A stretch of DNA of 64,000 bases from Chitiniphilus eburneus. GTDB lineage: Bacteria > Pseudomonadota > Gammaproteobacteria > Burkholderiales > Chitinibacteraceae. The stretch is from NCBI RefSeq assembly GCF_005048205.1, contig NZ_SUMF01000004.1, forward strand, positions 62,001-126,000, in the 5' to 3' direction. Below are positions 1 through 64,000 of the stretch, piece after piece (position 1 is the first letter of the stretch; each line of letters starts with the position of its first letter). Made by a program: the position numbers and the translations under genes. A model generated the notes under the pieces. That model saw only the letters and a list, made by a program, of their open reading frames with translations, was not told the DNA's origin and made no database searches.

Positions 1-300
1 CGCCACCGCACCGCCCACTTCCTCGATCGATTCCTTCATGATATCGCGGCTGCTCTTGACGTTCTTCAGTCCGGCGGCCAGCACGCGGCCCAGCGGTGAG
101 GAGGCGGCCAGGCGAGACAGCATGTCAGGGGTGACGCCATGGGCGCGGTAGTCCTTGACCGCATGTGCCAACAGGCCTTCGGGCAGGACCAGAGAGCGCC
201 GCAGGCTCAACAGTCGCTCGAAGATGATGGTCACGACAGCCACGGAGGCAGCGATGATCAGCCAGATGGGCCAGCCAGCGGCTTCGATGATCGAGAGCAT
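1..300 (-). CDS. MotA/TolQ/ExbB proton channel family protein (3' end missing)
   Basis: Reading leftward from ATG at 298-300, the frame stays open to the window edge (100 codons). It begins MLSIIEAAGWPIWLIIAASV, a single hydrophobic helix (about residues 8-27). A basic amphipathic stretch (FERLLSLRRSLVLPEG) and a soluble segment with SPLGRVLAAGLKNVKSSRD follow, the usual N-terminal layout of TolQ/ExbB proteins. Such proteins form the inner-membrane, proton-driven stator that energises TonB or TolA. The pore helices and any exbD/tolR partner lie outside the window, so ExbB and TolQ cannot be told apart. Confidence 0.82.
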   Translation of the reverse strand, partial: MLSIIEAAGWPIWLIIAASVAVVTIIFERLLSLRRSLVLPEGLLAHAVKDYRAHGVTPDMLSRLAASSPLGRVLAAGLKNVKSSRDIMKESIEEVGGAVA

Positions 301-747
301 TGCAGGAATTTCCTCGGGTGTGTTCGGATAGATAAAACCGCGTAACTTTAGCCCGATTGCCCGAAGCCGGGAAGGCCGTTCCCCACCCAGGGCTCGCCAT
401 TGGGCCGCCGTTTTGTCAGCCGGCCTGCTCTGCGGCAGGGCTGGGGATGTAGTACGGCAACGAATGGTTGTCACCGTGCACCAAGCTTAAGATACGCGCA
501 ATCCCAATGGGGCCGCCGCTTACCGGGCTTACCCACATTCACTGTGGATAACTTTGTGCACAAACTGCCGCGATGCGGGGCAAATGCACGGAATCATTGG
601 GTTTGTTACGGATTGACGCGATTTTGAGCAACCAAAACAATCGTTAAAATTCAAAGTGTTATAGAAACTACATCAACTACATCCATGGTTTCACCCGGTA
701 ATGCCCGCCATTGCTGGATTTTGTGGATTAATCGGCCCGTTCAAACA
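301..747. other. Gene-free divergent region between exbB-like gene and xseA, with DnaA-box-like sites
   Basis: I see no convincing gene in these 447 bases. The centre holds tgtggataa at 543-551, the exact reverse complement of the consensus DnaA box TTATCCACA. Close relatives follow at about 555-563 (tgtgcacaa) and 722-730 (tgtggatta), each one mismatch from TGTGNATAA. An A/T-rich stretch at 625-675 (for example taaaat near 645) is the likely promoter zone for xseA, but I could not assign a well-spaced -35/-10 pair. Confidence 0.4.
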
Positions 748-2106
748 ATGTTCACCAAATTGTCAAGCGTTTCACACACCCCCGTCAGCATCACGGAGCT
801 GAATCGGCAAGTCCGCGATCTGCTCGAAAGCAGTTTTCCGGTGATGTGGGTGACGGGCGAGATTTCCAACTTCAAACGCTACGGCTCCGGACACTGCTAT
901 TTCAGTTTGAAGGACGCCAATGCCCAGGTACGTTGCGTGATGTTCCGCAACCGTGCGGCGCTGATCGACTTCGAGCCGCGTGAAGGCCTGCTGGTGGAAG
1001 CGCGAGTGGTGATCACGCTGTATGAAGCACGCGGCGATTTCCAGCTGACGGTGGAAGCGATGCGCCCCGCCGGGCTGGGTGGGCTGTTCGAGGCGTTCGA
1101 GGCCCTGAAGAAAAAGCTGGCCGGCGAAGGCCTGTTCGATCCGGCGCGCAAGCGCCCCCTGCCCGCTTTTCCACGCGCGCTGGGCATCGTTACGTCGCCC
1201 AAGGCCGCGGCACTGCGCGACGTACTCACCACGCTGGCGCGCCGCATGCCGGGGTTGCCGGTGATGATCTATCCAACGGCGGTGCAGGGTGCCGCCGCCG
1301 CCGCGGAGATCGCCGCCGCCATCCGGCTGGCCGGCGAACGGGGCGAAGTGGATACGCTGCTGGTCTGTCGCGGCGGCGGCAGCCTGGAAGACCTGTGGTC
1401 GTTCAACGAAGAAATCGTCGCGCGCGCCATTGCCGCCTGCCCGATCCCGGTGGTGGCCGGCGTGGGCCACGAAACCGACTTCACCATTGCCGACTTCGTA
1501 GCCGACGTGCGCGCGCCCACGCCCACGGCTGCCGCCGAGCTGGCCAGCCCGAACCGGGCCGAATGGCGTAACCGCATCGATGCGCTGGCGCATCGGCTGC
1601 AACGCGACCTGACCCGCGCGTTGCAACTGCGCATGCAACGCCTGGATACCTTGGCACGTCGCCTGCGCCACCCCGGCGAACGGCTGGCAATGCAGCGCGA
1701 ACGCGTTGCGATGCTGGGACGCCGCCTGCTGGAACACCGGACGCGGCGCCTGACGCGCAAGCAGGACAGCCTGTCGCGACTGCGGCTGAAACTGGCCTAT
1801 GTCCGCCCCGACCTGCCCACCGAACGCGCGCGGCTGGATGCGCTGGGCGCCCGGCTGGCCACCAGTCTGCGGCAAACCGGCGAGCGCCAACGCGCCCGGC
1901 TGGCACAACTGGACGCCCGCCTCGGCGCGCTCAACCCCGAGGCCGTGCTGGCGCGCGGCTATGCGCTGGTCGAACGCCCGCGCGGCGACGTCGTGACCCA
2001 GGCCGCGCAATTGCGCGCGGGCGATGCGTTGCGGCTGCGCTTCGCCGATGGCGCGGTGGATGCGGAGGTGAAGGTGGGCGATGGCGAGCAAGGGGCACTG
2101 TTCTAG
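748..2106 (+). CDS. xseA: Exodeoxyribonuclease VII large subunit
   Basis: The 452-residue product matches XseA in length (about 456 in E. coli). Exonuclease VII, made of XseA and several XseB subunits, degrades single-stranded DNA in both directions in the cytoplasm during repair. The N-terminal OB-fold (about residues 15-115) carries [20 protein letters not shown] and [10 protein letters not shown]. The catalytic region has [40 protein letters not shown] and [28 protein letters not shown] (quoted in part), followed by an Arg-rich coiled coil and the C-terminal ARGYALV motif. The frame could start earlier at 685, but ATG 748 aligns with the family N-terminus. xseB is not adjacent. Confidence 0.95.
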
Positions 2107-2112
2107 GGCCTG

Positions 2113-2835
2113 GTTACGATGGTTTTCCCAGTGGCGTGCACACCACAGGCAGGCCCCCGGCAAAGCCGGGCGCGTCACAACGGATGCGTGCCGGTAACGG
2201 CCCTTCCTGCTTTGTTCCGACTCCCCCCGCCCTCGCCGCCGCGAGGGAGCCTCGCTGTGCTCGATGCCGTGGTACGACTTCGGCGGAGGGCTTAGTCAAA
2301 ATGGCTTCCTCAATGGCATGCGTACCCACTGCCAACTCCCGACAAGGCCGGGTGCGTCACGACGGGGAATGCCGGCAACGGCCCTTCCTGCTTTGTTCCA
2401 ACCCCCCCGCCCTCGCCGCCGCGAGGGAGCCTCGCAGCGCTCGATGCCGTGGTACCACTTTGGCAGAGGGCATGGTTGCAATGGCTTCCTCAATGGCGTG
2501 CACACCCGCTGCCAGCTCCCGGCAAAGCCGGGCGCGTCACGACGGGGAATGCCGGTAACGGCCCTTCCTGCTTTGTTCCGACTCCCCCCGCCCTCGCCGC
2601 CGCGAGGGGGCCTCGCTGTGCTCGATGCCGTGGTACGACCTCGGCGGAGGGCTTGGTCAAAATGGCTTCCTCAATGGCATGCGTACCCACTGCCAGTTCC
2701 CGACAAAGCCGGGCGCGTCACGATGGGGAATGCCGGCAACGGCCCATCCTGCTTTATTCCGACTTCCCCCGCCCTCGTCGCCGCGAGGGAGCCTCGCTGC
2801 GTTCGATGCGTGGTATCACCTCGGCGGATTGTTCC
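2113..2835. repeat. Four tandem copies of a ~181-bp GC-rich repeat
   Basis: The landmark cccttcctgctttgttcc recurs at 2201, 2382 and 2562, and in a diverged form at 2743, giving periods of 181, 180 and 181 bp. The whole array fits four units between the end of xseA and the next gene. Each unit contains a cccggc-aaa-gccggg hairpin (diverged in some copies), a ccctcg-N6-cgaggg hairpin, and a conserved block near ggcttcctcaatggc. Because periods of 181 are not multiples of three, frames shift between units, so the array is unlikely to encode protein. Function is unknown. Confidence 0.88.
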
Positions 2836-2915
2836 GGTTGGCCTGACCGGGCACTGCGTCTTGGCGCGGCGTACCCTGGCTGCCAAGCTGTGGCATCCCG
2901 CTCCGGAATGCCGCC

Positions 2916-4013
2916 ATGTCGTCCGCCCGCCAATGGAACAACGAAGCCATCCGCATCATCGAAGCCGACTACAACCGGTCGGCCGATACGCATCTGATTC
3001 CCTTGCCGTTGCCGGGTCTGCCGGGAATCGATATCTATCTCAAGGATGAGTCCAGCCATCCGACCGGCAGTCTGAAACACCGGTTGGCGCGCTCGTTGTT
3101 TCTCTATGCGCTGGCCAATGGCTGGCTGCACCGGCACAGCACCGTGGTGGAAGCGTCCAGCGGTTCCACCGCCATCTCGGAAGCCTATTTCGCGCGACTG
3201 CTGGGCCTGCCTTTCGTCGCGGTGATGCCCGCCGGGACCAGCCCGGAGAAGATCGCCGCCATCGAGTTTCAGGGCGGCCGCTGCCATCTGGTGGACGACC
3301 CGACGCAACTGCATGCAGAATCGACACGGTTGGCCGATGCGCTGGGCGGCCATTTCATGGATCAGTTCACCTACGCCGAACGCGCCACCGACTGGCGTGC
3401 CAACAACAACATCGCGGAGTCGATCTTCGGCCAGATGGCGCTGGAGCGACATCCCCAGCCGCGCTGGCTGGTCGCCAGCGCCGGCACCGGCGGTACCAGC
3501 GCCACGCTGGGCCGCTACGTGCGCTATCGCCGCCATGCCACGCGCGTCGCCTGCGTCGATCCCGACCATTCGGTGTTCTATGACAGCTATGTGCAGAACG
3601 ACGCCACGTTGACGCTGGCCTGCGGCTCGCGCATCGAAGGCATCGGCCGCCCCCGGGTGGAACCGTCGTTCATCCCGCAGGTGATCGACACAATGATCAA
3701 GGTGCCCGATGTGCTCAGCATCGCCGCGACACGCTGGCTGGCGGAGCACCTGGGGCGGCGGGTGGGTGGCTCCACCGGCTGCAATCTGGTCGGCGTGCTG
3801 GCGCTGGCGCACGAGATGCGGCAACACGGCGAAGTCGGCAGCATCGTCACCCTGCTCTGCGACAGCGGCGAGCGCTATGGGCACTCCTATTACGACGACG
3901 GCTGGGTAGCCGCGCAGAACCTGGCGCTGGCTCCCGCCATCGCGGCCATCGCCGCCACCGCGCTGGATGGCGCACCGTTGCCGACGCTGCCCCGGCATAC
4001 GCGGGAAAACTGA
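2916..4013 (+). CDS. PLP-dependent cysteine synthase-family protein (Cds1-like)
   Basis: This 365-residue fold-type II PLP enzyme has the Schiff-base lysine at about K54 (HPTGSLKHR), an SSGST phosphate/substrate loop at 81-85 and a Gly-rich SAGTGGTSA cofactor loop at about 188-196. The [15 protein letters not shown] form is typical of the Cds1 branch, whose mycobacterial members release H2S from cysteine, rather than CysK/CysM. A cytosolic role in cysteine desulfuration or synthesis is therefore likely, but the direction of the reaction is inferred. The gene follows the 181-bp repeat array and has no obvious operon partner. Confidence 0.85.
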
Positions 4014-4127
4014 TCCCACCCCGCTTCACGTGCAATGCATTGCAGCCGGCAGAACGGTGGAAACGGCACGCCGGGCGGATACACGCCTGTCTGTTTCGCC
4101 CACTATGATCCCCTCACACAAATAAAG

Positions 4128-4147
4128 CGCCTGCGCTAAAGCAGGCG
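4128..4147 (+). other. Short hairpin upstream of the 4166 gene
   Basis: cgcctgc (4128-4134) pairs with gcaggcg (4141-4147) around a six-base loop. There is no T-run, so it could be a weak terminator for the upstream PLP-enzyme gene or part of the leader of the following membrane-protein gene. Confidence 0.4.
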
Positions 4148-4165
4148 TATGGATGGAGTCGAGGA

Positions 4166-4750
4166 ATGGAGCTGCTCAAACTGGGGATCAGGTTCTCGCA
4201 CCTGCTCGCCGCCTGTTTTGCATTGGTCACGATACTCAAGGCCGATCACCGTCTGTGGAACTGGCGCCACCGGGCGCTGGATGAATCGCGGCGGCGTTAT
4301 CTCGGCCATACCACGCACCGCGTCACGCAGTTGCTGGTCCTGCTGTGGGGCACCGGGTTGATGCTGGTGGTGCTGGGTTACAGCGAACATGGCACCGCCT
4401 ACCTGGCCAACCCCAAACTGTGGGCCAAGGTCAGCGTGGTGGCCCTGCTCAGCGTCAACGGCTATCTGCTGCATCGCGTGGCATTTCCGCTGATCAGCGT
4501 GCGCCTGCCACTGACCGGCCTGCCACTTCAGGAACGGCTGACCGTGGCCGCGCTGGGCGCCGTGTCGATGACAAGCTGGGTGTTTGCGGCCCTGCTGGGC
4601 GTGGCGCGCGAATGGAACCAGCGCGAGCCCTATCTGCAACTGATGGGGCTCTATCTCTTGCTGCTGGCTGTGGCAGCAATGGGCGCGATGATGACGTTTG
4701 CCTTGTCCGAGACGGGCGCCGGGCTGCTGGGACGGTTCAACAACCGCTGA
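4166..4750 (+). CDS. Integral membrane protein of unknown function
   Basis: The 194-residue product has about five hydrophobic segments (near residues 5-22, 56-76, 86-106, 125-145 and 157-178). A conserved-looking basic loop, LKADHRLWNWRHRALDESRR, lies between the first two. It was not recognised with confidence; the layout is reminiscent of small CopD/DUF2214-like membrane proteins, but I see no metal-ligand pattern. The start ATG is preceded by ggag at 4153-4156 with suitable spacing. The gene stands alone between a hairpin and a small inverted-repeat element. Confidence 0.72.
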   Translation: MELLKLGIRFSHLLAACFALVTILKADHRLWNWRHRALDESRRRYLGHTTHRVTQLLVLLWGTGLMLVVLGYSEHGTAYLANPKLWAKVSVVALLSVNGYLLHRVAFPLISVRLPLTGLPLQERLTVAALGAVSMTSWVFAALLGVAREWNQREPYLQLMGLYLLLLAVAAMGAMMTFALSETGAGLLGRFNNR

Positions 4751-4784
4751 GCACCGTTCGGCCACGCAGGGTCCGGGTAAAAGG

Positions 4785-4912
4785 AAACCCCACTCCTGAA
4801 CCACAGAGGGCACCAAGAACACAGCGGAAAAACGGAGCAAGACCAGACGTAAGGTTTGCGCCGTGTAGCTCCGTGTTCTCAGTGTCCGCTGTGATTCAAG
4901 ACGTGGGGTTTC
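4785..4912. repeat. Imperfect ~128-bp inverted-repeat (MITE-like) element
   Basis: The left arm (about 4785-4830, starting aaaccccac and containing ccacagagggcacc, then aagaacacag) matches the reverse complement of the right arm (about 4866-4912, ending gtggggttt). Identity is roughly 80% over some 42 bases. An inner stem acggagc/gctccgt closes the centre. Such 'CCACAGAG...GAACACAG' arms are a recurrent intergenic repeat style in proteobacteria. It lies between two convergent genes and contains no gene. Confidence 0.65.
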
Positions 4913-4933
4913 GTGGATTTCGATCCTGCTCGC

Positions 4934-7467
<2,534 letters not shown>

Positions 7468-7483
7468 CCCGTTGCACCCGAAG

Positions 7484-7510
7484 CCGCCGGCCCCGCTGCC
7501 GGCGGGTTTC
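7484..7510 (+). terminator. Probable terminator after purB
   Basis: ccgccggc (7484-7491) pairs with gccggcgg (7498-7505) around a six-base loop, followed by gtttc. The T-run is short, so termination may be partial and the next gene may be co-transcribed. Confidence 0.55.
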
Positions 7511-7527
7511 ACCGTGAGGAATAGAGC

Positions 7528-9006
7528 TTGTTGAAACGCAAAGCGTTGATCGTCGCAGCGGCCACGGTGGCCGGCCTGGCCGTCGCCTACGGCGGCGGTG
7601 CCTGGTGGGCCGGCCAGGCCGCGGAAAGAACCCTGGCCAAACAGCATGAATGGCTGGCCAGCCTGCCCTACTTCGTCGTCTCCAAGCGCGAATACCAGCG
7701 CGGCTGGTTCTCCTCGACCGAAACGGCGACGATCAAGCTCAATCCGCAGCTTTACCGCTTTGCACTGGAGCGCGACGGCGAGCCGCTGCCGCAGTTCGAG
7801 GTACGCTATACGCAGCATGTGCGTCACGGCCCGCTGCCGCTGCTGTTCTCCGGCAACCCCACTCCGTACAAGGCAGTGGTGAATACCGAGTTCACTTTCT
7901 CGCCGGAAACGCAGAAATTCCTGACCAGGCTGTTCGGCGAGCAAAAACCCATCGACGTCGAAAACCGCATCGGCTTTACCGACGACAGCCATATGTCCAT
8001 CGCGATTCCCGCGTTCGAATACGAAGAAACGCTGGCCGGGGTCAAGGTGAACTGGCAGGGCCTGAAAGCAGGGCTGGAATACGACGGCGACTTCAACCGC
8101 GTGAAGCTGGATGCCAAGGTGCCCGGCATGACCGCCACGGTGCGCGAACGCGGCCGGTTCGCCTTCGACGGCTTGCAAGTGGCGCTGGATCAGCAACGAG
8201 GCAAGACAGGGCTGATGCTGGGGACCTCGTCGGCCAACGTGAACGGCCTGACGCTGGAAATGACCGATAACCCGCCGCTGCGGGTGGAGCTGCAAAAGCT
8301 GGGTTACCGCAGCGAGCTGACCGAGAACGGCGATTTCGTCGATGGCACCGCTGACCTGCGTCTGGCCAAATTGCTGCTCGACGGCCAGCAGTATGGTCCC
8401 GCCGAACTGAGCACCGAAGCCAAACACCTGCATGGCCCGACACTGGCCAAGCTGGGCCGCGAGCTGACGCGCCTGCAACAACAGGCGCTGGACCGCGAGC
8501 AGTTGACCGACGCCGTGCTCAAGCTGGCGCGCGAACAGGGTATGCCGCTGCTGGAACATGATCCGCAACTGGCGATCAAGTCGCTGCACGTGCGCGTGCC
8601 GGACGGCGACATCCGCTTCGCTGGTCGGGTGGGCCTGAAGGGCTTTGTGAAGACGGACCTGGACCAACCCGCCGAATTCGTGAAGAAGCTGAGTGCCGAC
8701 GCCGATTTCAGCATGCCGCGCCGCGTGGTCGAATCGCTGGCCGGCTGGCAGGCGCGCTCGATGTTTGGTGGTACCGACAGCCAGATCGCCCAGGCTGATC
8801 TGGATTATCTGGTCAGCCAGTTCGTCGAAGGGCAATTGCAACGCCTGGCCAGCCAGAACCTGATCCGCATCGATGGCAACACGCTGTCGGCGCGTGCCTC
8901 GCTGGCCTCCGGGCGCTTCGTGCTCAACGGGCGCGAAGTACCGATGCCGTGGGACCAACACGCATCGGCGCCGGGTGAGGCGGCGGAAGACGAAGGCGAA
9001 TACTGA
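7528..9006 (+). CDS. DUF945 (YdgA-like) family protein
   Basis: The 492-residue product starts with a basic stretch and one hydrophobic helix (LKRKALIVAAATVAGLAVAY), which serves as a signal anchor or signal peptide. A long domain with the DUF945 layout follows: LASLPYFVVSKREYQRGWFS near residues 42-62, TQHVRHGPLPL, and repeats of short beta-rich segments with Gln-rich helices. E. coli YdgA (502 residues) is the reference; the family is periplasm-facing and of unknown function. Start is TTG: gtgagga at 7514-7520 precedes TTG 7528, and TTG 7531 is an equally possible start. It lies 60 bp after purB. Confidence 0.85.
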   Translation: MLKRKALIVAAATVAGLAVAYGGGAWWAGQAAERTLAKQHEWLASLPYFVVSKREYQRGWFSSTETATIKLNPQLYRFALERDGEPLPQFEVRYTQHVRHGPLPLLFSGNPTPYKAVVNTEFTFSPETQKFLTRLFGEQKPIDVENRIGFTDDSHMSIAIPAFEYEETLAGVKVNWQGLKAGLEYDGDFNRVKLDAKVPGMTATVRERGRFAFDGLQVALDQQRGKTGLMLGTSSANVNGLTLEMTDNPPLRVELQKLGYRSELTENGDFVDGTADLRLAKLLLDGQQYGPAELSTEAKHLHGPTLAKLGRELTRLQQQALDREQLTDAVLKLAREQGMPLLEHDPQLAIKSLHVRVPDGDIRFAGRVGLKGFVKTDLDQPAEFVKKLSADADFSMPRRVVESLAGWQARSMFGGTDSQIAQADLDYLVSQFVEGQLQRLASQNLIRIDGNTLSARASLASGRFVLNGREVPMPWDQHASAPGEAAEDEGEY

Positions 9007-9021
9007 TCGCCCCCTCGCGAC

Positions 9022-9050
9022 AAAACGGCCCGGTTCCAACCGGGCCGTTC
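9022..9050. terminator. Bidirectional terminator between convergent genes
   Basis: acggcccggtt (9025-9035) and aaccgggccgt (9038-9048) form a perfect 11-bp stem flanked by an A-run on the left and a short T-run on the right. It serves the DUF945 gene and probably also the convergent PEP-CTERM gene. Confidence 0.85.
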
Positions 9051-9080
9051 TGCATTCAGTATCTCAACCGCGACGAGGCA

Positions 9081-9767
9081 TCACACCGTGCGTTTCGCCA
9101 GCCGCCGCCGCACCGTCAACAACCCCGCCCCCGCCAGCACCAGCAGGCCGGTGGCCGGCTCGGGAACCGGCGACGTCAGCGCCACCAGCCGGATGCTGTC
9201 GAGTTCCAGGTAGGCATAGCCCGGAATGGTGGTGAACGCCTGCGGTGACATATCGCCCGTCGCCTGCGCAATCGCCGCCAGATGCCCATACAGCAACGGC
9301 ATCGCAGCGCCATCCAGATGAATCGACTGTTCGAACGACTTCATCGTGCTGGGCTGCGTTTCCTGGAGGAACGGATCGTCGAACAACCCCAGCTTGACCT
9401 CCCCGGCATGCTCGATCTGGTAGCGCCCACTGTAGCTCACCGTATAGCCGTCGATGCGATAGCCGGGCTTGGCCTGGAAATCGAACAGCGCTTCGTAGAA
9501 CCCCACCATGCCCAGGCCGATATCGTCCGGTTGGTTGGTCGTATGTTCGAGCCTGAACTGATCGAAGCGCATGTCGATGCCACCCGCTACCTGGGTATAG
9601 AGCGGTTGGAAGCGCTGCTCCGGCGTATCGTAGTCGAATGTCAGGAACGTGAAATTGCTGCTGTCATAGTTCAGCAGCGCCTGACCGACATCGATCGTGG
9701 CGGGCTGGGCCGCTGCCACGTTCCACCACAGCAGGCCGCCCAGAGCGGCCAGGTATCGTGCTTTCAT
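9081..9767 (-). CDS. PEP-CTERM sorting-signal protein
   Basis: The 228-residue protein has an N-terminal signal peptide (MKARYLAALGGLLWWNVAAA). A predicted beta-rich extracytoplasmic domain follows, and then a C-terminal tripartite sorting tag: VPEPATG, the hydrophobic helix LLVLAGAGLLTV and a basic tail RRRLAKR. PEP-CTERM proteins are processed by an exosortase (EpsH/XrtA type) in Gram-negative exopolysaccharide or biofilm producers. No exosortase gene is in the window. The passenger domain was not recognised. Confidence 0.88.
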   Translation of the reverse strand: MKARYLAALGGLLWWNVAAAQPATIDVGQALLNYDSSNFTFLTFDYDTPEQRFQPLYTQVAGGIDMRFDQFRLEHTTNQPDDIGLGMVGFYEALFDFQAKPGYRIDGYTVSYSGRYQIEHAGEVKLGLFDDPFLQETQPSTMKSFEQSIHLDGAAMPLLYGHLAAIAQATGDMSPQAFTTIPGYAYLELDSIRLVALTSPVPEPATGLLVLAGAGLLTVRRRLAKRTV

Positions 9768-10006
9768 AAGTCACCCTCAGAACGTGTTATCGATTCAAGT
9801 CATTGATCAGAATCCGGCGGCATCGCGAGCGATCCCGGGCGGCGATTTCCGGCACGGCACCGCTTTCAGCCAGCGGAAGCGGCCAGGAAGGCCCAATATA
9901 TCAATCGCTTGTGACAGAAACGGCTATCACTGCCCGACGGCGGCTGTCTCCGACGCGCATTCTGCGCTATCGTGGCGACCTTGTTCACCCGATTGTTTTC
10001 CACGCC

Positions 10007-10264
10007 ATGCGTTCGTTGCTGATCTGCCTGACCCTATTGATGCTCACCGCATGCAGCCGCCTGAGCCCCGAAAACTACGCCAAGATCGAAACCGGGATGG
10101 CGCGCGAACAGGTGGTGGATATCCTGGGCGAGCCCGATCAATCGGACGGTGCCAGCCTACTGGGAATCTCCGGTGAGCGCGCCACATGGGAAAGCGGCGG
10201 CACCACGGTCACGGTGCAGTTCGTCAACGACAAGGTCATGACCAAGAACCGCGAAAAGCGCTAG
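10007..10264 (+). CDS. Small SmpA/OmlA (BamE)-domain-like lipoprotein
   Basis: ATG 10007 opens an 85-residue protein with a lipoprotein signal peptide, MRSLLICLTLLMLTAC; the lipobox LTAC places the lipidated Cys at residue 16. The mature part (NYAKIETGMAREQVVDILGE) has the 'xxGMxxxxVxxxLGxP' helix-turn-strand motif of the SmpA/OmlA/DUF3862 group. These are small outer-membrane lipoproteins. The upstream frame is open but lacks a signal. The TAG stop (10262-10264) falls inside the left terminal repeat of a MITE-like element, so the present C-terminus may have been set by that insertion. Confidence 0.85.
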   Translation: MRSLLICLTLLMLTACSRLSPENYAKIETGMAREQVVDILGEPDQSDGASLLGISGERATWESGGTTVTVQFVNDKVMTKNREKR

Positions 10265-10532
10265 GGCGTGTCGTCACCTGTTTCACGACAGCGTTCGGTG
10301 CAGTTCGGGATGCCGCGCCAGGAGCTGGACGCGCGGCGGTATGGATACCGCAAGCGGCCTGCGACACCGCGCGGCGCCCGAAATGCACCGAACCCGCAGG
10401 GCTGGGCCGAAAAAGCACCAGCCACTAGGCGCATGACGCAGGCAATAACCGGTTATTGCCAAGGAGTGCAACGCAGTGGAGGGTGTTTTTTCGGCCCAGC
10501 GCTGCCGCGAAACAGGTGACGACACGCCCTAG
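10261..10532. mobile_element. 272-bp MITE-like element with 24-bp perfect terminal inverted repeats
   Basis: The ends 10261-10284 (ctagggcgtgtcgtcacctg then tttc) and 10509-10532 are perfect 24-bp inverted repeats, each bounded by CTAG. Inside are two hairpin modules. One pairs 10293-10309 with 10377-10393, a 17-bp arm with one mismatch. The other pairs 10401-10414 with 10487-10500, a perfect 14-bp arm that encloses the 20-bp palindrome ggcaataaccggttattgcc at 10441-10460. No transposase is present. The CTAG borders would fit the target preference of some IS5-family elements (an inference). Confidence 0.85.
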
Positions 10533-10557
10533 GCGATCCGCCCGGCCCCAGGCAAGA

Positions 10558-10587
10558 CAAAACCCCAGGCCCGCGCCTGGGGTTTTG
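10558..10587 (-). terminator. Intrinsic terminator of the first ChbG-like gene
   Basis: caaaaccccaggc (10558-10570) and gcctggggttttg (10575-10587) form a perfect 13-bp stem with a 4-base loop. Read on the minus strand it ends in a TTTTG run directly after the deacetylase gene. Confidence 0.9.
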
Positions 10588-10614
10588 CATGGTGCGAACA
10601 ACGAAGCCGCCACT

Positions 10615-11514
10615 CTATCCGCGCAGTGCATCGCGCAACGCGCGCATGCCCACCAACTTGAAACCACGCTGCGCGATCTCGGCGGCGAACGCGGCATCCG
10701 CCAGCAATGCGCGGTCGGCCACGCGGGTGGGCCAGTCAGGCGCCAGCGCGCGCAGCTCCGGCGTATCGTCCGCCGGATGCCCCACCAGGCAATGCACGCC
10801 GGCGCCGCATTCGTCCAGCCAGCCACGGGCCCAGTCCAGGCGCTCCTGCGGTGTGAGCACGCGGTTGAAGGGCAGCACATTCCAGCGATCGACCAGCACG
10901 ATCTCACCGGCATCCGCCGCGGCCCGCGCCTTGCGCGCAATGGCTTCGGCCCAGTCCGTGCCGATCACGCAGCGTTTGACCAGCGCCGGCGCATCATCCA
11001 CCAGGACCGGTGGCAGGCGATGACTGCGGCACAGGTCGAAATACAGATCGACCAGCGCCGGGTGGCATAACGTCAGCATGTGACTATCGATATGAGTCAG
11101 TTCGATGCCCAGTGCCTGCGCACGCGCCACCTGCGCCGCCAGCTCGCGCGCCACCACCGCCAGATCGAGCTGGTCGTGGGTGTGTTTCGCCAGTGGGTGA
11201 CAGTAGCCCTGCGCATCGACCAGCCCGCTATCGGGCGCATTGCCGGTCAGTGGCGACCAGCGATAGCGCGGAAATTCGCTGTTGAGGGTGAGATGCACGC
11301 CCAGATCGGCGCGTTCGCCATATTCGCGCGCGACCTCGGCGGCGTAGGGTGCCCAGCTACAGGGCGTCATCACCGAAGCCGACGTCAACAGGCCGAAATC
11401 CAGCAGCGCACGCCAGGCGGTGACGGTGGCATGACACATGCCGATATCGTCGGCATGCAGAATCAGGACCCGGTCGGCGACATCGAAGCCGAGCTTCTCT
11501 TGCAGGGTACTCAT
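10615..11514 (-). CDS. ChbG/YdjC/HpnK-family polysaccharide (oligosaccharide) deacetylase, copy 1
   Basis: This 299-residue protein has the YdjC-family layout. HADDIGMC near residues 20-27 (metal-binding Asp pair) is followed by DLGVHLTLNSEF (His ligand), ELTHIDSHML (His ligand plus the conserved D-S-H), and GVHCLVGHPADDTPELRAL near the C-terminus. E. coli ChbG removes an acetyl group from chito-oligosaccharide phosphates, and HpnK acts on hopanoid glucosamine; the substrate here is unknown. It is a close paralogue of the gene at 11705, and each has a separate terminator. Confidence 0.9.
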   Translation of the reverse strand: MSTLQEKLGFDVADRVLILHADDIGMCHATVTAWRALLDFGLLTSASVMTPCSWAPYAAEVAREYGERADLGVHLTLNSEFPRYRWSPLTGNAPDSGLVDAQGYCHPLAKHTHDQLDLAVVARELAAQVARAQALGIELTHIDSHMLTLCHPALVDLYFDLCRSHRLPPVLVDDAPALVKRCVIGTDWAEAIARKARAAADAGEIVLVDRWNVLPFNRVLTPQERLDWARGWLDECGAGVHCLVGHPADDTPELRALAPDWPTRVADRALLADAAFAAEIAQRGFKLVGMRALRDALRG

Positions 11515-11666
11515 GATGATTCCTTCATCGATCGAATGCGATGAAACCAGTATAAGAACCTGCCATCAGCCATCGACCCCGCGCCAGGCAGGGGGACAAG
11601 CCGGGCAATGTCAATTTGACCAAATAGGCCCCTGCATCCTGGGCGCGTCGTAACGCGCCAAAAACA

Positions 11667-11688
11667 AAGGCCCCGCGAACGGGGCCTT
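11667..11688 (-). terminator. Intrinsic terminator of the second ChbG-like gene
   Basis: aaggccccg (11667-11675) and cggggcctt (11680-11688) form a 9-bp stem around cgaa. On the minus strand it is followed by TTTGTTTTTGG. Confidence 0.88.
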
Positions 11689-11704
11689 CATGGGTGGGGT
11701 GGAA

Positions 11705-12604
11705 TCAGGCGCGCAAGGCATCGCGTAGCGCGCGCATGCCCACCAGCTTGAAGCCACGTCGTTCGATCTCGGCGGCGAACGCGGCATCCGCCAGCAGCGC
11801 GCGGTCGGCGACGCGCGTTGGCCAGTCGGGCGCCAGCGCGCGCAACTCCGGTGTGTCGTCCGCCGGATGCCCCACCAGGCAATGCACGCCGGGTCCGCAT
11901 TCGTCCAGCCAGTTGCAGGCCCAGCCCAACCGCTCCGCCGGCGTGAGCATGCGGTTGAAGGGCAGCACCTCCCAACGGTCGATCAGCACGGCGTCACCCG
12001 CTGCCGCCGCCGCGCTTGCCTGCCGGGCGATGTCCTGCGCCCATTCATCGCTGATGACGCCCAGGCGCGCGATTTCCGCCGCGTCGTCGAGCAATAGCGG
12101 CGGCAGGCGGTGGGTACGGCACAGGTCGAGATAGACAGTGGCCAGTGCGGGGTGGAACAGCGTCAGCATGTGGCTGTCGAGGTGGGTGAGCTCGATGCCC
12201 AGCGCCTGCGCGCGCGCCACCTGCGCCGCCAGCTCGCGCGCCGCCGCGTCGATATCGAGCGCAGCATGCGTCGGCTTGGCCTTGGGATGGAAATACCCGT
12301 GCGCGTCGACCAGGCCGCTCTCGGGTGCGTTGCCGGTCAGCGGTGCCCAGCGATAGCGCGCAAACTCGCAGTTGAGTGTCAGGTGCAGCCCCAGATCGGC
12401 GCGCTCGCCGTACTCACGGGCAACTTCGGCCGCGTAGGGAAACCAGCCACAGGGCGCCATGGCGGAGGCCGAGGTCAGCAAACCGAAGTCGAGCAGCGCA
12501 CGCCAGCTGGAGACGGTGGCTTCGCACATGCCGATGTCGTCAGCGTGCAGGATCAGGACGCGGTCGGTCACCGCAAAACCCAGCCGTTCTTGCAGAGTGC
12601 TCAT
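11705..12604 (-). CDS. ChbG/YdjC/HpnK-family polysaccharide (oligosaccharide) deacetylase, copy 2
   Basis: This 299-residue paralogue of the 10615 gene has the same start (MSTLQERLGF), the motifs HADDIGMC, DLGLHLTLNCEF, ELTHLDSHML and GVHCLVGHPADDTPELRAL, and a nearly identical C-terminus (GFKLVGMRALRDALR). ATG 12602-12604 is chosen because it aligns with copy 1; an upstream in-frame start at 12679 would add 25 residues with no counterpart. The pair looks like a tandem duplication followed by divergence, mostly in residues 90-230, which could reflect different substrates. Confidence 0.9.
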   Translation of the reverse strand: MSTLQERLGFAVTDRVLILHADDIGMCEATVSSWRALLDFGLLTSASAMAPCGWFPYAAEVAREYGERADLGLHLTLNCEFARYRWAPLTGNAPESGLVDAHGYFHPKAKPTHAALDIDAAARELAAQVARAQALGIELTHLDSHMLTLFHPALATVYLDLCRTHRLPPLLLDDAAEIARLGVISDEWAQDIARQASAAAAAGDAVLIDRWEVLPFNRMLTPAERLGWACNWLDECGPGVHCLVGHPADDTPELRALAPDWPTRVADRALLADAAFAAEIERRGFKLVGMRALRDALRA

Positions 12605-12763
12605 CTCGAATGCCTCGTGAATAGGGGAATCGGCCCAGTATACGAAGCCGGCATCGGCTGCGACCGCTCCGGCCGACACCCCGCAAGCTGGGCAAAATCA
12701 TGCCACCCCATGAGGGCGAGTCGCCCTTCGAACATGGGTCGAAAGCCGATCCGTCCCAGGAAA

Positions 12764-15316
12764 TCAGCGGTTGAGCAGGCGTTCGATCGTGCTGCGCATC
12801 CGCGCCAGATCCAGTGGCTTGACCAGGAAGGCATCCATGCCCGCGTCGCGGCACAATACTTCGGCCTCGCCCTGGGCATTGGCCGTCAGCGCCACGATGG
12901 GGCAGTACTGGCTGGCCGGTTCGGCACGCAGGCGGCGCGTGGCCTCCAGGCCATCCATCACCGGCATCTGCCAATCCATCAGGATCAGGTCGAACGGCTC
13001 GCGCCGCACGCAGGCCAGCGCCTCTTCGCCGTTTTGGGCCACCACCACCTCATAGCCATACTGTTGCAGATAGCGCTGCACCACCCGCTGGTTCACCGGA
13101 CTGTCCTCGGCCAGCAGAATGCGCCGGCTGGCGCCACGCACTGGCGGCGGCTCGACATTGTCCTGTACCGCCGTGCCCACCAGCAGATTGCGGAGCGACC
13201 GGACCAGCCCTGTCCTGCCGAGTACCGGTTTTGGCAGGTAACACACGCCTTGCTCGGAAAAACGTGGCAGATGCCAGGCCAGCACCACCTGCGCCAGCGC
13301 GGCGGCCGGCCGGTCGTCCTCGTCGCACAGCACGACATCGGCCTCATCGGGGGGTACCCAGAGCACGCCTGCCTTGCTCAGGTAACTTTCGATCTCGGCC
13401 CGCCACGGCGATTCGCCATGCCATGCCAGTTTTCGCCCATTGAGGAAATCGAGCGTTTCCGGCCACGGCTCCCAGTGCAGCGCCCAATCCTTGCCGGGAT
13501 CGGCGGGGGCGCCAGGCAGGCGGAACCAGAAACGCGACCCCATGCCCGGCGTGGACTCGACATCGATGTCCCCGCCCATCATTTCGATCAGCAGCCGACA
13601 GATCGCCAGGCCCAGGCCGGTGCCGCCGTAGCGCCGGGTGGGGCCGCTTTCCGCCTGGTAGAAGCGCTGGAACAATTGGTCACGCTTGCCGGGTTCGATG
13701 CCGATGCCGGTATCCGTCACTTCGAGACGCGGTTCGCCATGGCTCATCAATAGCTTCACCACGACTTCGCCCTGCTCGGTGAACTTGATGGCATTGCCGA
13801 TCAGGTTCACCAATACCTGCTTAAAGCGCAGCGGATCGCCCAGGTAGCCGGGATTCAGGTCCGGATCGACCTGCAACCGCAGCGCCAGCCCTTTTTCCGC
13901 AGCGTGCGCCGCCAGCATGGCGCACGCCTGGGCGGTGATCGAACGCAGGTCGAAGGGACGCCGGGCCAGCGTGAGGCGGCCCGCTTCGATCTTGGAAAAG
14001 TCGAGCAGATCGTTGATCAGTGCGAGCAAGGCCTCGCCCGAATGCGCGATGCTGTCGACGTACTCCTGCTGTTCATCCACCAGCGGGGTTTCGCGCAGCA
14101 GTTGCAGAAACCCGAGGATGCCATTGAGTGGAGTACGGATTTCGTGGCTCACGGTGGCAAGGAACTCGCTCTTGCTGCGATTCGCCGACTCCGCCACGTC
14201 GCGCGCACGCTCCAGCTCCGCAGCCTGCTCGAACAGTTGCTGATTCAGCAAACGCGTTTCCTGCTCCGCACGCTTTACCCGGATCAGCTGCGCCAGGATC
14301 GACGCGAACAGTTTGAGCACCTCGCGCTGATACGGTTGCAGCGCCCGGCGGCGTAGATAGTTATCGCAGGCGATCCAGCCGACGAACTCGCTGTCGATCC
14401 ACAGCCCCGCCAGCGCATTCCAGCCTCGCCCGACCACTACCTTGTTGTAATAAAGCGGCGCATCCTCGTTGACCACCACGTTGTCGCGCTTGCGGTAGGC
14501 CTCCTGGAACATCGGATGCGTGGGCAAAGCGCTCTTGAACCAGTGTTCGTCGGTGAGCGCGCCGTTGTTGTCGGTGCCATAGGTGCCGGACATGGTCTGG
14601 CGGCCGGGGTCCACTTCGAAGACCGCCATCCGGTCGAAATCGAGTTCGGTGATGCCGGACGCCACGGCGGCTCGGTAGAGCGCATCCAGATCCGGCGCCT
14701 GGGTCAGCGTCAGCGTCACGCCGTGCAGGCTTTGCAGCAGGGCGCGGTACTCTTCGGCGCGGGTCAGGCTGGCCTGCAGGTGCGCGGTCAGCTCATCCAG
14801 CGAGCCCCCCTGCCCTTGTCGGTATGCCTGCCAGCGCTCGGCCAGCAAGTGCGCCAGCGCTTCGCACTCCAGCCGGAACGCGGCGCCATCGAGCACCATG
14901 CTGACATGGACGACGTCGGTCACATCGGCATATAGGATGCCGGCCATGCCGGCCTCGGTATACAGCGGCAGGATCAATCGATAGAGCGGGCCTTGCGGCG
15001 TCGCGTCGCTCCAGATTTCCTGCGACGCAAAATTGGCGGCGTGCAGCGACACCGCCGGTTCGCGTAACTGCCAGTCCAACTCTTCGCCCGCCACGCCGTA
15101 GAAATCGGCCGGCCGCTGCGGCTCGGCGAACGAAAGCGCGCGCTGCCCGGCCATGGCCTGGGCGTGGATCATGCTGTGTCCATCCATCGGCAGCGCCAGC
15201 AGCACGCGCTTGGCCTTGAACGCGGCCAGCGCGTGATCGACCAATGAAGCGGCGAACGCGCTCCATTCGGGGATGCGCGTCAGGATATCGAGCTGGAAAT
15301 GGGAAACCGTGGTCAT
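12764..15316 (-). CDS. Hybrid sensor histidine kinase/response regulator
   Basis: From ATG 15314-15316 the protein has about 850 residues and no clear membrane segment, so it is probably cytosolic. Order: an unassigned N-terminal sensory region, a GAF-like domain (about 175-340, with an [15 protein letters not shown] core), a coiled coil, and HisKA with the phospho-acceptor His near residue 390 ([13 protein letters not shown]). HATPase_c follows ([32 protein letters not shown]). A linker with VVLCDEDDR leads to a C-terminal receiver with the phospho-Asp near 779 ([14 protein letters not shown]) and a TANAQGEAE switch. An earlier in-frame start at 15418 is possible. No cognate output gene is next to it. 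Confidence 0.92.
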
Positions 15317-15468
15317 GGACGCGTCGCCAGGCTGGGCTGCGGGAGCTTCATCATAATCGCCCGCGCCAACACCGGGTTTGGCATGGATCGAATTGTTGCA
15401 TCCGAACAGCGGCGGCACGTGCGCGCCGCCCGGTATAATGCGCGGTTTCCCAGATCCACGCCCCGGCC

Positions 15469-17004
15469 ATGACCCGCATCGCCCACATCGAATCGCTGGA
15501 CCACGAAGGTCACGGCGTCGCCCACGTAGACGGCAAGACCATCTTCATCGACGGCGCGCTGCCCTTCGAGCAGGTGACCTATAACACCTACCGCAAGAAG
15601 CCCAGCTTCGAGAATGCACAGGTACAGCAGATCGTGGTCGAAAGCCATCTGCGCACCACGCCACGCTGCCCGCACTTCGGCGTGTGCGGCGGCTGCTCGA
15701 TGCAGCACATGGAGTTCAACGGCCAGGTGGCCGCCAAGCAGCGGGTACTGGAAGACAACCTCGCCCGCATCGGCAACGTAAAGCCAGAAATGATGTTGCC
15801 CGCGATCTACGGCGCCCCGTGGGGCTACCGCCATCGTGCGCGACTATCGGTGCGGCTGGTGCCCAAAAAGGGCGGTGTGCTGGTGGGCTTTCACGAAAAA
15901 CGCTCCAGCTACATTGCCGACATGACCGAATGCCACGTGTTGGTGCCGCACGTGGCGAAACAATTGCCGGCGTTGCGCGAACTGGTGGCCAAGCTGTCGA
16001 TCGCCACCCGCATGCCACAGATCGAAGTGGCCGTCGGCGCGCGAGTGACCGTGCTGGTATTCCGCAACATGGATCCGATCAGCGCCGAAGACGAAGCGCA
16101 TTTCAAAGCCTATGCCGACACCTGGAACGTACAGATCTGGCTACAGCCCAAAGGCCCGGACACCGCTTACCCGCTCTACCCGCTGGATGCGCCGGCGCTG
16201 ACCTACGACATGCCCGAGTTCGCCATCGACATGCCGTTCAAGCCCACCGAATTCACCCAGGTGAACCACGCGGTCAACCGCGTGATGGTGGAACGCGCCA
16301 TGGCCCTGCTCGACCCGCAGCCCGGCGAGACCATCGCCGACATGTTCTGCGGCCTGGGCAACTTCACCCTGCCGATCGCACGTCGCGGCGCCAGGGTGCT
16401 GGGCATGGAAGGCAGCCCGCAATTGGTGGAGCGCGCGTTCGAAGGGGCGCGGCACAACAACCTGTCGCATCTGACCGACTTTGCCGTGGCCAACCTGTTC
16501 GAGATGACCGAGGAATGGCTGGACAAGCTGGGTCGCTTCGACAAGATGCTGATAGACCCGCCGCGCGACGGCGCGATGGAACTGGTGAAGTCGATCAGCC
16601 CCGAGCACGGCCCGCAACGTATCGTCTACGTATCCTGTAGCCCCTCCACCCTGGCGCGCGACGCCAACGTGCTGGTCAACGTAAAGGGCTACAGCCTGAA
16701 GGCCGCGGGCGTGATCAACATGTTCCCGCATACCGCGCATGTGGAATCGATCGCCTGGTTCGAAAAAACCGGCCCCGGCCTGAGTCGCGAAGAAGTCGCC
16801 GCGCTGGAGGCCGCCAAGGCGGCCCAGCGCGAGGCGATCAAGGCCGAGCAGAAAGCCGCCGCCGCGGCGGCCCAGGCGGCACGTGCCGAAAAGGAGGCCG
16901 AGCTGGCCGCCGCCCGTGCGGCCAAACGTGCCGAAAAGGACGCGCGCCGCGCGCATTATCTGGCCAACCGCGTGGAACCGGAGACCGGCACGCCGGAGGA
17001 ATGA
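15469..17004 (+). CDS. rlmD: 23S rRNA (uracil-1939-C5)-methyltransferase RlmD
   Basis: The 511-residue protein has an N-terminal TRAM domain (about 1-58). A [4Fe-4S] ligand set follows at C67, C73 and C76 ([10 protein letters not shown]) with C155 in TECHV. The class I methyltransferase domain has [15 protein letters not shown] (about 290-304), DPPRDG and the catalytic C390 in [12 protein letters not shown]. This combination defines RlmD/RumA, which uses SAM to methylate U1939 of 23S rRNA. Residues from about 441 to the end form an unusual Ala/Lys/Glu/Arg-rich helical tail ([20 protein letters not shown]). E. coli RlmD is 433 residues, so this tail is the main difference. Confidence 0.92.
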
Positions 17005-17097
17005 TCTCGTACGGCGGGGATGGCGCCAGCGACCATCCGCCCGCCCGGCTGGCGAAATCCCGCACAACAACCATCATCAAGGCCATGGAGGATACCC

Positions 17098-18786
17098 ATG
17101 GCCACCCACACCGTCTTCAACCAGGCCGGCCCGCTGCCCGTCTGCAACCTGTTCCTGACCGACACCCCGCTGGTCGAGGCGCTGGCCCGCAATGGCGCGA
17201 GCTGGGCCCATGACGATCTGGTCGCGCTGGGCGAACGGCTGGGGCAGCCGCTGCCATTCGAACTGGCGCGGCAGGCCGAGCTGAACCCACCGGAACTGCA
17301 CCGCTACGACGCGCACGGGCAACGCATCGACGATGTGCAGTTCGACCTGTCGTGGCACGCGCTGATGACGGAAGTCACCCAAAGCGGCCTGCACAACAGC
17401 CCCTGGGCGCAGCCCGCGGCCGGAGCCACGGTCGCCCGCGCGGCGCGCTTCCTGCTGCACGCCCAAGTGGATGCGGCCAGCCTGTGCCCGGTCACCATGA
17501 CCCACGCCGCGATCCCCATCCTGCAAGACCATGTGGACAGCCTGCCGATCGGGGCCTGGTATCCCGCGTTGTTCTCTATGCAATACGACCCCCGCCCACT
17601 GCCACCGGGCCTCAAGGACGGATTGCTGCTCGGCATGGGCGCAACCGAAAAACAGGGCGGTTCGGATCTGCGGGCCAACACCACGCGCGCACGGCCGGAC
17701 CATGGCAGCGGGCCAGGCCAGCCGTATCGCATCACCGGACATAAATGGTTCTTCTCGGTGCCGCAAAGCGATGCACACGTGGTGGTGGCACAAGCGGATG
17801 GTGGTTTGTCCTGCTTCCTGCTACCGCGCCTGCTGCCCGATGGCAGCCGCAACGCGGTGCGCGTCGAACGGCTGAAGAACAAGCTCGGCAATCGCGGCAA
17901 CGCCAGCGCCGAAGTGGAATTCGACGACGCCCTGGGCTGGCTGGTCGGCGAGGAAGGACACGGCGCACGGCTGCTCGCCAGCATCGCCAATCGTACCCGG
18001 CTCGACTGCGCGCTGGGCAGCATCGGCCTGATGCGCCGTGCACTGACACTGACCATGCACCACGCCCGGCAACGCCAAGCCTTCGGCCGGCCCTTGATCG
18101 AACAACCCCTGATGCGCGCGGTACTGGCGGACCTGGCCCTGGAACTCGAAGGTGCGACCGCCCTGTCGCTACGTCTGGCCGCAGCGTGGGATCGCGACCA
18201 CGATCCCCAGGAGTTTGCGCTCGCCCGCGCCCTGACGCCGGCCGCCAAATACCTGCTCTGCAAACGTGGCCCAGGGTTTATCGCCGAAGCCATGGAAGTG
18301 CTGGGTGGCAACGGCTACATCGAGGAAAGCGATCTCCCCCGCCTGTACCGCGAAATGCCGGTGAACAGCATCTGGGAAGGCGCCGGCAACATCATGGCGC
18401 TGGACGTGCTGCGTGCGCTGGGACACGACCCCGCCACGCTTGTCGCACTGCATGCCGAATTGGGCGCGGCGCGCGGACAGGATCGCCACTACGACGCGAC
18501 GCTGGGTTACCTGGCAACGCTGTTGCACGGCGCCGAACCCGCCACCATGCGCATCGTCAGCGAGCTGCTGGTATTGCTGGCCACCGCCAGCCAGCTACTG
18601 CGGCACGCCCCTGCCGCGATCGCCAGTGCCTGGTGCGCGGCGCGACTGGGCACGCGGCATCAGCAATACGGCGCTTTCAGCGCACAGGAAGCCACCGGGC
18701 TGCTGCTGGAGCGGGCGTGGCGAGCAGGAGGCGATCACCCCAGCGCCAGCGAAGGGCTGGTAGCGGATACGCTAGGGCTGGGGTGA
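17098..18786 (+). CDS. aidB: AidB-like acyl-CoA dehydrogenase family DNA-alkylation response protein
   Basis: The 562-residue product matches E. coli AidB (541) along its length: THTVFNQAGPLPVCNLFLTD at the start, MGATEKQGGSDLRANTTRA, GHKWFFSVPQSDAHVVVAQA, LERLKNKLGNRGNAS-like and EMPVNSIWEGAGNIMALDVL. AidB is a FAD-binding, DNA-binding tetramer of the Ada adaptive response. Its proposed role is to protect DNA from alkylation; its acyl-CoA dehydrogenase activity is weak. ATG 17098 follows ggagga with good spacing and gives the family N-terminus. No ada or alkB gene is adjacent. Confidence 0.92.
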   Translation: MATHTVFNQAGPLPVCNLFLTDTPLVEALARNGASWAHDDLVALGERLGQPLPFELARQAELNPPELHRYDAHGQRIDDVQFDLSWHALMTEVTQSGLHNSPWAQPAAGATVARAARFLLHAQVDAASLCPVTMTHAAIPILQDHVDSLPIGAWYPALFSMQYDPRPLPPGLKDGLLLGMGATEKQGGSDLRANTTRARPDHGSGPGQPYRITGHKWFFSVPQSDAHVVVAQADGGLSCFLLPRLLPDGSRNAVRVERLKNKLGNRGNASAEVEFDDALGWLVGEEGHGARLLASIANRTRLDCALGSIGLMRRALTLTMHHARQRQAFGRPLIEQPLMRAVLADLALELEGATALSLRLAAAWDRDHDPQEFALARALTPAAKYLLCKRGPGFIAEAMEVLGGNGYIEESDLPRLYREMPVNSIWEGAGNIMALDVLRALGHDPATLVALHAELGAARGQDRHYDATLGYLATLLHGAEPATMRIVSELLVLLATASQLLRHAPAAIASAWCAARLGTRHQQYGAFSAQEATGLLLERAWRAGGDHPSASEGLVADTLGLG

Positions 18787-18992
18787 AGTCATGCCCACCG
18801 ATGTGGCCAGAGTCGAAGGCTCGCGCGCCCATGCTAGCGCATAAGAGATAAACACCGTGGTCGCGCGACCGCACACGGCTACCGGGTAGCAAGGCCGTCC
18901 CACTCGGCGGCCCAATCCCGGCTTCATGCCACGCCTGCTCACCGGCGGCAGGTCTGGCATTGCCGTGAATCCATGACAAAAGGAGCATCCGG

Positions 18993-19646
18993 ATGTCCAT
19001 CATCATTACCGCGTTTGAACGGTCCCCCGATGGCGGCAAGGGGCTGGCACGCGATACACGCGTCCGCTGGGCGCTTGAAGAAGTGGGCCAGTCCTATGAG
19101 GTGCGTCTCGTATCGTTCCGCGCCATGAAGGAAGCCGCACATCTTGCGCTGCATCCTTTTGGCCAGATTCCAACATATGAAGAAGGCGATCTCGTGCTGT
19201 TCGAGACCGGGGGCATCGTTTTTCATATTGCTGAACGATATGCAGGTCTGTTACCCGGCGATGCCAATGCCCGCGCGCATGCGATTACCTGGATGTTCGC
19301 GGCACTCAACACGGTGGAGCCGCCCATCCTCGAATTCGCCAACGCGCGACTGCTGGAAGGCGACAAACCCTGGTATGAGGAACGTCTGACCCTGGTGGAG
19401 GATCGCGTATGTCGTCCGTTGAGCCGGCTTTCCATTCGCCTGGACGAAGCCGAATGGCTCGACGGTACGTTTAGCGCGGGTGACCTGATGATGGTGTCCG
19501 TGCTGCTCCGGCTGAAGCCATCGGGCACGCTGAACAGATTTCCGAACCTGGCGGCCTATGTCGCGCGCGGTGAAGCCCGGGCCGCCTATCAGCGGGCTTT
19601 CGCAGCCCAATTGGCAGTCAACACCGGGCAGCCCCCCGCGGGCTGA
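18993..19646 (+). CDS. Glutathione S-transferase family protein
   Basis: The 217-residue product has a thioredoxin-like N-domain (residues 1-80): ALEEVGQSYEVRLVSF, then HPFGQIPTYEEGDLVLFETG, where the cis-Pro IP and the E-T (E/S motif) bind the gamma-glutamyl end of glutathione. An all-helical C-domain follows, with FSAGDLMMVSVLLRL, equivalent to the conserved N-capping box. The first helix has the less common SPDGGKGLARDTRVRW, so the catalytic residue is not obvious. A clear aaaggag lies upstream of ATG 18993. Substrate unknown. Confidence 0.88.
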   Translation: MSIIITAFERSPDGGKGLARDTRVRWALEEVGQSYEVRLVSFRAMKEAAHLALHPFGQIPTYEEGDLVLFETGGIVFHIAERYAGLLPGDANARAHAITWMFAALNTVEPPILEFANARLLEGDKPWYEERLTLVEDRVCRPLSRLSIRLDEAEWLDGTFSAGDLMMVSVLLRLKPSGTLNRFPNLAAYVARGEARAAYQRAFAAQLAVNTGQPPAG

Positions 19647-19967
19647 ATGGCACAACTCCGGGCTGCCGCCACCTGTTGGCGATCGAGTCGAAGCGATGGA
19701 TGCGGGGCCAGTTCAACACGCGGCCCTGGCTCACCGATGATCGAAGCAATTTCCCCGTGATGGCTGGGCTAGCTGAAGTCGATAACGACTGCGGCGGCAA
19801 GTGGGCTCACATGGCAATGATCACCCATCCGGCCTTGTATAACTTTATTAATTCAAAAACAAAAAGAAAGATACAAGAAAGATTATTGACTGCACCGTTC
19901 TGCTCACTCTACAATTTCTTGCTTTTTTGTAAGCAAAAAAATCAGACAAACCACAGAGAGATGAGCA
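19647..19967 (+). promoter_or_regulatory. Gene-free upstream region of the S8 protease with a sigma-70 promoter
   Basis: This 321-bp stretch turns strongly A/T-rich from about 19838. TTGACT (19886-19891) and TACAAT (19910-19915) are separated by 18 bases, which is a good sigma-70 promoter. The leader to ATG 19968 contains agagag at about 19953-19960 as the likely ribosome binding site. Confidence 0.75.
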
Positions 19968-22040
19968 ATGCAGTCGCCAAAACCCCTATTTGCAGCAAGA
20001 ATTCTTGCCCTCGGCACGGCGTTGGTGCTCGGTGCCGCACAGGCCCTGACACCCACCGACCCCGGTCTGAGCTATATGGATCTCTACCTGGGCAGCCAGC
20101 CGGGTGGGATCAATGCCTACGCCGGATGGGATTACCATTTCCAGGGCCAGCCGGTCACCGTCGCCGTCATTGACTCGGGCTACCTGCCGCATCCCGAATT
20201 CGAAAACCGCGTGCTTCCGGGCTACGACCTGGCCAATCAGGGCACGGCGCAGTATCAGTTCCTGACCGGCCCGGATGGCAAGAGCTATCGCTACTACGTC
20301 ATGAGCGGCAACGTGCCGGTGGCGGGCGGCCTGGACACCGACTTCCAGTCGTCGCTGTCGAGCGACAAGATCTGGCATGGCACCAAGGTCGCCGGGGTCA
20401 TCCTAGCCGCCAGCAACCAGACCGGCATCACCGGGCTCAACCCTTCCGCCCGCCTGTTGCCGATCCGGGTCGCCAAGGCCGGCGACTTCGCGCCCAACAC
20501 CGCGGCGCAGGCAATCCGCTGGGCCGTCGGCCTGCCGGTGACCGTCAATGGGGTCGCACTGCCCATCAACCCCAATCCCGCGAGAATCCTCAACCTCAGC
20601 CTGGGCGGCGATGATGCCGTGCCGAACCGCTCCGGCGAGATCGGTTGCAGCGACGAGTACCAGGATGCCATCGACGCCGCCAACCAGACCGGTGCCGTGG
20701 TGGTGGTGGCCGCAGGCAATTACTTCGATCAGGATGTGAAGGAATACATGCCCGCCAACTGCAAGGGCGTCGTGGTGGTGGGCGGCAGCAACCCCTACAC
20801 CGGCGACCGGGCCACCGATATCTCCAGCTTCGGCCAAGGCGTGACCCTCAGCGCGCCGACGGCGGGAATCCACAGCACCACCGCCTTCAAGCCCGCCAGC
20901 GGCGCCACGCAGTACCTGGCAACCTACGAGGCGGCCATTGGTTCGCTGGAACGTGGCGGGCTCAGAGGTACCAGCTTCGCTGCGCCCCTGGTGTCCGGCG
21001 CGCTGGCGCTGATGTTCTCCTATCGTCCGCAGCTCGGCGCGGCCGAAGCGGTCGAGATCCTCAAGACCACCGCCCGCCCTTTCCCCAGTGGTAGCAGTTG
21101 CGCCACCCTCGGCTGCGGCACCGGTGTGTTGAACCTGGGTGCCGCCATGGCGTTGCTGAACCAACGCTACCCGGCCGCCCCGACCTGCGGCCTTTCCGCC
21201 ACCAGCACCACCGTGGCCACCGGCGCCTCCACCACCTTGACAGTCGCCGGCACCGGCTTGCCCTCCGGCGCACGGGCTTACTGGTACGGCACCAAGAACG
21301 GTGCTCAGGATGCCAGCGGCAGCGAGTCCATTGCGGCACCGGGCAGCAGCAGCCTCGTCAACAGCGCCGGCATGCAGGGCACCTACGTGCGCTACGCACA
21401 AATCCGCAATGCCCAAGGGCAGACGATCTGCACCACCGGCAACGTCACCCTCACCTACCAGGCCCCGGTCGTGAGTTGCAGCCTGGCGGCCTCCAAGACC
21501 AACGTCTCCTCGGGGGATTCCATGGTCTTCACCATTTCCGGTAACTACCTGCCGACAGGCGCCCGAGGCTATTGGTATGGCACCAAAAATGGCATCCAGG
21601 ATGCAAACGGCGCCGAGTCGATCCCCGCCCCTGGCAGCAATACCTACGTGAACAGCGCAGGCATGCAAGGTATTTACGTTCGTTACGCGCAAATCCGGGA
21701 TGCCCAGGGTAATACGGTCTGCACCACCAACAACGCCACCGTGACCTATCAGGCCCCGGTCCCGACGTGCTCGCTCAGCGGTCCCAGCGTGGTCGCCCGC
21801 AATGCCAGCTACAGCTACACCGTCAGCGGCAGCAATCTACCGTCCGGCGCTGTGGGTTATTGGTCCGGCACCAAGAACGGCGTCACGGATGCAAGCAACC
21901 AGTACGCGGGGGGCGTCCCCTCGAGCTTCGGCTTCTCGAATGGCGGCTGGGTGGGCAACTACGTGCGCTGGATGAACATCTACTCGCCCTCGGGCTCGCT
22001 GGTCTGCACGACGAACGCAATTTCGACCACCTTGCAATAA
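19968..22040 (+). CDS. Secreted S8 (subtilisin) family serine protease with three C-terminal repeats
   Basis: The 690-residue precursor has a signal peptide (about residues 1-26, ending LGAAQA). A subtilase domain has D69 (VAVIDSGY), H137 (IWHGTKVAG), oxyanion N251 (AAGNYFD) and S336 (RGTSFAAPLVSG). The His motif is HGTKVAG rather than the usual HGTHVAG. After the protease come three Ig-like repeats of about 95 residues (405-498, 501-597, 599-690), each starting TCSL- or SCSL-like, with GARAYWYGTKNG-type cores and a paired C-terminal Cys. These are likely substrate- or surface-binding modules. Extracellular protein digestion is the probable role. Confidence 0.92.
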   Translation: MQSPKPLFAARILALGTALVLGAAQALTPTDPGLSYMDLYLGSQPGGINAYAGWDYHFQGQPVTVAVIDSGYLPHPEFENRVLPGYDLANQGTAQYQFLTGPDGKSYRYYVMSGNVPVAGGLDTDFQSSLSSDKIWHGTKVAGVILAASNQTGITGLNPSARLLPIRVAKAGDFAPNTAAQAIRWAVGLPVTVNGVALPINPNPARILNLSLGGDDAVPNRSGEIGCSDEYQDAIDAANQTGAVVVVAAGNYFDQDVKEYMPANCKGVVVVGGSNPYTGDRATDISSFGQGVTLSAPTAGIHSTTAFKPASGATQYLATYEAAIGSLERGGLRGTSFAAPLVSGALALMFSYRPQLGAAEAVEILKTTARPFPSGSSCATLGCGTGVLNLGAAMALLNQRYPAAPTCGLSATSTTVATGASTTLTVAGTGLPSGARAYWYGTKNGAQDASGSESIAAPGSSSLVNSAGMQGTYVRYAQIRNAQGQTICTTGNVTLTYQAPVVSCSLAASKTNVSSGDSMVFTISGNYLPTGARGYWYGTKNGIQDANGAESIPAPGSNTYVNSAGMQGIYVRYAQIRDAQGNTVCTTNNATVTYQAPVPTCSLSGPSVVARNASYSYTVSGSNLPSGAVGYWSGTKNGVTDASNQYAGGVPSSFGFSNGGWVGNYVRWMNIYSPSGSLVCTTNAISTTLQ

Positions 22041-22173
22041 AACGCTCCCGCAACAGCGAAGCGGATGCCGGTGGCAGCCGGGGCAAACGAGTGATTCGCC
22101 GCTCGACTTGGCCGTGCCGCCGGCAAGCCCAGACTGACCCATGCACCTGACTCTGACCGATCAGGAAGCGCTT

Positions 22174-22201
22174 GCCCGGCCTTTGGCCGGGCTTTTTTTT
22201 T
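22174..22201 (+). terminator. Strong intrinsic terminator after the S8 protease gene
   Basis: gcccggcc (22174-22181), loop ttt, ggccgggc (22185-22192), then nine T residues (22193-22201). Confidence 0.93.
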
Positions 22202-22471
22202 GCCTATTGGGAGTTACACAGCGGGGATGGCACGACAACGCTGGAGTGCATGACACAGCGATATTTGCGGGCTATGGCACAGGGCACCGCACACCCAAGC
22301 CATGATCAACACCAGGAAGCTTGGAGATGATATCGACCAGATCATCGTTGGCGCCGCTCGTACGGCCTCCTCGATATACCGAGAGTGGCCTCAAGCGACG
22401 TGAGGCGGCCTGCGCCCTTCCAAAAGCGTGTTGTGGGTAAGATGTAGAAGGACTTAAAGTCAGCGGAAACG
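22202..22471. other. Gene-free host DNA left of the attachment site
   Basis: No gene or convincing signal is visible in these 270 bases. Some open frames cross it, but none has a plausible start, composition or family match. Confidence 0.5.
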
Positions 22472-22503
22472 AACAAGGGGTCAGCAAAAGCTGACCCCTT
22501 GTT
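22472..22503 (-). terminator. Terminator downstream of the tRNA-Pro 3' end
   Basis: aacaaggggtcagc (22472-22485) and gctgaccccttgtt (22490-22503) form a perfect 14-bp stem with an AAAA loop. It lies five bases past the CCA end of the tRNA fragment, in the right place for the terminator of the original tRNA gene on the minus strand. Confidence 0.85.
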
Positions 22504-22508
22504 TTATC

Positions 22509-22557
22509 TGGTCGGAGCGGCGGGATTCGAACTCGCGACCCCTTGCACCCCATGCAA
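22509..22557 (-). tRNA. 3' half of tRNA-Pro(GGG), the left attachment site (attL) of the prophage
   Basis: On the minus strand 22557 to 22509 reads an anticodon arm (CTTGC, loop ATGGGGT with anticodon GGG, GCAAG), then GGGGTC, a T-arm with TTCGAAT, an acceptor strand CGCTCCG, and A-CCA. The 5' half is absent: right of 22557 the sequence becomes A/T-rich and unrelated to tRNA. This is the usual trace of a prophage integrated in a tRNA 3' end. The intact gene, completed by phage DNA, is expected at the right end, outside the window. The T-stem has one A-C mismatch. Confidence 0.85.
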
Positions 22558-22657
22558 GGAAAATCCAGAATAAACACTTATTAATCAATAGCTTAGCGCA
22601 TCTTGCCACGTGCGTAGTACGCCTATTGGAGCATAAACCTCACCTGTTTCCGCCTAC

Positions 22658-23026
22658 GTGCCGCACAAAATCCGGCACATCAATCTGATATGGCTTTCGT
22701 TCACCCAAGCCCCCCCTGAGGTATACGATGCGGTAAGAAAACATCTGCCTAAGGGTATCGTGATGGAAGCAACTTACGGGTTTACCCATTCACTCGACTC
22801 ACTCATGGCCTTCATGAGCCCCCAACGCGCCAGCACAGACGCCCTGCGCGCCATTTCACACTGGGCAAGCTTGGCTACAGGGCGGTCTTTCGAACAGCTT
22901 CACCTCGAAGATGATCAGCTAGTGGTCAAGCTTCGATGGGAAGAGGCAGATACCTACTCCGCCGCTACAGATCTGAACAATACCTGCCTTGAATTTGGTT
23001 TGCATCGGGAGCTAATAAACCATTGA
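22658..23026 (+). CDS. Hypothetical protein next to attL
   Basis: GTG 22658 opens a 122-residue frame with a tgga-type ribosome site further upstream (22626-22629). The product is a small soluble protein (for example FEQLHLEDDQLVVKLRWEE). No family was recognised. It is transcribed against the lysis genes and sits at the extreme end of the prophage, a typical place for a lysogenic accessory gene. GTG is an uncertain start; ATG at 22763 would give a shorter form. Confidence 0.5.
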   Translation: MPHKIRHINLIWLSFTQAPPEVYDAVRKHLPKGIVMEATYGFTHSLDSLMAFMSPQRASTDALRAISHWASLATGRSFEQLHLEDDQLVVKLRWEEADTYSAATDLNNTCLEFGLHRELINH

Positions 23027-23042
23027 AGTGTCGCCCAAAGGC

Positions 23043-23540
23043 TCACTCAGTTTTGACCCAGAACCGATTCTTTGCCTCGCCGAAAAAGAACGCGCTGGCC
23101 GCTCCTGCCTCATTGAACAGATAGCCGATCACCACGCCGGCCAAGGTAGAGTCGGCCTGTACCTGGGCAAACAAAATCCCTGCCCCGCACACCAGCGCAG
23201 CACCGACGATCACATAGGCCAGGTTGCGCTGCGTGCGACCACCGTCGGCAATCGCCATCCGCCTGGCACTATCGCGGTCGTCCGCCGCAATCTTGGCCAG
23301 CGCCTGCTGGTTGGCAAAACCCAGCTCCTGCATCCTCGCCGCGAATTGCTGGTCCGCCGATTTGATCGCCAGCATCTGTTCCGGCGTGGCGCCGCTGATA
23401 GCTTGCTTGATCGCGTCTTCCGTTCGGTCAGAGAGACCCAGCGCATCGGCCACAGCCGACACCGCCAGTCCGCCCAGGGGGCCGCCCAGCGCCGTCCCCA
23501 GCCACGGCGCTACCGTCCCGATGATTTGTTTCCAGTCCAT
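23043..23540 (-). CDS. Holin of the 3TM gene-transfer-release type
   Basis: The 165-residue protein starts MDWKQIIGTVAPWLGTALGG with a Gly/Ala-rich N-terminal helix. A charged middle (ATPEQMLAIKSADQQFAARM) and two C-terminal hydrophobic helices follow (LAYVIVGAALVCGAGILFA and STLAGVVIGYLFNEAG). This matches my memory of the 'holin of 3TMs, for gene-transfer release' family. It would let the adjacent endolysin reach the cell wall. Its ATG (23538-23540) overlaps the stop region of the endolysin gene. Confidence 0.75.
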   Translation of the reverse strand: MDWKQIIGTVAPWLGTALGGPLGGLAVSAVADALGLSDRTEDAIKQAISGATPEQMLAIKSADQQFAARMQELGFANQQALAKIAADDRDSARRMAIADGGRTQRNLAYVIVGAALVCGAGILFAQVQADSTLAGVVIGYLFNEAGAASAFFFGEAKNRFWVKTE

Positions 23541-24031
23541 CACGCATCCTCCACCGCATACCGCAGATTGCCTGCGACTCGATTCACCCAGCCTTTGCCG
23601 AAGGTCGAAAACGTGGAGAGCTGGGTGTAGAACGCCAGCCGCTCGGCATTGAACGCGAGCAGCACATCGGCGATATCCGCAGACGAGACAGCGGCCAGCG
23701 TTTTGGGGCCAATCACCCCATCGTCGGCTACGCCCGCCGCGCGTTGCAGGAAGCGCGTGCCGTTGGCGATGCCGTGGTTGACCGCGGCGTCGAACAACTG
23801 GAAAGCGATGGCGCCCGGCAGGCGCTCGCACTTGGCCTTGCCCCAGTACGCGGTCTGATAGATGCGCTTGGCTTGGTCGCGGCTTAGTGCCTTCATCGGG
23901 CCGGTGTAGCCGTTCTCCATGGCCACACGCTTGGTCACGCCCCAGTTGGTTTCACCGCCCGGGTCGGACGGGTGATTGACGTAGCCGCCTTCGTGGCCGA
24001 TCAGCCGGTCGAATGCTTGGTCGAAGTTCAT
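23540..24031 (-). CDS. Endolysin, glycoside hydrolase family 108 muramidase
   Basis: The 163-residue enzyme has the GH108 signature HEGGYVNHPSDPGGETNWGV near residues 13-32 (catalytic Glu in HEGGY). A C-terminal PG-binding-like segment follows, with GVADDGVIGPKTLAAV. It cleaves peptidoglycan glycan strands at the end of the lytic cycle. There is no signal peptide, so release depends on a holin. ATG 24031 overlaps the upstream stop as TGATG, indicating coupled translation; a GTG one codon earlier is also possible. Confidence 0.9.
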   Translation of the reverse strand: MNFDQAFDRLIGHEGGYVNHPSDPGGETNWGVTKRVAMENGYTGPMKALSRDQAKRIYQTAYWGKAKCERLPGAIAFQLFDAAVNHGIANGTRFLQRAAGVADDGVIGPKTLAAVSSADIADVLLAFNAERLAFYTQLSTFSTFGKGWVNRVAGNLRYAVEDA

Positions 24032-24345
24032 CACTGCGGCGCTCCTTTGTTACGACGCTCCGTTCCATCCCAGGCCACGGAGCCGATGCGGAACAGTTCC
24101 GCGACATTGCCGCGCACGCCGAATACGGCGATGCACAGCACGATGTTGATCGCCACCTCGGAAGGGTCGACCGCTGCGGGGTAGACCCCCAGCAGGGTGC
24201 GCAATGCCACGGTGCCGGTCGCCACGATCAAGACGTAGGCCAGCCAGGCATATAGCGGGCGATGCCGGGCTCCGGCTCGGCGATAGGTCAGTAGTCGCAG
24301 GCAGGTGGCAGCGCAGGCCACGGCGTTAATGATCAGCAGCAGCAT
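24031..24345 (-). CDS. Phage holin family protein (three membrane segments)
   Basis: The 104-residue protein has three hydrophobic segments (about residues 1-18, 32-50 and 62-80) with LRLLTYRRAGARHRPLYAWL in the first loop, and a charged C-terminal tail (WDGTERRNKGAPQ). This layout and sequence style fit the 3TM holin family (DUF754-like). It overlaps both neighbours in the lysis cassette. Confidence 0.78.
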   Translation of the reverse strand: MLLLIINAVACAATCLRLLTYRRAGARHRPLYAWLAYVLIVATGTVALRTLLGVYPAAVDPSEVAINIVLCIAVFGVRGNVAELFRIGSVAWDGTERRNKGAPQ

Positions 24346-24691
24346 TCTTCTGCCCTCCTCGTTCGGCCCATTTCATGGCGCTGCGGATCAGCACCAGCGA
24401 CAGTGCCGCCGCGACGATGGCGCCGACCGGTTCGGTCGGCTCGATCGCGCCCACGGTGATCTTGGCGACGGCCCGGGCGGCGGTGCTGGCGCCGATCATG
24501 CCGAGTAGCCAGGACAGCACGCCCTGCCAGGCTCGGGCGCGCAGGCTCATCTCGGTGCGCACCGTGACGAATGCCATCGCACCTGCCCATGCCCCCAGCA
24601 CGATGCCCGCCTGATCGCCCGACACCGCCGTGATGCCCAGCATGCCCACCAGCAACGCCCAGGCTGACGTGCTCGCAACGGGTTCTGCCAT
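24326..24691 (-). CDS. Membrane protein of the lysis cassette, second holin or antiholin candidate
   Basis: The 121-residue protein has hydrophobic segments near residues 9-25, 28-43, 56-75 and 88-103 and a charged end (KWAERGGQKNAAADH). Its 20-base overlap with the next holin gene suggests translational coupling and a holin/antiholin pair, but which does which cannot be read from sequence. The start follows a terminator and a cagggag ribosome site. Confidence 0.65.
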   Translation of the reverse strand: MAEPVASTSAWALLVGMLGITAVSGDQAGIVLGAWAGAMAFVTVRTEMSLRARAWQGVLSWLLGMIGASTAARAVAKITVGAIEPTEPVGAIVAAALSLVLIRSAMKWAERGGQKNAAADH

Positions 24692-24710
24692 TTGTTACTC
24701 CCTGAAATGA

Positions 24711-24734
24711 AAAAACCCGCCACGTGGGCGGGTT
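24711..24734 (-). terminator. Terminator between fibre genes and lysis genes
   Basis: aacccgcc (24714-24721) pairs with ggcgggtt (24727-24734). On the minus strand it is followed by TTTTTTCATTTCAGGGAG, so the ribosome binding site of the lysis gene follows the T-run directly. Confidence 0.85.
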
Positions 24735-24752
24735 GAGTTGGGGTGTAGTGGA

Positions 24753-25274
24753 TCAGGCCGGCCAGCCTGGCACGAACGCGGCCAGTTGCTCGGCGTCCAT
24801 GGTCTCTATCTCGACTTCCATCACCAGCCGGCGCTGGTAGATCGCCGCGCCACGCGTCACGCATGCGGCCCACAGGGCCTGTAGCTCGGCCAGCGACAGC
24901 GGCACCACCTCGCGGGCGGCATCGACCCAGACCCCGTCCGGCACCAGGCCGGCGAGCAGGGCATCGCGGATGTCCTGGAGTGCTTCGGGGGTAGTCAGCC
25001 AGCGCCGGCCGGCGTGCTCAATGCCGGCGGCACGCTCGGCGGCTTCCCAGGCGGGCAGCAGGGCTAGCGCCTGGCTACGCCGGGCGGCCAGCGATGGCGC
25101 TGATGGTGGCGCCAGCATCGGTTGGCCATTCTCGTCGGACACGATTTGCAGCCCTGCGGAATTTCCGGCGAGCAGCGCGGCATGATCGGCGGCTGAGATG
25201 GCCACCGCATCGGCTGGCATGGACTCATGGATGGAGGGGTCATAGAAGCCCCCCGTTGCTGCGGAATAAAACAT
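24753..25274 (-). CDS. Tail fibre assembly protein, DUF4376-like
   Basis: The N-terminal part of this 173-residue protein (MFYSAATGGFYDPSIHESMP then DAVAISAADHAALLAG) resembles tail fibre assembly proteins. The C-terminal part has the DUF4376 pattern, with RRWLTTPEALQDIRDALLAG and W-V-DAAREVVPLSLAELQALW. It directly follows the tail fibre gene, as expected for a chaperone of fibre trimerisation. Confidence 0.82.
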   Translation of the reverse strand: MFYSAATGGFYDPSIHESMPADAVAISAADHAALLAGNSAGLQIVSDENGQPMLAPPSAPSLAARRSQALALLPAWEAAERAAGIEHAGRRWLTTPEALQDIRDALLAGLVPDGVWVDAAREVVPLSLAELQALWAACVTRGAAIYQRRLVMEVEIETMDAEQLAAFVPGWPA

Positions 25275-25275
25275 G

Positions 25276-26202
25276 TCACCTCCCGAGTGCTACCCAGTAA
25301 ACGTTTTGTGCCGCAGCACCCTGGTTTTGAATCTGGAAACTGGTCAGGCCCAGCGATGCCACCCGGGCGCTCGATGGCGCCCCGTCGCCCGTCAATACGA
25401 CCGACCGCATCGCAGTCAAATATGCGGTTGGCAACGTAATCGTTCGGGTCTCGTTGGTCGCGAGCGCCTGCGCGGCGCCGTACTGCACAATCAGTCCACC
25501 TGGCAATCTTTGATACTCGGTTATTCCAGGGTTGGACGACGCGAATACGGCACTAAATGCCAACTGTCCGACGCCCCAGGCATACCACGACGTCCCTCCG
25601 ACGTAGACCACCGTCAGCGTATCGCCAGAGCCCAGCGTGAGCTGGCGCGGCGTGCCGTTGCCAACTGCGTACAGACTGTCACCGCCCCCTGCCTGTACGG
25701 TGACGACCCCAACTCCAGCATTGTTGATCTGGTAGGTCGCTCCACCTCCGACCGAGGTGGACGCGGGTAGCGTCAGCGTAATGGTGCCGCTCACGTTGAC
25801 AGTCCGTCCGGCGTGCGCGGCGGTCAGGGTCTGACTGGTCGAGAGGGCGAGATTCCCGGCGTAATTCCCCAGCGCCCGCTGGACGAACGCCGTCGTGGCC
25901 ACCGACGTGTCGTTGTCGAATTGAGGTGGGGTCACCGTCACCGCCGTTGCTGCTTTCAGGCTGGCCAGGATCGTCGAGACCGTTCCGTTGTCCAGAACGT
26001 CATTACCAGTTTGATCGGCGATGTACTGAGCCAATGTCGCTGACATGATCGATGCCTGCCGCCAGACCTTGTTGAGCTGAGCGGATTGCGCTGTGCCGGC
26101 GCTGAACCCAGCCGTGCGCGCTGCCAGCCCAGCATATGCGGCCTGCGACATCACATTGGCAGCGGCATCCCCGCCAAACACCAGAAAATCATTGGTAGGC
26201 AT
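25276..26202 (-). CDS. Tail fibre protein
   Basis: The 308-residue product has an N-terminal helical attachment region with KVWRQASIMSATLAQYIADQ. A Gly/Thr/Val-rich beta shaft follows (TLTLPASTSVGGGATYQINN), then a C-terminal receptor-binding head with GLIVQYGAAQALATNETRTI and LTSFQIQNQ, like the gp53/putative fibre C-terminal domain of many prophages. A strong ggagggg precedes ATG. At 308 residues it is short for a fibre, so it probably recognises a near-surface receptor. Confidence 0.85.
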   Translation of the reverse strand: MPTNDFLVFGGDAAANVMSQAAYAGLAARTAGFSAGTAQSAQLNKVWRQASIMSATLAQYIADQTGNDVLDNGTVSTILASLKAATAVTVTPPQFDNDTSVATTAFVQRALGNYAGNLALSTSQTLTAAHAGRTVNVSGTITLTLPASTSVGGGATYQINNAGVGVVTVQAGGGDSLYAVGNGTPRQLTLGSGDTLTVVYVGGTSWYAWGVGQLAFSAVFASSNPGITEYQRLPGGLIVQYGAAQALATNETRTITLPTAYLTAMRSVVLTGDGAPSSARVASLGLTSFQIQNQGAAAQNVYWVALGR

Positions 26203-26213
26203 CAGCCCTCCCC

Positions 26214-26876
26214 CTATGCGTAAACAGCGCCCCAGACTCCGGTATCGAAGCCTGCGACATACTCGTTGTTGAGATCGAATCCAAAGAGCGGCCCATCGCT
26301 GGGTGTCACGATGTAATAATTGATGCGGACCCCCTCGGGTTTGATGGGGATGTAGCCACCGGTGAGTAGCGCCAGGAACAACGCCGAGGGCGGCTTTCCT
26401 GAGACGCCGACCGTCATGGTCATATCCTGGTTGTCCTCTACGAACACGTGGGTGTCGCCCTGGAAAATCAGGTCCAGGATCGACTTGGAGCCCTCCATGG
26501 TCCCGTCCCAGTGGTTGGCGCCGATCTTGGCCCGGATGAGCAGGCGATACGTTTCGTCATCCAGCACTGTTAGGCCACTATCCGGATCGAACGGCCCTTT
26601 CCACACTCCTTGGTCGAAGCCCAGACCATCAGTGTCGAGGCTGAAGTACACGCCAGTGAGCAGCGTATTCACTCGCCTGGAAATGCCGACCCACTCGCCG
26701 ACGACATCGAGCTGCGCGCCGATGGCGTTATCAAGGTCGAACTCTTCCGCCAGTTCGGCAGCGACGTTGTTCTGGTCCGCGAATGCGCCAGCCACCACCC
26801 CCACCATTGCTGTGAACTTGGGCTTTCCCCTGTGTCCCCCGGCGATGAGGCCGACGTAATCCTCTGCGCTCGCCAT
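26214..26876 (-). CDS. DUF2612 baseplate/tail protein
   Basis: The 220-residue protein has FDLDNAIGAQLDVVGEWVGI, LTVLDDETYRLLIRAKIGAN and HWDGTMEGSKSILDLIFQGD, which I recognise as the DUF2612 pattern of contractile phages. Its place between gpJ and the fibre suggests the gpI-like role of linking fibre to baseplate. The start abuts the stop of the upstream J gene by one base (ATG-TGA spacing). Confidence 0.82.
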   Translation of the reverse strand: MASAEDYVGLIAGGHRGKPKFTAMVGVVAGAFADQNNVAAELAEEFDLDNAIGAQLDVVGEWVGISRRVNTLLTGVYFSLDTDGLGFDQGVWKGPFDPDSGLTVLDDETYRLLIRAKIGANHWDGTMEGSKSILDLIFQGDTHVFVEDNQDMTMTVGVSGKPPSALFLALLTGGYIPIKPEGVRINYYIVTPSDGPLFGFDLNNEYVAGFDTGVWGAVYA

Positions 26877-28055
26877 TCAGGTCACCACCGTCAAAGCGAC
26901 GTCGCTGACCAGGCAGGCAGCAACGTGGTTGAACGCAATGGGGATGTCGGCGGTACCAGTGCCTCCGCCGTTCACGCCAATTTTGAGCACGGTGATTTCG
27001 TAGGTCGCGCTTTCCGCCGTGCCATAGAGGTTCGCTGGCAAATAAAGGCGGGTCAGTAGCACAGCGCCGCCAATTGTCAGGTCGTTGATGTAATTGGCCA
27101 TGGCCGCTTTGATGGCATTGCCGATGACCGTGGTGTATCCCGCCAGCGCCTTGATGGTCAGTTCCACCTGGATGTGATCCTCGGTCGGCCGGAAAAACCG
27201 GATCGGCATCGGCCGGCCGTAGGTATCGGTCACCGTTTCCACCGTGGTGCCGTAGGTGCCGGCGCCGGGCGTCTTCTTGCGCGCGATGGCTTGAGCGATC
27301 GCGGTAGCATCACCGCCTTCCACCACCAGGGAGATCGAGTGTGAGGGGATGCCATTGCTGTCAGTCGCGCTGGTGTCGTTCTCGTAGCCGGCGTAGCGCA
27401 GCACTCCGGGTAGCGACGCTACTGCCCCGACGATGCCTTCCATCACCGTCAACGATGGGATGGCGGTAGATACCCGTTGCCGTTGCCGCAGCGCTGCATC
27501 CGATTCGACCGGCGCGCCCTCTGTTGCAGTCACCGGATTGGTCACGGTCTGCCATCCCAGCGTCGGCGTGCCGATCTTGTTGATGGTGTTCGGCAAGGCC
27601 ATGACCGCGCCGAGCTGGGTACACGTTGCCGTAGCCGTGACTTCGCCGGAAGGCGGGATGACCACGCTGGCTGGCAATGCCCAGCGGTTGCTGTTCTGGT
27701 CCACGGCAATACCGTTGGTGATCACCGTTCCGGCTACTCCGACCAGCACCAGGTCAACCGTGGAGGCGCTCGGCGCATCCCGCGCGATGCCGTTGATTTT
27801 CACGTTGCTGGACAGTGCCGTGCCCTGCGCCGCTGATGGGCTATACGACTGGTACGCCGCGATGATCGCCGCATTGGTGTCACTGATGGCCCTGGCGATG
27901 ATGGCCAGAAATTGTCCGTCCTGGCCGTCCGGTTCCAGGTAGACGTCGCTGCCGTAGATCGAGCGATATTGCCCTTGGAGCCACGTGAGCACTTCCGGGA
28001 ACGTCGGCGCGGTGATGCCGTTGGCGTCAATGGTGGGGGCTGTCGACGAAGCCAT
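26877..28055 (-). CDS. Baseplate J/gp47 family protein
   Basis: This 392-residue wedge protein has the J/gp47 N-terminus (FPEVLTWLQGQYRSIYGSDV, then DGQFLAIIARAISDTNAAII). The middle has ESDAALRQRQRVSTAIPSLT and GIVGAVASLPGVLRYAGYEN. It forms the outer baseplate wedge with the gp25-like protein encoded just upstream and with the DUF2612 product. Confidence 0.92.
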   Translation of the reverse strand: MASSTAPTIDANGITAPTFPEVLTWLQGQYRSIYGSDVYLEPDGQDGQFLAIIARAISDTNAAIIAAYQSYSPSAAQGTALSSNVKINGIARDAPSASTVDLVLVGVAGTVITNGIAVDQNSNRWALPASVVIPPSGEVTATATCTQLGAVMALPNTINKIGTPTLGWQTVTNPVTATEGAPVESDAALRQRQRVSTAIPSLTVMEGIVGAVASLPGVLRYAGYENDTSATDSNGIPSHSISLVVEGGDATAIAQAIARKKTPGAGTYGTTVETVTDTYGRPMPIRFFRPTEDHIQVELTIKALAGYTTVIGNAIKAAMANYINDLTIGGAVLLTRLYLPANLYGTAESATYEITVLKIGVNGGGTGTADIPIAFNHVAACLVSDVALTVVT

Positions 28056-28409
28056 TTAGAAGGTCCTGGTGACGGTGGTTTCGCCGTAGCGGGTGCTGAT
28101 GGTCGCACTGACCACGAGCCGTCTTGTGTTGCTGTCCAGCGCGCTCTGGTATGCGGTGATTTCGGTCACGCCCAGCGTGCCGAGGATGCGTCGTTGAATC
28201 GCCGCGTCGTAACTGGACGTCGTGTATTTGCCCAGCACGTCCGTGGCCCAAGGCATGCCCTCTTTCGTATCCACGAACCATTCCCCCTGGTTCAACTCCA
28301 GCCGGGTCAGCACGGCCTGAGCGACCGCCTCGGGCTGGTCACGGTAAAAGTCGGCTTGGCCGGCGCCAAACGAGTAGTCGCCATTGGCATCGAGTTTTCG
28401 ATATCGCAT
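28056..28409 (-). CDS. Baseplate wedge protein, gpW/gp25-like
   Basis: The 117-residue product contains AVAQAVLTRLELNQGEWFVD, GMPWATDVLG, AAIQRRILGTLGVTEI and RRLVVSATISTRYGE. This is the W/gp25-like lysozyme-fold layout, with the conserved acidic segment before W. It is one base from the J gene and is read after a terminator-ribosome-site module. Confidence 0.85.
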   Translation of the reverse strand: MRYRKLDANGDYSFGAGQADFYRDQPEAVAQAVLTRLELNQGEWFVDTKEGMPWATDVLGKYTTSSYDAAIQRRILGTLGVTEITAYQSALDSNTRRLVVSATISTRYGETTVTRTF

Positions 28410-28426
28410 CGGGAAGTCCTGAAATG

Positions 28427-28454
28427 AAAAAGCCCCGCAACTGCGGGGCTTTTT
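28427..28454. terminator. Terminator between spike and wedge genes
   Basis: agccccgc (28431-28438) pairs with gcggggct (28443-28450) around aact, with A-runs and T-runs on both sides. On the minus strand TTTTTCATTTCAGGA follows and leads into the wedge gene. Confidence 0.88.
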
Positions 28455-28459
28455 GTTTT

Positions 28460-29158
28460 CTACACCACCGGGCCGCTAGTCCCACCACCCGTCTGCACCC
28501 CACTGTGCGTGTGGGTCTCGTCGGTGCGCGTGCTGTTCGAGAACGCCGTTCCGAAGCCGACCATGCCGGCCAGGTACGTGAACAAGCCCTTGATGGTCAC
28601 CTTCGCTGAGAACTCCGATTCCGGTGCCACGACTTCGAATCCGCCGGGCGCGACGATCCGCACCTTGCCGCTCCCCGGATTGAGGTCGATGTAGGCCGAG
28701 CCGTTGTCGCTGCGCAGTTGGGTGCTGCTGGTGCTGATTCCAGGCAGCATGCGCGGCTGCGAGCGGACACCGACCAGCGCAAAGCCGTCGCTCAGGTCGT
28801 GCATGCGCAGATCGGCCTGCTCCTGCACCCCGCCCGACTGCCACCAACTGTCGATGCAGCGCGAGGCGAACACCACTAGGCACTCGTCGCCGGGCTTCAC
28901 CGGGAAGGTCAGGGTCGCGCCACCGCCGGACGGGAAGTACACTGGACAATCAACGAGTGGCTTGATGGCGACCGAACTCACGTTGCCGTGCTCATCGCGC
29001 ACTTTCATGCTGATGGTTACCTGCACGGAACAGGTCATGGCTTCCACGTTGAAGGAAATGATGTAGCCGGGCAGCGCAGTCCAGAGGTTTGATTGCAGAT
29101 ATTCGAGCCCAATCAGCATATCCGCGACGGGGTTATTGTGTCGTTCAATTTGGAGCAT
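28460..29158 (-). CDS. Baseplate spike protein, Gp138-N/gpV-like
   Basis: The 232-residue protein has an N-terminal OB-fold region (YLQSNLWTALPGYIISFNVE, SVQVTISMKV, PLVDCPVYFPSGGG). FPVKPGDECLVVFASRCIDS follows, then a beta-helical spike with repeated SGKVRIVAPGGFEVVAP strands. It ends in the metal-binding tip style HTHSGVQTGGG. This is the central membrane-piercing spike. Its start lies 11 bases from the start of a divergent plus-strand gene. Confidence 0.88.
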   Translation of the reverse strand: MLQIERHNNPVADMLIGLEYLQSNLWTALPGYIISFNVEAMTCSVQVTISMKVRDEHGNVSSVAIKPLVDCPVYFPSGGGATLTFPVKPGDECLVVFASRCIDSWWQSGGVQEQADLRMHDLSDGFALVGVRSQPRMLPGISTSSTQLRSDNGSAYIDLNPGSGKVRIVAPGGFEVVAPESEFSAKVTIKGLFTYLAGMVGFGTAFSNSTRTDETHTHSGVQTGGGTSGPVV

Positions 29159-29169
29159 GGGAATTCTCT

Positions 29170-29586
29170 ATGAAGACGATTATATTTGCAGTTTCTACTG
29201 GATTAGCATCGTGTGCATTTGCAGCAAAACCAGTAGAAATTGTCACACTTATTACACAAAACTACGGAGTAAAAACCGGAGAGCAATTCGACTACTCCGG
29301 AACACCTTTCTTGCTTACGAATAAGAAATGCGCACTTCCTATCGTCAATGCGAAGGACATGCGGCACTTCGAGTCACCAAACCTGCGGCACATGAAGGAC
29401 TTTGGCGCCGTTGACGGCTGCTGGTATCTGACACTAGACAAAAGAGTAATCGTTATATTTTCTGATGGCAGAATGGACAATGCGGGTTATCTACAGCAGT
29501 ACATGCCCATCAAAGTCATTTCAGAGAAAATGGCAATAAAACTCGATGATTCAGAACTAGAGAAGAAATCTGTAAAACGAAACTAG
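29170..29586 (+). CDS. Secreted A/T-rich accessory protein inserted in the tail operon
   Basis: ATG 29170 gives 138 residues with a signal peptide MKTIIFAVSTGLASCAFAA, which may be cleaved after AFA, so export to the periplasm is likely. The mature part has two or more Cys and no recognised domain. Base composition is clearly more A/T-rich than the flanking tail genes. It runs against them, begins 11 bases from the spike gene start and ends with a stop overlapping the hub gene stop (ctag). This is a lysogenic-conversion type insertion. Confidence 0.72.
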   Translation: MKTIIFAVSTGLASCAFAAKPVEIVTLITQNYGVKTGEQFDYSGTPFLLTNKKCALPIVNAKDMRHFESPNLRHMKDFGAVDGCWYLTLDKRVIVIFSDGRMDNAGYLQQYMPIKVISEKMAIKLDDSELEKKSVKRN

Positions 29587-30548
29587 CCATAGCTCTTGAT
29601 AGCACCAGAATCAAGAGCTACCCCTCTGCTCACATAGTCGCCAGTACCCCATGTTGCATCCACGGCTAGGCAGCGGACAACGGTATACCAGTCGTTTCCA
29701 CGGGTATCACCATAATGCTCTGCAATCATTACGTAGTAGTAGCCGTCATTGTGCTTGTCTCGCATAAGCAAAATGTTTTCGTTATCGACAGTGTTTGAAG
29801 TGCTCATCCCGAATCTATATTGCTGAATGCTGGCATTATCGATCTGAATCAATGTGCCTATTTTAACGTTCGGGTTAAGCAGCATCTTCATGTTCAACCC
29901 GTTGATCGTCTCTTCCGGAAGGCCGATCATCCCGGTTGCATAACTCACGATCACCGGCGTTCCGGGAACATAGCTATTCAGAGGGCAAATCTGCACCGTG
30001 CCGTCCTGAATGCTCCACTTGGCCTCTGCGTTTTTCACCAGCCAAGACAGATAATTCTTCACCGGCCCAAAAAACACCCGGCCGCGCGGTAGCTTGCTAT
30101 CGTCCAGTGTCGGCGTGTAGCCAATCGACACACCATGCGGCCCCAGCACCTTTTCCATCTCATCGAGCCGATCCTTCGCGGTAGAACCCGCGGCAAGCGT
30201 CACGTTCAAGGTGGCAAAGTTATACGCGCTGTCGCCGTCGGCAGCGGTGATCGCCAGGTAGGTGTCGGTCGGTGATTCCCGGCCGCGCCGCACTTGCTTG
30301 ATGGTCCCGTCGAAGATCACCCCGAAGCTGCCGTCGTAGCCGGCCTGGAGCACGACGCGCGTGTATTCCTTCTGCACCGATTGCGCAGTGTTATCCGACA
30401 CGTTGTAAACGATGATGTCAGCCGTGTTCGGGGTTTGAATATCACCCCGGCGGATCACGAAGCGGAAGTGCAGATCGCTCAGATCCAGCGCCTGGTCGTC
30501 GTTGCCGATTTTCAGGGAGACTTTGCGGAGGTATTGGGGGACGGACAC
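29583..30548 (-). CDS. Baseplate hub protein, gp27-like
   Basis: From GTG 30546-30548 the protein has 321 residues. A ttggag ribosome site sits a few bases upstream and follows a terminator; an in-frame ATG further upstream would place the start across that hairpin. LHFRFVIRRGDIQTPNTADI and VVLQAGYDGSFGVIFDGTIK are typical of hub proteins, followed by a central domain with NYLSWLVKNAEAKWSIQDG and INGLNMKMLLNPNVKIGTLI. It would join the spike to the tail tube. Confidence 0.85.
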   Translation of the reverse strand: MSVPQYLRKVSLKIGNDDQALDLSDLHFRFVIRRGDIQTPNTADIIVYNVSDNTAQSVQKEYTRVVLQAGYDGSFGVIFDGTIKQVRRGRESPTDTYLAITAADGDSAYNFATLNVTLAAGSTAKDRLDEMEKVLGPHGVSIGYTPTLDDSKLPRGRVFFGPVKNYLSWLVKNAEAKWSIQDGTVQICPLNSYVPGTPVIVSYATGMIGLPEETINGLNMKMLLNPNVKIGTLIQIDNASIQQYRFGMSTSNTVDNENILLMRDKHNDGYYYVMIAEHYGDTRGNDWYTVVRCLAVDATWGTGDYVSRGVALDSGAIKSYG

Positions 30549-30565
30549 GCGGATAGGCTCCAAAT

Positions 30566-30590
30566 GAAAAAGCCCCGCTTGGGCGGGGCT
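30566..30590 (-). terminator. Terminator in front of the hub gene
   Basis: agccccgc (30571-30578) pairs with gcggggct (30583-30590). On the minus strand it is followed by TTTTTCATTTGGAG, where GGAG is the ribosome site of the GTG start at 30548. Confidence 0.87.
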
Positions 30591-30655
30591 TCGCACTGCA
30601 ACATGGGTAAGAATCAACCATATTGAATAGCGTCAATTACTATTCAGGACAGAAA

Positions 30656-31018
30656 ATGCAAGTACCGGTCTATTACGGCATGTCGGACATCGACAGCGCT
30701 GCCGATGAGTTGAAAAACCACGGATTACTTGTCGTGGAGACGACACGCACACATGCCAAACAACTTTACAAAGATCTTTGCACACGCCTCGACATTGATT
30801 TGGGCAATGAGGGCAGCCCTTCCATCATTCATGCATCCATTTCAGTGGATGACGGTGGGTGGACAGACTTCTATGTTTACTGGCCTACCATTGAATATCG
30901 TATCGGTGCGATTGAAAACGTCGTGCGGAGCGCGGTGCGTCAAGCGATCGCAGCTGGCAATCCGGCAAAAATCATGGCAACCGTCCATTATGACTTCTTG
31001 CCTACGGAAGATGAATAA
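30656..31018 (+). CDS. Hypothetical accessory protein inserted in the tail operon
   Basis: ATG 30656 gives 120 residues, preceded by caggaca; an in-frame ATG at 30623 has poorer context. The product has DELKNHGLLVVETTRTHAKQ near the start and VYWPTIEYRIGAIENVV in the middle; no signal peptide or membrane helix. Not recognised. It is transcribed against the tail genes, with a hairpin at each end, like a self-contained unit. Confidence 0.65.
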   Translation: MQVPVYYGMSDIDSAADELKNHGLLVVETTRTHAKQLYKDLCTRLDIDLGNEGSPSIIHASISVDDGGWTDFYVYWPTIEYRIGAIENVVRSAVRQAIAAGNPAKIMATVHYDFLPTEDE

Positions 31019-31037
31019 CCCACACCCATCACATGCA

Positions 31038-31060
31038 AAAAGCCCGCGAATGCGGGCTTT
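31038..31060. terminator. Bidirectional terminator between convergent accessory genes
   Basis: aaagcccgc and gcgggcttt pair around gaat (about 31039-31060). It separates the plus-strand gene ending at 31018 from the minus-strand gene ending at 31089. Confidence 0.87.
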
Positions 31061-31088
31061 CGTGTGGGGTTATCTTTTGGATAGGGTA

Positions 31089-31910
31089 TTACGCCGGGTC
31101 AACCTTTCTGAATATAGCAATTGGTGTCACACCGTAATCGGAGGGCCTTCTACCAAATTGCTCCTTAAGCACATTCAAGACATTGAGCATTGCCTCTTCA
31201 ATATCGCCAAATCCTATGGGTTGGATATCGTCATCGTCCGCATCAGGTACGGCATCGAGCAAACCCAAACACACCCACTCACCAGGAATTCTATCCCCGT
31301 GCTTAAAAGCAAAGTCCTCTGGATTGACAATCATCGATTCGTGCTTCAATGAGGCCCAAATCTGGTTACCAAAACCATACATTCTCATTTGCAGAGCATG
31401 TGGCAATTTCGACAATATTTGAACCAAAGCACCAGATGTCTTTACGCCTTCAGATTGTTTTCGGCGTTGCGCGGAGGTCATAGCGTTCTTTTGACTCCCA
31501 ACACTCAACTCCATGATTGGCCCCCATATACCTTGGACCATTCTAAGGTCTACAAATTGAATTCTACCCTTCACCATAACCAAGTTGCCAAATCGAGCTG
31601 TTGACAACTCTCGATGAATCATACCCCTCTCATCAAGTGCATTGATTACATTTAGCGGCAGCGTCCATGAAGCGTCAAAATGCCGCTCCAATGACGTAGC
31701 AATAGATTCGCCATCTGACCCACCAGCGCTTAAAAGTCCTTTGATACCCGCATCAAACTTTGATCCACTGTGTTCGCTGGATTGATGACTGGACTTAGTT
31801 CCGGTCAAGACACCATCAGCAAATAACTGTGCTGAATATGACGACAATTTGTCGCGATCCAAATATACGAAATCAAAGAGAAATTCTGTGCTTGGTGAGT
31901 TTTGCCCCAT
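31089..31910 (-). CDS. Accessory protein B of a two-gene insertion, possibly DUF6414-like
   Basis: ATG 31908-31910 gives 273 residues. The start FLFDFVYLDRDKLSSYSAQL resembles, from memory, the opening of DUF6414-type proteins (YLDxxKLxSYxxQL). Later come ARFGNLVMVKGRIQFVDLRM, ALVQILSKLPHALQMRMYGF and a C-terminal DDDDIQPIGFGDIEEAMLNV. No catalytic motif is evident. It overlaps the small upstream gene A by 38 bases, is more A/T-rich than the tail genes and is read from a promoter located just after the plug gene. The location suggests a lysogenic function such as superinfection exclusion (inference). Confidence 0.68.
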   Translation of the reverse strand: MGQNSPSTEFLFDFVYLDRDKLSSYSAQLFADGVLTGTKSSHQSSEHSGSKFDAGIKGLLSAGGSDGESIATSLERHFDASWTLPLNVINALDERGMIHRELSTARFGNLVMVKGRIQFVDLRMVQGIWGPIMELSVGSQKNAMTSAQRRKQSEGVKTSGALVQILSKLPHALQMRMYGFGNQIWASLKHESMIVNPEDFAFKHGDRIPGEWVCLGLLDAVPDADDDDIQPIGFGDIEEAMLNVLNVLKEQFGRRPSDYGVTPIAIFRKVDPA

Positions 31911-32070
31911 CTCGTATCGACTCTTCAATGTTGCGTTGCTTTTCTTCGAAAGCCTTTCTCCGCTCAGCCATTTCTTGGGCGAACTCATCCGCAGCGGACT
32001 GGAATTGCTTGCCGCTCTTACCCAGTGCCTCAATCAGCTTGTGAAAGTCCTTCGATCCGCTCTTGTTCAT
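31873..32070 (-). CDS. Accessory protein A, small coiled-coil partner of gene B
   Basis: ATG 32068-32070 gives 65 residues: a single highly charged helix (FHKLIEALGKSGKQFQSAAD, then EMAERRKAFEEKQRNIEESI) that probably forms a coiled coil. An aagga ribosome site precedes it. It is translated ahead of and overlapping gene B, so the two products are probably made together and may form a complex. An earlier in-frame start at 32103 would lie upstream of the predicted transcription start and is unlikely. Confidence 0.65.
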   Translation of the reverse strand: MNKSGSKDFHKLIEALGKSGKQFQSAADEFAQEMAERRKAFEEKQRNIEESIRDGAKLTKHRISL

Positions 32071-32093
32071 CGTCTCAGTCCTTGAGTCCACTG

Positions 32094-32122
32094 ACTGTAG
32101 CAACTCAACCCAGACAGGTCAA
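32094..32122 (-). promoter_or_regulatory. Sigma-70 promoter for the A-B accessory pair
   Basis: Read on the minus strand, TTGACC (32122-32117) and TACAGT (32099-32094) are exactly 17 bases apart, about 24 bases upstream of ATG 32070. It lies in the gap after the plug gene stop, so the pair can be expressed independently of the late operon. Confidence 0.65.
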
Positions 32123-32136
32123 AACCCACTGCATTT

Positions 32137-32448
32137 TCAGCTCGTTACCCAATAGACATGCGCTCCGATGCCAAGGTTCTCAAACGTCGGCACCGCATCC
32201 GGATCGTCGGTCGTCTGCACCCACAGCCCGCCAGTGAAACCCAGGTAACCGTACTGCTCCAGCAGGTTGACGCCGGTGACCATCGGAATTCCGTTTACGA
32301 TGGGCTCGTCGTTGGCATCGCCGATGTCGAGCACCCAGCCGCCGTTGACCGCGTCGCGGTACTGGACCGTCATGCGGTAGTCGACGCCGGAGAGCGTCAC
32401 CGTAAACCGCTGCGGATCAGGCGTGAGCGGGATTTCGTAGATGTTCAT
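32137..32448 (-). CDS. Baseplate plug protein (Pam3 gp18-like)
   Basis: The 103-residue protein matches the style of the small plug domain proteins of minimal contractile baseplates: MNIYEIPLTPDPQRFTVTLS (first 20), VDYRMTVQYRDAVNGGWVLD and LLEQYGYLGF. ATG 32446-32448 overlaps the upstream stop as TGATG. Confidence 0.82.
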   Translation of the reverse strand: MNIYEIPLTPDPQRFTVTLSGVDYRMTVQYRDAVNGGWVLDIGDANDEPIVNGIPMVTGVNLLEQYGYLGFTGGLWVQTTDDPDAVPTFENLGIGAHVYWVTS

Positions 32449-33056
32449 CAGTTGGTCCAACTCGATGGTGGCGCGCTGCCGCCCGGAGACGGCACGGCCG
32501 GCGCCGGCTGCTTGATGCCGCCATTCACCGTTTCCGCAGTTGCGGCCGGGCTGGCCTGATCCTCGCGGGGTGGCAACGTGGTGACCTGGGTCTGGACGAT
32601 GATCACTTCGCGGCAGCGGACCGTCACCAGCAGCGTGTTTTCTGATTTGTCGTCGGTCGTTTGTGACAGGCTCTGCATCAGCATGTTGCGGTACAAGCGT
32701 TTGCCGGTGGTCACGTCGAATAGTTGGCGCGACGCCTGAAGCGCCAGCAACTGCGCGTAGATTTTCGATACATAGTCGGAGCCGAACAGCACGCCGCCAC
32801 CGCCAAATATCGTCGAGGCATCGCCGTTGAGGATGGCTGCGATGCCGCCGAGACTGGCATTGCTCCATCCGCACCGGATCAGGATTTCGGCCGGCCGCTT
32901 GAATGCGTGATCGGTGACGCTCGCGCCCAGCTCAACCGGGTGCTCGGTGATCTGCAAGTCGTCGGTACCGACCTCCTCCATCGTGACGTAGGCGGAGATC
33001 GGTCCGATGGCCCGTTGCGGGGTGAAGGTGATCAAGCCGGAGAAGTCGAAGGCCAT
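32448..33056 (-). CDS. Dit-like baseplate/tail protein
   Basis: The 202-residue product has AIGPISAYVTMEEVGTDDLQ, TEHPVELGASVTDHAFKRPA and KIYAQLLALQASRQLFDVTT followed by LLVTVRCREVIIVQTQ. This is the N-terminal domain pattern of Dit-like proteins, which form the ring between tail tube and hub. The C-terminal ~40 residues are Pro/Ser-rich and probably flexible. It starts directly at the end of the tape-measure gene. Confidence 0.85.
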   Translation of the reverse strand: MAFDFSGLITFTPQRAIGPISAYVTMEEVGTDDLQITEHPVELGASVTDHAFKRPAEILIRCGWSNASLGGIAAILNGDASTIFGGGGVLFGSDYVSKIYAQLLALQASRQLFDVTTGKRLYRNMLMQSLSQTTDDKSENTLLVTVRCREVIIVQTQVTTLPPREDQASPAATAETVNGGIKQPAPAVPSPGGSAPPSSWTN

Positions 33057-34990
33057 TACATGATGACTCCCTGGAAGTTGCGGGCCATGTCCTCGTTGAC
33101 GCCCGTCTGTGCAGCCGCGACCTGGCGCCCAGTTTCAGCGGGATTGCCGCCCTGGACGTAAATCTTGGTTTCCTGGGCAATCTGCACGGCGGTGTTACCA
33201 CGAGGCGCTACGGTCGACGCTGGATACATGGGGTTGCCTACGCTGCGGGAGTTTTTCAGAGCCTGCGCCATTTGATCCGCCGAAATGGATGCCCTGTTGT
33301 TCGCCATGCCGTCGTAGTAGCTCTTCCCTGTATGTGGGTCAGCAACGCTGGCCCATTCCATTGCCGCAGCCCGAATAGCGGCCTCCAAATTCTCCGATTT
33401 GCCCGAAAGATAGTCGGCAATGGCCCGACGCTTATGACCTACCAGGTATTCGCTAAAAATGCGGTCCTGTAGGGAGCGGTCGAATTTTTCGCCCCCCTGA
33501 AGCTTCATGGTTTTCACTGCTTCGGCCAGGGTCGATCCGATAACCTGGTAACGTCCTGCCGCATTGAATTTGCCTTCCTTTTGCGCCTGCATCACCTGGG
33601 CGAGCGTCATTCGCTCCAGGTCTTCGGTACCGGATCGGTAACCTCCACTCTTGCCGCGGTTGACGCTGTTGTAGTCCCCCTCTCCCTTGGCAATCAGTGT
33701 GCCGAAGGCGGAATTTGCCAAGTCATTCCAGGCTGGCGGCGTCGCATTCGCCGCTCCTGCACCGGCAGCAGGTGCGGACTTGGCAGGCGACGTCTTGGGC
33801 TTGCGCTCGATCGGCTTGTTCAGTTCCTCTAGCTCTTCACGATGGAGCGCGCTGTACAGCCAGCCACCCAGCGACGTTTCCTTGCCGCCGGTGGCTTCCT
33901 TGACCTTGCTGTCGATCACTTCATTGATCTTGGATCCGACCCAATATCCGGCCGCGCCGGCAGCGCCTATCAATCCCAGACGGCCGAGCACGCCGAGCAG
34001 TGCACCGCCGGTCGTGGCGGCGGAGCCGGCGGCAGTGCTGATGCCCATGAGGCTGGCAGCCAATCCAGCCAGACCGGAGATGATTTTCGGCCCCCCCAGC
34101 ATCATGAATGCACCAACCAGCAGCAAGATCTTGGTGGACCAGCCATCGGTGGCCTTGTCCAGTTTGACAAACCAGTCCAGCAACTGGAGCAGGATCGGCG
34201 CGCCCTCTTCCAGCAGGCGCAGCAGCAACGCCAGCACTTCGGCGATGCGGTCGGCGATCATGTCGCCATTTTTCTCGAACCAGGCGGCAAACCGATCCAT
34301 GCCCGGGCCGGCCTTGGCCAGCAGTGCCCCCTCTACCTTTATTCCAAGTTGCTCGAACTGCGCACCCAGGGCACGCAGCTTGACCATGTACTGGTGTGCA
34401 TCCGCCGCAGCTTTGTCCATGCCACTGGTGGCGGCCTTCTTGCGGAAGTCCTCCATGTAGCGCGCGAACTCGCCATTACGCAGCGCGAGAATCATGTTCT
34501 CGCTGATGCCGAGGATGGGTCCGTACTGGTTGGCCAGATACTGCGGCATTTTGGCGAACTGCCGCCCCAGATCGATCATCAGATCGCTGGTGTCACGCAA
34601 CTTGCCGTTGACGTCGCGGGTCTGCACGCCAAGGCTTTGCAGGTAGCTCTCACCGGCCGGGTTGTTACGCATGAAGCGCGCCAGCCCTTCCAGTGAGCCA
34701 CGCGCTTCATCCGAAGAGACGCCCAGGTTCCGGGCGGCATACTCCATCGCCTTGATATTGGTCGCGCTGGCGCCGACCCGCTGCGAGGCGAAATAGAGCG
34801 ATTCCAGGTTGGAGGCAAATGCTGCTACGCCAGCGCTGACAGTAAGCGCCGCACCGGTGATCACGGTCACCAATTTGGTGACGTTCTTGGTCGCGTCTTC
34901 AATACCGCCGGTGAACCGCTTCAGCGACTTCTCATCGACCTGGAACCCCAGCGCGACCAGGAATTCCTTGATGATGGATTGGTCAGCCAC
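33056..34990 (-). CDS. Tail tape measure protein with an internal muramidase-like domain
   Basis: The 644-residue protein starts at GTG 34988-34990, overlapping the stop of the frameshift extension (GTGGCTGA). Residues 1-230 are helical (FLVALGFQVDEKSLKRFTGG). Residues about 235-355 contain Leu- and Gly/Ala-rich membrane-like helices. Residues about 425-575 look like a lysozyme-type domain (LIAKGEGDYNSVNRGKSGGY with a candidate catalytic Glu, then FNAAGRYQVIGSTLAEAVKT and FDRSLQDRIFSEYLV). It sets tail length and is ejected first, so the enzyme would locally open the cell wall. It is shorter than most tape measures, implying a short tail. Confidence 0.9.
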   Translation of the reverse strand: MADQSIIKEFLVALGFQVDEKSLKRFTGGIEDATKNVTKLVTVITGAALTVSAGVAAFASNLESLYFASQRVGASATNIKAMEYAARNLGVSSDEARGSLEGLARFMRNNPAGESYLQSLGVQTRDVNGKLRDTSDLMIDLGRQFAKMPQYLANQYGPILGISENMILALRNGEFARYMEDFRKKAATSGMDKAAADAHQYMVKLRALGAQFEQLGIKVEGALLAKAGPGMDRFAAWFEKNGDMIADRIAEVLALLLRLLEEGAPILLQLLDWFVKLDKATDGWSTKILLLVGAFMMLGGPKIISGLAGLAASLMGISTAAGSAATTGGALLGVLGRLGLIGAAGAAGYWVGSKINEVIDSKVKEATGGKETSLGGWLYSALHREELEELNKPIERKPKTSPAKSAPAAGAGAANATPPAWNDLANSAFGTLIAKGEGDYNSVNRGKSGGYRSGTEDLERMTLAQVMQAQKEGKFNAAGRYQVIGSTLAEAVKTMKLQGGEKFDRSLQDRIFSEYLVGHKRRAIADYLSGKSENLEAAIRAAAMEWASVADPHTGKSYYDGMANNRASISADQMAQALKNSRSVGNPMYPASTVAPRGNTAVQIAQETKIYVQGGNPAETGRQVAAAQTGVNEDMARNFQGVIM

Positions 34991-35222
34991 GGTTCTTTTC
35001 CTCTTCCCGGCGCGCGATGGCCTGGTAGTCGGCCTCCAGGGCCAGCATGTCGTGCATCAGGGCGATATCGGCGAGGTCTACGGTGCCGTCCTTCAACGAC
35101 TCGAAGCGGCACAGGCCGCGCGTGACCGGCAGCAACAGCCACTCTTCGCTGCCTGGCAGCCGCGGCCCTGCTACGCCTCCGCCGTGGCGCTGCTCAGTTG
35201 GCTCGTAAGCAGCCCTTGAATA
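34983..35222 (-). CDS. Frameshift extension of the tail assembly chaperone (T-like part)
   Basis: This frame has no good start of its own and reads on in the -1 frame from the slippery site at 35222-35228. It adds 79 residues, containing VAGPRLPGSEEWLLLPVTRG and DLADIALMHDMLALEADYQA, to the first 135 residues of the chaperone, for a fusion of about 214. It ends by overlapping the tape-measure start. In lambda and many tailed phages a minor G-GT fusion made this way guides tail tube assembly around the tape measure. Confidence 0.75.
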   Translation of the reverse strand, partial: YSRAAYEPTEQRHGGGVAGPRLPGSEEWLLLPVTRGLCRFESLKDGTVDLADIALMHDMLALEADYQAIARREEEKNRG

Positions 35223-35626
35223 AAATTTCCGAGGTTGTCCCGGATCACGTGGACTACCACCGGCAGCATTACGCCCAGGTCCATGTCGTCGAACATCATG
35301 GCATTCTGCGCACCACTCCACACCGGCGACCAGGCGCTGCCCTGCTGCCGGCTCACCACCGACAGGCACGTGCCGATGATGTAATCCGCGTCCTGGTCGG
35401 ACATGGCCGCCAGGCCATCTGCGAACGGTCCGGCCAGTTCGGCGACGATCTCGATCGCCGACGCCGCGGGCGCGCTGCCGGACGCACGATGCGTTTCGGC
35501 CAGCTTGAGGAAAATAGGCAGCAGCGTCGGCAGAATCGGCGCGACGCGGCGGGAGACGTGGAATTGCTTGAGCGCATCCAGCTTGCCGGACCGGTACTGT
35601 TTTCCGTTGATCTCGAACTCGGCCAT
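35171..35626 (-). CDS. Tail assembly chaperone (G-like)
   Basis: The 151-residue protein (MAEFEINGKQYRSGKLDALK start) contains FHVSRRVAPILPTLLPIFLK and DQDADYIIGTCLSVVSRQQG and ends at 35171. Near its end the minus strand reads GGA AAT TTT ATT, where A-AAT-TTT is a canonical X-XXY-YYZ slippery heptamer. Gene order tube - chaperone - tape measure is the classic arrangement. ATG 35624-35626 overlaps the tube stop as TGATG. Confidence 0.88.
   Translation of the reverse strand: MAEFEINGKQYRSGKLDALKQFHVSRRVAPILPTLLPIFLKLAETHRASGSAPAASAIEIVAELAGPFADGLAAMSDQDADYIIGTCLSVVSRQQGSAWSPVWSGAQNAMMFDDMDLGVMLPVVVHVIRDNLGNFIQGLLTSQLSSATAEA
35222..35228 (-). promoter_or_regulatory. Predicted -1 ribosomal frameshift site
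   Basis: The minus-strand heptamer AAATTTT is read A-AAT-TTT in the chaperone frame. A slip back by one base pairs AAA and TTT and continues into the extension frame. About 50 bases of chaperone frame remain after it. Confidence 0.72.
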
Positions 35627-36066
35627 CAGTAGGTCCCCAGCACTTTGTCGATGAAGCCAGCGTCGAACGTCCATTCGACGGTGTCGGCGGCCGTCTTGTA
35701 GTTGAGGTCCGGCGTCTTCTTGAAGGCGCAGGCGCGGCATGCCGTGCTGTCCCCGGCGACCGGATTGGTCACGGTGATGACGTTCTGCCCCCAGAGCGCC
35801 GAGGTGGCCGCCTGGGCATCGTAGAGCGCCATCAGTTGGGCGTTCTTCGGCGAAGTCTTGAGCAAGCGGACGGTCACCACACCCGACTTGTCGGCGCGCA
35901 GCGAGTGCATCACCTGGCCATCCGCGCCGACGGTCATCTGGTTTTTGTCCCCGGTCGCGGTGACGGTGATGCCCTCTTCCGAGCTGGCCGCACCGGCACC
36001 CAGATCGATGACGCCACCCGGGCCAATCAGCGTGCAGGTGACGTTGAGAAACGAATATGCGGACAT
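35626..36066 (-). CDS. Tail tube protein, DUF3277-like
   Basis: This 146-residue protein begins MSAYSFLNVTCTLIGPGGVI and has EEGITVTATGDKNQMTVGAD, VTVRLLKTSPKNAQLMALYD and TVEWTFDAGFIDKVLGTY at the end. The pattern is that of DUF3277 structural proteins that stack as the inner tube of contractile tails. It lies between sheath and chaperone genes, as expected. Confidence 0.88.
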   Translation of the reverse strand: MSAYSFLNVTCTLIGPGGVIDLGAGAASSEEGITVTATGDKNQMTVGADGQVMHSLRADKSGVVTVRLLKTSPKNAQLMALYDAQAATSALWGQNVITVTNPVAGDSTACRACAFKKTPDLNYKTAADTVEWTFDAGFIDKVLGTY

Positions 36067-36079
36067 GTCGTGCCCCTGG

Positions 36080-37564
36080 TTAACGGTTGACGTTGACGAT
36101 CACGTCCACGAAATGGACGGCGCCGGCCAGTTTGATGGCGATCTGGATCACCGGCGCCTTGCGGGCCTCGCGATCCGCCTGGGATTGCGTTGCAATGGGC
36201 GGCGCATAGAGGTAGTAGCCCTTCGACAGGAACTGTCCGGTTTGCAGCGCGCCGAACGCCGGGCCGTTCCACTGCCCTGGCGCCACCAGGCCATTCGCGA
36301 CGGACTGATCCAGGCGCGATTCCAGCGTCGTGAGGATCTGGGCGATGCCGGCGTCGGTCTGTGGGATCTTGGTCTGGCTGGTGTAGAGCAGGTTGTAGAC
36401 GGCGGTCTGCAATTCGTTCTGCAACCAGTCGGTACCGTGCACTTCGTCGAAGAAATACCCGTTGCACATCACCCCTTCCTGGATGATGGCGGTGTCGTTG
36501 TTGTACGCAACGAAGACATTGCAATGCTTGTCGCGCAGCGTGGCCGCCTGGCTCTCGGTCAGGTTCTCGGCCATCACCCCGGGCTCTTGCTTGAACTTGA
36601 GCGTGATGGTCGTGTTGTTGCCCTGGAAGTTGACCGTGAATGCGCGTCCGAACAGCGATGCGCCGGCATACGGCGACGAGCCGGAGAACTGGGTGAAGGT
36701 GCGCTTGTAGTTGAAATCCTTGAGCTTGCTGGCGATGTCGGTTGTGGTGGCCGGATCGAGCGCGAGGCTGTTCTGCGTGGTGTAGCCGAAGATCCGGCTT
36801 TGCCCGGTTCCCTCGATGAATGCGGCGACGGCCAGCACATCGGCTTCGGCCAGCGTGGCATCAGCCACCAACAGGCCATACCAGTCATTCGACATGCCGG
36901 CGAGGGTCGCAACGGCATCCACCAGCGATTCCGCTGCCACGCCGTTGACCGGGGATGATGCCTGACCGGATTGCAGCCCCAGCAGCGCGGAGATGTCCGT
37001 TCCTGACGTCGGCGCCGTGGCGTAGCCGATGGTCGAGGTGACGCCGGTGGTCGCGCAGGTGATGCTGAAGCGCTTGCTGGTGGCGTCCCACACGCACGTG
37101 CCGGCGGCGCCGAGTTTGGCGGATACGGCCGAAGCGACACCATTAAGGTTGGTCACGGCAGACAGATCAATGGCAGAAAGCGACTTGGTGGTGCCATCGA
37201 TGTCGATCTTCATCCCGCCAGCGGTCACCGCCGTGAAATTGGCGATGTCCTGCTGCGCGGCGGACAGGACTGCGCCATGCAGCACGGCGGAGGTCGCCGT
37301 CTTGGCCCAGCGCCCCAGGTAGAGGATCGCCGGCTGCGGCGACTGGCTGAAAAATAGATTGGCCGCTGCGTACTCCGGGGCAGCGGTGCCGAAATCACTC
37401 ACCACGCCATCCAGGCTGCTGTACTGCCGCAGCCGCTCGGTGGTATCGATCACCGGCGACGAGCCCAGCACCAGCAGCGCGCCGAAATTGCGGGTCGCAG
37501 CGGCACGCGGCGACATGACGATCTGGACGTTTACGACGTCCGAAACGGCGAGACCCTGGGTCAT
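36080..37564 (-). CDS. Tail sheath protein, DUF3383-like
   Basis: The 494-residue product starts [20 protein letters not shown] and includes [60 protein letters not shown] and [20 protein letters not shown]. The C-terminal part has [11 protein letters not shown]-like sequence and ends in a beta strand ([11 protein letters not shown]) that would join neighbours. DUF3383 proteins are the contractile sheath in this phage group, which makes the virion a myovirus-type particle. Confidence 0.9.
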
Positions 37565-37585
37565 TGCATTCTCCGAGCGGGAGGT

Positions 37586-38140
37586 TCAGTCGGGCTGAAG
37601 ATTCAGCGGTGCCGACAGGATGTTGAGGATGGGATAGCGTCGCCGGATCTGGCGTCGCAGCCAGATATCCAGGTCGTAGCGCTTGATCCACTGGTTGTTG
37701 ATGAGGTCCGGTGCGGCCCGTAGCTCGGTCGAGCGTACGAAAGCCATGCTCTCCGGCAGCAGAGGTTCACTGTTCTGGGGGATGTAAATACCATCGCGCA
37801 GCAACGCCGCGTAGCGCATGCTGTTCGGCCCGTAGAACGAGCACTGCAGCTGGATTTCTTCGTGCCGCAGGTAAATGTCGTGGCCATCCTCGATGCCCAC
37901 ATGAACCATTGCCGAGTTGTCGTCGGGCTGGATCATGCCGACGCCGATCGCGCACCAGTCGACGCCCGCTTCCGGCTGCTTGGGATTGCCGGGTTGCCAT
38001 CGGGGCCGCACCATCGCGCCCGGCAATCCGGTCATACCCACCACCGCGCGTTGCAGGATGGCGTCCAGGTCATCGCCTTGCGGCGGCAATGGCGAGGCCT
38101 CCGGCGTCAGATACCCGCCGGTTGCAGAGGTGTTGCCCAT
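37586..38140 (-). CDS. Tail terminator/neck protein (LIC_12616-like)
   Basis: The 184-residue protein contains DDLDAILQRAVVGMTGLPGA, MVRPRWQPGNPKQPEAGVDW, EIQLQCSFYGPNSMRYAALL and RYDLDIWLRRQIRRRYPILN. I recall this pattern for the neck/tail-terminator family placed just before the sheath in such phages. It probably caps the tail so it can join the head. Confidence 0.72.
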   Translation of the reverse strand: MGNTSATGGYLTPEASPLPPQGDDLDAILQRAVVGMTGLPGAMVRPRWQPGNPKQPEAGVDWCAIGVGMIQPDDNSAMVHVGIEDGHDIYLRHEEIQLQCSFYGPNSMRYAALLRDGIYIPQNSEPLLPESMAFVRSTELRAAPDLINNQWIKRYDLDIWLRRQIRRRYPILNILSAPLNLQPD

Positions 38141-38143
38141 GAT

Positions 38144-38515
38144 TTATCCAGCCAGAGGAATCGGCTCGCAGGTAGCGCAGACGAAACCGGCGCCGAAATG
38201 CAGGTAGTCGTTGACGTTGGTAACCGTGTAGTTTCGGCCACGCCACGTGACGACGTCGGCAGTCTGGCCGGCATCCCCATCACTGAGTGGGAATACGGTG
38301 TGGATGGTGATCGACCCTTTCACTCGCTCGCCGCTGGCAATGCGCTCCAAGACGTCGCCAGCATCACTGGTGACGACACCCGCGAATGGCGTGCTGGAGG
38401 TCGTGTTAACGGCCATGCCGTCGTCGCCGACCACCTGGGTAGCGCGCTGGCAGACTAGGCCGGTATCCATGAAATCCGGGTCAAACAGGATTTCCGTTAC
38501 ATCGAGATCGGCCAT
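38144..38515 (-). CDS. Hypothetical head-tail joining region protein
   Basis: The 123-residue product has FDPDFMDTGLVCQRATQVVG, SGERVKGSITIHTVFPLSDG and TWRGRNYTVTNVNDYLHFGA. I did not recognise a family; position between the gp10-like and terminator genes implies a head-tail connector or adaptor. It lies one base from the upstream gene. Confidence 0.7.
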   Translation of the reverse strand: MADLDVTEILFDPDFMDTGLVCQRATQVVGDDGMAVNTTSSTPFAGVVTSDAGDVLERIASGERVKGSITIHTVFPLSDGDAGQTADVVTWRGRNYTVTNVNDYLHFGAGFVCATCEPIPLAG

Positions 38516-38516
38516 T

Positions 38517-39101
38517 TCAATCGCCCTTTTTTCGAATCACGTAGGTCAGCGCATTGCGGAGCTGGCCGGTATTGACCAGCGAAACGATGCCGGCCGCGTC
38601 CTGGATCTCGGACAGGCTCATGCCTGCCGCCTGGGCGCCGGCAGCGACCATCGAGGAATAGGCCTCTTCACCTGCGCGCCTGGCGGCGGTTTTCCTGGCC
38701 CGGTAGCGATTGGCAATCGTCGACGGTTTCAGCGCGGGCGCGATGTTGGAGGAAATCTTGCCGCGCGCGCCGCGCTCGCCGAGGAGCCCCGCTGTCTTCA
38801 ATGCCATCTCGCTCTTCGTCTTGTCCCCGTCGAGTGCGGATTGACTGGCGCGCTTCAACTGGCGGCTGATTGGCTCCATCTCATCTTTCACGCCCGGTAC
38901 CAGGAACGGTCGCGCCGGCACGTTGTTCGCCGGTGAGCCATGCTCCTGCACGTAACCAATCTCGGCATTGTTGATGGGGCCATCGTCGTCGCGCCCGGCA
39001 GTGCTGGATGGGATACCAACCAGGACCTGCTTTGCTGCAAGCTCACCGATGGCGCCCAGCACTTTGCCGACGTCGTCGATGGTGATCTTCACCGTCGCCA
39101 T
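38517..39101 (-). CDS. HK97 gp10-like tail completion / virion morphogenesis protein
   Basis: The 194-residue protein has AAKQVLVGIPSSTAGRDDDG, NNAEIGYVQEHGSPANNVPA and RPFLVPGVKDEMEPISRQL. 'IGYxxExG...PARPFL' is the hallmark of gp10-like tail completion proteins. The C-terminal VNTGQLRNALTYVIRKK (new tip region) completes the pattern. Confidence 0.85.
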   Translation of the reverse strand: MATVKITIDDVGKVLGAIGELAAKQVLVGIPSSTAGRDDDGPINNAEIGYVQEHGSPANNVPARPFLVPGVKDEMEPISRQLKRASQSALDGDKTKSEMALKTAGLLGERGARGKISSNIAPALKPSTIANRYRARKTAARRAGEEAYSSMVAAGAQAAGMSLSEIQDAAGIVSLVNTGQLRNALTYVIRKKGD

Positions 39102-39110
39102 GGTTGCCCC

Positions 39111-39494
39111 TCACAACTGGATGCCGCCGGCCCCCACCATACGAGCGAGTTGCAGGAACTCGATCCCGTAGGTGGTCAGATTCCAGAATCCGCCATCGGT
39201 CAAAGTCACCGCGCCGCTGTCGTAGCCGGCGCTGACTTTGTCGACTGCCTTGCTGGTGGCAGGGCCTTTGACCTGGCCGGGAATACCGCCCACGGCCGCC
39301 GCGCGTTGATTTGCAGCACCGAGCGCCAGATGGTGGGCGGTGAACAGCTCCAAGCCATGGCCCCAGAGGTCGCACCACCGATCAGGCGGCAACATCTTCT
39401 CCGCCAGGCTCAGCCAGAAATCGACCGTTGCCGTGGGATAGGTGCTGGTGTTGGCGAACTCCGGAAAATCGGTGCGGAACTGTTGCGCGTCCAT
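39111..39494 (-). CDS. DUF4054 head completion protein
   Basis: The 127-residue protein has the DUF4054 signature: FRTDFPEFANTSTYPTATVD, DFWLSLAEKMLPPDRWCDLW, GLELFTAHHLALGAANQRAA and DGGFWNLTTYGIEFLQLARM. Such proteins form the head-tail adaptor ring below the portal. Confidence 0.88.
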   Translation of the reverse strand: MDAQQFRTDFPEFANTSTYPTATVDFWLSLAEKMLPPDRWCDLWGHGLELFTAHHLALGAANQRAAAVGGIPGQVKGPATSKAVDKVSAGYDSGAVTLTDGGFWNLTTYGIEFLQLARMVGAGGIQL

Positions 39495-39502
39495 GCTGGG
39501 CT

Positions 39503-39760
39503 CTAGCTGTTGGGTTGTGGCGGTTTCTGGCCGTCGGCAGGATCAACTTTGGGTTCGGTCGGCGGAGCTTCCCCACCAGGATGCTGGCTCTTCTTCGAAG
39601 CCCGGGCCGCCTTGGCAGCGGCAGGATCTTCGATGTGCGCCTTCACATACCAGTGCTCAGCCAGTGCGTCATCGACATCGTGTTCACCGACCTCGAACGC
39701 GGCCTTCTCACCATTGGCCTGGGTCAAGGTGAACGCCTTGATCACGTTGATGGTTTTCAT
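39503..39760 (-). CDS. Small phage protein, STY1053-like
   Basis: The 85-residue product has TQANGEKAAFEVGEHDVDDA and LAEHWYVKAHIED in its folded N-terminal half. A long Pro/Lys/Glu-rich tail follows (GGEAPPTEPKVDPADGQKPP). Its place after the major capsid gene suggests a minor head protein. Confidence 0.72.
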   Translation of the reverse strand: MKTINVIKAFTLTQANGEKAAFEVGEHDVDDALAEHWYVKAHIEDPAAAKAARASKKSQHPGGEAPPTEPKVDPADGQKPPQPNS

Positions 39761-39771
39761 GGCAGTTCCCC

Positions 39772-40713
39772 TTAGATGCCGTCGCGGTAGCTGAGCGTTT
39801 CCGGATAGACGATCTCGGTCACCCCCAGGCGACCGTAATAGGTCGTCAGTTGGTAGAGGCTACGATATTCCAGCGGCGTGCGTTGCAGCGGCACCAGCGG
39901 GAAGCGCACCCGGTCGGATTCGTTGGTATACGCCACCATGCGATCCTTGTTGCTGGCGCCGCGCCCCACCAGCCATTTCAGCGGCTGCACATTCAGCGGA
40001 CGGCCGTTGATGCTGTTGGACAGGCTGTTTTGCTTGATGTACTCCAGCACGCTGATGTTGCCAGCGTCGGACACCTTGCGACTGACCAGCAAGCCGAACT
40101 TGGCCGGCGGCAGGCGCAGCTCACCAGGGCACACGGCATAGCCCGCTTGCGCCCAAGTGGCGTTCAGCAATTCGTTGATGTCGTCCATAATCTGGTCGAC
40201 CGTGGCCGCACCCCAGTTACCGGTCTGCGCATTGGACGTGGAAACCGACGCGTTGTTGACGAGCCCCGTCACACCAATGACGGTGTCGCCGATGTACACC
40301 TGCTCGTCGATGTCCATCTGGAATTTGAGGTTCATGCCGGCGAATTTCTGCTGGTCAACCGGGCGCCCCAATTGCTGCGCGGATGCCAGCTCCGGCAGCG
40401 ACCAGCCGAGTTCCATACCCCACAGGGTCAACGGGTTCGGTGTCTTGCCGATGTCCAGCGCGATGCCCGCGATGGCGTTGGCGTCCTTGCCGATCCAGCT
40501 CTTGCCAGCCGGGGACGGGCCGCCGGCCGCAGCGAACGAGGAATTGGTGAACGACGACGTTTCGTCGGCAATCGAGACGTCTTCGCGCAGCATGATGTCG
40601 CGCGACCAGGTCACCGCCGCCAGCGGCATGTGCAACGTCTGGTCGAGGCGTTCGAGTTCGCCGACCAGGAAAGCACCAGCGCTGTCGATGGTTTGACGAT
40701 CATAGGTAGGCAT
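39772..40713 (-). CDS. Major capsid protein, DUF2184-like
   Basis: The 313-residue protein shows ETSSFTNSSFAAAGGPSPAG, LTLWGMELGWSLPELASAQQ, NLKFQMDIDEQVYIGDTVIG and TTYYGRLGVTEIVYPETLSY. This is the DUF2184 major capsid pattern (HK97 fold) usual with DUF1073 portals. It follows the cement and protease genes. Confidence 0.87.
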   Translation of the reverse strand: MPTYDRQTIDSAGAFLVGELERLDQTLHMPLAAVTWSRDIMLREDVSIADETSSFTNSSFAAAGGPSPAGKSWIGKDANAIAGIALDIGKTPNPLTLWGMELGWSLPELASAQQLGRPVDQQKFAGMNLKFQMDIDEQVYIGDTVIGVTGLVNNASVSTSNAQTGNWGAATVDQIMDDINELLNATWAQAGYAVCPGELRLPPAKFGLLVSRKVSDAGNISVLEYIKQNSLSNSINGRPLNVQPLKWLVGRGASNKDRMVAYTNESDRVRFPLVPLQRTPLEYRSLYQLTTYYGRLGVTEIVYPETLSYRDGI

Positions 40714-40724
40714 GGGTGCTCCCC

Positions 40725-41219
40725 TTAGATGTTGTATGCGATCTCGACGTTGCCGGAGGCATCCGCCGCGCTCATGAAGGTGGCGCCGGTGATGGCGATG
40801 GTGTTGGTACTGTCGGCCGCCGCCTCGATGCCGCCGATGGGCTTGCCGGCAGCGGCATTCGCCACGCGGACATAGACCTGGCCAGCCTGCGCAGCAGTGC
40901 CGGCATTCAGCTTCACGGTCATGTAGCCGCGGCGCATGCAGTCGCCAATGCCAGTACCCAGCGGTACCGCCGTGCCCAGTGGGTCGGAGGCATTCGCGCC
41001 CTGGGTCGGGTACGGGCGCGCCAGCAGGCCATAGACGGCATTGGCCGCATCGCCGGCGCCGATCGGGACCAGCTTGCCGCTGGAAATCTTGCCGAACAGG
41101 CCGTAGGCGGTGAATTTGCTGGTGCCGTCGAGCGTGACCGGTTCAACGGTCGCCTGCGACTTGCGGCTGATGTCACCCGGGATGCCCGAGTCCATGCGAT
41201 AGAGAATCGCGTTGCCCAT
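40725..41219 (-). CDS. Capsid cement (decoration) protein
   Basis: The 164-residue product has SGIPGDISRKSQATVEPVTL, KFTAYGLFGKISSGKLVPIG and YGLLARPYPTQGANASDP, the pattern of gp24-like structural cement proteins that stabilise the expanded capsid. It lies immediately upstream of the major capsid gene. Confidence 0.82.
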   Translation of the reverse strand: MGNAILYRMDSGIPGDISRKSQATVEPVTLDGTSKFTAYGLFGKISSGKLVPIGAGDAANAVYGLLARPYPTQGANASDPLGTAVPLGTGIGDCMRRGYMTVKLNAGTAAQAGQVYVRVANAAAGKPIGGIEAAADSTNTIAITGATFMSAADASGNVEIAYNI

Positions 41220-41231
41220 GTTCGAGCTCCT

Positions 41232-42515
41232 TTACTTACGATTGGCCCAGAATTGCTGGGCGGCTTGGTTCATCGACGCGGGTGTAACGGTAAGGCCGAA
41301 ATCCCGGGTACTGGTCGCGGTACGAGTGCCGCCGGCGTTGTTCAGGTTGCGCACCAGTTCGGCGGCACCGACAAACACCGTATGCAGTGCATCGCGGGAC
41401 AGGCTGTCGAGCGCCCGGCCATGCAGCAACGGCTTGAGCCTGGCAGCGTGGTCACCGGCCAGCGCCTTGCGCAATGCAGCGCGCTGGATCAGTGCCACAC
41501 CCTGCTTGCTGCGAGCGGCATCGGTGGTTGCGATGCGGATGCCGGGCGCCAGAATCTCGGCGCGGCTTACCGCATCGCGATAGGAATCACCGGTGTAGGT
41601 CTCGCCGGTGTCCGCCTTGCTGGCCGGCTCAGCTTCGAGGATGGTGTCCTCGGTCATGGCCGGATCGTCTTCCAGGTCGTCGTCGGTGGTTTCCTTCTTG
41701 TCCGGATCGTCGTTGGCGTCATTGGCTTTGCCAGCCTTGAGCGCCTTGATGTCCGCGTCCATGGTGTTGAGGCGATCGAGGATCTTGGCCAGCGCATCAG
41801 AGGTCTTGGCCTTGCCTTCCTCCTCTTCAACATCGGCGTCCTTGGCCTCAATTTCCTTGGCGACTTCTTCGGCGGCCTCGGCGTCGCGGGCCATGAATGC
41901 CCGGCGCAGCCGATCCGCCCAACTGAGTTTCTTGCTCATCGGTGTGGGGTCCTTGTCTTGAATTGCACAACGCGCGCCTGCGCGGCCACGCTCTACCAGT
42001 GCGACATGATTGCCGACGATGTTTCGCTGGTACCCGATACCGGGTGACAACTGCTCGTAATCGGCCTCATAGCCGCATGAGACTTCACGCAGTCCCGCGC
42101 GTACTGCCTCGATGGCCTGCCGATCCATGATCAGCAGGTCTGCAAACACCAGGTCCTGGTCCAGCCCGTCTCCGCGGCGGACGTTTTGCGTCAAGCCGGC
42201 AGCCAGTTCCTTCCAGTTGTCCGGATTGACCAGGTCTTCCGGGTGGTCGACGGTCACCGGCTTGCCTTCGAAACTCGCCAGCGTTTCGGGGCGAAAAACA
42301 TCGTCCGGCTCGCGGCGGATTTCGACCTGGCCGCCGGGGCCAGCGTCGATGGGCACTTCGTCAGCGAGGTAGCGCTGAACACCGGTCCGTGCGATCGCCA
42401 CGTCGTGACAGATCAGAAATCCCTCCGGCGTCGCACTCTGTTTCGGCCCGAGTTGCTCGGTGGCGTAGAAGCGCAACTTGCCCGAGGCATCGCGGACGAT
42501 CCGCGTCTGCGCCAT
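41232..42515 (-). CDS. DUF2213 prohead protease with acidic scaffold-like C-terminal region
   Basis: From ATG 42513-42515 (with ggaga upstream, right after a terminator) the protein has 427 residues. The DUF2213 N-domain has TRTGVQRYLADEVPIDAG-like sequence, FRPETLASFEGKPVTVDHPE and GLREVSCGYEADYEQLSPGI with a conserved NHVALVERGRAG end. Then comes a long charged coiled region (AEAADVEEEEGK-type, DDDLEDDPAMTEDTILE) and a C-terminal helical part. A protease fused to a scaffold is common in this capsid class. Confidence 0.87.
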   Translation of the reverse strand: MAQTRIVRDASGKLRFYATEQLGPKQSATPEGFLICHDVAIARTGVQRYLADEVPIDAGPGGQVEIRREPDDVFRPETLASFEGKPVTVDHPEDLVNPDNWKELAAGLTQNVRRGDGLDQDLVFADLLIMDRQAIEAVRAGLREVSCGYEADYEQLSPGIGYQRNIVGNHVALVERGRAGARCAIQDKDPTPMSKKLSWADRLRRAFMARDAEAAEEVAKEIEAKDADVEEEEGKAKTSDALAKILDRLNTMDADIKALKAGKANDANDDPDKKETTDDDLEDDPAMTEDTILEAEPASKADTGETYTGDSYRDAVSRAEILAPGIRIATTDAARSKQGVALIQRAALRKALAGDHAARLKPLLHGRALDSLSRDALHTVFVGAAELVRNLNNAGGTRTATSTRDFGLTVTPASMNQAAQQFWANRK

Positions 42516-42530
42516 GGCACTCTCCAATGA

Positions 42531-42552
42531 AAAAACCCGCCATGGGGCGGGT
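42531..42552 (-). terminator. Terminator between head morphogenesis and protease genes
   Basis: acccgcc (42535-42541) pairs with ggcgggt (42546-42552). On the minus strand TTTTTTCATTGGAGAG follows, so the protease ribosome site comes directly after the T-run. Confidence 0.85.
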
Positions 42553-42555
42553 CGG

Positions 42556-43299
42556 TTACTCGGGAATGACGGGTTCTGGGTAACAGCGGCAATTCGGCAG
42601 GCATCCCGCGTGCCCAGTGAGCCCATCCAGCGTTGGCGGGGTGCTCCATGGCACGAACTTGCCCCGCATATCCTTGTGCGACTGGCGCACGTCACCATCT
42701 CCGGCAGTGCGCCAGATGTACCCGTCGCTACCGATCGACTCGGCACGCGCCTGGGTCAGCGTCGAGGCCGTTCGGGAAACTTCCGTCCGGGCAATGAGCA
42801 TCGCCCGGCTTTCTGCCACCTCGCCCGAGCGTTGGATTTCCGACGCGATCTCCCTGGCCCTCGATGCATCTTCAATGCCCTTGAGCGTGAGGTCGTGCAC
42901 ACGCTGCGCAGCTTCGAGCGGAATGCTCTTGATCAGCGTCACCTGCTCGGCCAGCAGTCCGCGCATTGCCTCGCCGGTCGGCGCGGTCTGTATCTCACGT
43001 CGCAGCGCTGTCGACATGTCCTGCGACATCTGCATCCACGCACGCCGATCGCTGGCATTGACCTCGGCAATCATTTGCGAGGCCGTCGCGGTGGCCCAAT
43101 CCGTCAACGCTTCGGCATACCGCCGCAGCATCGCTTCGATGGGCGGCACGCTGGCAGGATCACCAGCGGGAAATCCGTCGATGATCGCGCCGACACTCTG
43201 GGCAATCCTACGCAGCCTGCTGGCGTACTGCCGTTCTGCCCGGCTGGTCTTGACCGGATTCCGCTGCCGCTTCACGCGGTCGATCGTTCTGGTTGCCAT
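42556..43299 (-). CDS. Head morphogenesis protein, SPP1 gp7/MuF-like
   Basis: The 247-residue protein has a helical N-terminal region and the MuF C-terminal domain. Landmarks are RAREIASEIQRSGEVAESRA, MLIARTEVSRTASTLTQARA, GYIWRTAGDGDVRQSHKDM, and GHAGCLPNCRCYPEPVI with the conserved CxxxCRCxxxP. It is a minor inner-head protein. Its start lies inside the portal gene (92-base overlap). Confidence 0.9.
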   Translation of the reverse strand: MATRTIDRVKRQRNPVKTSRAERQYASRLRRIAQSVGAIIDGFPAGDPASVPPIEAMLRRYAEALTDWATATASQMIAEVNASDRRAWMQMSQDMSTALRREIQTAPTGEAMRGLLAEQVTLIKSIPLEAAQRVHDLTLKGIEDASRAREIASEIQRSGEVAESRAMLIARTEVSRTASTLTQARAESIGSDGYIWRTAGDGDVRQSHKDMRGKFVPWSTPPTLDGLTGHAGCLPNCRCYPEPVIPE

Positions 43300-44740
43300 T
43301 CAGCAGCTCCGTGACATCCGGCAGATCGTTCTCACCGGCCGGAACCGGGTCGTTCTCCGCATCGGTGATGTCCTGGTCGGTGATGTTCGACCAGATGCCG
43401 GTGACGTGGCTCGACTGCCGCAACTCCTTCAGCGCGCTGGCCCGGTCGATGATCTGTGCGTCGTAGGCTTCCGCAACCGCATCGGTCACCGATTTCGCAA
43501 CAGTTGCCTTCTGCTCGTCGGTCATCTGCCACAGCGGACGGAACTCGAAAGCGAAGTCGTCCGGCAACGGCTGGCCCAGCACCGAGCGCGACAGCGCCTC
43601 CAATACCAACTCGACACCAGGGCGAAGTGCGCTGTCCTGCTGCGCGGCGATGTTGTCGTAGTAGGTCCGCAAATCGCTGTCGCCAGAGCTGTTCAGCCCG
43701 GCGGGCGACTGACCAAACAGACGCACCAGCGGGATCTGCAACGCTCCGGATAGTTGCTGCCCGAATTGCAGGAGCACATCGGACAGGCCGGTGAACGAGT
43801 ATTGATGCGTCTCGAATGCGTCGGATGCATCCATGAGGGTCAACCCCTCGTTGCTCTGGAATTGCCTGACCAGTTCTATCTGCTTCACCAGCGCCTCGAA
43901 TGCCCTCCCTCCGGTGGCAATCAGATCGCGTAGCTTTTCGACCTTGTACGTCCGCAGATGGGCCTTGTAGACCAGTTGTGCGGCGCCCTCGGTCGTGCTG
44001 TCGAACGCCAGCAAGCGATCCCACAAGCGCTCCAGCACCGACTGCCCCCAACCGTTCTCGGCGATGCGCTGCCAGTACGGCAACTCGACGCCATCCAGTC
44101 GGATCACCCGGCTGTGATGGATCTTCATGTTCACCAGCGCCTGCGCATCAGCCACCACGGTGTAGAACTTCGGCTTGCCCATATCCGGGCCAAACTCGGT
44201 GATCAGGTTTTCCAGCGACGGCTGAACCAGCCAGCGATCGAGCACCAGCAGGCCCTTGAACTGGCCTTTGCCGATGGTGTCGAGCCGCAGCGGTGTCGAG
44301 ACGTTCTGACCATCGATCATCAGCACCGCGACGGAACCGCCGTAGAGCCGCGACCACTTCACGTTGTCGCAAAGCGCATCCCAGATGCGGAGGCGGTTCA
44401 GCGCCTTCTCGATTTTCTCAATGTCGCCCGGCGGCAGATCGGATTGCATCTCGATGCCGGCGCGGGTCATGTCCTGCGCAACGACGTCGACGGCTTGGCC
44501 GGCAATCCAGCTCGACCGGTACACCGCCTCCATCTGGATGCGGTTGCGACTGACGAAATCAAACCCGTAATGGCTCCCGGCATTCTGATTGGCCGTGCCC
44601 AGGCCGACGCGAGCGGCGAAATTCTGGAAGCTGTCTCCAGTGGCGAAGCTCTTGCGTGCGACGTGCTGCGTCTGCAATGCGGTAGCGGTCTGCTGCTGCA
44701 CCGCCCGTGCCGCTTTGCGCAGTTCATGTTTGCGTGTCAT
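43208..44740 (-). CDS. Portal protein, DUF1073-like
   Basis: ATG 44738-44740 overlaps the terminase stop as TGATG and gives 510 residues. Landmarks: [80 protein letters not shown], and [20 protein letters not shown]. This is the DUF1073 portal family that forms the dodecameric DNA gate. The tail ([19 protein letters not shown]) is disordered. Confidence 0.92.
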
Positions 44741-45948
44741 CCAGCGAGCCTTGACCAGACGCCGAGACCGCCGCGCGCCTGGATGTACCCATCGAGGCTG
44801 TAGCGGATACCGTCCCAGCAGTGATTGTGTTTGTCGACGATCACCGGGAGCACGTCCTTGGTGATTCTGTCGACCTTGTAGCTGTAAAGCCGCGCTTCGT
44901 CGGCGGTGTGCTTGCAGCGCTCGTGGATCACAATCTTTTCGAAGCCGCGCAGATGCGCGATGCCATCCTCGACGCTGCCTGGCCACTTGTCCGCGGCATC
45001 GATGTTGAAGCCCTGCCGGCGCAGATAGCTGATCGTCTCCGGCCGGCTGTTGTCGGCCTTGATCGGCCAGTCGCGCGCGCCGGGCACGCTGTCGTATAGC
45101 TCGGGCATCTCGTCGATTTCGACACCAACGCCGTAGGCCTCGTGCTCGATGTACAGCGTCTTGTCGACGATGAACGAGCGCAGCAGCGTCGACGGGTCTT
45201 GTGCAAAGCCGAAGTCCGCGCCGAAGAACAAACGGTCCGCTTGCAGCCACAGCTCATCGTTGAACGCGCGCACCTCGTATTTGCCAGAGAAAATGACCGC
45301 AGCGGTGATCTTCTTTGGCTTCCCCAGCCAGATGTGCTCGTAGGCCTCGTAATCGACCCGCTTGCAATATTCCATCTCCTTGCGGAGCACATCGGGAAAC
45401 CACGGGTTGTCGCAGTAGTTGACCTCGACGACGACAGCATCGTCCGGCGGATTGAGCACAAACCGCTGATACGTCGGGTCGCTTTCCTCGTGCGGGTTGA
45501 AGCTGATCCAGATTTCCGACGCTTCTTTGCGGATGGTCGGGATCAGCACGTCCCATGAATCAGTGCTGACTGTCTGTGCCTCTTCGACCCAGCAGATATC
45601 GACGCCCTCGGTCGACTTCACACCCTGTACGTCATAGCGCAGCCCCTTGAAAATGAACTCGCTACCGACACTACTGCGGATGCTGGTATCGGTGATCGTG
45701 AACCACGGGGTCAGCCCGAGGGCTTCGATCTGGTCCTTCAGTAGCTTGTGGACCGAATCCTTGATGGTGTTCTGAATTTCGCGGGCGCAGAGGATGCGCA
45801 CCTTTCGGCTGCTGGCAATCAGCACCAATGCCCGGGCAATCTCCCAGCTCTTGCCGCCACCACGACCACCGTAGAAAACCTTGTAGCGCGCCGGGCGAAA
45901 GAGCGGTTTGAATTTCGGCGCGAACCGCAAATCAATCGGCTGCGCCAT
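44737..45948 (-). CDS. Terminase large subunit (Terminase_3/PBSX type)
   Basis: The 403-residue protein starts with the ATPase domain: Walker A in [15 protein letters not shown] (about residues 25-39), the adenine-binding region [20 protein letters not shown], and Walker [15 protein letters not shown]. The C-terminal RNase H-like nuclease has [35 protein letters not shown] and [13 protein letters not shown]. It packages and cuts phage DNA together with the small subunit encoded just upstream (overlapping genes). Confidence 0.95.
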
Positions 45949-46483
45949 CCTCCTGTTCTCCGAACGTCACATTGAAGACCGGCGGCCGATCCCTGGGCGT
46001 CTCGCCGCGGTTCAACTCATCGACCTTTTCCTTGTTCGCCTTGAGCAGATTCAACGCGATCTCGCTCGACGAGTTCGCCATTTTGGTCAGCACTGCCACG
46101 CTTTGCAGCGTCGCGGCACTCGCCATCGGGTCGACGTCGTCGACCTTCTCCAGTTCGGTGTTCGCCAGGGCAGACAGCCGGTGCGCAGTGATCGCGCCGA
46201 GATTGGCGGCGCTGGCCAGGTGTGTCGAGATGGAACGGAGCTGCGCGGCGAGGTCAAACGCAGCGATTTGTTCAGAAACGTTCAGCAACGACAAAGCGCG
46301 TTCGGTTTCAACAATTTGATTTGCAACGGTTTTTACGGTCTTCGTTCGTTCAGAAAACCGTGCAGAAATCGCTGCCTTGCTGATGCCATACTCTCGCGCC
46401 AGGGATGCGGCGGATTCCCCCTGTAGCAACCGCTTGCCAATCGCCTCCCATTGCGCGTCAGTGAGCTTTGAGGGTCGTGCCAT
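45932..46483 (-). CDS. Terminase small subunit
   Basis: ATG 46481-46483 gives 183 residues. The N-terminal helix-turn-helix ([40 protein letters not shown]) binds the packaging site. A helical oligomerisation region and a C-terminal tail follow. The end overlaps the large subunit start. In-frame upstream starts (46510) lie in the hairpin region and are less likely. Confidence 0.87.
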
Positions 46484-46514
46484 CTCGGTTTGCTTCGCTC
46501 GTAACGGCATCAGA

Positions 46515-46543
46515 AAAGCAAAAGCCCCGCACATGGCGGGGCT
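46515..46543 (-). terminator. Hairpin terminator upstream of the terminase genes
   Basis: gccccgc (46524-46530) pairs with gcggggc (46536-46542). On the minus strand it is followed by TTTTGCTTTTC. If it terminates, late genes would need read-through by an antiterminator, or a promoter close to 46,500. Confidence 0.8.
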
Positions 46544-46589
46544 CTCACTGCAATCGGATTTTCACTGGGCGCACTCTTGCCCAACACCG

Positions 46590-46934
46590 TCAATGTACCA
46601 AATCGTCGGAATCCCGCAATAGATCGTCGGGCTCATTGGGTGTTTCGCATATATGCCGAATTTCGCCATCCTCCGAATCACGGTCTGACCACAGTGCCAA
46701 ATCTGGGACGGCGTAGGACATGGCGAGGCGCCGGCCAGGGCCGTTGCGCTGCCGCAGGGTCGCCACGACTTTGCCTTCGCGCTTGAGCTTGACCAGCGCC
46801 GATGCGACCTCCGCCGCTTCAAACTCGAAATCCAGCATAGCGACAATCTCGCCGAGAAACAGCGGGCGCGGCACATCGGTCAGCAACTCGACCAACCGTG
46901 CAGAGAGACCATTGCCTCTAGGACGCCGCGGCAT
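46590..46934 (-). CDS. Winged-helix-like DNA-binding protein
   Basis: ATG 46932-46934 gives 114 residues. RLVELLTDVPRPLFLGEIVA and AAEVASALVKLKREGKVVAT have the spacing of a winged helix-turn-helix, with an acidic tail (DDLLRDSDD). It overlaps the Q-like gene by 17 bases. It may regulate the late genes, but no family was recognised. Confidence 0.62.
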   Translation of the reverse strand: MPRRPRGNGLSARLVELLTDVPRPLFLGEIVAMLDFEFEAAEVASALVKLKREGKVVATLRQRNGPGRRLAMSYAVPDLALWSDRDSEDGEIRHICETPNEPDDLLRDSDDLVH

Positions 46935-47343
46935 TGCCCTCACCTCGCCAGATCCTGGCAAACCGCGTATGAGCAGCCATCTCCAGCAGTTCGAAGTGCT
47001 GAGCGCTCATGCCCATCCGCCGGGCCATGTGGCCCGGATCCATCTGCGGATGCTCGATGTAGATGAGCCGCAGCAGATCGCGCTCCTGCGTGGGCATCTC
47101 GCGGACAATGTCCTCGACGGCCTCGGCGGTGAGCTGGTCATAGCGCTCCCGGTTCGCCACCTCGGCATCGCCGGGCCACTTGAACCGCTCCTGCTCCCGA
47201 GCATAGCGCGACTCGATCGAATGGCAGCAGCGGCGCCAGGAGCCATAGTCCAGCGACCACATAGCCCAGTGACGCAGCGCGGTCGACGGCGCTGGGCGCT
47301 GAGTGACAACTCTTCGATTCGTGATGTTGATCGTTTCCAGCAT
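46918..47343 (-). CDS. Candidate late-gene regulator (antitermination Q-like)
   Basis: ATG 47341-47343 lies 7 bases after gaggagg and gives 141 residues; an ATG two codons earlier is too close to that site. STALRHWAMWSLDYGSWRRC resembles the W-G-rich start of phage antitermination Q proteins. The C-terminal PTQERDLLRLIYIEHPQMDP and HMARRMGMSAQHFELLEMAA form a sigma-region-4-like helix-turn-helix. Its place between nin-type genes and terminase is where Q is found. The match is by layout, not a firm family hit. Confidence 0.55.
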   Translation of the reverse strand: MLETINITNRRVVTQRPAPSTALRHWAMWSLDYGSWRRCCHSIESRYAREQERFKWPGDAEVANRERYDQLTAEAVEDIVREMPTQERDLLRLIYIEHPQMDPGHMARRMGMSAQHFELLEMAAHTRFARIWRGEGNAAAS

Positions 47344-47345
47344 GG

Positions 47346-47747
47346 TCATGCCTCCTCGAACATGGGGATTTGCGCAAGAGACCGGATCAACTGACATGCG
47401 GCCTGAAGATCCATCGTGGTGGTGCCGTGATCAGGCTCGTAGATGGCCGGGGCCACATCATGGAGACGAACAACTGCGCGCCACGGCTGCCGAGATTGCC
47501 GATAAAAGAGGATGGGCCGGCGCTGGGCTGTGTCCGCCTGCCGGAGAGCCTGTGCCCACCATGCGCCAAGCTGTAGCGACTCTTGCCGCTTGCATTCAAT
47601 GGCCCAGCCGGCGATATCGAGCGTGTCGCACCCTCGCTCACGGGTCTGCGTGAGGTTGCGCTTCACGGCAATGCCAAGCTCTTCCTCCAGAATCCCGAAC
47701 AATTCGCGCTCTGCTGCCGCGCCTTTGCGTCGTTGCATCGTGCTCAT
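47346..47747 (-). CDS. Putative PD-(D/E)XK endonuclease
   Basis: The 133-residue product has KGAAAERELFGILEEELGIA, RERGCDTLDIAGWAIECKRQ and LGAWWAQALRQADTAQRRPI. A Glu near the start, D-x(n)-ECK (D-T-L-D...E-C-K) and a following Gln form the catalytic pattern of small resolvase-like PD-(D/E)XK nucleases. In this region of phages such an enzyme often resolves recombination junctions. ATG 47745-47747 overlaps the upstream stop (ATGA); an ATG at 47759 is an alternative. Confidence 0.72.
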   Translation of the reverse strand: MSTMQRRKGAAAERELFGILEEELGIAVKRNLTQTRERGCDTLDIAGWAIECKRQESLQLGAWWAQALRQADTAQRRPILFYRQSRQPWRAVVRLHDVAPAIYEPDHGTTTMDLQAACQLIRSLAQIPMFEEA

Positions 47748-47905
47748 ACACCAGCCCATCCATGCTTTTCCTTGAACCGGGTCATCTGCACTGCATCACC
47801 CCAGGCCAGAAAAGCAGCAGAGGGGTTCTTGCCATATGCAGTGCACTCGGAGCCTTGGCACCGCCAGCACTTGGCGTATCTGTCCCAGGTGATATTTGGC
47901 TTCAT
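47744..47905 (-). CDS. Small hypothetical protein
   Basis: ATG 47903-47905 overlaps the upstream stop (TGATG) and gives 53 residues: MKPNITWDRYAKCWRCQGSE, then AAFLAWGDAVQMTRFKEKHG. A C-x2-C is present. Its tight coupling on both sides (TGATG and ATGA) supports it as real despite its size. Confidence 0.65.
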   Translation of the reverse strand: MKPNITWDRYAKCWRCQGSECTAYGKNPSAAFLAWGDAVQMTRFKEKHGWAGV

Positions 47906-48408
47906 CCTTGCCCCCAGTCGAGCGCTCTTCTGGTGTTGTTCCAGTTCCGATCCCTGGCAATGACTGAACTCGGGTCGATTCCGAGAATGATGCAAATCCG
48001 GTAGTAGTCGGCCAGCGATAGACCCTCTTGGCGATTGGTCTGCACGAATCGCTCCATCTGCTCCGGGAGCATGTCGCTGTCGTCATCCACAATGGCGTAT
48101 TCGGTCACATCGGGGTTTGCATCAAGCCATGTCTTGATCTCTTCGCCGCGACGACCACTTGCACTTTTGGGCGTCTCTCCAGCCAAGCGCAAACCCATTG
48201 CTCGCTCGATATCCCGCTGGGTACAAAACGTCCTCCAGGCGCTGGAGATAACAATTGAAACGCCAGCAGCGTTCAGGTTCCGAATGAGTTGCAAAGCCAC
48301 GGCATCGAACTTCTGAATCTGATCGAGCTTGTGCGGATAGTCGCCAAAGGCAGTTGCCGTTCTGACGCTATTTAGCACTCCATCGAAATCAAGAAATAGG
48401 ACTTTCAT
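47902..48408 (-). CDS. HAD-superfamily phosphatase-like protein
   Basis: The 168-residue protein opens with the HAD motif I (MKVLFLDFDGVLNSVRTATA). Motif II is ISSAWR, and the motif IV-like acidic pair sits in YAIVDDDSDML. It resembles HAD domains of RNA-repair proteins that remove 3'-terminal phosphates, but nucleic-acid specificity is inferred. It is part of the nin-type set of small genes. Confidence 0.8.
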   Translation of the reverse strand: MKVLFLDFDGVLNSVRTATAFGDYPHKLDQIQKFDAVALQLIRNLNAAGVSIVISSAWRTFCTQRDIERAMGLRLAGETPKSASGRRGEEIKTWLDANPDVTEYAIVDDDSDMLPEQMERFVQTNRQEGLSLADYYRICIILGIDPSSVIARDRNWNNTRRALDWGQG

Positions 48409-48692
48409 GCCTCATCCCCTTCTCTTCGGAAATGCTTCTTTAGCTGCGCCATGTAACGTACTTCATCCACATTCCGCTTCTTGATGTCGGCGATGTAAAG
48501 CCATGCAAAGAGGGGCGCAAGCGGTAGCAGAATGGGCCCAAATACAGCTAGTAACAGAGCTACACCAGCCCAATACAGATCAGCCAGAGCGGATATGAGC
48601 GATCGTAACTCGCCAGGAATCCTGCGCCAGGTCGTACCAAGCACAATGACCGTCTCCCGCATCGATTCGCGAAATGTCGGGACAGGGGTCAT
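48405..48692 (-). CDS. Small membrane protein
   Basis: The 95-residue product has one long or two short hydrophobic helices (LYWAGVALLLAVFGPILLPL and APLFAWLYIADI) and charged ends. Not recognised. It overlaps both neighbours by four bases. Confidence 0.62.
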   Translation of the reverse strand: MTPVPTFRESMRETVIVLGTTWRRIPGELRSLISALADLYWAGVALLLAVFGPILLPLAPLFAWLYIADIKKRNVDEVRYMAQLKKHFRREGDEA

Positions 48693-49063
48693 TCGTCACC
48701 TCTTTTGATATGTGGCGCTGGTTCAAAAGGATGATCTGGAAACCACTCTTTCCAGTCCGCTTCGTGAATAAACCGCACCTCGATGGAAGGCAATTGCTCT
48801 TCGAAATACTGTGTCCCACAGGGTCTTTCGTTAAATCGCGCGGCGACCTCAACGAATCGGTCCTTGTAGATCCGCAACAGGTGTTCCGCCGCCTTTTCAT
48901 ATTCGCTGGCCCGATACCAGCCATCGTTCGTGATGCCGTCAGTGACGCAGTACACGATTGCCTGCGCCTTTTGCCGCTGGATCGCAATCAACTTCCCGGC
49001 TTCTTCGTGGCAGAACACGAGCTGGTCATATGTCAGCGAATCAAGAAATTCCTTCGTGCTCAA
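48689..49063 (-). CDS. Hypothetical phage protein
   Basis: The 124-residue product (MSTKEFLDSLTYDQLVFCHE start) is soluble, with RASEYEKAAEHLLRIYKDRF in the middle and IRFIHEADWKEWFPDHP-like sequence near the end. No family recognised. Four-base overlaps (ATGA) on both sides mark it as part of a tightly coupled operon. Confidence 0.65.
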   Translation of the reverse strand: MSTKEFLDSLTYDQLVFCHEEAGKLIAIQRQKAQAIVYCVTDGITNDGWYRASEYEKAAEHLLRIYKDRFVEVAARFNERPCGTQYFEEQLPSIEVRFIHEADWKEWFPDHPFEPAPHIKRGDE

Positions 49064-49425
49064 ATCGTTCCCACCAGGTTCTGCCGCGCCAGCTCGCGCA
49101 GCGTTTCAACGATTGCGTGATTCATGCGCTCGCGGCGCTGCTCGCGCGTCAGATTCTTGCCCTGATCGATCTCTGCATGACACGCGGGGCAGAGTGCCGC
49201 GGTGAGACAGTCATCAACCTTCTGACTCTTGCCCTTCCCTTCATTGCGATGCGCGGCCTGGACCTGGCACACACACCCGCACAACATGCAGTGGTCAATG
49301 GATCGCACTGCATCGAGCCACGCACTTGATCGAACCGGGCGCTGTTTCGCGATGGCAAATTGGCCGATCTCGCCATAGGCGGCACTGGCCGCGATCTGTT
49401 GCGAAGATCGTGGGGCGATCTTCAT
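49060..49425 (-). CDS. HNH-type phage nuclease-like protein (DUF1364-like)
   Basis: The 121-residue protein has a zinc-finger nuclease layout: SIDHCMLCGCVCQVQAAHRN (Cys pair, then His), then DDCLTAALCPACHAEIDQGK (second Cys pair with H). This C-x2-C...AAHRN...C-x2-CH-x-EID arrangement is like DUF1364/HNH proteins of lambdoid nin regions. DNA cutting is expected but unproven. Confidence 0.78.
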   Translation of the reverse strand: MKIAPRSSQQIAASAAYGEIGQFAIAKQRPVRSSAWLDAVRSIDHCMLCGCVCQVQAAHRNEGKGKSQKVDDCLTAALCPACHAEIDQGKNLTREQRRERMNHAIVETLRELARQNLVGTI

Positions 49426-49826
49426 GCCACCTTCCGCGCATCGAAATCCACACCACGCTCCGCGCCAACCGCATAAATCAATTCGATCAGATCGCTGAAC
49501 ATGCGCTTACCCATTTTGCTGGTGCGCTGGCCAACGATAACAAAGCCGGTGCCGTCGAGATTGGGAACCACTTTCGACTTGACTAGGCCGGCTGAGATAA
49601 GGTCCTTCCATTCCAGCTCGGTCAATTTGATGCCATGCCAATCGGTTTGCTTGGATAGGCATTCCAGCAACGGCCACATGAGTGCGTTTTGCTCCAGCGT
49701 GCGCGTCGGCTCTTTCACTTCGACCACGAGCGGGCTATCGGCGCTCGTAGGCAGCCCCGCGATGTATTGCGCCGCGTTGTGGGCAATACGCGGATCGCGG
49801 AGGAAAAATGTCGGGTAGGTGCTCAT
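49422..49826 (-). CDS. NinB recombination-mediator-like protein
   Basis: The 134-residue product has EVKEPTRTLEQNALMWPLLE, WHGIKLTELEWKDLISAGLV and MGKRMFSDLIELIYAVGAER. This is the NinB (Orf) pattern: 'R-T-x-E-Q-N...W-P-x-L' and a C-terminal 'F-x-D-L-I-E-x-I'. NinB binds single-stranded DNA and helps phage recombination. Confidence 0.88.
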   Translation of the reverse strand: MSTYPTFFLRDPRIAHNAAQYIAGLPTSADSPLVVEVKEPTRTLEQNALMWPLLECLSKQTDWHGIKLTELEWKDLISAGLVKSKVVPNLDGTGFVIVGQRTSKMGKRMFSDLIELIYAVGAERGVDFDARKVA

Positions 49827-50131
49827 GGTATGGCCCTGCCGAACGCGGCCGCCACACTCACTATCGCTCTACGATAAGTGGCACATCCAACTGCCTTGCG
49901 ACTTAAACAACGCTCCAGCTTGAGGAAATGACTGAACTCAGGGGAACTATGGAGTTCAAGCTGAGCCATCAGCGCCAGCGCATCTCCATTGTCGCGCAGC
50001 GGATTCCATAATCCAGAATCAGAACCACCATCGCTGATGCCCACCAGGTCAGTCATGGGGCATTCCAAATAGCAGCCGATCCTTCCCGCCGCCTTAGCAG
50101 CCAATTCCAGCAATTCACGATCCGTAGTCAT
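49823..50131 (-). CDS. Hypothetical phage protein
   Basis: The 102-residue product has DRELLELAAKAAGRIGCYLE, GLWNPLRDNGDALALMAQLE and a C-terminal RRAIVSVAAAFGRAIP. The 'WNPLxDxGDALxL' block is common in small phage proteins of unknown function. Coupled by ATGA-type overlaps. Confidence 0.7.
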   Translation of the reverse strand: MTTDRELLELAAKAAGRIGCYLECPMTDLVGISDGGSDSGLWNPLRDNGDALALMAQLELHSSPEFSHFLKLERCLSRKAVGCATYRRAIVSVAAAFGRAIP

Positions 50132-50430
50132 TGCTCCGCCCTCAGTGCAAATCCTGGATAAACGCGACCATTGTCGGCGTGCACCGACGATTCCTCGACA
50201 ACGCCATCTGCCATCAGGTGCTCAATCGCCATCCCAATGTGATGTCGTGATGCGCCGACCTTGCGAGCCAATTCGCGCGTTGTGGATGGCCCCTGCTTCA
50301 ACTGTTTGGCGATGAGGTCGATCAACTCAATGACTCGTTTCTCTCGGGCGATTTCAAATCGATTTGGCGGGCGTTGTGGCATAAACGACCGGCGCATTAT
50401 TTGAGACATGCTGTGCTGTAACTGTGTCAT
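50128..50430 (-). CDS. Winged helix-turn-helix protein
   Basis: The 100-residue product has IELIDLIAKQLKQGPSTTRE then LARKVGASRHHIGMAIEHLM and VVEESSVHADNGRVYPGFAL, a MarR-like wHTH with a beta wing. It probably binds DNA in the phage early operon. Confidence 0.7.
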   Translation of the reverse strand: MTQLQHSMSQIMRRSFMPQRPPNRFEIAREKRVIELIDLIAKQLKQGPSTTRELARKVGASRHHIGMAIEHLMADGVVEESSVHADNGRVYPGFALRAEQ

Positions 50431-50615
50431 GCTTGGCTCCTGTACTGGATGACCAAAGATTTAATGCGCCCAACTCGAAACGGCGCTTCCTTTTCTAACT
50501 GCTCAATCCATTTGCGACGAGCGACCAGATTCTTGTTGCCAGCAATTGCCCAGGCGATGCACTGGTCGCAATCGAGCGTGGTCATAGGGTGGCCGCAGGG
50601 GCGATTGCGCCTCAT
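50427..50615 (-). CDS. Small Cys-containing hypothetical protein
   Basis: The 62-residue product has RPCGHPMTTLDCDQCIAWAI, a C-x-H...C-x2-C pattern that could hold zinc, and a basic C-terminal half. Four-base overlaps with both neighbours support it. Confidence 0.62.
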   Translation of the reverse strand: MRRNRPCGHPMTTLDCDQCIAWAIAGNKNLVARRKWIEQLEKEAPFRVGRIKSLVIQYRSQA

Positions 50616-51964
50616 GCCGGTTCTCCGCCGAAACGCTTGGCTGGCCTAGGCACCTCATACTCAATGTCATCCAGGCTCAGTGCTGAATCAGCAAAGCGGG
50701 CTTGATCGCCCAGGAATGCCAACGGCACCTTCCCGGTTTTGCCGCGTCGATTTTTCAGCACACCAGCTTCGGCCAAACCCTTGTACGGGCTGCTTGGGTG
50801 GTAGTAATCGTCGCGGTAGAGCGCGATCACCTTGTCGGCATCGGCCTCAATTCCGCCAGATTCGCGGATGTCCGAAATCATCGGGCGCTTGTCGCTGCGC
50901 TCTTCCACCTTGCGGGAGAGTTGGGATAGCGCGATCACCGTGCACTTGTTGGCAATGGCCAACTTCTTCAGGTCGCGGCTGATTTCGTCAACCTCAACGC
51001 GGCGATCCTTCTGCCCAGGCGAGCGCATCAGTTGCAGGTAATCGACAATCACCAGCTTGATGCCACCCAGCTTGCGCGCCTGAATGCGTACGGTAGACGC
51101 CAGCGCAGCCACCGTATCCAGGCCGGTTACCACGGCCAGGTTGAGCGACGACAATCGCTCAATGCCGCGGGTGACGTGAATGTACTGGTCCTCTAGCTTC
51201 CCGGTCTGGAGGCTTTCGTAACTCGTTTGCCCTAGGCTGGCGACGTAGCCCTCGCTCAGCTCATCGTGCTCCATCTCCAGTGATGAATGCAGCACGCCAT
51301 GGGACTGTGCGACATGCTCTGCCACGTTCCGGGCGAACGTCGTTTTCCCCATTCCGGGCCGCGCGGCGATGATGATCAATTGCCCGGGCTTCATCCGACC
51401 TGCAATGGCATCAATATCGCGGAAGCCCCAGCGCAGCCCCGACTCTCCTTTCTCGTCACGGTCCAGGATGGCCTTGCCAGCCATCATTGCCATCTCAACC
51501 GCGCTCATCACGTTGGCGCGAGTCGAGTGCTCAGCCACACGCATCACCACATCAACGGACTCGGCGATTTTGCTGTCAGTGTCGCCAGTACCCTCCAGGA
51601 TTTCGTGGATCTGCACGGCAGCGGCACCCAGCTTCCGCTGCTTGGCAAGGTCGCGGATGATCCTGGCATAGGTTGCTACGCTGCCGGTAACGAAGAGAGC
51701 GGTTGCGGCCTCGGAGATTTGCGCCAGCCCGCCAATGCGTTCCAGGTCGCCAGATTCGTCTAGCGCTTCGGCCAGAGAGAAAATTTCAGCCGGCACCCCG
51801 TTGGACAGCAACCGGCACAATCCGGCCCACATCAGTTGTCCGGCCTGCGTAGCAAAATCTTCGACCGACAGTTGGTCGGCTACGCGGTCAAATGCGCTGT
51901 TGTCGGCCAGCACGGCGCCGATGAGCGCCAGTTCAGTCGCGGAGTCGTAGCGAGCGGCAGTCAT
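50612..51964 (-). CDS. Replicative DNA helicase, DnaB family
   Basis: The 450-residue protein has the DnaB N-terminal helical domain (SATELALIGAVLADNSAFDR) and a RecA-like motor. Walker A is IIAARPGMGKTTFARNVAEH, followed by SLEMEHDELSEG, then the Walker B-like LVIVDYLQLMRS and VIALSQLSRKVEERSDKRP. It would unwind the phage origin after loading by the O-like protein encoded just upstream. It overlaps that gene by four bases. Confidence 0.94.
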   Translation of the reverse strand: MTAARYDSATELALIGAVLADNSAFDRVADQLSVEDFATQAGQLMWAGLCRLLSNGVPAEIFSLAEALDESGDLERIGGLAQISEAATALFVTGSVATYARIIRDLAKQRKLGAAAVQIHEILEGTGDTDSKIAESVDVVMRVAEHSTRANVMSAVEMAMMAGKAILDRDEKGESGLRWGFRDIDAIAGRMKPGQLIIIAARPGMGKTTFARNVAEHVAQSHGVLHSSLEMEHDELSEGYVASLGQTSYESLQTGKLEDQYIHVTRGIERLSSLNLAVVTGLDTVAALASTVRIQARKLGGIKLVIVDYLQLMRSPGQKDRRVEVDEISRDLKKLAIANKCTVIALSQLSRKVEERSDKRPMISDIRESGGIEADADKVIALYRDDYYHPSSPYKGLAEAGVLKNRRGKTGKVPLAFLGDQARFADSALSLDDIEYEVPRPAKRFGGEPA

Positions 51965-52806
51965 TGCGCAGCCCTCGCTCGTGCGGCTTCACGGGCCTGC
52001 TGAGCCTCCAGGCCGACAGTGGTGAGGTGGTGCAGACCATCTTCCTTTGCGACGTACCAGAGCTTGAACCAATTTTCGCGGATCGCATTGCGAATCACCG
52101 CTCGCCAGTCGATGTAGGTCTTGGCGCTGTCCAAGTAGCGGCACTTGAATGCATGGCAGGCAACTCCAATCCACTCTGCCGGGATGCCAGCGTCCTCCAC
52201 TTGCTGGACGATGGTGTCGTCCTCCGCCAGCAGTGGCTCATGGTTTGCACGGCAGGCTTCCAGGAACTGCGCGAAGGTGGTCTTGCAGCCCTTGGCCCTG
52301 GGTTTGCGTTTCGGCTTTTCGCTTGGGGGGACTACAGGGGGATCTTCTTGTCTTTTGGAGTTGTCTTTTGTGGGGGGCAATTCACCCTGTTTATTCGGGG
52401 TGATTCGCCCTGTTTGGGGTGGTAAACGGGGTGATTCGCCCTGTTTGAAATTCCACGATTCAGGCATGAGATTCGGGGTCATCTCCGTACCAATGGATTT
52501 GCGGTTTCCGCGCTCGATCAGTTGCATCTCGACCAGTTGTGCGAGCGTCTTGCGCACGTCCGATTCATCGACGCCTGTCATGACAGCCAACTGGCTGGTA
52601 GCGATGAAGTCATACGTTTTGCCGTAGCCCAGCGTCTTGCGAAGGATCGCGCGATAAACGCGTTCCTGACGATGTGTTAGCGGGGAACGTAGCAGTGCAT
52701 CTTCAACCACGTTGGGGATCGCGATGAAACCGTCCTGTTGCTGCATCTGCCGATGCTCACGTTGTTCCGGCCTGCGGAACGGGATGACATTCCGTGCGGC
52801 GTTCAT
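51961..52806 (-). CDS. Replication initiator, lambda O-like
   Basis: The 281-residue protein has the phage O N-terminal winged helix (FIAIPNVVEDALLRSPLTHR, RILRKTLGYGKTYDFIATSQ-like, ESDVRKTLAQLVEMQLIERG). A Pro/Lys linker follows, encoded by DNA that holds three direct repeats (52374-52446), then a C-terminal helicase-loading-type domain. As in lambda, the initiator probably binds an origin within its own gene and recruits DnaB. Confidence 0.87.
   Translation of the reverse strand: MNAARNVIPFRRPEQREHRQMQQQDGFIAIPNVVEDALLRSPLTHRQERVYRAILRKTLGYGKTYDFIATSQLAVMTGVDESDVRKTLAQLVEMQLIERGNRKSIGTEMTPNLMPESWNFKQGESPRLPPQTGRITPNKQGELPPTKDNSKRQEDPPVVPPSEKPKRKPRAKGCKTTFAQFLEACRANHEPLLAEDDTIVQQVEDAGIPAEWIGVACHAFKCRYLDSAKTYIDWRAVIRNAIRENWFKLWYVAKEDGLHHLTTVGLEAQQAREAARARAAQ
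52374..52446. repeat. Three iterons inside the initiator gene, candidate phage origin
   Basis: ggggtgattcgccctgttt occurs exactly at 52397-52415 and 52428-52446. A variant ggggcaattcaccctgttt lies at 52374-52392 with three changes. An A/T-richer, pyrimidine/purine-biased stretch (52340-52372) adjoins them. The layout copies lambda ori within gene O. Confidence 0.72.
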
Positions 52807-52997
52807 GCGCTCACCTCAACGTGGCTGGACTGGAGTGCATCCAGCTCATGCAGACAGCGCGCGCGGGTCACGCGGATGTGCTCCACCTCCTCCATCTCGC
52901 CGGCCATGAGGTAGTCCTGAATCAGCCCATCGCAGGTGCGGATACCATCGCGCAGAGTCTGGATGTGCTGCTCAAACGTATCGATATGAAGATGCAT
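52803..52997 (-). CDS. Small helical hypothetical protein
   Basis: The 64-residue product (MHLHIDTFEQHIQTLRDGIR, then HIRVTRARCLHELDALQSSH) is likely a two-helix hairpin. It overlaps the initiator start by four bases. Not recognised. Confidence 0.62.
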   Translation of the reverse strand: MHLHIDTFEQHIQTLRDGIRTCDGLIQDYLMAGEMEEVEHIRVTRARCLHELDALQSSHVEVSA

Positions 52998-53000
52998 CGT

Positions 53001-53273
53001 TCAGCTCCGCACGGCGCCACGACGGCGGAGTTCGAGATAGCGGTATGCCATCTCCTCCAGCGCATCCATCTCAGAGGGCGTGATGGTCATGTCCTTGGCA
53101 TCCACGAACTTCAGGCCCAGCGAATCCAACAGCGCCCCAAGGTCGGCCAGTTGCACGCCGATCCCACCGCCGAACAGCTTGCTCACCGTAGAAGCGTCCT
53201 TGCCCATTCCCGCGGCAATTTCGGCGTCCTTCTTGCCGGAGCGCCGGCGCAGTAGTTCCTGTTCAAGGCTCAT
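53001..53273 (-). CDS. CII-like transcriptional regulator
   Basis: The 90-residue protein has a helix-turn-helix in KKDAEIAAGMGKDASTVSKL, followed by ADLGALLDSLGLKFVD and a C-terminal acidic helix, like phage CII activators. It is the second gene after the leftward immunity promoter, the position of cII in lambdoid phages. It would favour lysogeny by activating repressor or integrase promoters (family knowledge). Confidence 0.75.
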   Translation of the reverse strand: MSLEQELLRRRSGKKDAEIAAGMGKDASTVSKLFGGGIGVQLADLGALLDSLGLKFVDAKDMTITPSEMDALEEMAYRYLELRRRGAVRS

Positions 53274-53324
53274 AATTTGGATTCACTCGCAGTCAGAAAG
53301 GCGCAATCACGTGCAGCCGGAGTT

Positions 53325-53340
53325 GCGTGCCTATGCACGC
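53325..53340. promoter_or_regulatory. Inverted repeat between cII-like and cro-like genes
   Basis: gcgtgc-ctat-gcacgc is a perfect 6-bp inverted repeat at 53325-53340, in the 100-bp gap after the Cro-like gene. It could be a nut-like or terminator-like element, or an operator; there is no T-run. Confidence 0.4.
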
Positions 53341-53373
53341 TGTTGCTGGGAAACTGGGCTCGTCGGATGTGCA

Positions 53374-53550
53374 TCAGGCAACTCGCTTTCGCTTTGAGCG
53401 CTTACACAACACGTCTTGCAGCTGGTAGGCGCGGAGCAAAGGCACAGACCCGTCCATCGGCCACTGGGCCACAGCGGCTCGACTGATCCCGAGAACACGG
53501 GCGATCTCGGCTTTAGAGCCGAATGCCCGCAAAGCATCTTTTACTTTCAT
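53374..53550 (-). CDS. Cro-like regulator
   Basis: ATG 53548-53550 gives 58 residues: MKVKDALRAFGSKAEIARVL, then GISRAAVAQWPMDGSVPLLR and a basic tail KRSKRKRVA. The compact HTH (SKAEIARVLGISRAAVAQW) and the divergent position next to the repressor identify it as the Cro equivalent. It would repress the repressor promoter during lytic growth. Confidence 0.85.
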   Translation of the reverse strand: MKVKDALRAFGSKAEIARVLGISRAAVAQWPMDGSVPLLRAYQLQDVLCKRSKRKRVA

Positions 53551-53559
53551 ATGCCAATG

Positions 53560-53622
53560 ATAAGCATACTTTACGAGAAAATGCAAAGTGCAGATAACAT
53601 CTCGGTTGGTAAGCTCGCTTAC
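53560..53622. promoter_or_regulatory. Immunity operator/promoter region (OR-like)
   Basis: Two related inverted repeats, ataag-cata-cttta (53560-53573) and gtaag-ctcg-cttac (53609-53622), sit between the divergent cro-like and repressor genes. Rightward: TTTACG (53570-53575), 17-base gap, GATAAC (53593-53598), giving a repressor mRNA with a very short leader. Leftward: TTGCAT, 18-base gap, TATCAT, overlapping the first operator. Binding to the sites would switch the two promoters. Confidence 0.7.
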
Positions 53623-53623
53623 T

Positions 53624-54298
53624 ATGAACACACTAAAAGAACGCCTACAGCTGGCCCTGGCTGCTGCTGGCCCCAACAAATCCATGGCAGGTTTATCCCG
53701 TCATGCCGGAGTGTCGCGAACCGCTGTTAGCCTTTGGTTCAGCGGAGCGACACAAAAGTTGGATGGGGAAAATCTTCTGCGGGCGGCGGAATATTTGGGC
53801 GTATCACCGCAGTGGCTAGCTACAGGTAAGGGACGCGTCCAATTTGATGAGAACCAAGACCATTCTCAAGGGAAAAACGCAGGCGAAGCCAAGTACGTAG
53901 CCGTCCCGATCTATTCCACTCACGGGGCGTGCGGCTTCGGCTACATGAACGACAGTGTTGAGATTGAAGGTCAGTTCTCCATGCCGCGTACCTTGTTGGA
54001 CCGGCTTGGCGTTACAGCACAGAATGCAGCGCTCATCCATGCGAAAGGTGACAGCATGAGCCCTTATATTTGCGATGGTGACTTGGTGCTACTCAATCGA
54101 GCGGAGACTCGCATTCAGAACGGTTTGATATACGCGTTCCTGGATGAGGATGAGGTTATGATCAAGCGCGTACAAAAAGGGTTCGGCTCTATCACATTGA
54201 CCAGCGACAACCCGAACAAGGCAATCCATCCTGATCGATCAGTCCCTGGCAATGCAGAACTGCTTGTTCTTGGGAAGGTAGTATGGCGCGGAGGTTAA
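53624..54298 (+). CDS. Phage repressor, CI-type with S24 (LexA-like) peptidase domain
   Basis: ATG 53624 gives 224 residues. The HTH spans about residues 20-45 (SMAGLSRHAGVSRTAVSLWF). The C-terminal S24 domain has a probable cleavage site at C103-G104 (STHGACGFG), Ser144 (GDSMSPYICDGD) and Lys181 (EVMIKRVQKG). RecA-stimulated self-cleavage after DNA damage would induce the prophage. Cys-Gly rather than Ala-Gly is seen also in UmuD. It is followed by a terminator. Confidence 0.92.
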   Translation: MNTLKERLQLALAAAGPNKSMAGLSRHAGVSRTAVSLWFSGATQKLDGENLLRAAEYLGVSPQWLATGKGRVQFDENQDHSQGKNAGEAKYVAVPIYSTHGACGFGYMNDSVEIEGQFSMPRTLLDRLGVTAQNAALIHAKGDSMSPYICDGDLVLLNRAETRIQNGLIYAFLDEDEVMIKRVQKGFGSITLTSDNPNKAIHPDRSVPGNAELLVLGKVVWRGG

Positions 54299-54347
54299 CC
54301 GTCGCCATTCACGTGATAGTCACCTAGCCAAGTAACCCCTTCTGCCG

Positions 54348-54369
54348 GTCCCGCTCAGCGGGACTTTTT
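54348..54369 (+). terminator. Terminator after the repressor gene
   Basis: gtcccgc (54348-54354), loop tca, gcgggac (54358-54364), then TTTTT. This separates the repressor transcript from the gene-free region that follows. Confidence 0.9.
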
Positions 54370-54421
54370 CTTGCCCGACAGACAGCCTGGACTCTACCGC
54401 TCGTCGAAATTGTTAAGTTCA

Positions 54422-54434
54422 ATTGACTGTCAAT
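54422..54434. promoter_or_regulatory. 13-bp palindrome ATTGACTGTCAAT near the start of the gene-free region
   Basis: attgac-t-gtcaat is a perfect palindrome. A consensus -35 hexamer TTGACA follows at 54447-54452, though its -10 is weak. This could be the operator/promoter zone of the RNA candidate. Confidence 0.45.
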
Positions 54435-54439
54435 CGCAA

Positions 54440-55291
54440 AGCACGCTTGACAATGGCACCATCGCAAAGCAGACTTTACTCAACCAAGCGCAACACACAG
54501 CGCCCCGATCTTTCACAACCCAGCCAGCACCCCCCTCCCCGCCTCGGCGTGGAATACATCGGTAGAGGGAACGCGCCACGACTACCACCTGGCGCCAATG
54601 ACGGCACCGCCACTCGCAATGCACGGGCCGATGGTAGAGCAACGCACACCACACGACGGATGCGCGTACCGGAGCTGGGCCAACGACAGGCAGGCGACGG
54701 TGCGATGGCAAGGGCCGCGAGCGCAGAGGACGGAAGGTGGTGTGCGGAATCCGGTTCGAAAGAGCCGGAGTACCTGAGCGGATTCGCAAGAGTACGTTGA
54801 GGTATCCCTAACGCCTAATCGCAGGGCATGCAACGCGGCCGAAGGACCGCTCGCGAGGGAGTTAAACCGCCAGCCCGGGCGTTGCGGTAGGGCACCAACA
54901 CAAAAGCGGCGGCGTGGCGAATGCATCCACGAGGCAGCCTGTATAGCGAGGTAGCGCGGCCCAAGGCGCGAGAAACGGAGTACAGGGGGCAGTGGCGCAG
55001 TTGAAATCCCCTGGGCAACGCAAAGCCGGCAGTGCGACCGGCCCGCTTCTGTGTTGGTGAATGCGCAGGCTGATGCGCAAAGAGGATACGCGCTGGCAAC
55101 GTTTTAGCCGGATGAAATAGGGCCGGTGTGCACCAGCAAGCCGCGGGTCACAGCGCCGGCCACCAACACGCTTGGGAAGGGCCATGGCGACACGATGGCG
55201 GCGCATATACCCTACGCGCCCGACTGGCTGGCGTAACCAGCTACAACCCGAACACCACCACACGCGCTAGCAGCAATGCCAGCGCGTTTTT
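54440..55291 (+). ncRNA. Candidate large structured non-coding RNA (~0.85 kb)
   Basis: Between the repressor terminator and the next gene there are about 0.9 kb without a convincing gene, in an otherwise gene-dense prophage. The stretch is rich in pairing. ccggttc-GAAA-gagccgg near 54751-54768 is a 7-bp stem with a GNRA loop, and gcggcc-gaa-gg-a-ccgc lies at 54835-54850. cagggg/cccctg pairs 54983-54988 with 55008-55013, and gccgg/ccggc pairs 55025-55029 with 55038-55042. A long-range gtgttggtg/caccaacac (55051-55059 with 55161-55169) encloses three inner hairpins. It ends in a strong terminator. RNA nature, exact 5' end and function are inferred. Confidence 0.5.
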
Positions 55292-55296
55292 ATTTG
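55262..55296 (+). terminator. Terminator at the end of the gene-free region
   Basis: acgcgct (about 55262-55268) pairs with agcgcgt (about 55281-55287) and is followed by TTTTATTT. It stops rightward transcripts just before the ribosome site (tggagc) of the 55316 gene. Confidence 0.83.
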
Positions 55297-55315
55297 CCCA
55301 CGCATGGAGCACGCA

Positions 55316-56041
55316 ATGGCTACGCGCAAGAAGAAAGAAGCTGTGAAGGAAGTACAGGAAGAGGTGGTCACGTCCTACAAGGGCTTCGACAGCAACTGGA
55401 AATGCCGCGGCTACCAGTTCGCGGTTGGCGGCAAGTTCGAGCATGAAGGCGACGTAAAAGCCTGCGAATCTGGCTTCCACGCCTGCGAATATCCGTTGGA
55501 TGTGTTCGGCTATTACCCGCCCGCGCAAAGCCGGTTCGCCGTCGTGCAGCAGTCGGGCGAATTGAGCCGGCACAGCGATGACTCGAAGGTCGCCAGCAAG
55601 AAGCTGGAAGTCAAAGCAGAAATCTCGATCGCGGGTCTGGTGAAGGCGGCGATTGAATACACGACCTCCAGGTGTGAACCGATCAACCAGGATTCGCCAG
55701 CGTCGGCCACAGGCTACCAGGGCGCAGCGTCGGCCACAGGCTACCAGGGCGCAGCGTCGGCCACAGGCGGCCGGGGCGCAGCGTCGGCCACAGGCGACTA
55801 CGGCGCAGCGTCGGCCACAGGCTACCAGGGCGCAGCGTCGGCCACAGGCGCTCATAGCGTTGCTATCGCGACCGGTTCGGAAGGGCGCGCCTTGGCTGGA
55901 GAGAACGGCGCAATCGTGCTGGTTTACCGCAACGACGACGACGAAATCGTCCACATCCGCGCGAGCAAAGTTGGCGAGAACGGCATCAAGCCTGGCGTGT
56001 TTTACACGCTCAACGCTGAAGGTGAATTCATCGAAGCGTGA
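55316..56041 (+). CDS. DUF7666-like protein with 9-residue ASATG repeats
   Basis: ATG 55316 (after tggagca) gives 241 residues. The N-domain has SYKGFDSNWKCRGYQFAVGG and ACESGFHACEYPLDVFGYYP, which I recall as DUF7666. Then six perfect or near-perfect copies of a 27-bp unit encode ASATGYQGA-type repeats, followed by a short globular end (AIVLVYRNDDDEIVHIRASK). The repeats resemble left-handed beta-roll motifs of YadA-type heads. Role unknown; it may be a lysogenic accessory protein. Confidence 0.78.
   Translation: MATRKKKEAVKEVQEEVVTSYKGFDSNWKCRGYQFAVGGKFEHEGDVKACESGFHACEYPLDVFGYYPPAQSRFAVVQQSGELSRHSDDSKVASKKLEVKAEISIAGLVKAAIEYTTSRCEPINQDSPASATGYQGAASATGYQGAASATGGRGAASATGDYGAASATGYQGAASATGAHSVAIATGSEGRALAGENGAIVLVYRNDDDEIVHIRASKVGENGIKPGVFYTLNAEGEFIEA
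55697..55858 (+). repeat. Six tandem 27-bp coding repeats
   Basis: The unit gcgtcggccacaggctacca plus gggcgca recurs without frame change. Variation is confined to the codons for the YQ, GR, DY, YQ and AH positions, suggesting recent expansion or exchange of units. Confidence 0.88.
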
Positions 56042-56156
56042 CCCGACCGCTGGTCTCCAGCGGCAGCTATGTGCCCCGCAACTCATACCCTTTGACGCGA
56101 AACATGAGGGGCGCATAGCTACCGGTGGGCGACCACCGCTTCATCTCCTCCTCCTA

Positions 56157-56175
56157 GCCCCGGCATGTCCGGGGC
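56157..56175 (+). terminator. Hairpin terminator directly before the 56196 gene
   Basis: gccccgg (56157-56163), loop catgt, ccggggc (56169-56175), then atcttttttggag, where ggag is the ribosome site of the next gene. Confidence 0.87.
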
Positions 56176-56195
56176 ATCTTTTTTGGAGACTGATC

Positions 56196-56489
56196 ATGAA
56201 CATGGAAACCGCTCGCGCACGCCTCATCGCGGAGATGATGGAGTCGAATCCGCGATTCAATCCGCGCCGTGGCATCAACATCGCCGAGGCACTTGGCGAA
56301 ATGGCGCTATCCGCGCTGGAACAGGCCTACGCCGTTGGCAATCTGGAAATCGGCAGGATCGTTGATGACTACTGGTGGAATGTAGCGAGCGACTACCTCG
56401 ACAAGCATCCATCCGACCTGGCTGATTTCGTCAAAGAGCATCGAGATGATCGTCTCGATGAAATAGCTATGGAGCGGGTAGCGGCATGA
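56196..56489 (+). CDS. Small helical hypothetical protein
   Basis: ATG 56196 gives 97 residues: MNMETARARLIAEMMESNPR, LGEMALSALEQAYAVGNLEI and a Trp-rich DDYWWNVASDYLDKHPSDLA. Not recognised. It overlaps the next gene by four bases. Confidence 0.65.
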   Translation: MNMETARARLIAEMMESNPRFNPRRGINIAEALGEMALSALEQAYAVGNLEIGRIVDDYWWNVASDYLDKHPSDLADFVKEHRDDRLDEIAMERVAA

Positions 56490-57127
56490 AAGAGCGCCCC
56501 ATCCTATTCAGCGCGCCGATGGTGCGCGCCATCCTCGACGGCCGGAAAACGCAGACGCGGCGGGTTATTGAGCCGCCACCCATGATGGTCGCCGACCACG
56601 CGACAAGGCCGTGGCAAGGCAGCCCAGAGCAGTTGATGTCACTGTTTGAGCAACTTGGACGAAAGTGCCCCTACGGCCGGCCCGGAGACCGGCTGTGGGT
56701 GCGCGAGGCATACCGCACATCTTTCCAGTATGACCACATCAAACCCCGAGACCTACCCGTCGCACGCACGAAATCGACGCTGGCTGTCCCGTTTTGGTAC
56801 GACGCCGACCTGTACGGCGATCTGACTCCACTGCACCCCGGCCTAGGGCCTGGCAAATACCGGCCGGGCATGTTCATGCCGCGCGCGGCCAGCCGAATCT
56901 TGCTGGAAATCACTGCCATGCGCGTCGAGCGCCTACAGGACATCAGCCCTGCCGATTGTATCGCCGAGGGATACCAATCCCCGCCCGGGACTCGGTATGC
57001 ACAGGAGGAATTGGCGACTCTCGACTGGTACAGGGAACTGTGGGAATCAATCAACGGCGCTGGTAGCTGGCAGGCTAACCCGTGGGTCTGGGTGGTCGAG
57101 TTCACGCGAGTGGAGGTGGCAGCATGA
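56486..57127 (+). CDS. ASCH/PUA-like phage protein
   Basis: The 213-residue protein begins MKERPILFSAPMVRAILDGR, KTQTRRVIEPPP, then GRPGDRLWVREAYRTSFQYD, PRAASRILLEITAMRVERLQ and AGSWQANPWVWVVEFTRVEV. 'ILFSxPMVRAILxGRKTQTRR' plus 'W-V-R-E' is the well-known ASCH-like morphon of phages; the fold is thought to bind RNA or modified nucleotides. Function unproven. Confidence 0.85.
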   Translation: MKERPILFSAPMVRAILDGRKTQTRRVIEPPPMMVADHATRPWQGSPEQLMSLFEQLGRKCPYGRPGDRLWVREAYRTSFQYDHIKPRDLPVARTKSTLAVPFWYDADLYGDLTPLHPGLGPGKYRPGMFMPRAASRILLEITAMRVERLQDISPADCIAEGYQSPPGTRYAQEELATLDWYRELWESINGAGSWQANPWVWVVEFTRVEVAA

Positions 57128-57137
57128 GACGGGCCCG

Positions 57138-57371
57138 ATGAAATACCTCCTCAATGGCGTACCGCATGATAGCAACCCATATGGATGCTACAACGCGCCG
57201 CGACCGCTTTCAGGTGCGCCAGTGCTGCACGGCAACGGCCGAACGATAGCCGCGCACACTCAATGGAATGATGGCGCGGGCAATCTCGTCCAGGTTGACC
57301 AGCCAATCCCATGTATCTACCGACAGTCGCACAATGACGAGTTGTGTTTTGGCTGCTGCCATATGGAGTAA
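57138..57371 (+). CDS. Hypothetical phage protein
   Basis: ATG 57138 gives 77 residues: MKYLLNGVPHDSNPYGCYNA then a C-terminal QSHNDELCFGCCHME with a C-x2-CC cluster that may bind metal. Not recognised. Confidence 0.55.
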   Translation: MKYLLNGVPHDSNPYGCYNAPRPLSGAPVLHGNGRTIAAHTQWNDGAGNLVQVDQPIPCIYRQSHNDELCFGCCHME

Positions 57372-57377
57372 TTCAGT

Positions 57378-57554
57378 ATGAGCAAGATAGAAATTGCTCC
57401 TTATGAGCGGCAGGACAAAATAAGCAAGATTGTCTTCATGTGCCGCAGCGGCGGCTATGTCATGTGTCGCCGTCCAAGAGCGATGCCATTTGTCCTTACG
57501 GAGAAAGAGTGGCGGAACCTCGATCCATATCAGCCGAAAGAGCAATTGACATGA
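57378..57554 (+). CDS. Small hypothetical protein
   Basis: ATG 57378 gives 58 residues (MSKIEIAPYERQDKISKIVF; then VMCRRPRAMPFVLTEKEWRN). It has ggag upstream at 57365-57368 and a stop overlapping the next start (ACATGA). 'FMCRSGGYVMCRRPRAMPF' is a compact module seen in phage proteins that I cannot name. Confidence 0.68.
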   Translation: MSKIEIAPYERQDKISKIVFMCRSGGYVMCRRPRAMPFVLTEKEWRNLDPYQPKEQLT

Positions 57555-57808
57555 CCGACCACTATCCCGCACTTCGCGGCCGCGCCAAGAGCCGTCTCAC
57601 CTGGGGCGGTTTTTTATCGGCCACTGTTTTCGTCCTGGCGATGCTGTTTCTGATGTGGCTGCCCGTATATTGGGCTGAATACCAGAAGGAACCCGAGCCA
57701 TCTCAGGCAGAGATCCTGCTGTGCGATGCGCCCGATGATGGGGTACAGGTGTGCACTGAATTCAGGAAAGAGCTGGCCGGCCGAATCAAACCACGACAGG
57801 TGATGTGA
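57551..57808 (+). CDS. Small single-pass membrane protein
   Basis: ATG 57551 gives 85 residues with one membrane helix (FLSATVFVLAMLFLMWLPVY) and a C-terminal half carrying two Cys (ILLCDAPDDGVQVCTEFRKE). It is probably anchored with the C-terminus in the periplasm. Not recognised. Confidence 0.65.
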   Translation: MTDHYPALRGRAKSRLTWGGFLSATVFVLAMLFLMWLPVYWAEYQKEPEPSQAEILLCDAPDDGVQVCTEFRKELAGRIKPRQVM

Positions 57809-57848
57809 AACCACTATGCCCGGCAGAGTCTCGGGCTCAGGAGAAAAG

Positions 57849-58811
57849 ATGTCTACCCAGCTCAAAACCTTTGATAGCGTCAAAGGCATTGTGCTGTCGC
57901 TCGGCGAAGAGTTCGCCCGTGTGTGCAGTGATAAGTCGATCAATTTCAACCGCGAAGCGGGTTTCGCGGTGCAATTGCTCCAAGAAAGCAGCTATCTGCT
58001 CGAAACCGCCTACAGCAATCCAGATTCATTGCGCAATGCGGTGGTGAATGTTGCCGCGCTCGGCATAAGTTTGAATCCAGCCAAGAAGCAAGCATATCTT
58101 GTGCCGCGCAAGAACAAGAACGGCGTTAAATCCATCTGCCTGGACATCAGCTACATAGGTTTGCTGCATTTGGCGCAGCAGACCGGCGCTATCTATTGGG
58201 GCAAAGCGGAAATCGTGCGCGAGCGTGACCAATTCCGAATGACGGGACTCGATTCGCCACCAGAGCATGCGTTTGATCCATTCGCCGTGCCTGATGATCG
58301 TGGCCAGGTGGTGGGCGCATATGTCGTCGTCAAGACGTGCGATGGAGACTACCTCACCCACACAATGCCGGCGAAAAAGATCAATGACATTCGTGATCGT
58401 TCCGAGGCATGGAAAAGCGGGCAGAAAGGCCCATGGGGCACTGACTATGAGGAAATGGCCAAGAAGACGGTGGTGAAGCAGGCCAGCAAGTACTGGCCTC
58501 ATCGCGAACGCCTTCAGACGGCCATTCACCATCTCGACACAGATGGCGGAGAAGGAGTCGAGAAGGATGTTACCTACAGCAGTGGCGTAATTCCTGAGCC
58601 GAAAAGCGATGAGGCCACCAAGGCCCTTGTCGCGGGCTTGGAGGAGGCGGCGAAGAGCGGAGTACAGGCTTTCCGGACCGCATGGGCGGCACTTGCCGAG
58701 CAACAGAAGGCGGACGTCGGGCTTGAAGAACGCAATCGAATCAATAGGATGGCCAAAGCTCCGCAGGGCGAAGTGATCGAAGGTGATGCGCGAGAGGTCG
58801 AGAATGAATGA
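57849..58811 (+). CDS. recT: RecT-family single-strand annealing protein
   Basis: ATG 57849 after aggag gives 320 residues. NFNREAGFAVQLLQESSYLL, NVAALGISLNPAKKQAYLVP, CLDISYIGLLHLAQQTGAIY and EMAKKTVVKQASKYWP are the RecT core motifs. It anneals complementary single strands during phage recombination. The C-terminal ~70 residues are acidic and helical. It overlaps the exonuclease gene, its partner. Confidence 0.92.
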   Translation: MSTQLKTFDSVKGIVLSLGEEFARVCSDKSINFNREAGFAVQLLQESSYLLETAYSNPDSLRNAVVNVAALGISLNPAKKQAYLVPRKNKNGVKSICLDISYIGLLHLAQQTGAIYWGKAEIVRERDQFRMTGLDSPPEHAFDPFAVPDDRGQVVGAYVVVKTCDGDYLTHTMPAKKINDIRDRSEAWKSGQKGPWGTDYEEMAKKTVVKQASKYWPHRERLQTAIHHLDTDGGEGVEKDVTYSSGVIPEPKSDEATKALVAGLEEAAKSGVQAFRTAWAALAEQQKADVGLEERNRINRMAKAPQGEVIEGDAREVENE

Positions 58812-59472
58812 ACAGGGCTCTCAAGCGTGGCGAGATGGCCGCGCTGGGCGGATCACCGCCAGTTGTTTCGCTGAGGCCATTGCGATGAAGGAGGTAGTTA
58901 CCCAGCGAGAGAACAAAAAACAGGGCTTGGAGCGCAAAACGAAATTGGTGCCGACCGATACCCGCAACACCTATATGCGTAGCCTGATTGCCGAGATTCT
59001 GAGCGGTCAGCCAAAGCCTGAGGTGTCCTCTCGCTCATTGGAATGGGGGAAAGAGCATGAGCCCTTGGCTCGAGAACTCTATGAACTCAAATCGGGCAAC
59101 TTCGTCGAGCAAACCGGTCTCGTCGTCCATCCCGATTTCGACTTCATCGCAGCCAGCCCCGATGGGCTGATCGACGACGATGGCGGACTCGAAATGAAAT
59201 GCCCGAAGGATCCGCAGATCCACATCAAAACATGGATGGAGGGCATGCCGGATGAACATATCGCTCAGATTCAGGGCGGCATGTTCGTCACTGGCAGGAA
59301 ATGGTGGGATTTCGTCAGCTTCGATCCGAGGCAAACTCCAGAAATGAGGCTGTTCGTGCAGCGGATCAGTAGGAACGACCAATATATTGATGGCGTTCTT
59401 CAGCCTGGCCTGTTGGCATTCTGGCGCGATGTCCAATCTGCCCTTGATCAACTCCGACGCAAAGTGGGGTGA
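58804..59472 (+). CDS. YqaJ/lambda-exonuclease-type recombinase nuclease
   Basis: ATG 58804 gives 222 residues. Motifs: GSQAWRDGRAGRITASCFAE, SRSLEWGKEHEPLARELYEL, FIAASPDGLID, GLEMKCPKD (the D...E-x-K active site) and IAQIQGGMFVTGRKWWDFVS. The enzyme degrades 5' strands from double-strand ends and hands 3' tails to RecT. Confidence 0.93.
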   Translation: MNEQGSQAWRDGRAGRITASCFAEAIAMKEVVTQRENKKQGLERKTKLVPTDTRNTYMRSLIAEILSGQPKPEVSSRSLEWGKEHEPLARELYELKSGNFVEQTGLVVHPDFDFIAASPDGLIDDDGGLEMKCPKDPQIHIKTWMEGMPDEHIAQIQGGMFVTGRKWWDFVSFDPRQTPEMRLFVQRISRNDQYIDGVLQPGLLAFWRDVQSALDQLRRKVG

Positions 59473-59476
59473 CATC

Positions 59477-59677
59477 ATGCCAGTTATGCCAGTTGCCTAT
59501 CGCATTTTTGCATATCTGCTGCGAAACGAATTATCAACAGCCAAGGCAATTGCATCAGATTGCAATTGCACCCAGCAGACGGCAAATAAAACCCTGTTGC
59601 GTCTAATGGATCTAGGCGTAGCAATGAGGGACAAGCAACGAGGCTCCTATCACTGGTCCCTGATAAGGGGCGATTAA
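59477..59677 (+). CDS. Small winged-helix regulator
   Basis: ATG 59477 gives 66 residues: a wHTH with YRIFAYLLRNELSTAKAIAS, CTQQTANKTLLRLMDLGVAM and a beta wing KQRGSYHWSLIRGD. Probably a DNA-binding regulator. Confidence 0.7.
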   Translation: MPVMPVAYRIFAYLLRNELSTAKAIASDCNCTQQTANKTLLRLMDLGVAMRDKQRGSYHWSLIRGD

Positions 59678-59693
59678 TCATCCAACAACATCA

Positions 59694-59729
59694 ATAGAGC
59701 CACAAGATAGGTGGCTCTAATCATTTTGG
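59694..59729 (+). terminator. Hairpin before the 59738 gene
   Basis: tagagccac pairs with gtggctcta around aagatag (about 59695-59719), followed by atcattttggag, whose ggag is the next ribosome site. Confidence 0.78.
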
Positions 59730-59737
59730 AGCACCAC

Positions 59738-59968
59738 ATGGGCAACGATCACATTGGCAGTGCTTACGCGGTGCCGCTGCATGTCGATCCTGATGACGAC
59801 TGGCAAACAGATCGCGAGCGTGAATTGCTCGAACGCAATCACGAACTGGCACAGCGCAATTTCGAACGCGATGAGCGGGTCATCAACACCCTGACCGCTG
59901 CAATGGATCGCGATGATTGGACGCTGGTGAAAGCAGCAAAGATTTTGCTGGAGTGCGGGGATGCCTAG
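59738..59968 (+). CDS. Hypothetical phage protein
   Basis: ATG 59738 gives 76 residues: acidic start (PLHVDPDDDWQTDRERELLE) and a helical end (LTAAMDRDDWTLVKAAKILL). Not recognised. Confidence 0.62.
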   Translation: MGNDHIGSAYAVPLHVDPDDDWQTDRERELLERNHELAQRNFERDERVINTLTAAMDRDDWTLVKAAKILLECGDA

Positions 59969-60161
59969 GGCCTATGACGCGTTGTTCGCATACGTTGCCG
60001 TTATCCTCTTTATAGCAGTTGTAGTAGGCGCGGCGCTCTGGATGCATGGTGCGTTCGGCTATGGAATTGCCATCTCTGCATCATGCTCATCAATTGCGTT
60101 GCTCGTAGTGATTGCAACCGCCGAATGGGCCATATCGAGGATTAATTATGAAAAGACGTAG
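59961..60161 (+). CDS. Small two-helix membrane protein
   Basis: The 66-residue product has two hydrophobic segments (YVAVILFIAVVVGAALWMHG and IAISASCSSIALLVVIATAE). It overlaps the preceding gene by eight bases. Confidence 0.62.
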   Translation: MPRAYDALFAYVAVILFIAVVVGAALWMHGAFGYGIAISASCSSIALLVVIATAEWAISRINYEKT

Positions 60162-60273
60162 CTGGTTGCAGCGGTTTGGAGAGCCGGTGCTTCTGTATGG
60201 GCCACTAATTGTCTTCGTCACTCTCATCTTGGCAATCCTCTCGCCGATTTTCATTCATGAGTTTTTGGGGTGA
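60148..60273 (+). CDS. Very small membrane protein
   Basis: ATG 60148 gives 41 residues: basic start MKRRSWLQRFGEPV, then one membrane helix (LIVFVTLILAILSPIFI). It overlaps the previous gene by 14 bases and seems part of a pair of small membrane proteins. Confidence 0.55.
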   Translation: MKRRSWLQRFGEPVLLYGPLIVFVTLILAILSPIFIHEFLG

Positions 60274-60323
60274 AAAATGAAAAGTCTCCAATGTGATCTG
60301 GTCGAAAGCGACGGGGGTGAACT

Positions 60324-60635
60324 GTGAGCACTCCCACCACCTTCCACCAGCGCAGTTACATGTTCCTCTGCGTGCGCGGTGCCATTCGTGATCTACAAGG
60401 CCGGCGCCGCAGCAAGAAGCACACCGGGTACACCGACGATCAAGGCCGCCCGCTCAACCGCGATCAAGCGATCGACGCGCTGATGGACGAGCTGGCCAAG
60501 GGCCACGAAGTGATTCCGATGCACAAAGGCTGCGGCAACCCATGCCGCAACAGCAACGCCTGTGCAGGTTTCGACTACAAGGATGGCGGCTGCCCTGGGT
60601 ACCCCGTTGATGCGGCTGAAGCGAGTGCGCTATGA
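60324..60635 (+). CDS. Hypothetical Cys-rich phage protein
   Basis: GTG 60324 gives 103 residues. The C-terminal part (HKGCGNPCRNSNACAGFDYK, GGCPGY) has five Cys and may bind zinc. The start overlaps the stop of a possible 16-codon leader ORF (60277-60327), which could couple translation. It ends with a four-base overlap with the PAPS-reductase-like gene. Confidence 0.68.
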   Translation: MSTPTTFHQRSYMFLCVRGAIRDLQGRRRSKKHTGYTDDQGRPLNRDQAIDALMDELAKGHEVIPMHKGCGNPCRNSNACAGFDYKDGGCPGYPVDAAEASAL

Positions 60636-61714
60636 GCATCATCCACGTGGTTTCAGTGTCGGGCGGGAAAGACAGCGCGGCGACGCTTCTGGTTGCCCTG
60701 CAGCGATTCGGCCGGCATCGAGTGCGCGCGATCTTCTGCGACACGGGCAACGAGCACCAGGCGGTTTACGACTACCTCAGCTATCTGGAACTGGCACTCG
60801 ACATCACGATTGACCGCCTCAAGGCCCGCTTTGACCAAGAGATCGCCAACAAGCGCATGTTCATCGCGCGCGACCGGCGCACAAGGCGGGCGTATCACAC
60901 CCGGCCGGTTTTCGATGCGGACAACAACCCGGTCTGGGCACGCGACGGCCGAGGCAATCTCAGATGGACGTTGGCCAAGGATGATGGTGCGCTGTACTGC
61001 GCCCTCATCCAGAAAACCCGCAAGGTCGGCGGCGGACACAAGGTCAGATGGAGTAATCGAGGTAAGCGGCGCGCTCTGAGTGTCCTTCAACCCACCGGCA
61101 ACTCTTTTCTGGACCTGTGCCTGTGGCGAGGACGGTTCCCCTCACCCAAGGCTCAGTTCTGCACCGAGCAACTGAAAGTGGCTCCCGCAGTTGAGTACCA
61201 GCTCGGCCTTGTGGACGAAGGTCACTCCGTTGTCAGTTGGCAGGGCGTGCGCCGGGATGAATCCGAAAATCGTAAGAACGCGCTGAAGTTCGAGCGGCAG
61301 GCGCCAGGGCTTTACATCTACCGGCCATTGGTTGAGTGGTCTGCGGCAGACGTCTTCAAGCACTGCGCCGCAGAAGGCATTCAGCCGAATCCCCTGTACC
61401 GCCAGGGCATGACACGCGTCGGCTGCATGCCGTGCATCAACGTCAACAAAAACGAGATGCGCGAAATCGCCACCCGGTTCCCAGATGAAATTGCCCGCAT
61501 CGCCGAGTGGGAAACGCTGGTGTCCCAGGCCAGCAAGCGGCAAGCCGCAACGTTCATACCTGCGCCCGGCATCACTCCAGATCAAGCTTCTGACCATGGC
61601 ATCTACTCGGTAGTCGAGTGGTCGCGCACCAGCCGCGGCGGCCGGCAATACGACCTGCTGGCCAGCCTGATCGAACCCACCGCCTGCGCCTCGGCGTATG
61701 GACTATGCGAGTAG
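60632..61714 (+). CDS. PAPS reductase-like (PP-loop) phage protein
   Basis: The 360-residue protein has the ATP-pyrophosphatase PP-loop VSVSGGKDSAATLLVAL at residues 6-22, IFCDTGNEHQAVYDYL and a C-terminal region with AQFCTEQLKV and GCMPCINVNKNEMREIA (C-x2-C). The family includes CysH and DndC. The phage versions are thought to adenylate or thiolate an unknown target; DNA or RNA sulfur modification is possible but no dnd partners are present here. Confidence 0.85.
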   Translation: MSIIHVVSVSGGKDSAATLLVALQRFGRHRVRAIFCDTGNEHQAVYDYLSYLELALDITIDRLKARFDQEIANKRMFIARDRRTRRAYHTRPVFDADNNPVWARDGRGNLRWTLAKDDGALYCALIQKTRKVGGGHKVRWSNRGKRRALSVLQPTGNSFLDLCLWRGRFPSPKAQFCTEQLKVAPAVEYQLGLVDEGHSVVSWQGVRRDESENRKNALKFERQAPGLYIYRPLVEWSAADVFKHCAAEGIQPNPLYRQGMTRVGCMPCINVNKNEMREIATRFPDEIARIAEWETLVSQASKRQAATFIPAPGITPDQASDHGIYSVVEWSRTSRGGRQYDLLASLIEPTACASAYGLCE

Positions 61715-61725
61715 CCGACCACCTC

Positions 61726-61857
61726 ATGAAAGCCCCCGCCTATTACAACGAACACGACAAATTCGCCGCGCAATGGCTCCGCAACCTGATCGCAGCCGGC
61801 CATATCGCTCCTGGCGACGTCGATGAACGCTCGGGGACTGTTTTCGGAGATTGCAGC
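61726..61857 (+). pseudogene. N-terminal remnant of a phage DNA cytosine methyltransferase
   Basis: The segment encoded here (PAYYNEHDKFAAQWLRNLIA, then AGHIAPGDVDERS) matches, from memory, the very conserved first ~40 residues of phage dcm-type enzymes (YYNEfDpfAAaWLRnLI...AGHIApGDVDeRSI). Directly after DERS the methylase sequence stops and unrelated sequence begins. It is in frame with the next gene, so a deletion may have joined the two. Confidence 0.68.
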
Positions 61858-62961
61858 ATGAACCAACACACCGAAGCGGAAGTGCGCGAGATGGCGGACT
61901 ACTTTCTGAACCGAGCAAAACACGGAGCTACTGCCGCCAAGATAACAACTGCGTCAGTGGGGGAAATGCTCCGCGCCTACGCCGACCGTCTCGCCGCTGA
62001 TGAGGCGGCGTGGCAGCCCATCGCAACCGCGCCTACCGATGGAACCGTTGTGCTCGGCAGGCTCACAGATAGCGACGTTCCTCACTCGGTGAGATATCAG
62101 GACGGCCGCTGGGTGATCGTATGGGACGGCAGCCACCTGTCGCCGCACGACGGCCCGACACATTGGTCGCCGCTCTACACCCACCCCGCCGCGCCGCAGC
62201 CATTGCCTTGGTACGAGGGTTCGCCACCGTTCCCGCAGGATCAAGAGTGGTTCATCGCTGAAACGATCTACGGTGATCGCGTCGTGCTCCGATCCCTGGA
62301 CGAAGGGCGCGAGCATCGAGGCAATTACGCATTCAAGACCGCAGACGGAACCTACATGAAGGCGGAGATCGTGAAGCGCTGGATGCAGTTTCCCGATTGC
62401 GAATATCTGCCACCCGCCGCCCCGCAGGTGCCGGAAGAACTCCGGCAGGCCATCAGCTACGCGGTTTCGATCCTCAATTGCGATGCGAGAGAATCGGCAG
62501 TGGCTGGAAACGCTGACGTGGCGGAAATGCAAATCGACATGGCTGGCCGACTCCAGTCATTGCTGACACCGGAGCGCCCCGCCCCGCAGCCACCCGGCAA
62601 TGCCGCAGCAGCGGTGCAGGTGGATAGCTGGCCGATCCTGTCGGCGCCGGCAACCGTCGGCGGCATCAATTTCCATGCGGGCGTGTCGAGCAGGCTCGTG
62701 GTTGAGGCTGCTCAGCGCCACCACGCCAATCCGGTGCGCGTTGCAGACGTGAAGCAAGGCCGGGAGGAAATGGCACGCCTCATTGGCGAGAGCGCAGCGC
62801 GCGTCGAAGAGCGCGTGGCGCGAGATGCGGCTCGGTATCGCCTCTTAAGCCGCGGCCAGCAGTGGTCCGTCGTTGACGGCATCGGCGATGCCTTACGAGC
62901 CGACGAACTGGATGCAGCCCTTGACGCAGCCATAGCCGCAGAAGCCGGCGTGGAGGCGTGA
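61858..62961 (+). CDS. DUF551-domain phage protein
   Basis: ATG 61858, with ggag at 61846-61849, gives 367 residues. WQPIATAPTDGTVVLGRLTD near residue 50 is the DUF551 hallmark, with HWSPL at its end. A second similar but diverged module follows (WFIAETIYGDRVVLRS...RWMQFPD). The C-terminal part is helical and Ala-rich. The frame is open upstream into the methylase remnant (61705/61726), so a longer fusion protein is possible. Function unknown. Confidence 0.72.
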   Translation: MNQHTEAEVREMADYFLNRAKHGATAAKITTASVGEMLRAYADRLAADEAAWQPIATAPTDGTVVLGRLTDSDVPHSVRYQDGRWVIVWDGSHLSPHDGPTHWSPLYTHPAAPQPLPWYEGSPPFPQDQEWFIAETIYGDRVVLRSLDEGREHRGNYAFKTADGTYMKAEIVKRWMQFPDCEYLPPAAPQVPEELRQAISYAVSILNCDARESAVAGNADVAEMQIDMAGRLQSLLTPERPAPQPPGNAAAAVQVDSWPILSAPATVGGINFHAGVSSRLVVEAAQRHHANPVRVADVKQGREEMARLIGESAARVEERVARDAARYRLLSRGQQWSVVDGIGDALRADELDAALDAAIAAEAGVEA

Positions 62962-63284
62962 TGGGTACGTTTGATGAGGTAGCGTGCCTAGACGTAAACC
63001 CGTTTGAAGGTGACTTCGGCGCGCCAGATGACCGCGTGCTTGAGGACAAGATCGTCACCACCAGGAAGGCCGCTAAATGCGGTTGCTGCATGCAGGATGC
63101 CCAGCCCGGCGAGAGATCGCGCGTCATCGCAGCAATATTCGACGGGCAACTGATGCGCTATCGCTTCTGCGCTGCTTGCTGCGCGGCGATGGCGAAGTGC
63201 TGGGACGAGGATGACGACGGCGAAACTTGGGCAGCGCGCGCGAGAATGGGACGCGAGGCCGCAGACGCCAAGGGAGGTGCGTGA
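62961..63284 (+). CDS. Cys-rich zinc-finger-like phage protein
   Basis: The 107-residue product has AAKCGCCMQDAQPGERSRVI then RFCAACCAAMAKCWDEDDD: two C-x2-C-type pairs that could bind one zinc. The ATG overlaps the upstream stop (TGATG). Confidence 0.68.
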   Translation: MGTFDEVACLDVNPFEGDFGAPDDRVLEDKIVTTRKAAKCGCCMQDAQPGERSRVIAAIFDGQLMRYRFCAACCAAMAKCWDEDDDGETWAARARMGREAADAKGGA

Positions 63285-63610
63285 TGGCGCATCAATTCAA
63301 GCCCGGCGACATGGCGCGCGTCATTGACGCGCGGGTTATCCATGAAAACATCGGAAAGATTGTAGAGCTGGTTCAACTGCTGTCGCCGGGTGAAGAGTTC
63401 CGCGACCCTCACGGTGTGCTCAACATCTACACGGGAGACGAGCCTGCATGGCTGGTGGTTGCCCCTGAAATTACTGGAGTGACCGACTCTGGCCGACGCA
63501 GCGCGGGTTTTGGGATGGCGCTGCCACAGTATCTGATGCCGCTGGGTGGTGATGAAAACGCGGTACAGGATGTGCGCGCGGCAGATATGTCTGTGAAGGG
63601 AGGTGCGTGA
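63284..63610 (+). CDS. Hypothetical phage protein
   Basis: The 108-residue product has HQFKPGDMARVIDARVIHEN, IGKIVELVQLLSPGEEFRD and AGFGMALPQYLMPLGGDEN. Beta-rich 'G-D-x-A-R-V...N-x-G-K-x-V-x-L-V' pattern, like a KOW/SH3 fold. The start is preceded by gggaggtgcgtg. Confidence 0.7.
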   Translation: MAHQFKPGDMARVIDARVIHENIGKIVELVQLLSPGEEFRDPHGVLNIYTGDEPAWLVVAPEITGVTDSGRRSAGFGMALPQYLMPLGGDENAVQDVRAADMSVKGGA

Positions 63611-63945
63611 TGCGAGGAAACCACCGCATCTGGGGCCGCCAGGACTACACCGAACCATCCCCTCTCCCTCCTGCGGATCTGGCACGCATTGCGGCATGTA
63701 CCGTCACGCCACGTTCGCCGGATCGAATTCAGCCGCTGTGCTGGCACGACGTACGGGTCGGCGGTGTGTTGATCGGCATGGTAGCAACGCGTCTCGCCGG
63801 ACAGTGCTGCCGGCTTCCCGGCGACGAAGTGGGATTCGTGGTGACATCAGAATGGAACCGGGCCGATCCGATGCACGCACGGGCGATCCTGCGGCTGTTG
63901 GACTCACACGAAAACTACGTAGCCCAAGTGGAAAAGGAACCGTGA
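63610..63945 (+). CDS. Hypothetical phage protein
   Basis: The 111-residue product has HRIWGRQDYTEPSPLPPADL, PLCWHDVRVGGVLIGMVATR and VGFVVTSEWNRADPMHARAI. Not recognised. The start region repeats the gggaggtgcgtgatg sequence of the preceding gene. Confidence 0.62.
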   Translation: MRGNHRIWGRQDYTEPSPLPPADLARIAACTVTPRSPDRIQPLCWHDVRVGGVLIGMVATRLAGQCCRLPGDEVGFVVTSEWNRADPMHARAILRLLDSHENYVAQVEKEP

Positions 63946-64000
63946 TGCCAGAGCCAAACGAAGTGCTGACGTTGCGGGAGGCCGCCGACTTCCTACGCAT
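63945..64000 (+). CDS. Start of an excisionase/HTH_17-like protein (truncated by the window)
   Basis: ATG 63945 overlaps the upstream stop. MPEPNEVLTLREAADFLRI is the opening helix-turn-helix of MerR-type excisionases ('LTLxEAAxFLRI'). In many prophages it is followed by the integrase and attachment site, which fits the missing right end here. Confidence 0.65.
   Translation, partial: MPEPNEVLTLREAADFLR

Follow-up and report, generated by a model that had tools for sequence, protein, structure and literature searches.

Does the stretch between the repressor gene and the early genes of this prophage encode a structured RNA, and of which kind would this RNA be? In this report, the window is the whole 64,000-nt stretch of DNA that was analysed, and all positions refer to it. 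The region is bordered by the cI gene (Peptidase_S24), which ends at 54298, and by a DUF7666 gene on the plus strand, which starts at 55304 and is followed by genes for RecT and a YqaJ exonuclease. Cro and DnaB are encoded on the minus strand. The flanking cI, Cro, DUF7666, RecT and YqaJ genes have family matches in Pfam/PHROGs, whereas the four long open reading frames inside the stretch (one sense, three antisense) have none. A protein-coding reading of the stretch is rejected on these grounds, in agreement with the initial annotation, which had described it as gene-free.

The stretch had also been placed between the terminator of the repressor gene and a strong terminator of its own. Both are found. 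The former is detected at 54347–54365. The latter (acgcgct..agcgcgt followed by T5, 55262–55292, fold energy −15.9 kcal/mol) is absent from the list of the pattern scan. Near-palindromes at 54422–54434, 54451–54464 and 54464–54479 are the basis for a putative promoter/operator (Table 1); a sigma-70 scan of 53500–56300 gave no promoter match. The leader segment that follows includes what we take to be a boxA-like stretch. In a second genome of the same genus (L002) this segment is present and the RNA is missing. By eye, the segment leads there into a DUF7666-type repeat gene that lacks its start.

The DUF7666 gene of the window (55304–56041) contains short repeats of the ASATGYQGA type, and their copy number is much higher in L002. 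Directly before cI lies a perfect palindrome (gtaagctcgcttac, 53609–53622), likely a repressor operator. A tRNA-Arg (tct) gene of 95 nt is located at 39491–39585, approximately 15 kb from the RNA. Megablast of 55300–59500 against phages gave no match.

Table 1. Features assigned to the stretch and the basis of each assignment
Feature	Positions	Strand	Basis or remark
Putative early (pL-type) promoter/operator upstream of the RNA	54422–54480	+	inferred from palindromes
Conserved leader segment with boxA-like stretch	54475–54521	+	89% identity over 47 nt to L002 (same genus)
Presumed transcript, 5′ part, with unproven structure	54522–54892	+	holds the GNRA stem 54751–54768
Leader hairpin, 5′ strand; its caccaac half may pair with the acceptor 5′ strand instead	54893–54909	+	duplex with 55043–55059
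Variable domain 1, within the leader hairpin	54910–55042	+	position
Leader helix, 3′ strand, immediately 5′ of the acceptor	55043–55052	+	pairs with 54900–54909, one A/C mismatch
Acceptor stem, 5′ strand	55053–55059	+	covariation; register confirmed by the tRNA in L440
D-arm, loop aggctgat (55067–55074)	55062–55079	+	stem changes on both sides at 2 of 4 pairs
Variable insert where a tRNA has its anticodon arm	55080–55139	+	helix 55092–55096/55133–55137, from L004 and L005 by eye
T-arm	55140–55160	+	alignment and loop pairing; one C/C mismatch, two extra loop bases
Acceptor stem, 3′ strand	55161–55167	+	covariation; no encoded CCA (acgct follows)
Intrinsic terminator closing the region	55262–55292	+	fold −15.9 kcal/mol and T-run

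The tRNA topology of the 3′ domain

The segment 54485–55295 has a fold energy of −343.7 kcal/mol, with a z-score of −1.88 (20 shuffles). Given this modest value, pairing density alone would not convince. The case for an RNA beyond chance rests on conservation and covariation and not on fold energy. By these measures, the RNA element at 54893–55169 is conserved and structured, and the phage RNA family to which it belongs is undescribed. A single large RNA of 0.85 kb had been proposed; structure is established for these approximately 280 nt at its 3′ end, but one continuous RNA of that size is not. In the 5′ part, a GNRA-capped stem of 7 bp had been read from the sequence and is present (ccggttc-GAAA-gagccgg, 54751–54768, one T·G pair). 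Only a weak homologue exists for 54657–54732. For the remainder of 54522–54892 no relative was found, and this part is largely unexplained.

The 3′ domain has the topology of a tRNA. An acceptor stem is followed by two junction bases, a D-arm and a T-arm that stacks on the acceptor. Watson–Crick pairs between the D-loop and the T-loop replace the canonical elbow, and a variable insert takes the place of the anticodon arm. Seven acceptor pairs, two bases, a D-arm whose loop contains GG and a five-pair T-arm match a tRNA in length, and the acceptor 3′ strand directly follows the T-arm, as it does in tRNA.

The helices proposed initially for this part map onto the domain to different degrees. The outer helix 55051–55059/55161–55169 is exact, shows compensatory changes and is the acceptor stem, with two further acceptor-side pairs at 55051–55052. 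The pairing tgcgca/tgcgca exists, but its end had been placed one base off (55062–55067 with 55074–55079). The helices ctggc/gccgg and 55121–55129/55153–55161 can form, but L004 and L005, inspected by eye, suggest another insert helix (gctgg 55092–55096 with ccagc 55133–55137). The D- and T-loops of the window meet the Watson–Crick pairing with gctg (55069–55072) and cagc (55151–55154), which form four pairs, and one more pair across an insertion. The T-stem has four pairs and a C/C mismatch and fails the strict test for a five-pair TCAG T-arm described below. The pair at positions 3 and 70 is U3–A70. ARAGORN reports no tRNA at the tRNA-like domain of the window.

Relatives define the fold more clearly. 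The family set comprises 303 non-redundant instances with at most three mismatches in the core. When a strict T-arm was sought blind to the acceptor, with five pairs and a loop of nine bases that includes TCAG, 215 of the 303 had one (2.9 in shuffles). The seven nucleotides 3′ of this T-arm pair with the acceptor of the same instance at all seven positions in 174 cases and at six in 33. Acceptor positions 1–4 are fully paired in 193/215, compared with 76.7 when the 3′ strands are permuted. A permissive test for a 3′ hairpin was dropped: 286/303 instances pass, but so does shuffled downstream sequence (247–260/303). Combined with the loop motif CAG, the permissive test (219 observed) yields a set of 214 units, which underlies the analyses of upstream hairpins, inserts, neighbouring tRNAs and terminators, the leader test and one of the G3·U70 counts. 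Since 28–45/303 shuffled sequences also pass, up to about one sixth of these units may have a misplaced T-arm.

The covariation alignment contains 50 rows, namely the window and 49 of 103 candidates. In the named structure of 24 pairs, 95.3% of the cells are paired (shuffles 87.6%, slid partners 26–55%). This figure is inflated because the rows were picked with the permissive test; the acceptor permutation is free of that bias. Both sides have changed in 85 cells (24.7 in shuffles, 8–18 with slid partners), and the covariation score is 0.238 (shuffles 0.102, slid partners at most 0.097). The covariation among homologues that the initial annotation had named as a check thus exceeds both controls. 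The four pairs of the D-stem are formed in 99.5% of the cells. The two hairpin loops pair as GCTGAT/ATCAGC. Among the matches listed for the T-arm pattern, in which C or T was allowed after TCAG, one loop–loop pair is G–C in 30, G–U in 9, A–U in 19 and A/C in 1.

The tRNA likeness is also supported by the slot that the domain occupies. In some relatives a tag module (see below) lies upstream, and loci were gathered through this module and not through the tRNA-like domain. Behind it, 40 distinct slots were found: 20 hold the domain with loop–loop (kissing) pairs, four hold a canonical T-loop (L369, L373, L389, L399) and 16 hold something else. One of these 16, in L440, is a complete tRNA-Ile according to ARAGORN, and it starts exactly at the predicted acceptor. 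Counted from the first base of the acceptor 3′ strand, CCA occurs at 8–10 nt in 60/215 instances and at every other offset in 0–11. Phage tRNA genes share with this RNA the topology of acceptor, D- and T-arm, the CCA in part of the members, the location among tRNA genes and, in L440, the slot itself. Unlike them, the RNA has no anticodon arm, a kissing elbow and a long conserved leader hairpin. The insert was considered as an anticodon arm and rejected (2/212 inserts, 3.8 in shuffles).

A leader hairpin just 5′ of the domain can reach into the acceptor and then excludes the tRNA-like fold. The second caccaacac, which had been suggested as an alternative partner for the acceptor strand, is present at 54893–54901, and relatives have it again as the hairpin's outer strand. 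In the window, the helix 54900–54909/55043–55052 encloses a variable domain, and its 5′ strand continues into the sequence that pairs with the acceptor 5′ strand. The complete leader duplex (54893–54909 with 55043–55059) amounts to −35.8 kcal/mol and the acceptor pairing to −16.1 kcal/mol; the two helices differ in length. Among 130 distinct central strands, there are 58 whose upstream region pairs better with them than with any of 18 foreign central strands (6.8 expected); for minor acceptor types the figure is 9/38. The median leader duplex is −29.3 kcal/mol with the own and −23.4 kcal/mol with foreign upstream sequences.

Relatives, carriers and the tag module

In a blastn search with 54300–55330 against 50,697 phage records, 27 records match at E ≤ 1e-5, and the best 20 of these 27 matches all lie inside 55047–55165. 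A short query at E 10 matches 195 phage records, some of them by chance. Scans with exact motifs give 59 IMG/VR contigs and 66 stretches of bacterial genomes; the enteric-form motif and the T-arm pattern each find at least 120 loci. A model built without the window recovers it with 62.4 bits (E 5.3e-13), with acceptor, D-arm and T-arm in tRNA order. Carriers include Klebsiella phages, D3 and YA3 of P. aeruginosa, HK620, mEp460, P1 and RCS47, the Schitoviridae phage ZC03, the Ackermannviridae phage Magnus, Burkholderia CSP3 and Aeromonas ST4. At E 1, the HK620 version matches 1047/5426 E. coli genomes, on chromosomes as well as plasmids, and 89 genomes cover at least 80% of this query.

Closer to the window, the RNA is sparse. 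Its own genome holds one clear copy (E 6.5e-13) and three matches at E 0.2–0.7, and 2/43 genomes of the bacterial family (Chitinibacteraceae) match. The class-wide figure of 3/369 genomes is no measure of frequency, because only ten candidates per genome were scored. The core also occurs in L095, L134 and L136, contigs filed as Phycisphaerales, Magnetaquicoccus and Verrucomicrobiota, respectively. Either the host range is wider or these are wrongly binned phage contigs.

An Rfam search, also named at the outset as a check, gave no match of the window at the gathering score; three weak matches at E 10 assign no family. The covariance models of GOLLD and ROOL match neither the window nor 20 relatives. 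In openly licensed literature, in which the core motifs were searched as text too, no description of this RNA was found. The suggestion that a structured RNA outside the classes of Rfam is encoded here is supported by the missing match at gathering score, covariation above both controls and homologues in unrelated phages.

Upstream of the domain, enteric phages carry a tmRNA-type reading frame (GCA-AAC-GA., ten codons, with the stop in a hairpin loop; by eye). The start motif, which by itself determines codons 1–3, is present in 80 non-redundant loci, and all 80 encode AN[DE]xxx[LK][MA][AV]A-stop, in 11 peptides and 24 DNA versions. The variant of P1 and RCS47 is ANDDLMMVAA and the tag of HK620 is ANEEMYLAVA. 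In a loose scan of the 303 upstream regions, 34 hits are in sense and 18 in antisense direction, and AN[DE] tags occur in sense only. Of 72 newly listed tag-start loci, drawn from 97 IMG/VR stretches, 35 contain a kissing domain (E ≤ 0.01), and many of these 35 are near-identical; rRNA and tmRNA control loci show no kissing domain at E 0.1. The tag scan found no tmRNA-type tag within 700 nt upstream of the core in the window, and there is none in the examined stretches of D3, CSP3, ST4, YA3, mEp460 and Marin. Codon-like conservation in homologues had been named as an observation that would refute the RNA. It does exist in one branch, as a ten-codon tag inside the structured RNA, but not in the window. 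With its damaged T-arm and without a tag, the window copy may be a reduced or decaying member.

The P1 frame is located at position 145 of L460 (NC_005856, ~68944), upstream of the tRNA-Asn and tRNA-Thr genes and beside a "dicF-like region"; the tRNA-like domain of P1 is at ~69.8 kb of the same record. Enterics and a P1 isolate have another 5′ module, which carries no tag ("type B", 28 sequences); its reading as a mimic of 23S rRNA was rejected (nhmmer E 1.3, a shuffle scored 0.43).

Among the closest known systems is tmRNA (ssrA; RF00023, permuted RF04321, RF01850). The tag branch shares the tag frame, the GCA resume codon, the stop codon within a hairpin loop and, behind it, a hairpin that resembles a pseudoknot, and a tRNA-like domain without anticodon arm is common to both. 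All matches to Rfam models stay below the cut-offs. The permuted tmRNA model gives 31.1 bits with L070 (cut-off 47, E 1.8e-4) and beta_tmRNA E 8e-4; the best tmRNA-model match of HK620 is at E 0.04–0.08, and a sequence-profile comparison of the tag module with E. coli tmRNA (nhmmer, E 0.47) is not significant. In contrast to tmRNA, the phage RNA starts with the tag module and continues with a complete tRNA-like domain, possesses a D-stem and a loop–loop Watson–Crick elbow, and lacks G3·U70. This alanine identity pair of tmRNA occurs in 1/215 family members and in 0/214 of the overlapping set. Because of the reversed topology and the missing identity pair, the RNA is filed as a new family and not as tmRNA. 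By Rfam it does not belong to GOLLD or ROOL, and it is no standard tmRNA either; we infer that the new family works on or like translation RNAs. The tmRNA has a reduced D-loop without a stem (PMC3968760), and tmRNAs of the usual form are encoded by 402/18,146 phages (PMC9004378).

Possible functions of the RNA

With moderate confidence, we propose that the window encodes an induced early RNA that is processed by tRNA enzymes and acts in trans as an anticodon-less mimic of tRNA. The function is inferred, and there are no expression data. Upon prophage induction, the RNA would be made from the repressor-controlled early promoter and end at the terminator 55262–55292. Host tRNA enzymes (RNase P, CCA addition) would handle the tRNA-like end, and the stable RNA may then act on the translation apparatus. 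In relatives with the tag module, ribosomes would additionally be offered a reading frame of the tmRNA type. Because the 5′ leader strand competes for the acceptor, the domain could stay inactive until the 3′ strand has been made or the leader removed. Against this explanation stand the T-arm mismatch and the 2-nt insertion of the window copy, its lack of an encoded CCA and of a tag, the missing G3·U70 pair, the non-significant sequence match of the tag module to E. coli tmRNA and the largely unexplained 5′ part (54522–54892). A tag module that precedes a complete tRNA-like domain is also not obviously compatible with a tmRNA-like entry into the ribosome.

A more far-reaching reading is possible but remains doubtful. 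Tailed phages of Proteobacteria, P1 among them, may have their own ribosome-rescue RNA of reversed layout, with a tag module followed by a complete anticodon-less tRNA-like domain whose elbow is locked by Watson–Crick pairs. Such an RNA would enter ribosomes during infection, add a phage-specified tag (ANDDLMMVAA in P1) and divert stalled products or those of the host. Where the tag is missing, as in the window copy, the RNA would be a release-only or inhibitory version. The switch would be the leader strand that competes for the acceptor.

Somewhat less credible, and on balance unlikely, is a leader that acts in cis, either as an antitermination element modifying RNA polymerase or as a tRNA-like signal for processing, by which the operon RNA would receive its mature ends. 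The genomic context bears on this point. In HK620 the RNA lies between pR′/qut and the terminator tQ, and in YA3 between Q and holin, where it overlaps the start annotated for holin; both locations would be compatible with put-like readthrough in cis. The window copy, which like that of mEp460 lies downstream of cI, is found between leader and early genes, and tRNAs often follow downstream. The location is not uniform, though, as the RNA of RCS47 comes after two tRNAs and that of CSP3 lies among early genes, and a cis element would leave the tag frame without a role. The put RNA of HK022 is reportedly an antitermination element that modifies RNA polymerase. It resembles the present RNA as a structured RNA in phage leaders before terminators, but apparently differs in size and fold.

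Across the family, a tRNA is found on the same strand within 1 kb in 30/149 units and on the opposite strand in 2 (0/122 for random places). Terminators lie just downstream in 44/208 units, compared with 15/208 in antisense. An abiF RNA (RF03085, 55.6 bits) is located at 1719–1755 of L053, and two tRNA-like units lie no more than a few hundred bases away.

The inserts differ widely on a scaffold that is kept, and some resemble pieces of translation RNAs. In some phages the insert resembles helix 11 of 16S rRNA (clan match of 33.4 bits, E 9.6e-8, below the cut-off; blastn E 3.5e-6, best shuffle 0.004), and T-arm-like hairpins occur within 163 nt upstream of the core in 16/214 relatives (0.14 in shuffles). 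Anticodon nucleases act in defence. The RNA might be a decoy whose anticodon-less tRNA shape and rRNA or tRNA pieces sequester a host factor of defence or quality control, for example an anticodon nuclease or RNase. We regard this as improbable, since no target has been identified and a decoy does not need the tag frame. Look-alikes of helix 11 in insert or slot are found in L172 (4600–4646), L176, L204, L375, L403 and L411, the last with what looks like a compensated change. The core domain as an rRNA piece was rejected, as shuffles score higher.

Slightly less probable still is a multimer consisting of RNA only, in which kissing of D- and T-loops or exchange of leader and acceptor between molecules would build an assembly like those of GOLLD or ROOL. 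The loops are complementary, one strand has two possible partners, and tandem units exist (L006, RCS47). But the loop pairing is explained by tRNA geometry within one molecule, and in some relatives the slot of the domain is occupied by a canonical tRNA-like fold or by a tRNA. GOLLD and ROOL are phage or prophage RNAs near tRNA islands, with a conserved 3′ and a variable 5′ part, which sometimes contains tRNAs, and with unknown function (PMC12286853). The present RNA shares this life style and division, but it has no Rfam match (window and 20 loci) and its tRNA-like domain of ~120 nt sets it apart. That the element is merely what is left of a tRNA array, or a hot spot of DNA recombination, and has no function as an RNA, as the imperfect window copy, the tandem units with direct repeats and the seemingly exchanged inserts might suggest, can practically be dismissed in view of the near-invariant core in unrelated phages, the compensatory changes with G·U pairs, the strand bias of tRNAs, T-arms and terminators, and the tag frame open in 80/80 loci.

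The RNA family brought to light here is present in phages of the laboratory (P1, HK620, D3) and, at E 1, in about one fifth of complete E. coli genomes. Its tRNA-like fold is held by Watson–Crick pairing of the D- and T-loops, and its tmRNA-type tag frame lies outside any tmRNA form recognised by Rfam. Whether phages run a tagging or a tRNA-mimic system of their own can now be tested in P1 and E. coli K-12.

In the records inspected, the RNA is either unannotated or hidden under "hypothetical proteins". Small annotated hypothetical proteins overlap it in L460 (NC_005856, 68800–73500), L005, L006, L067 and L071. The overlapping annotations are on the opposite strand in P1 (plp/upl) and mEp460 and on the same strand in D3 (orf86), KlebP_265 and Magnus. 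These small proteins are candidates for spurious genes.
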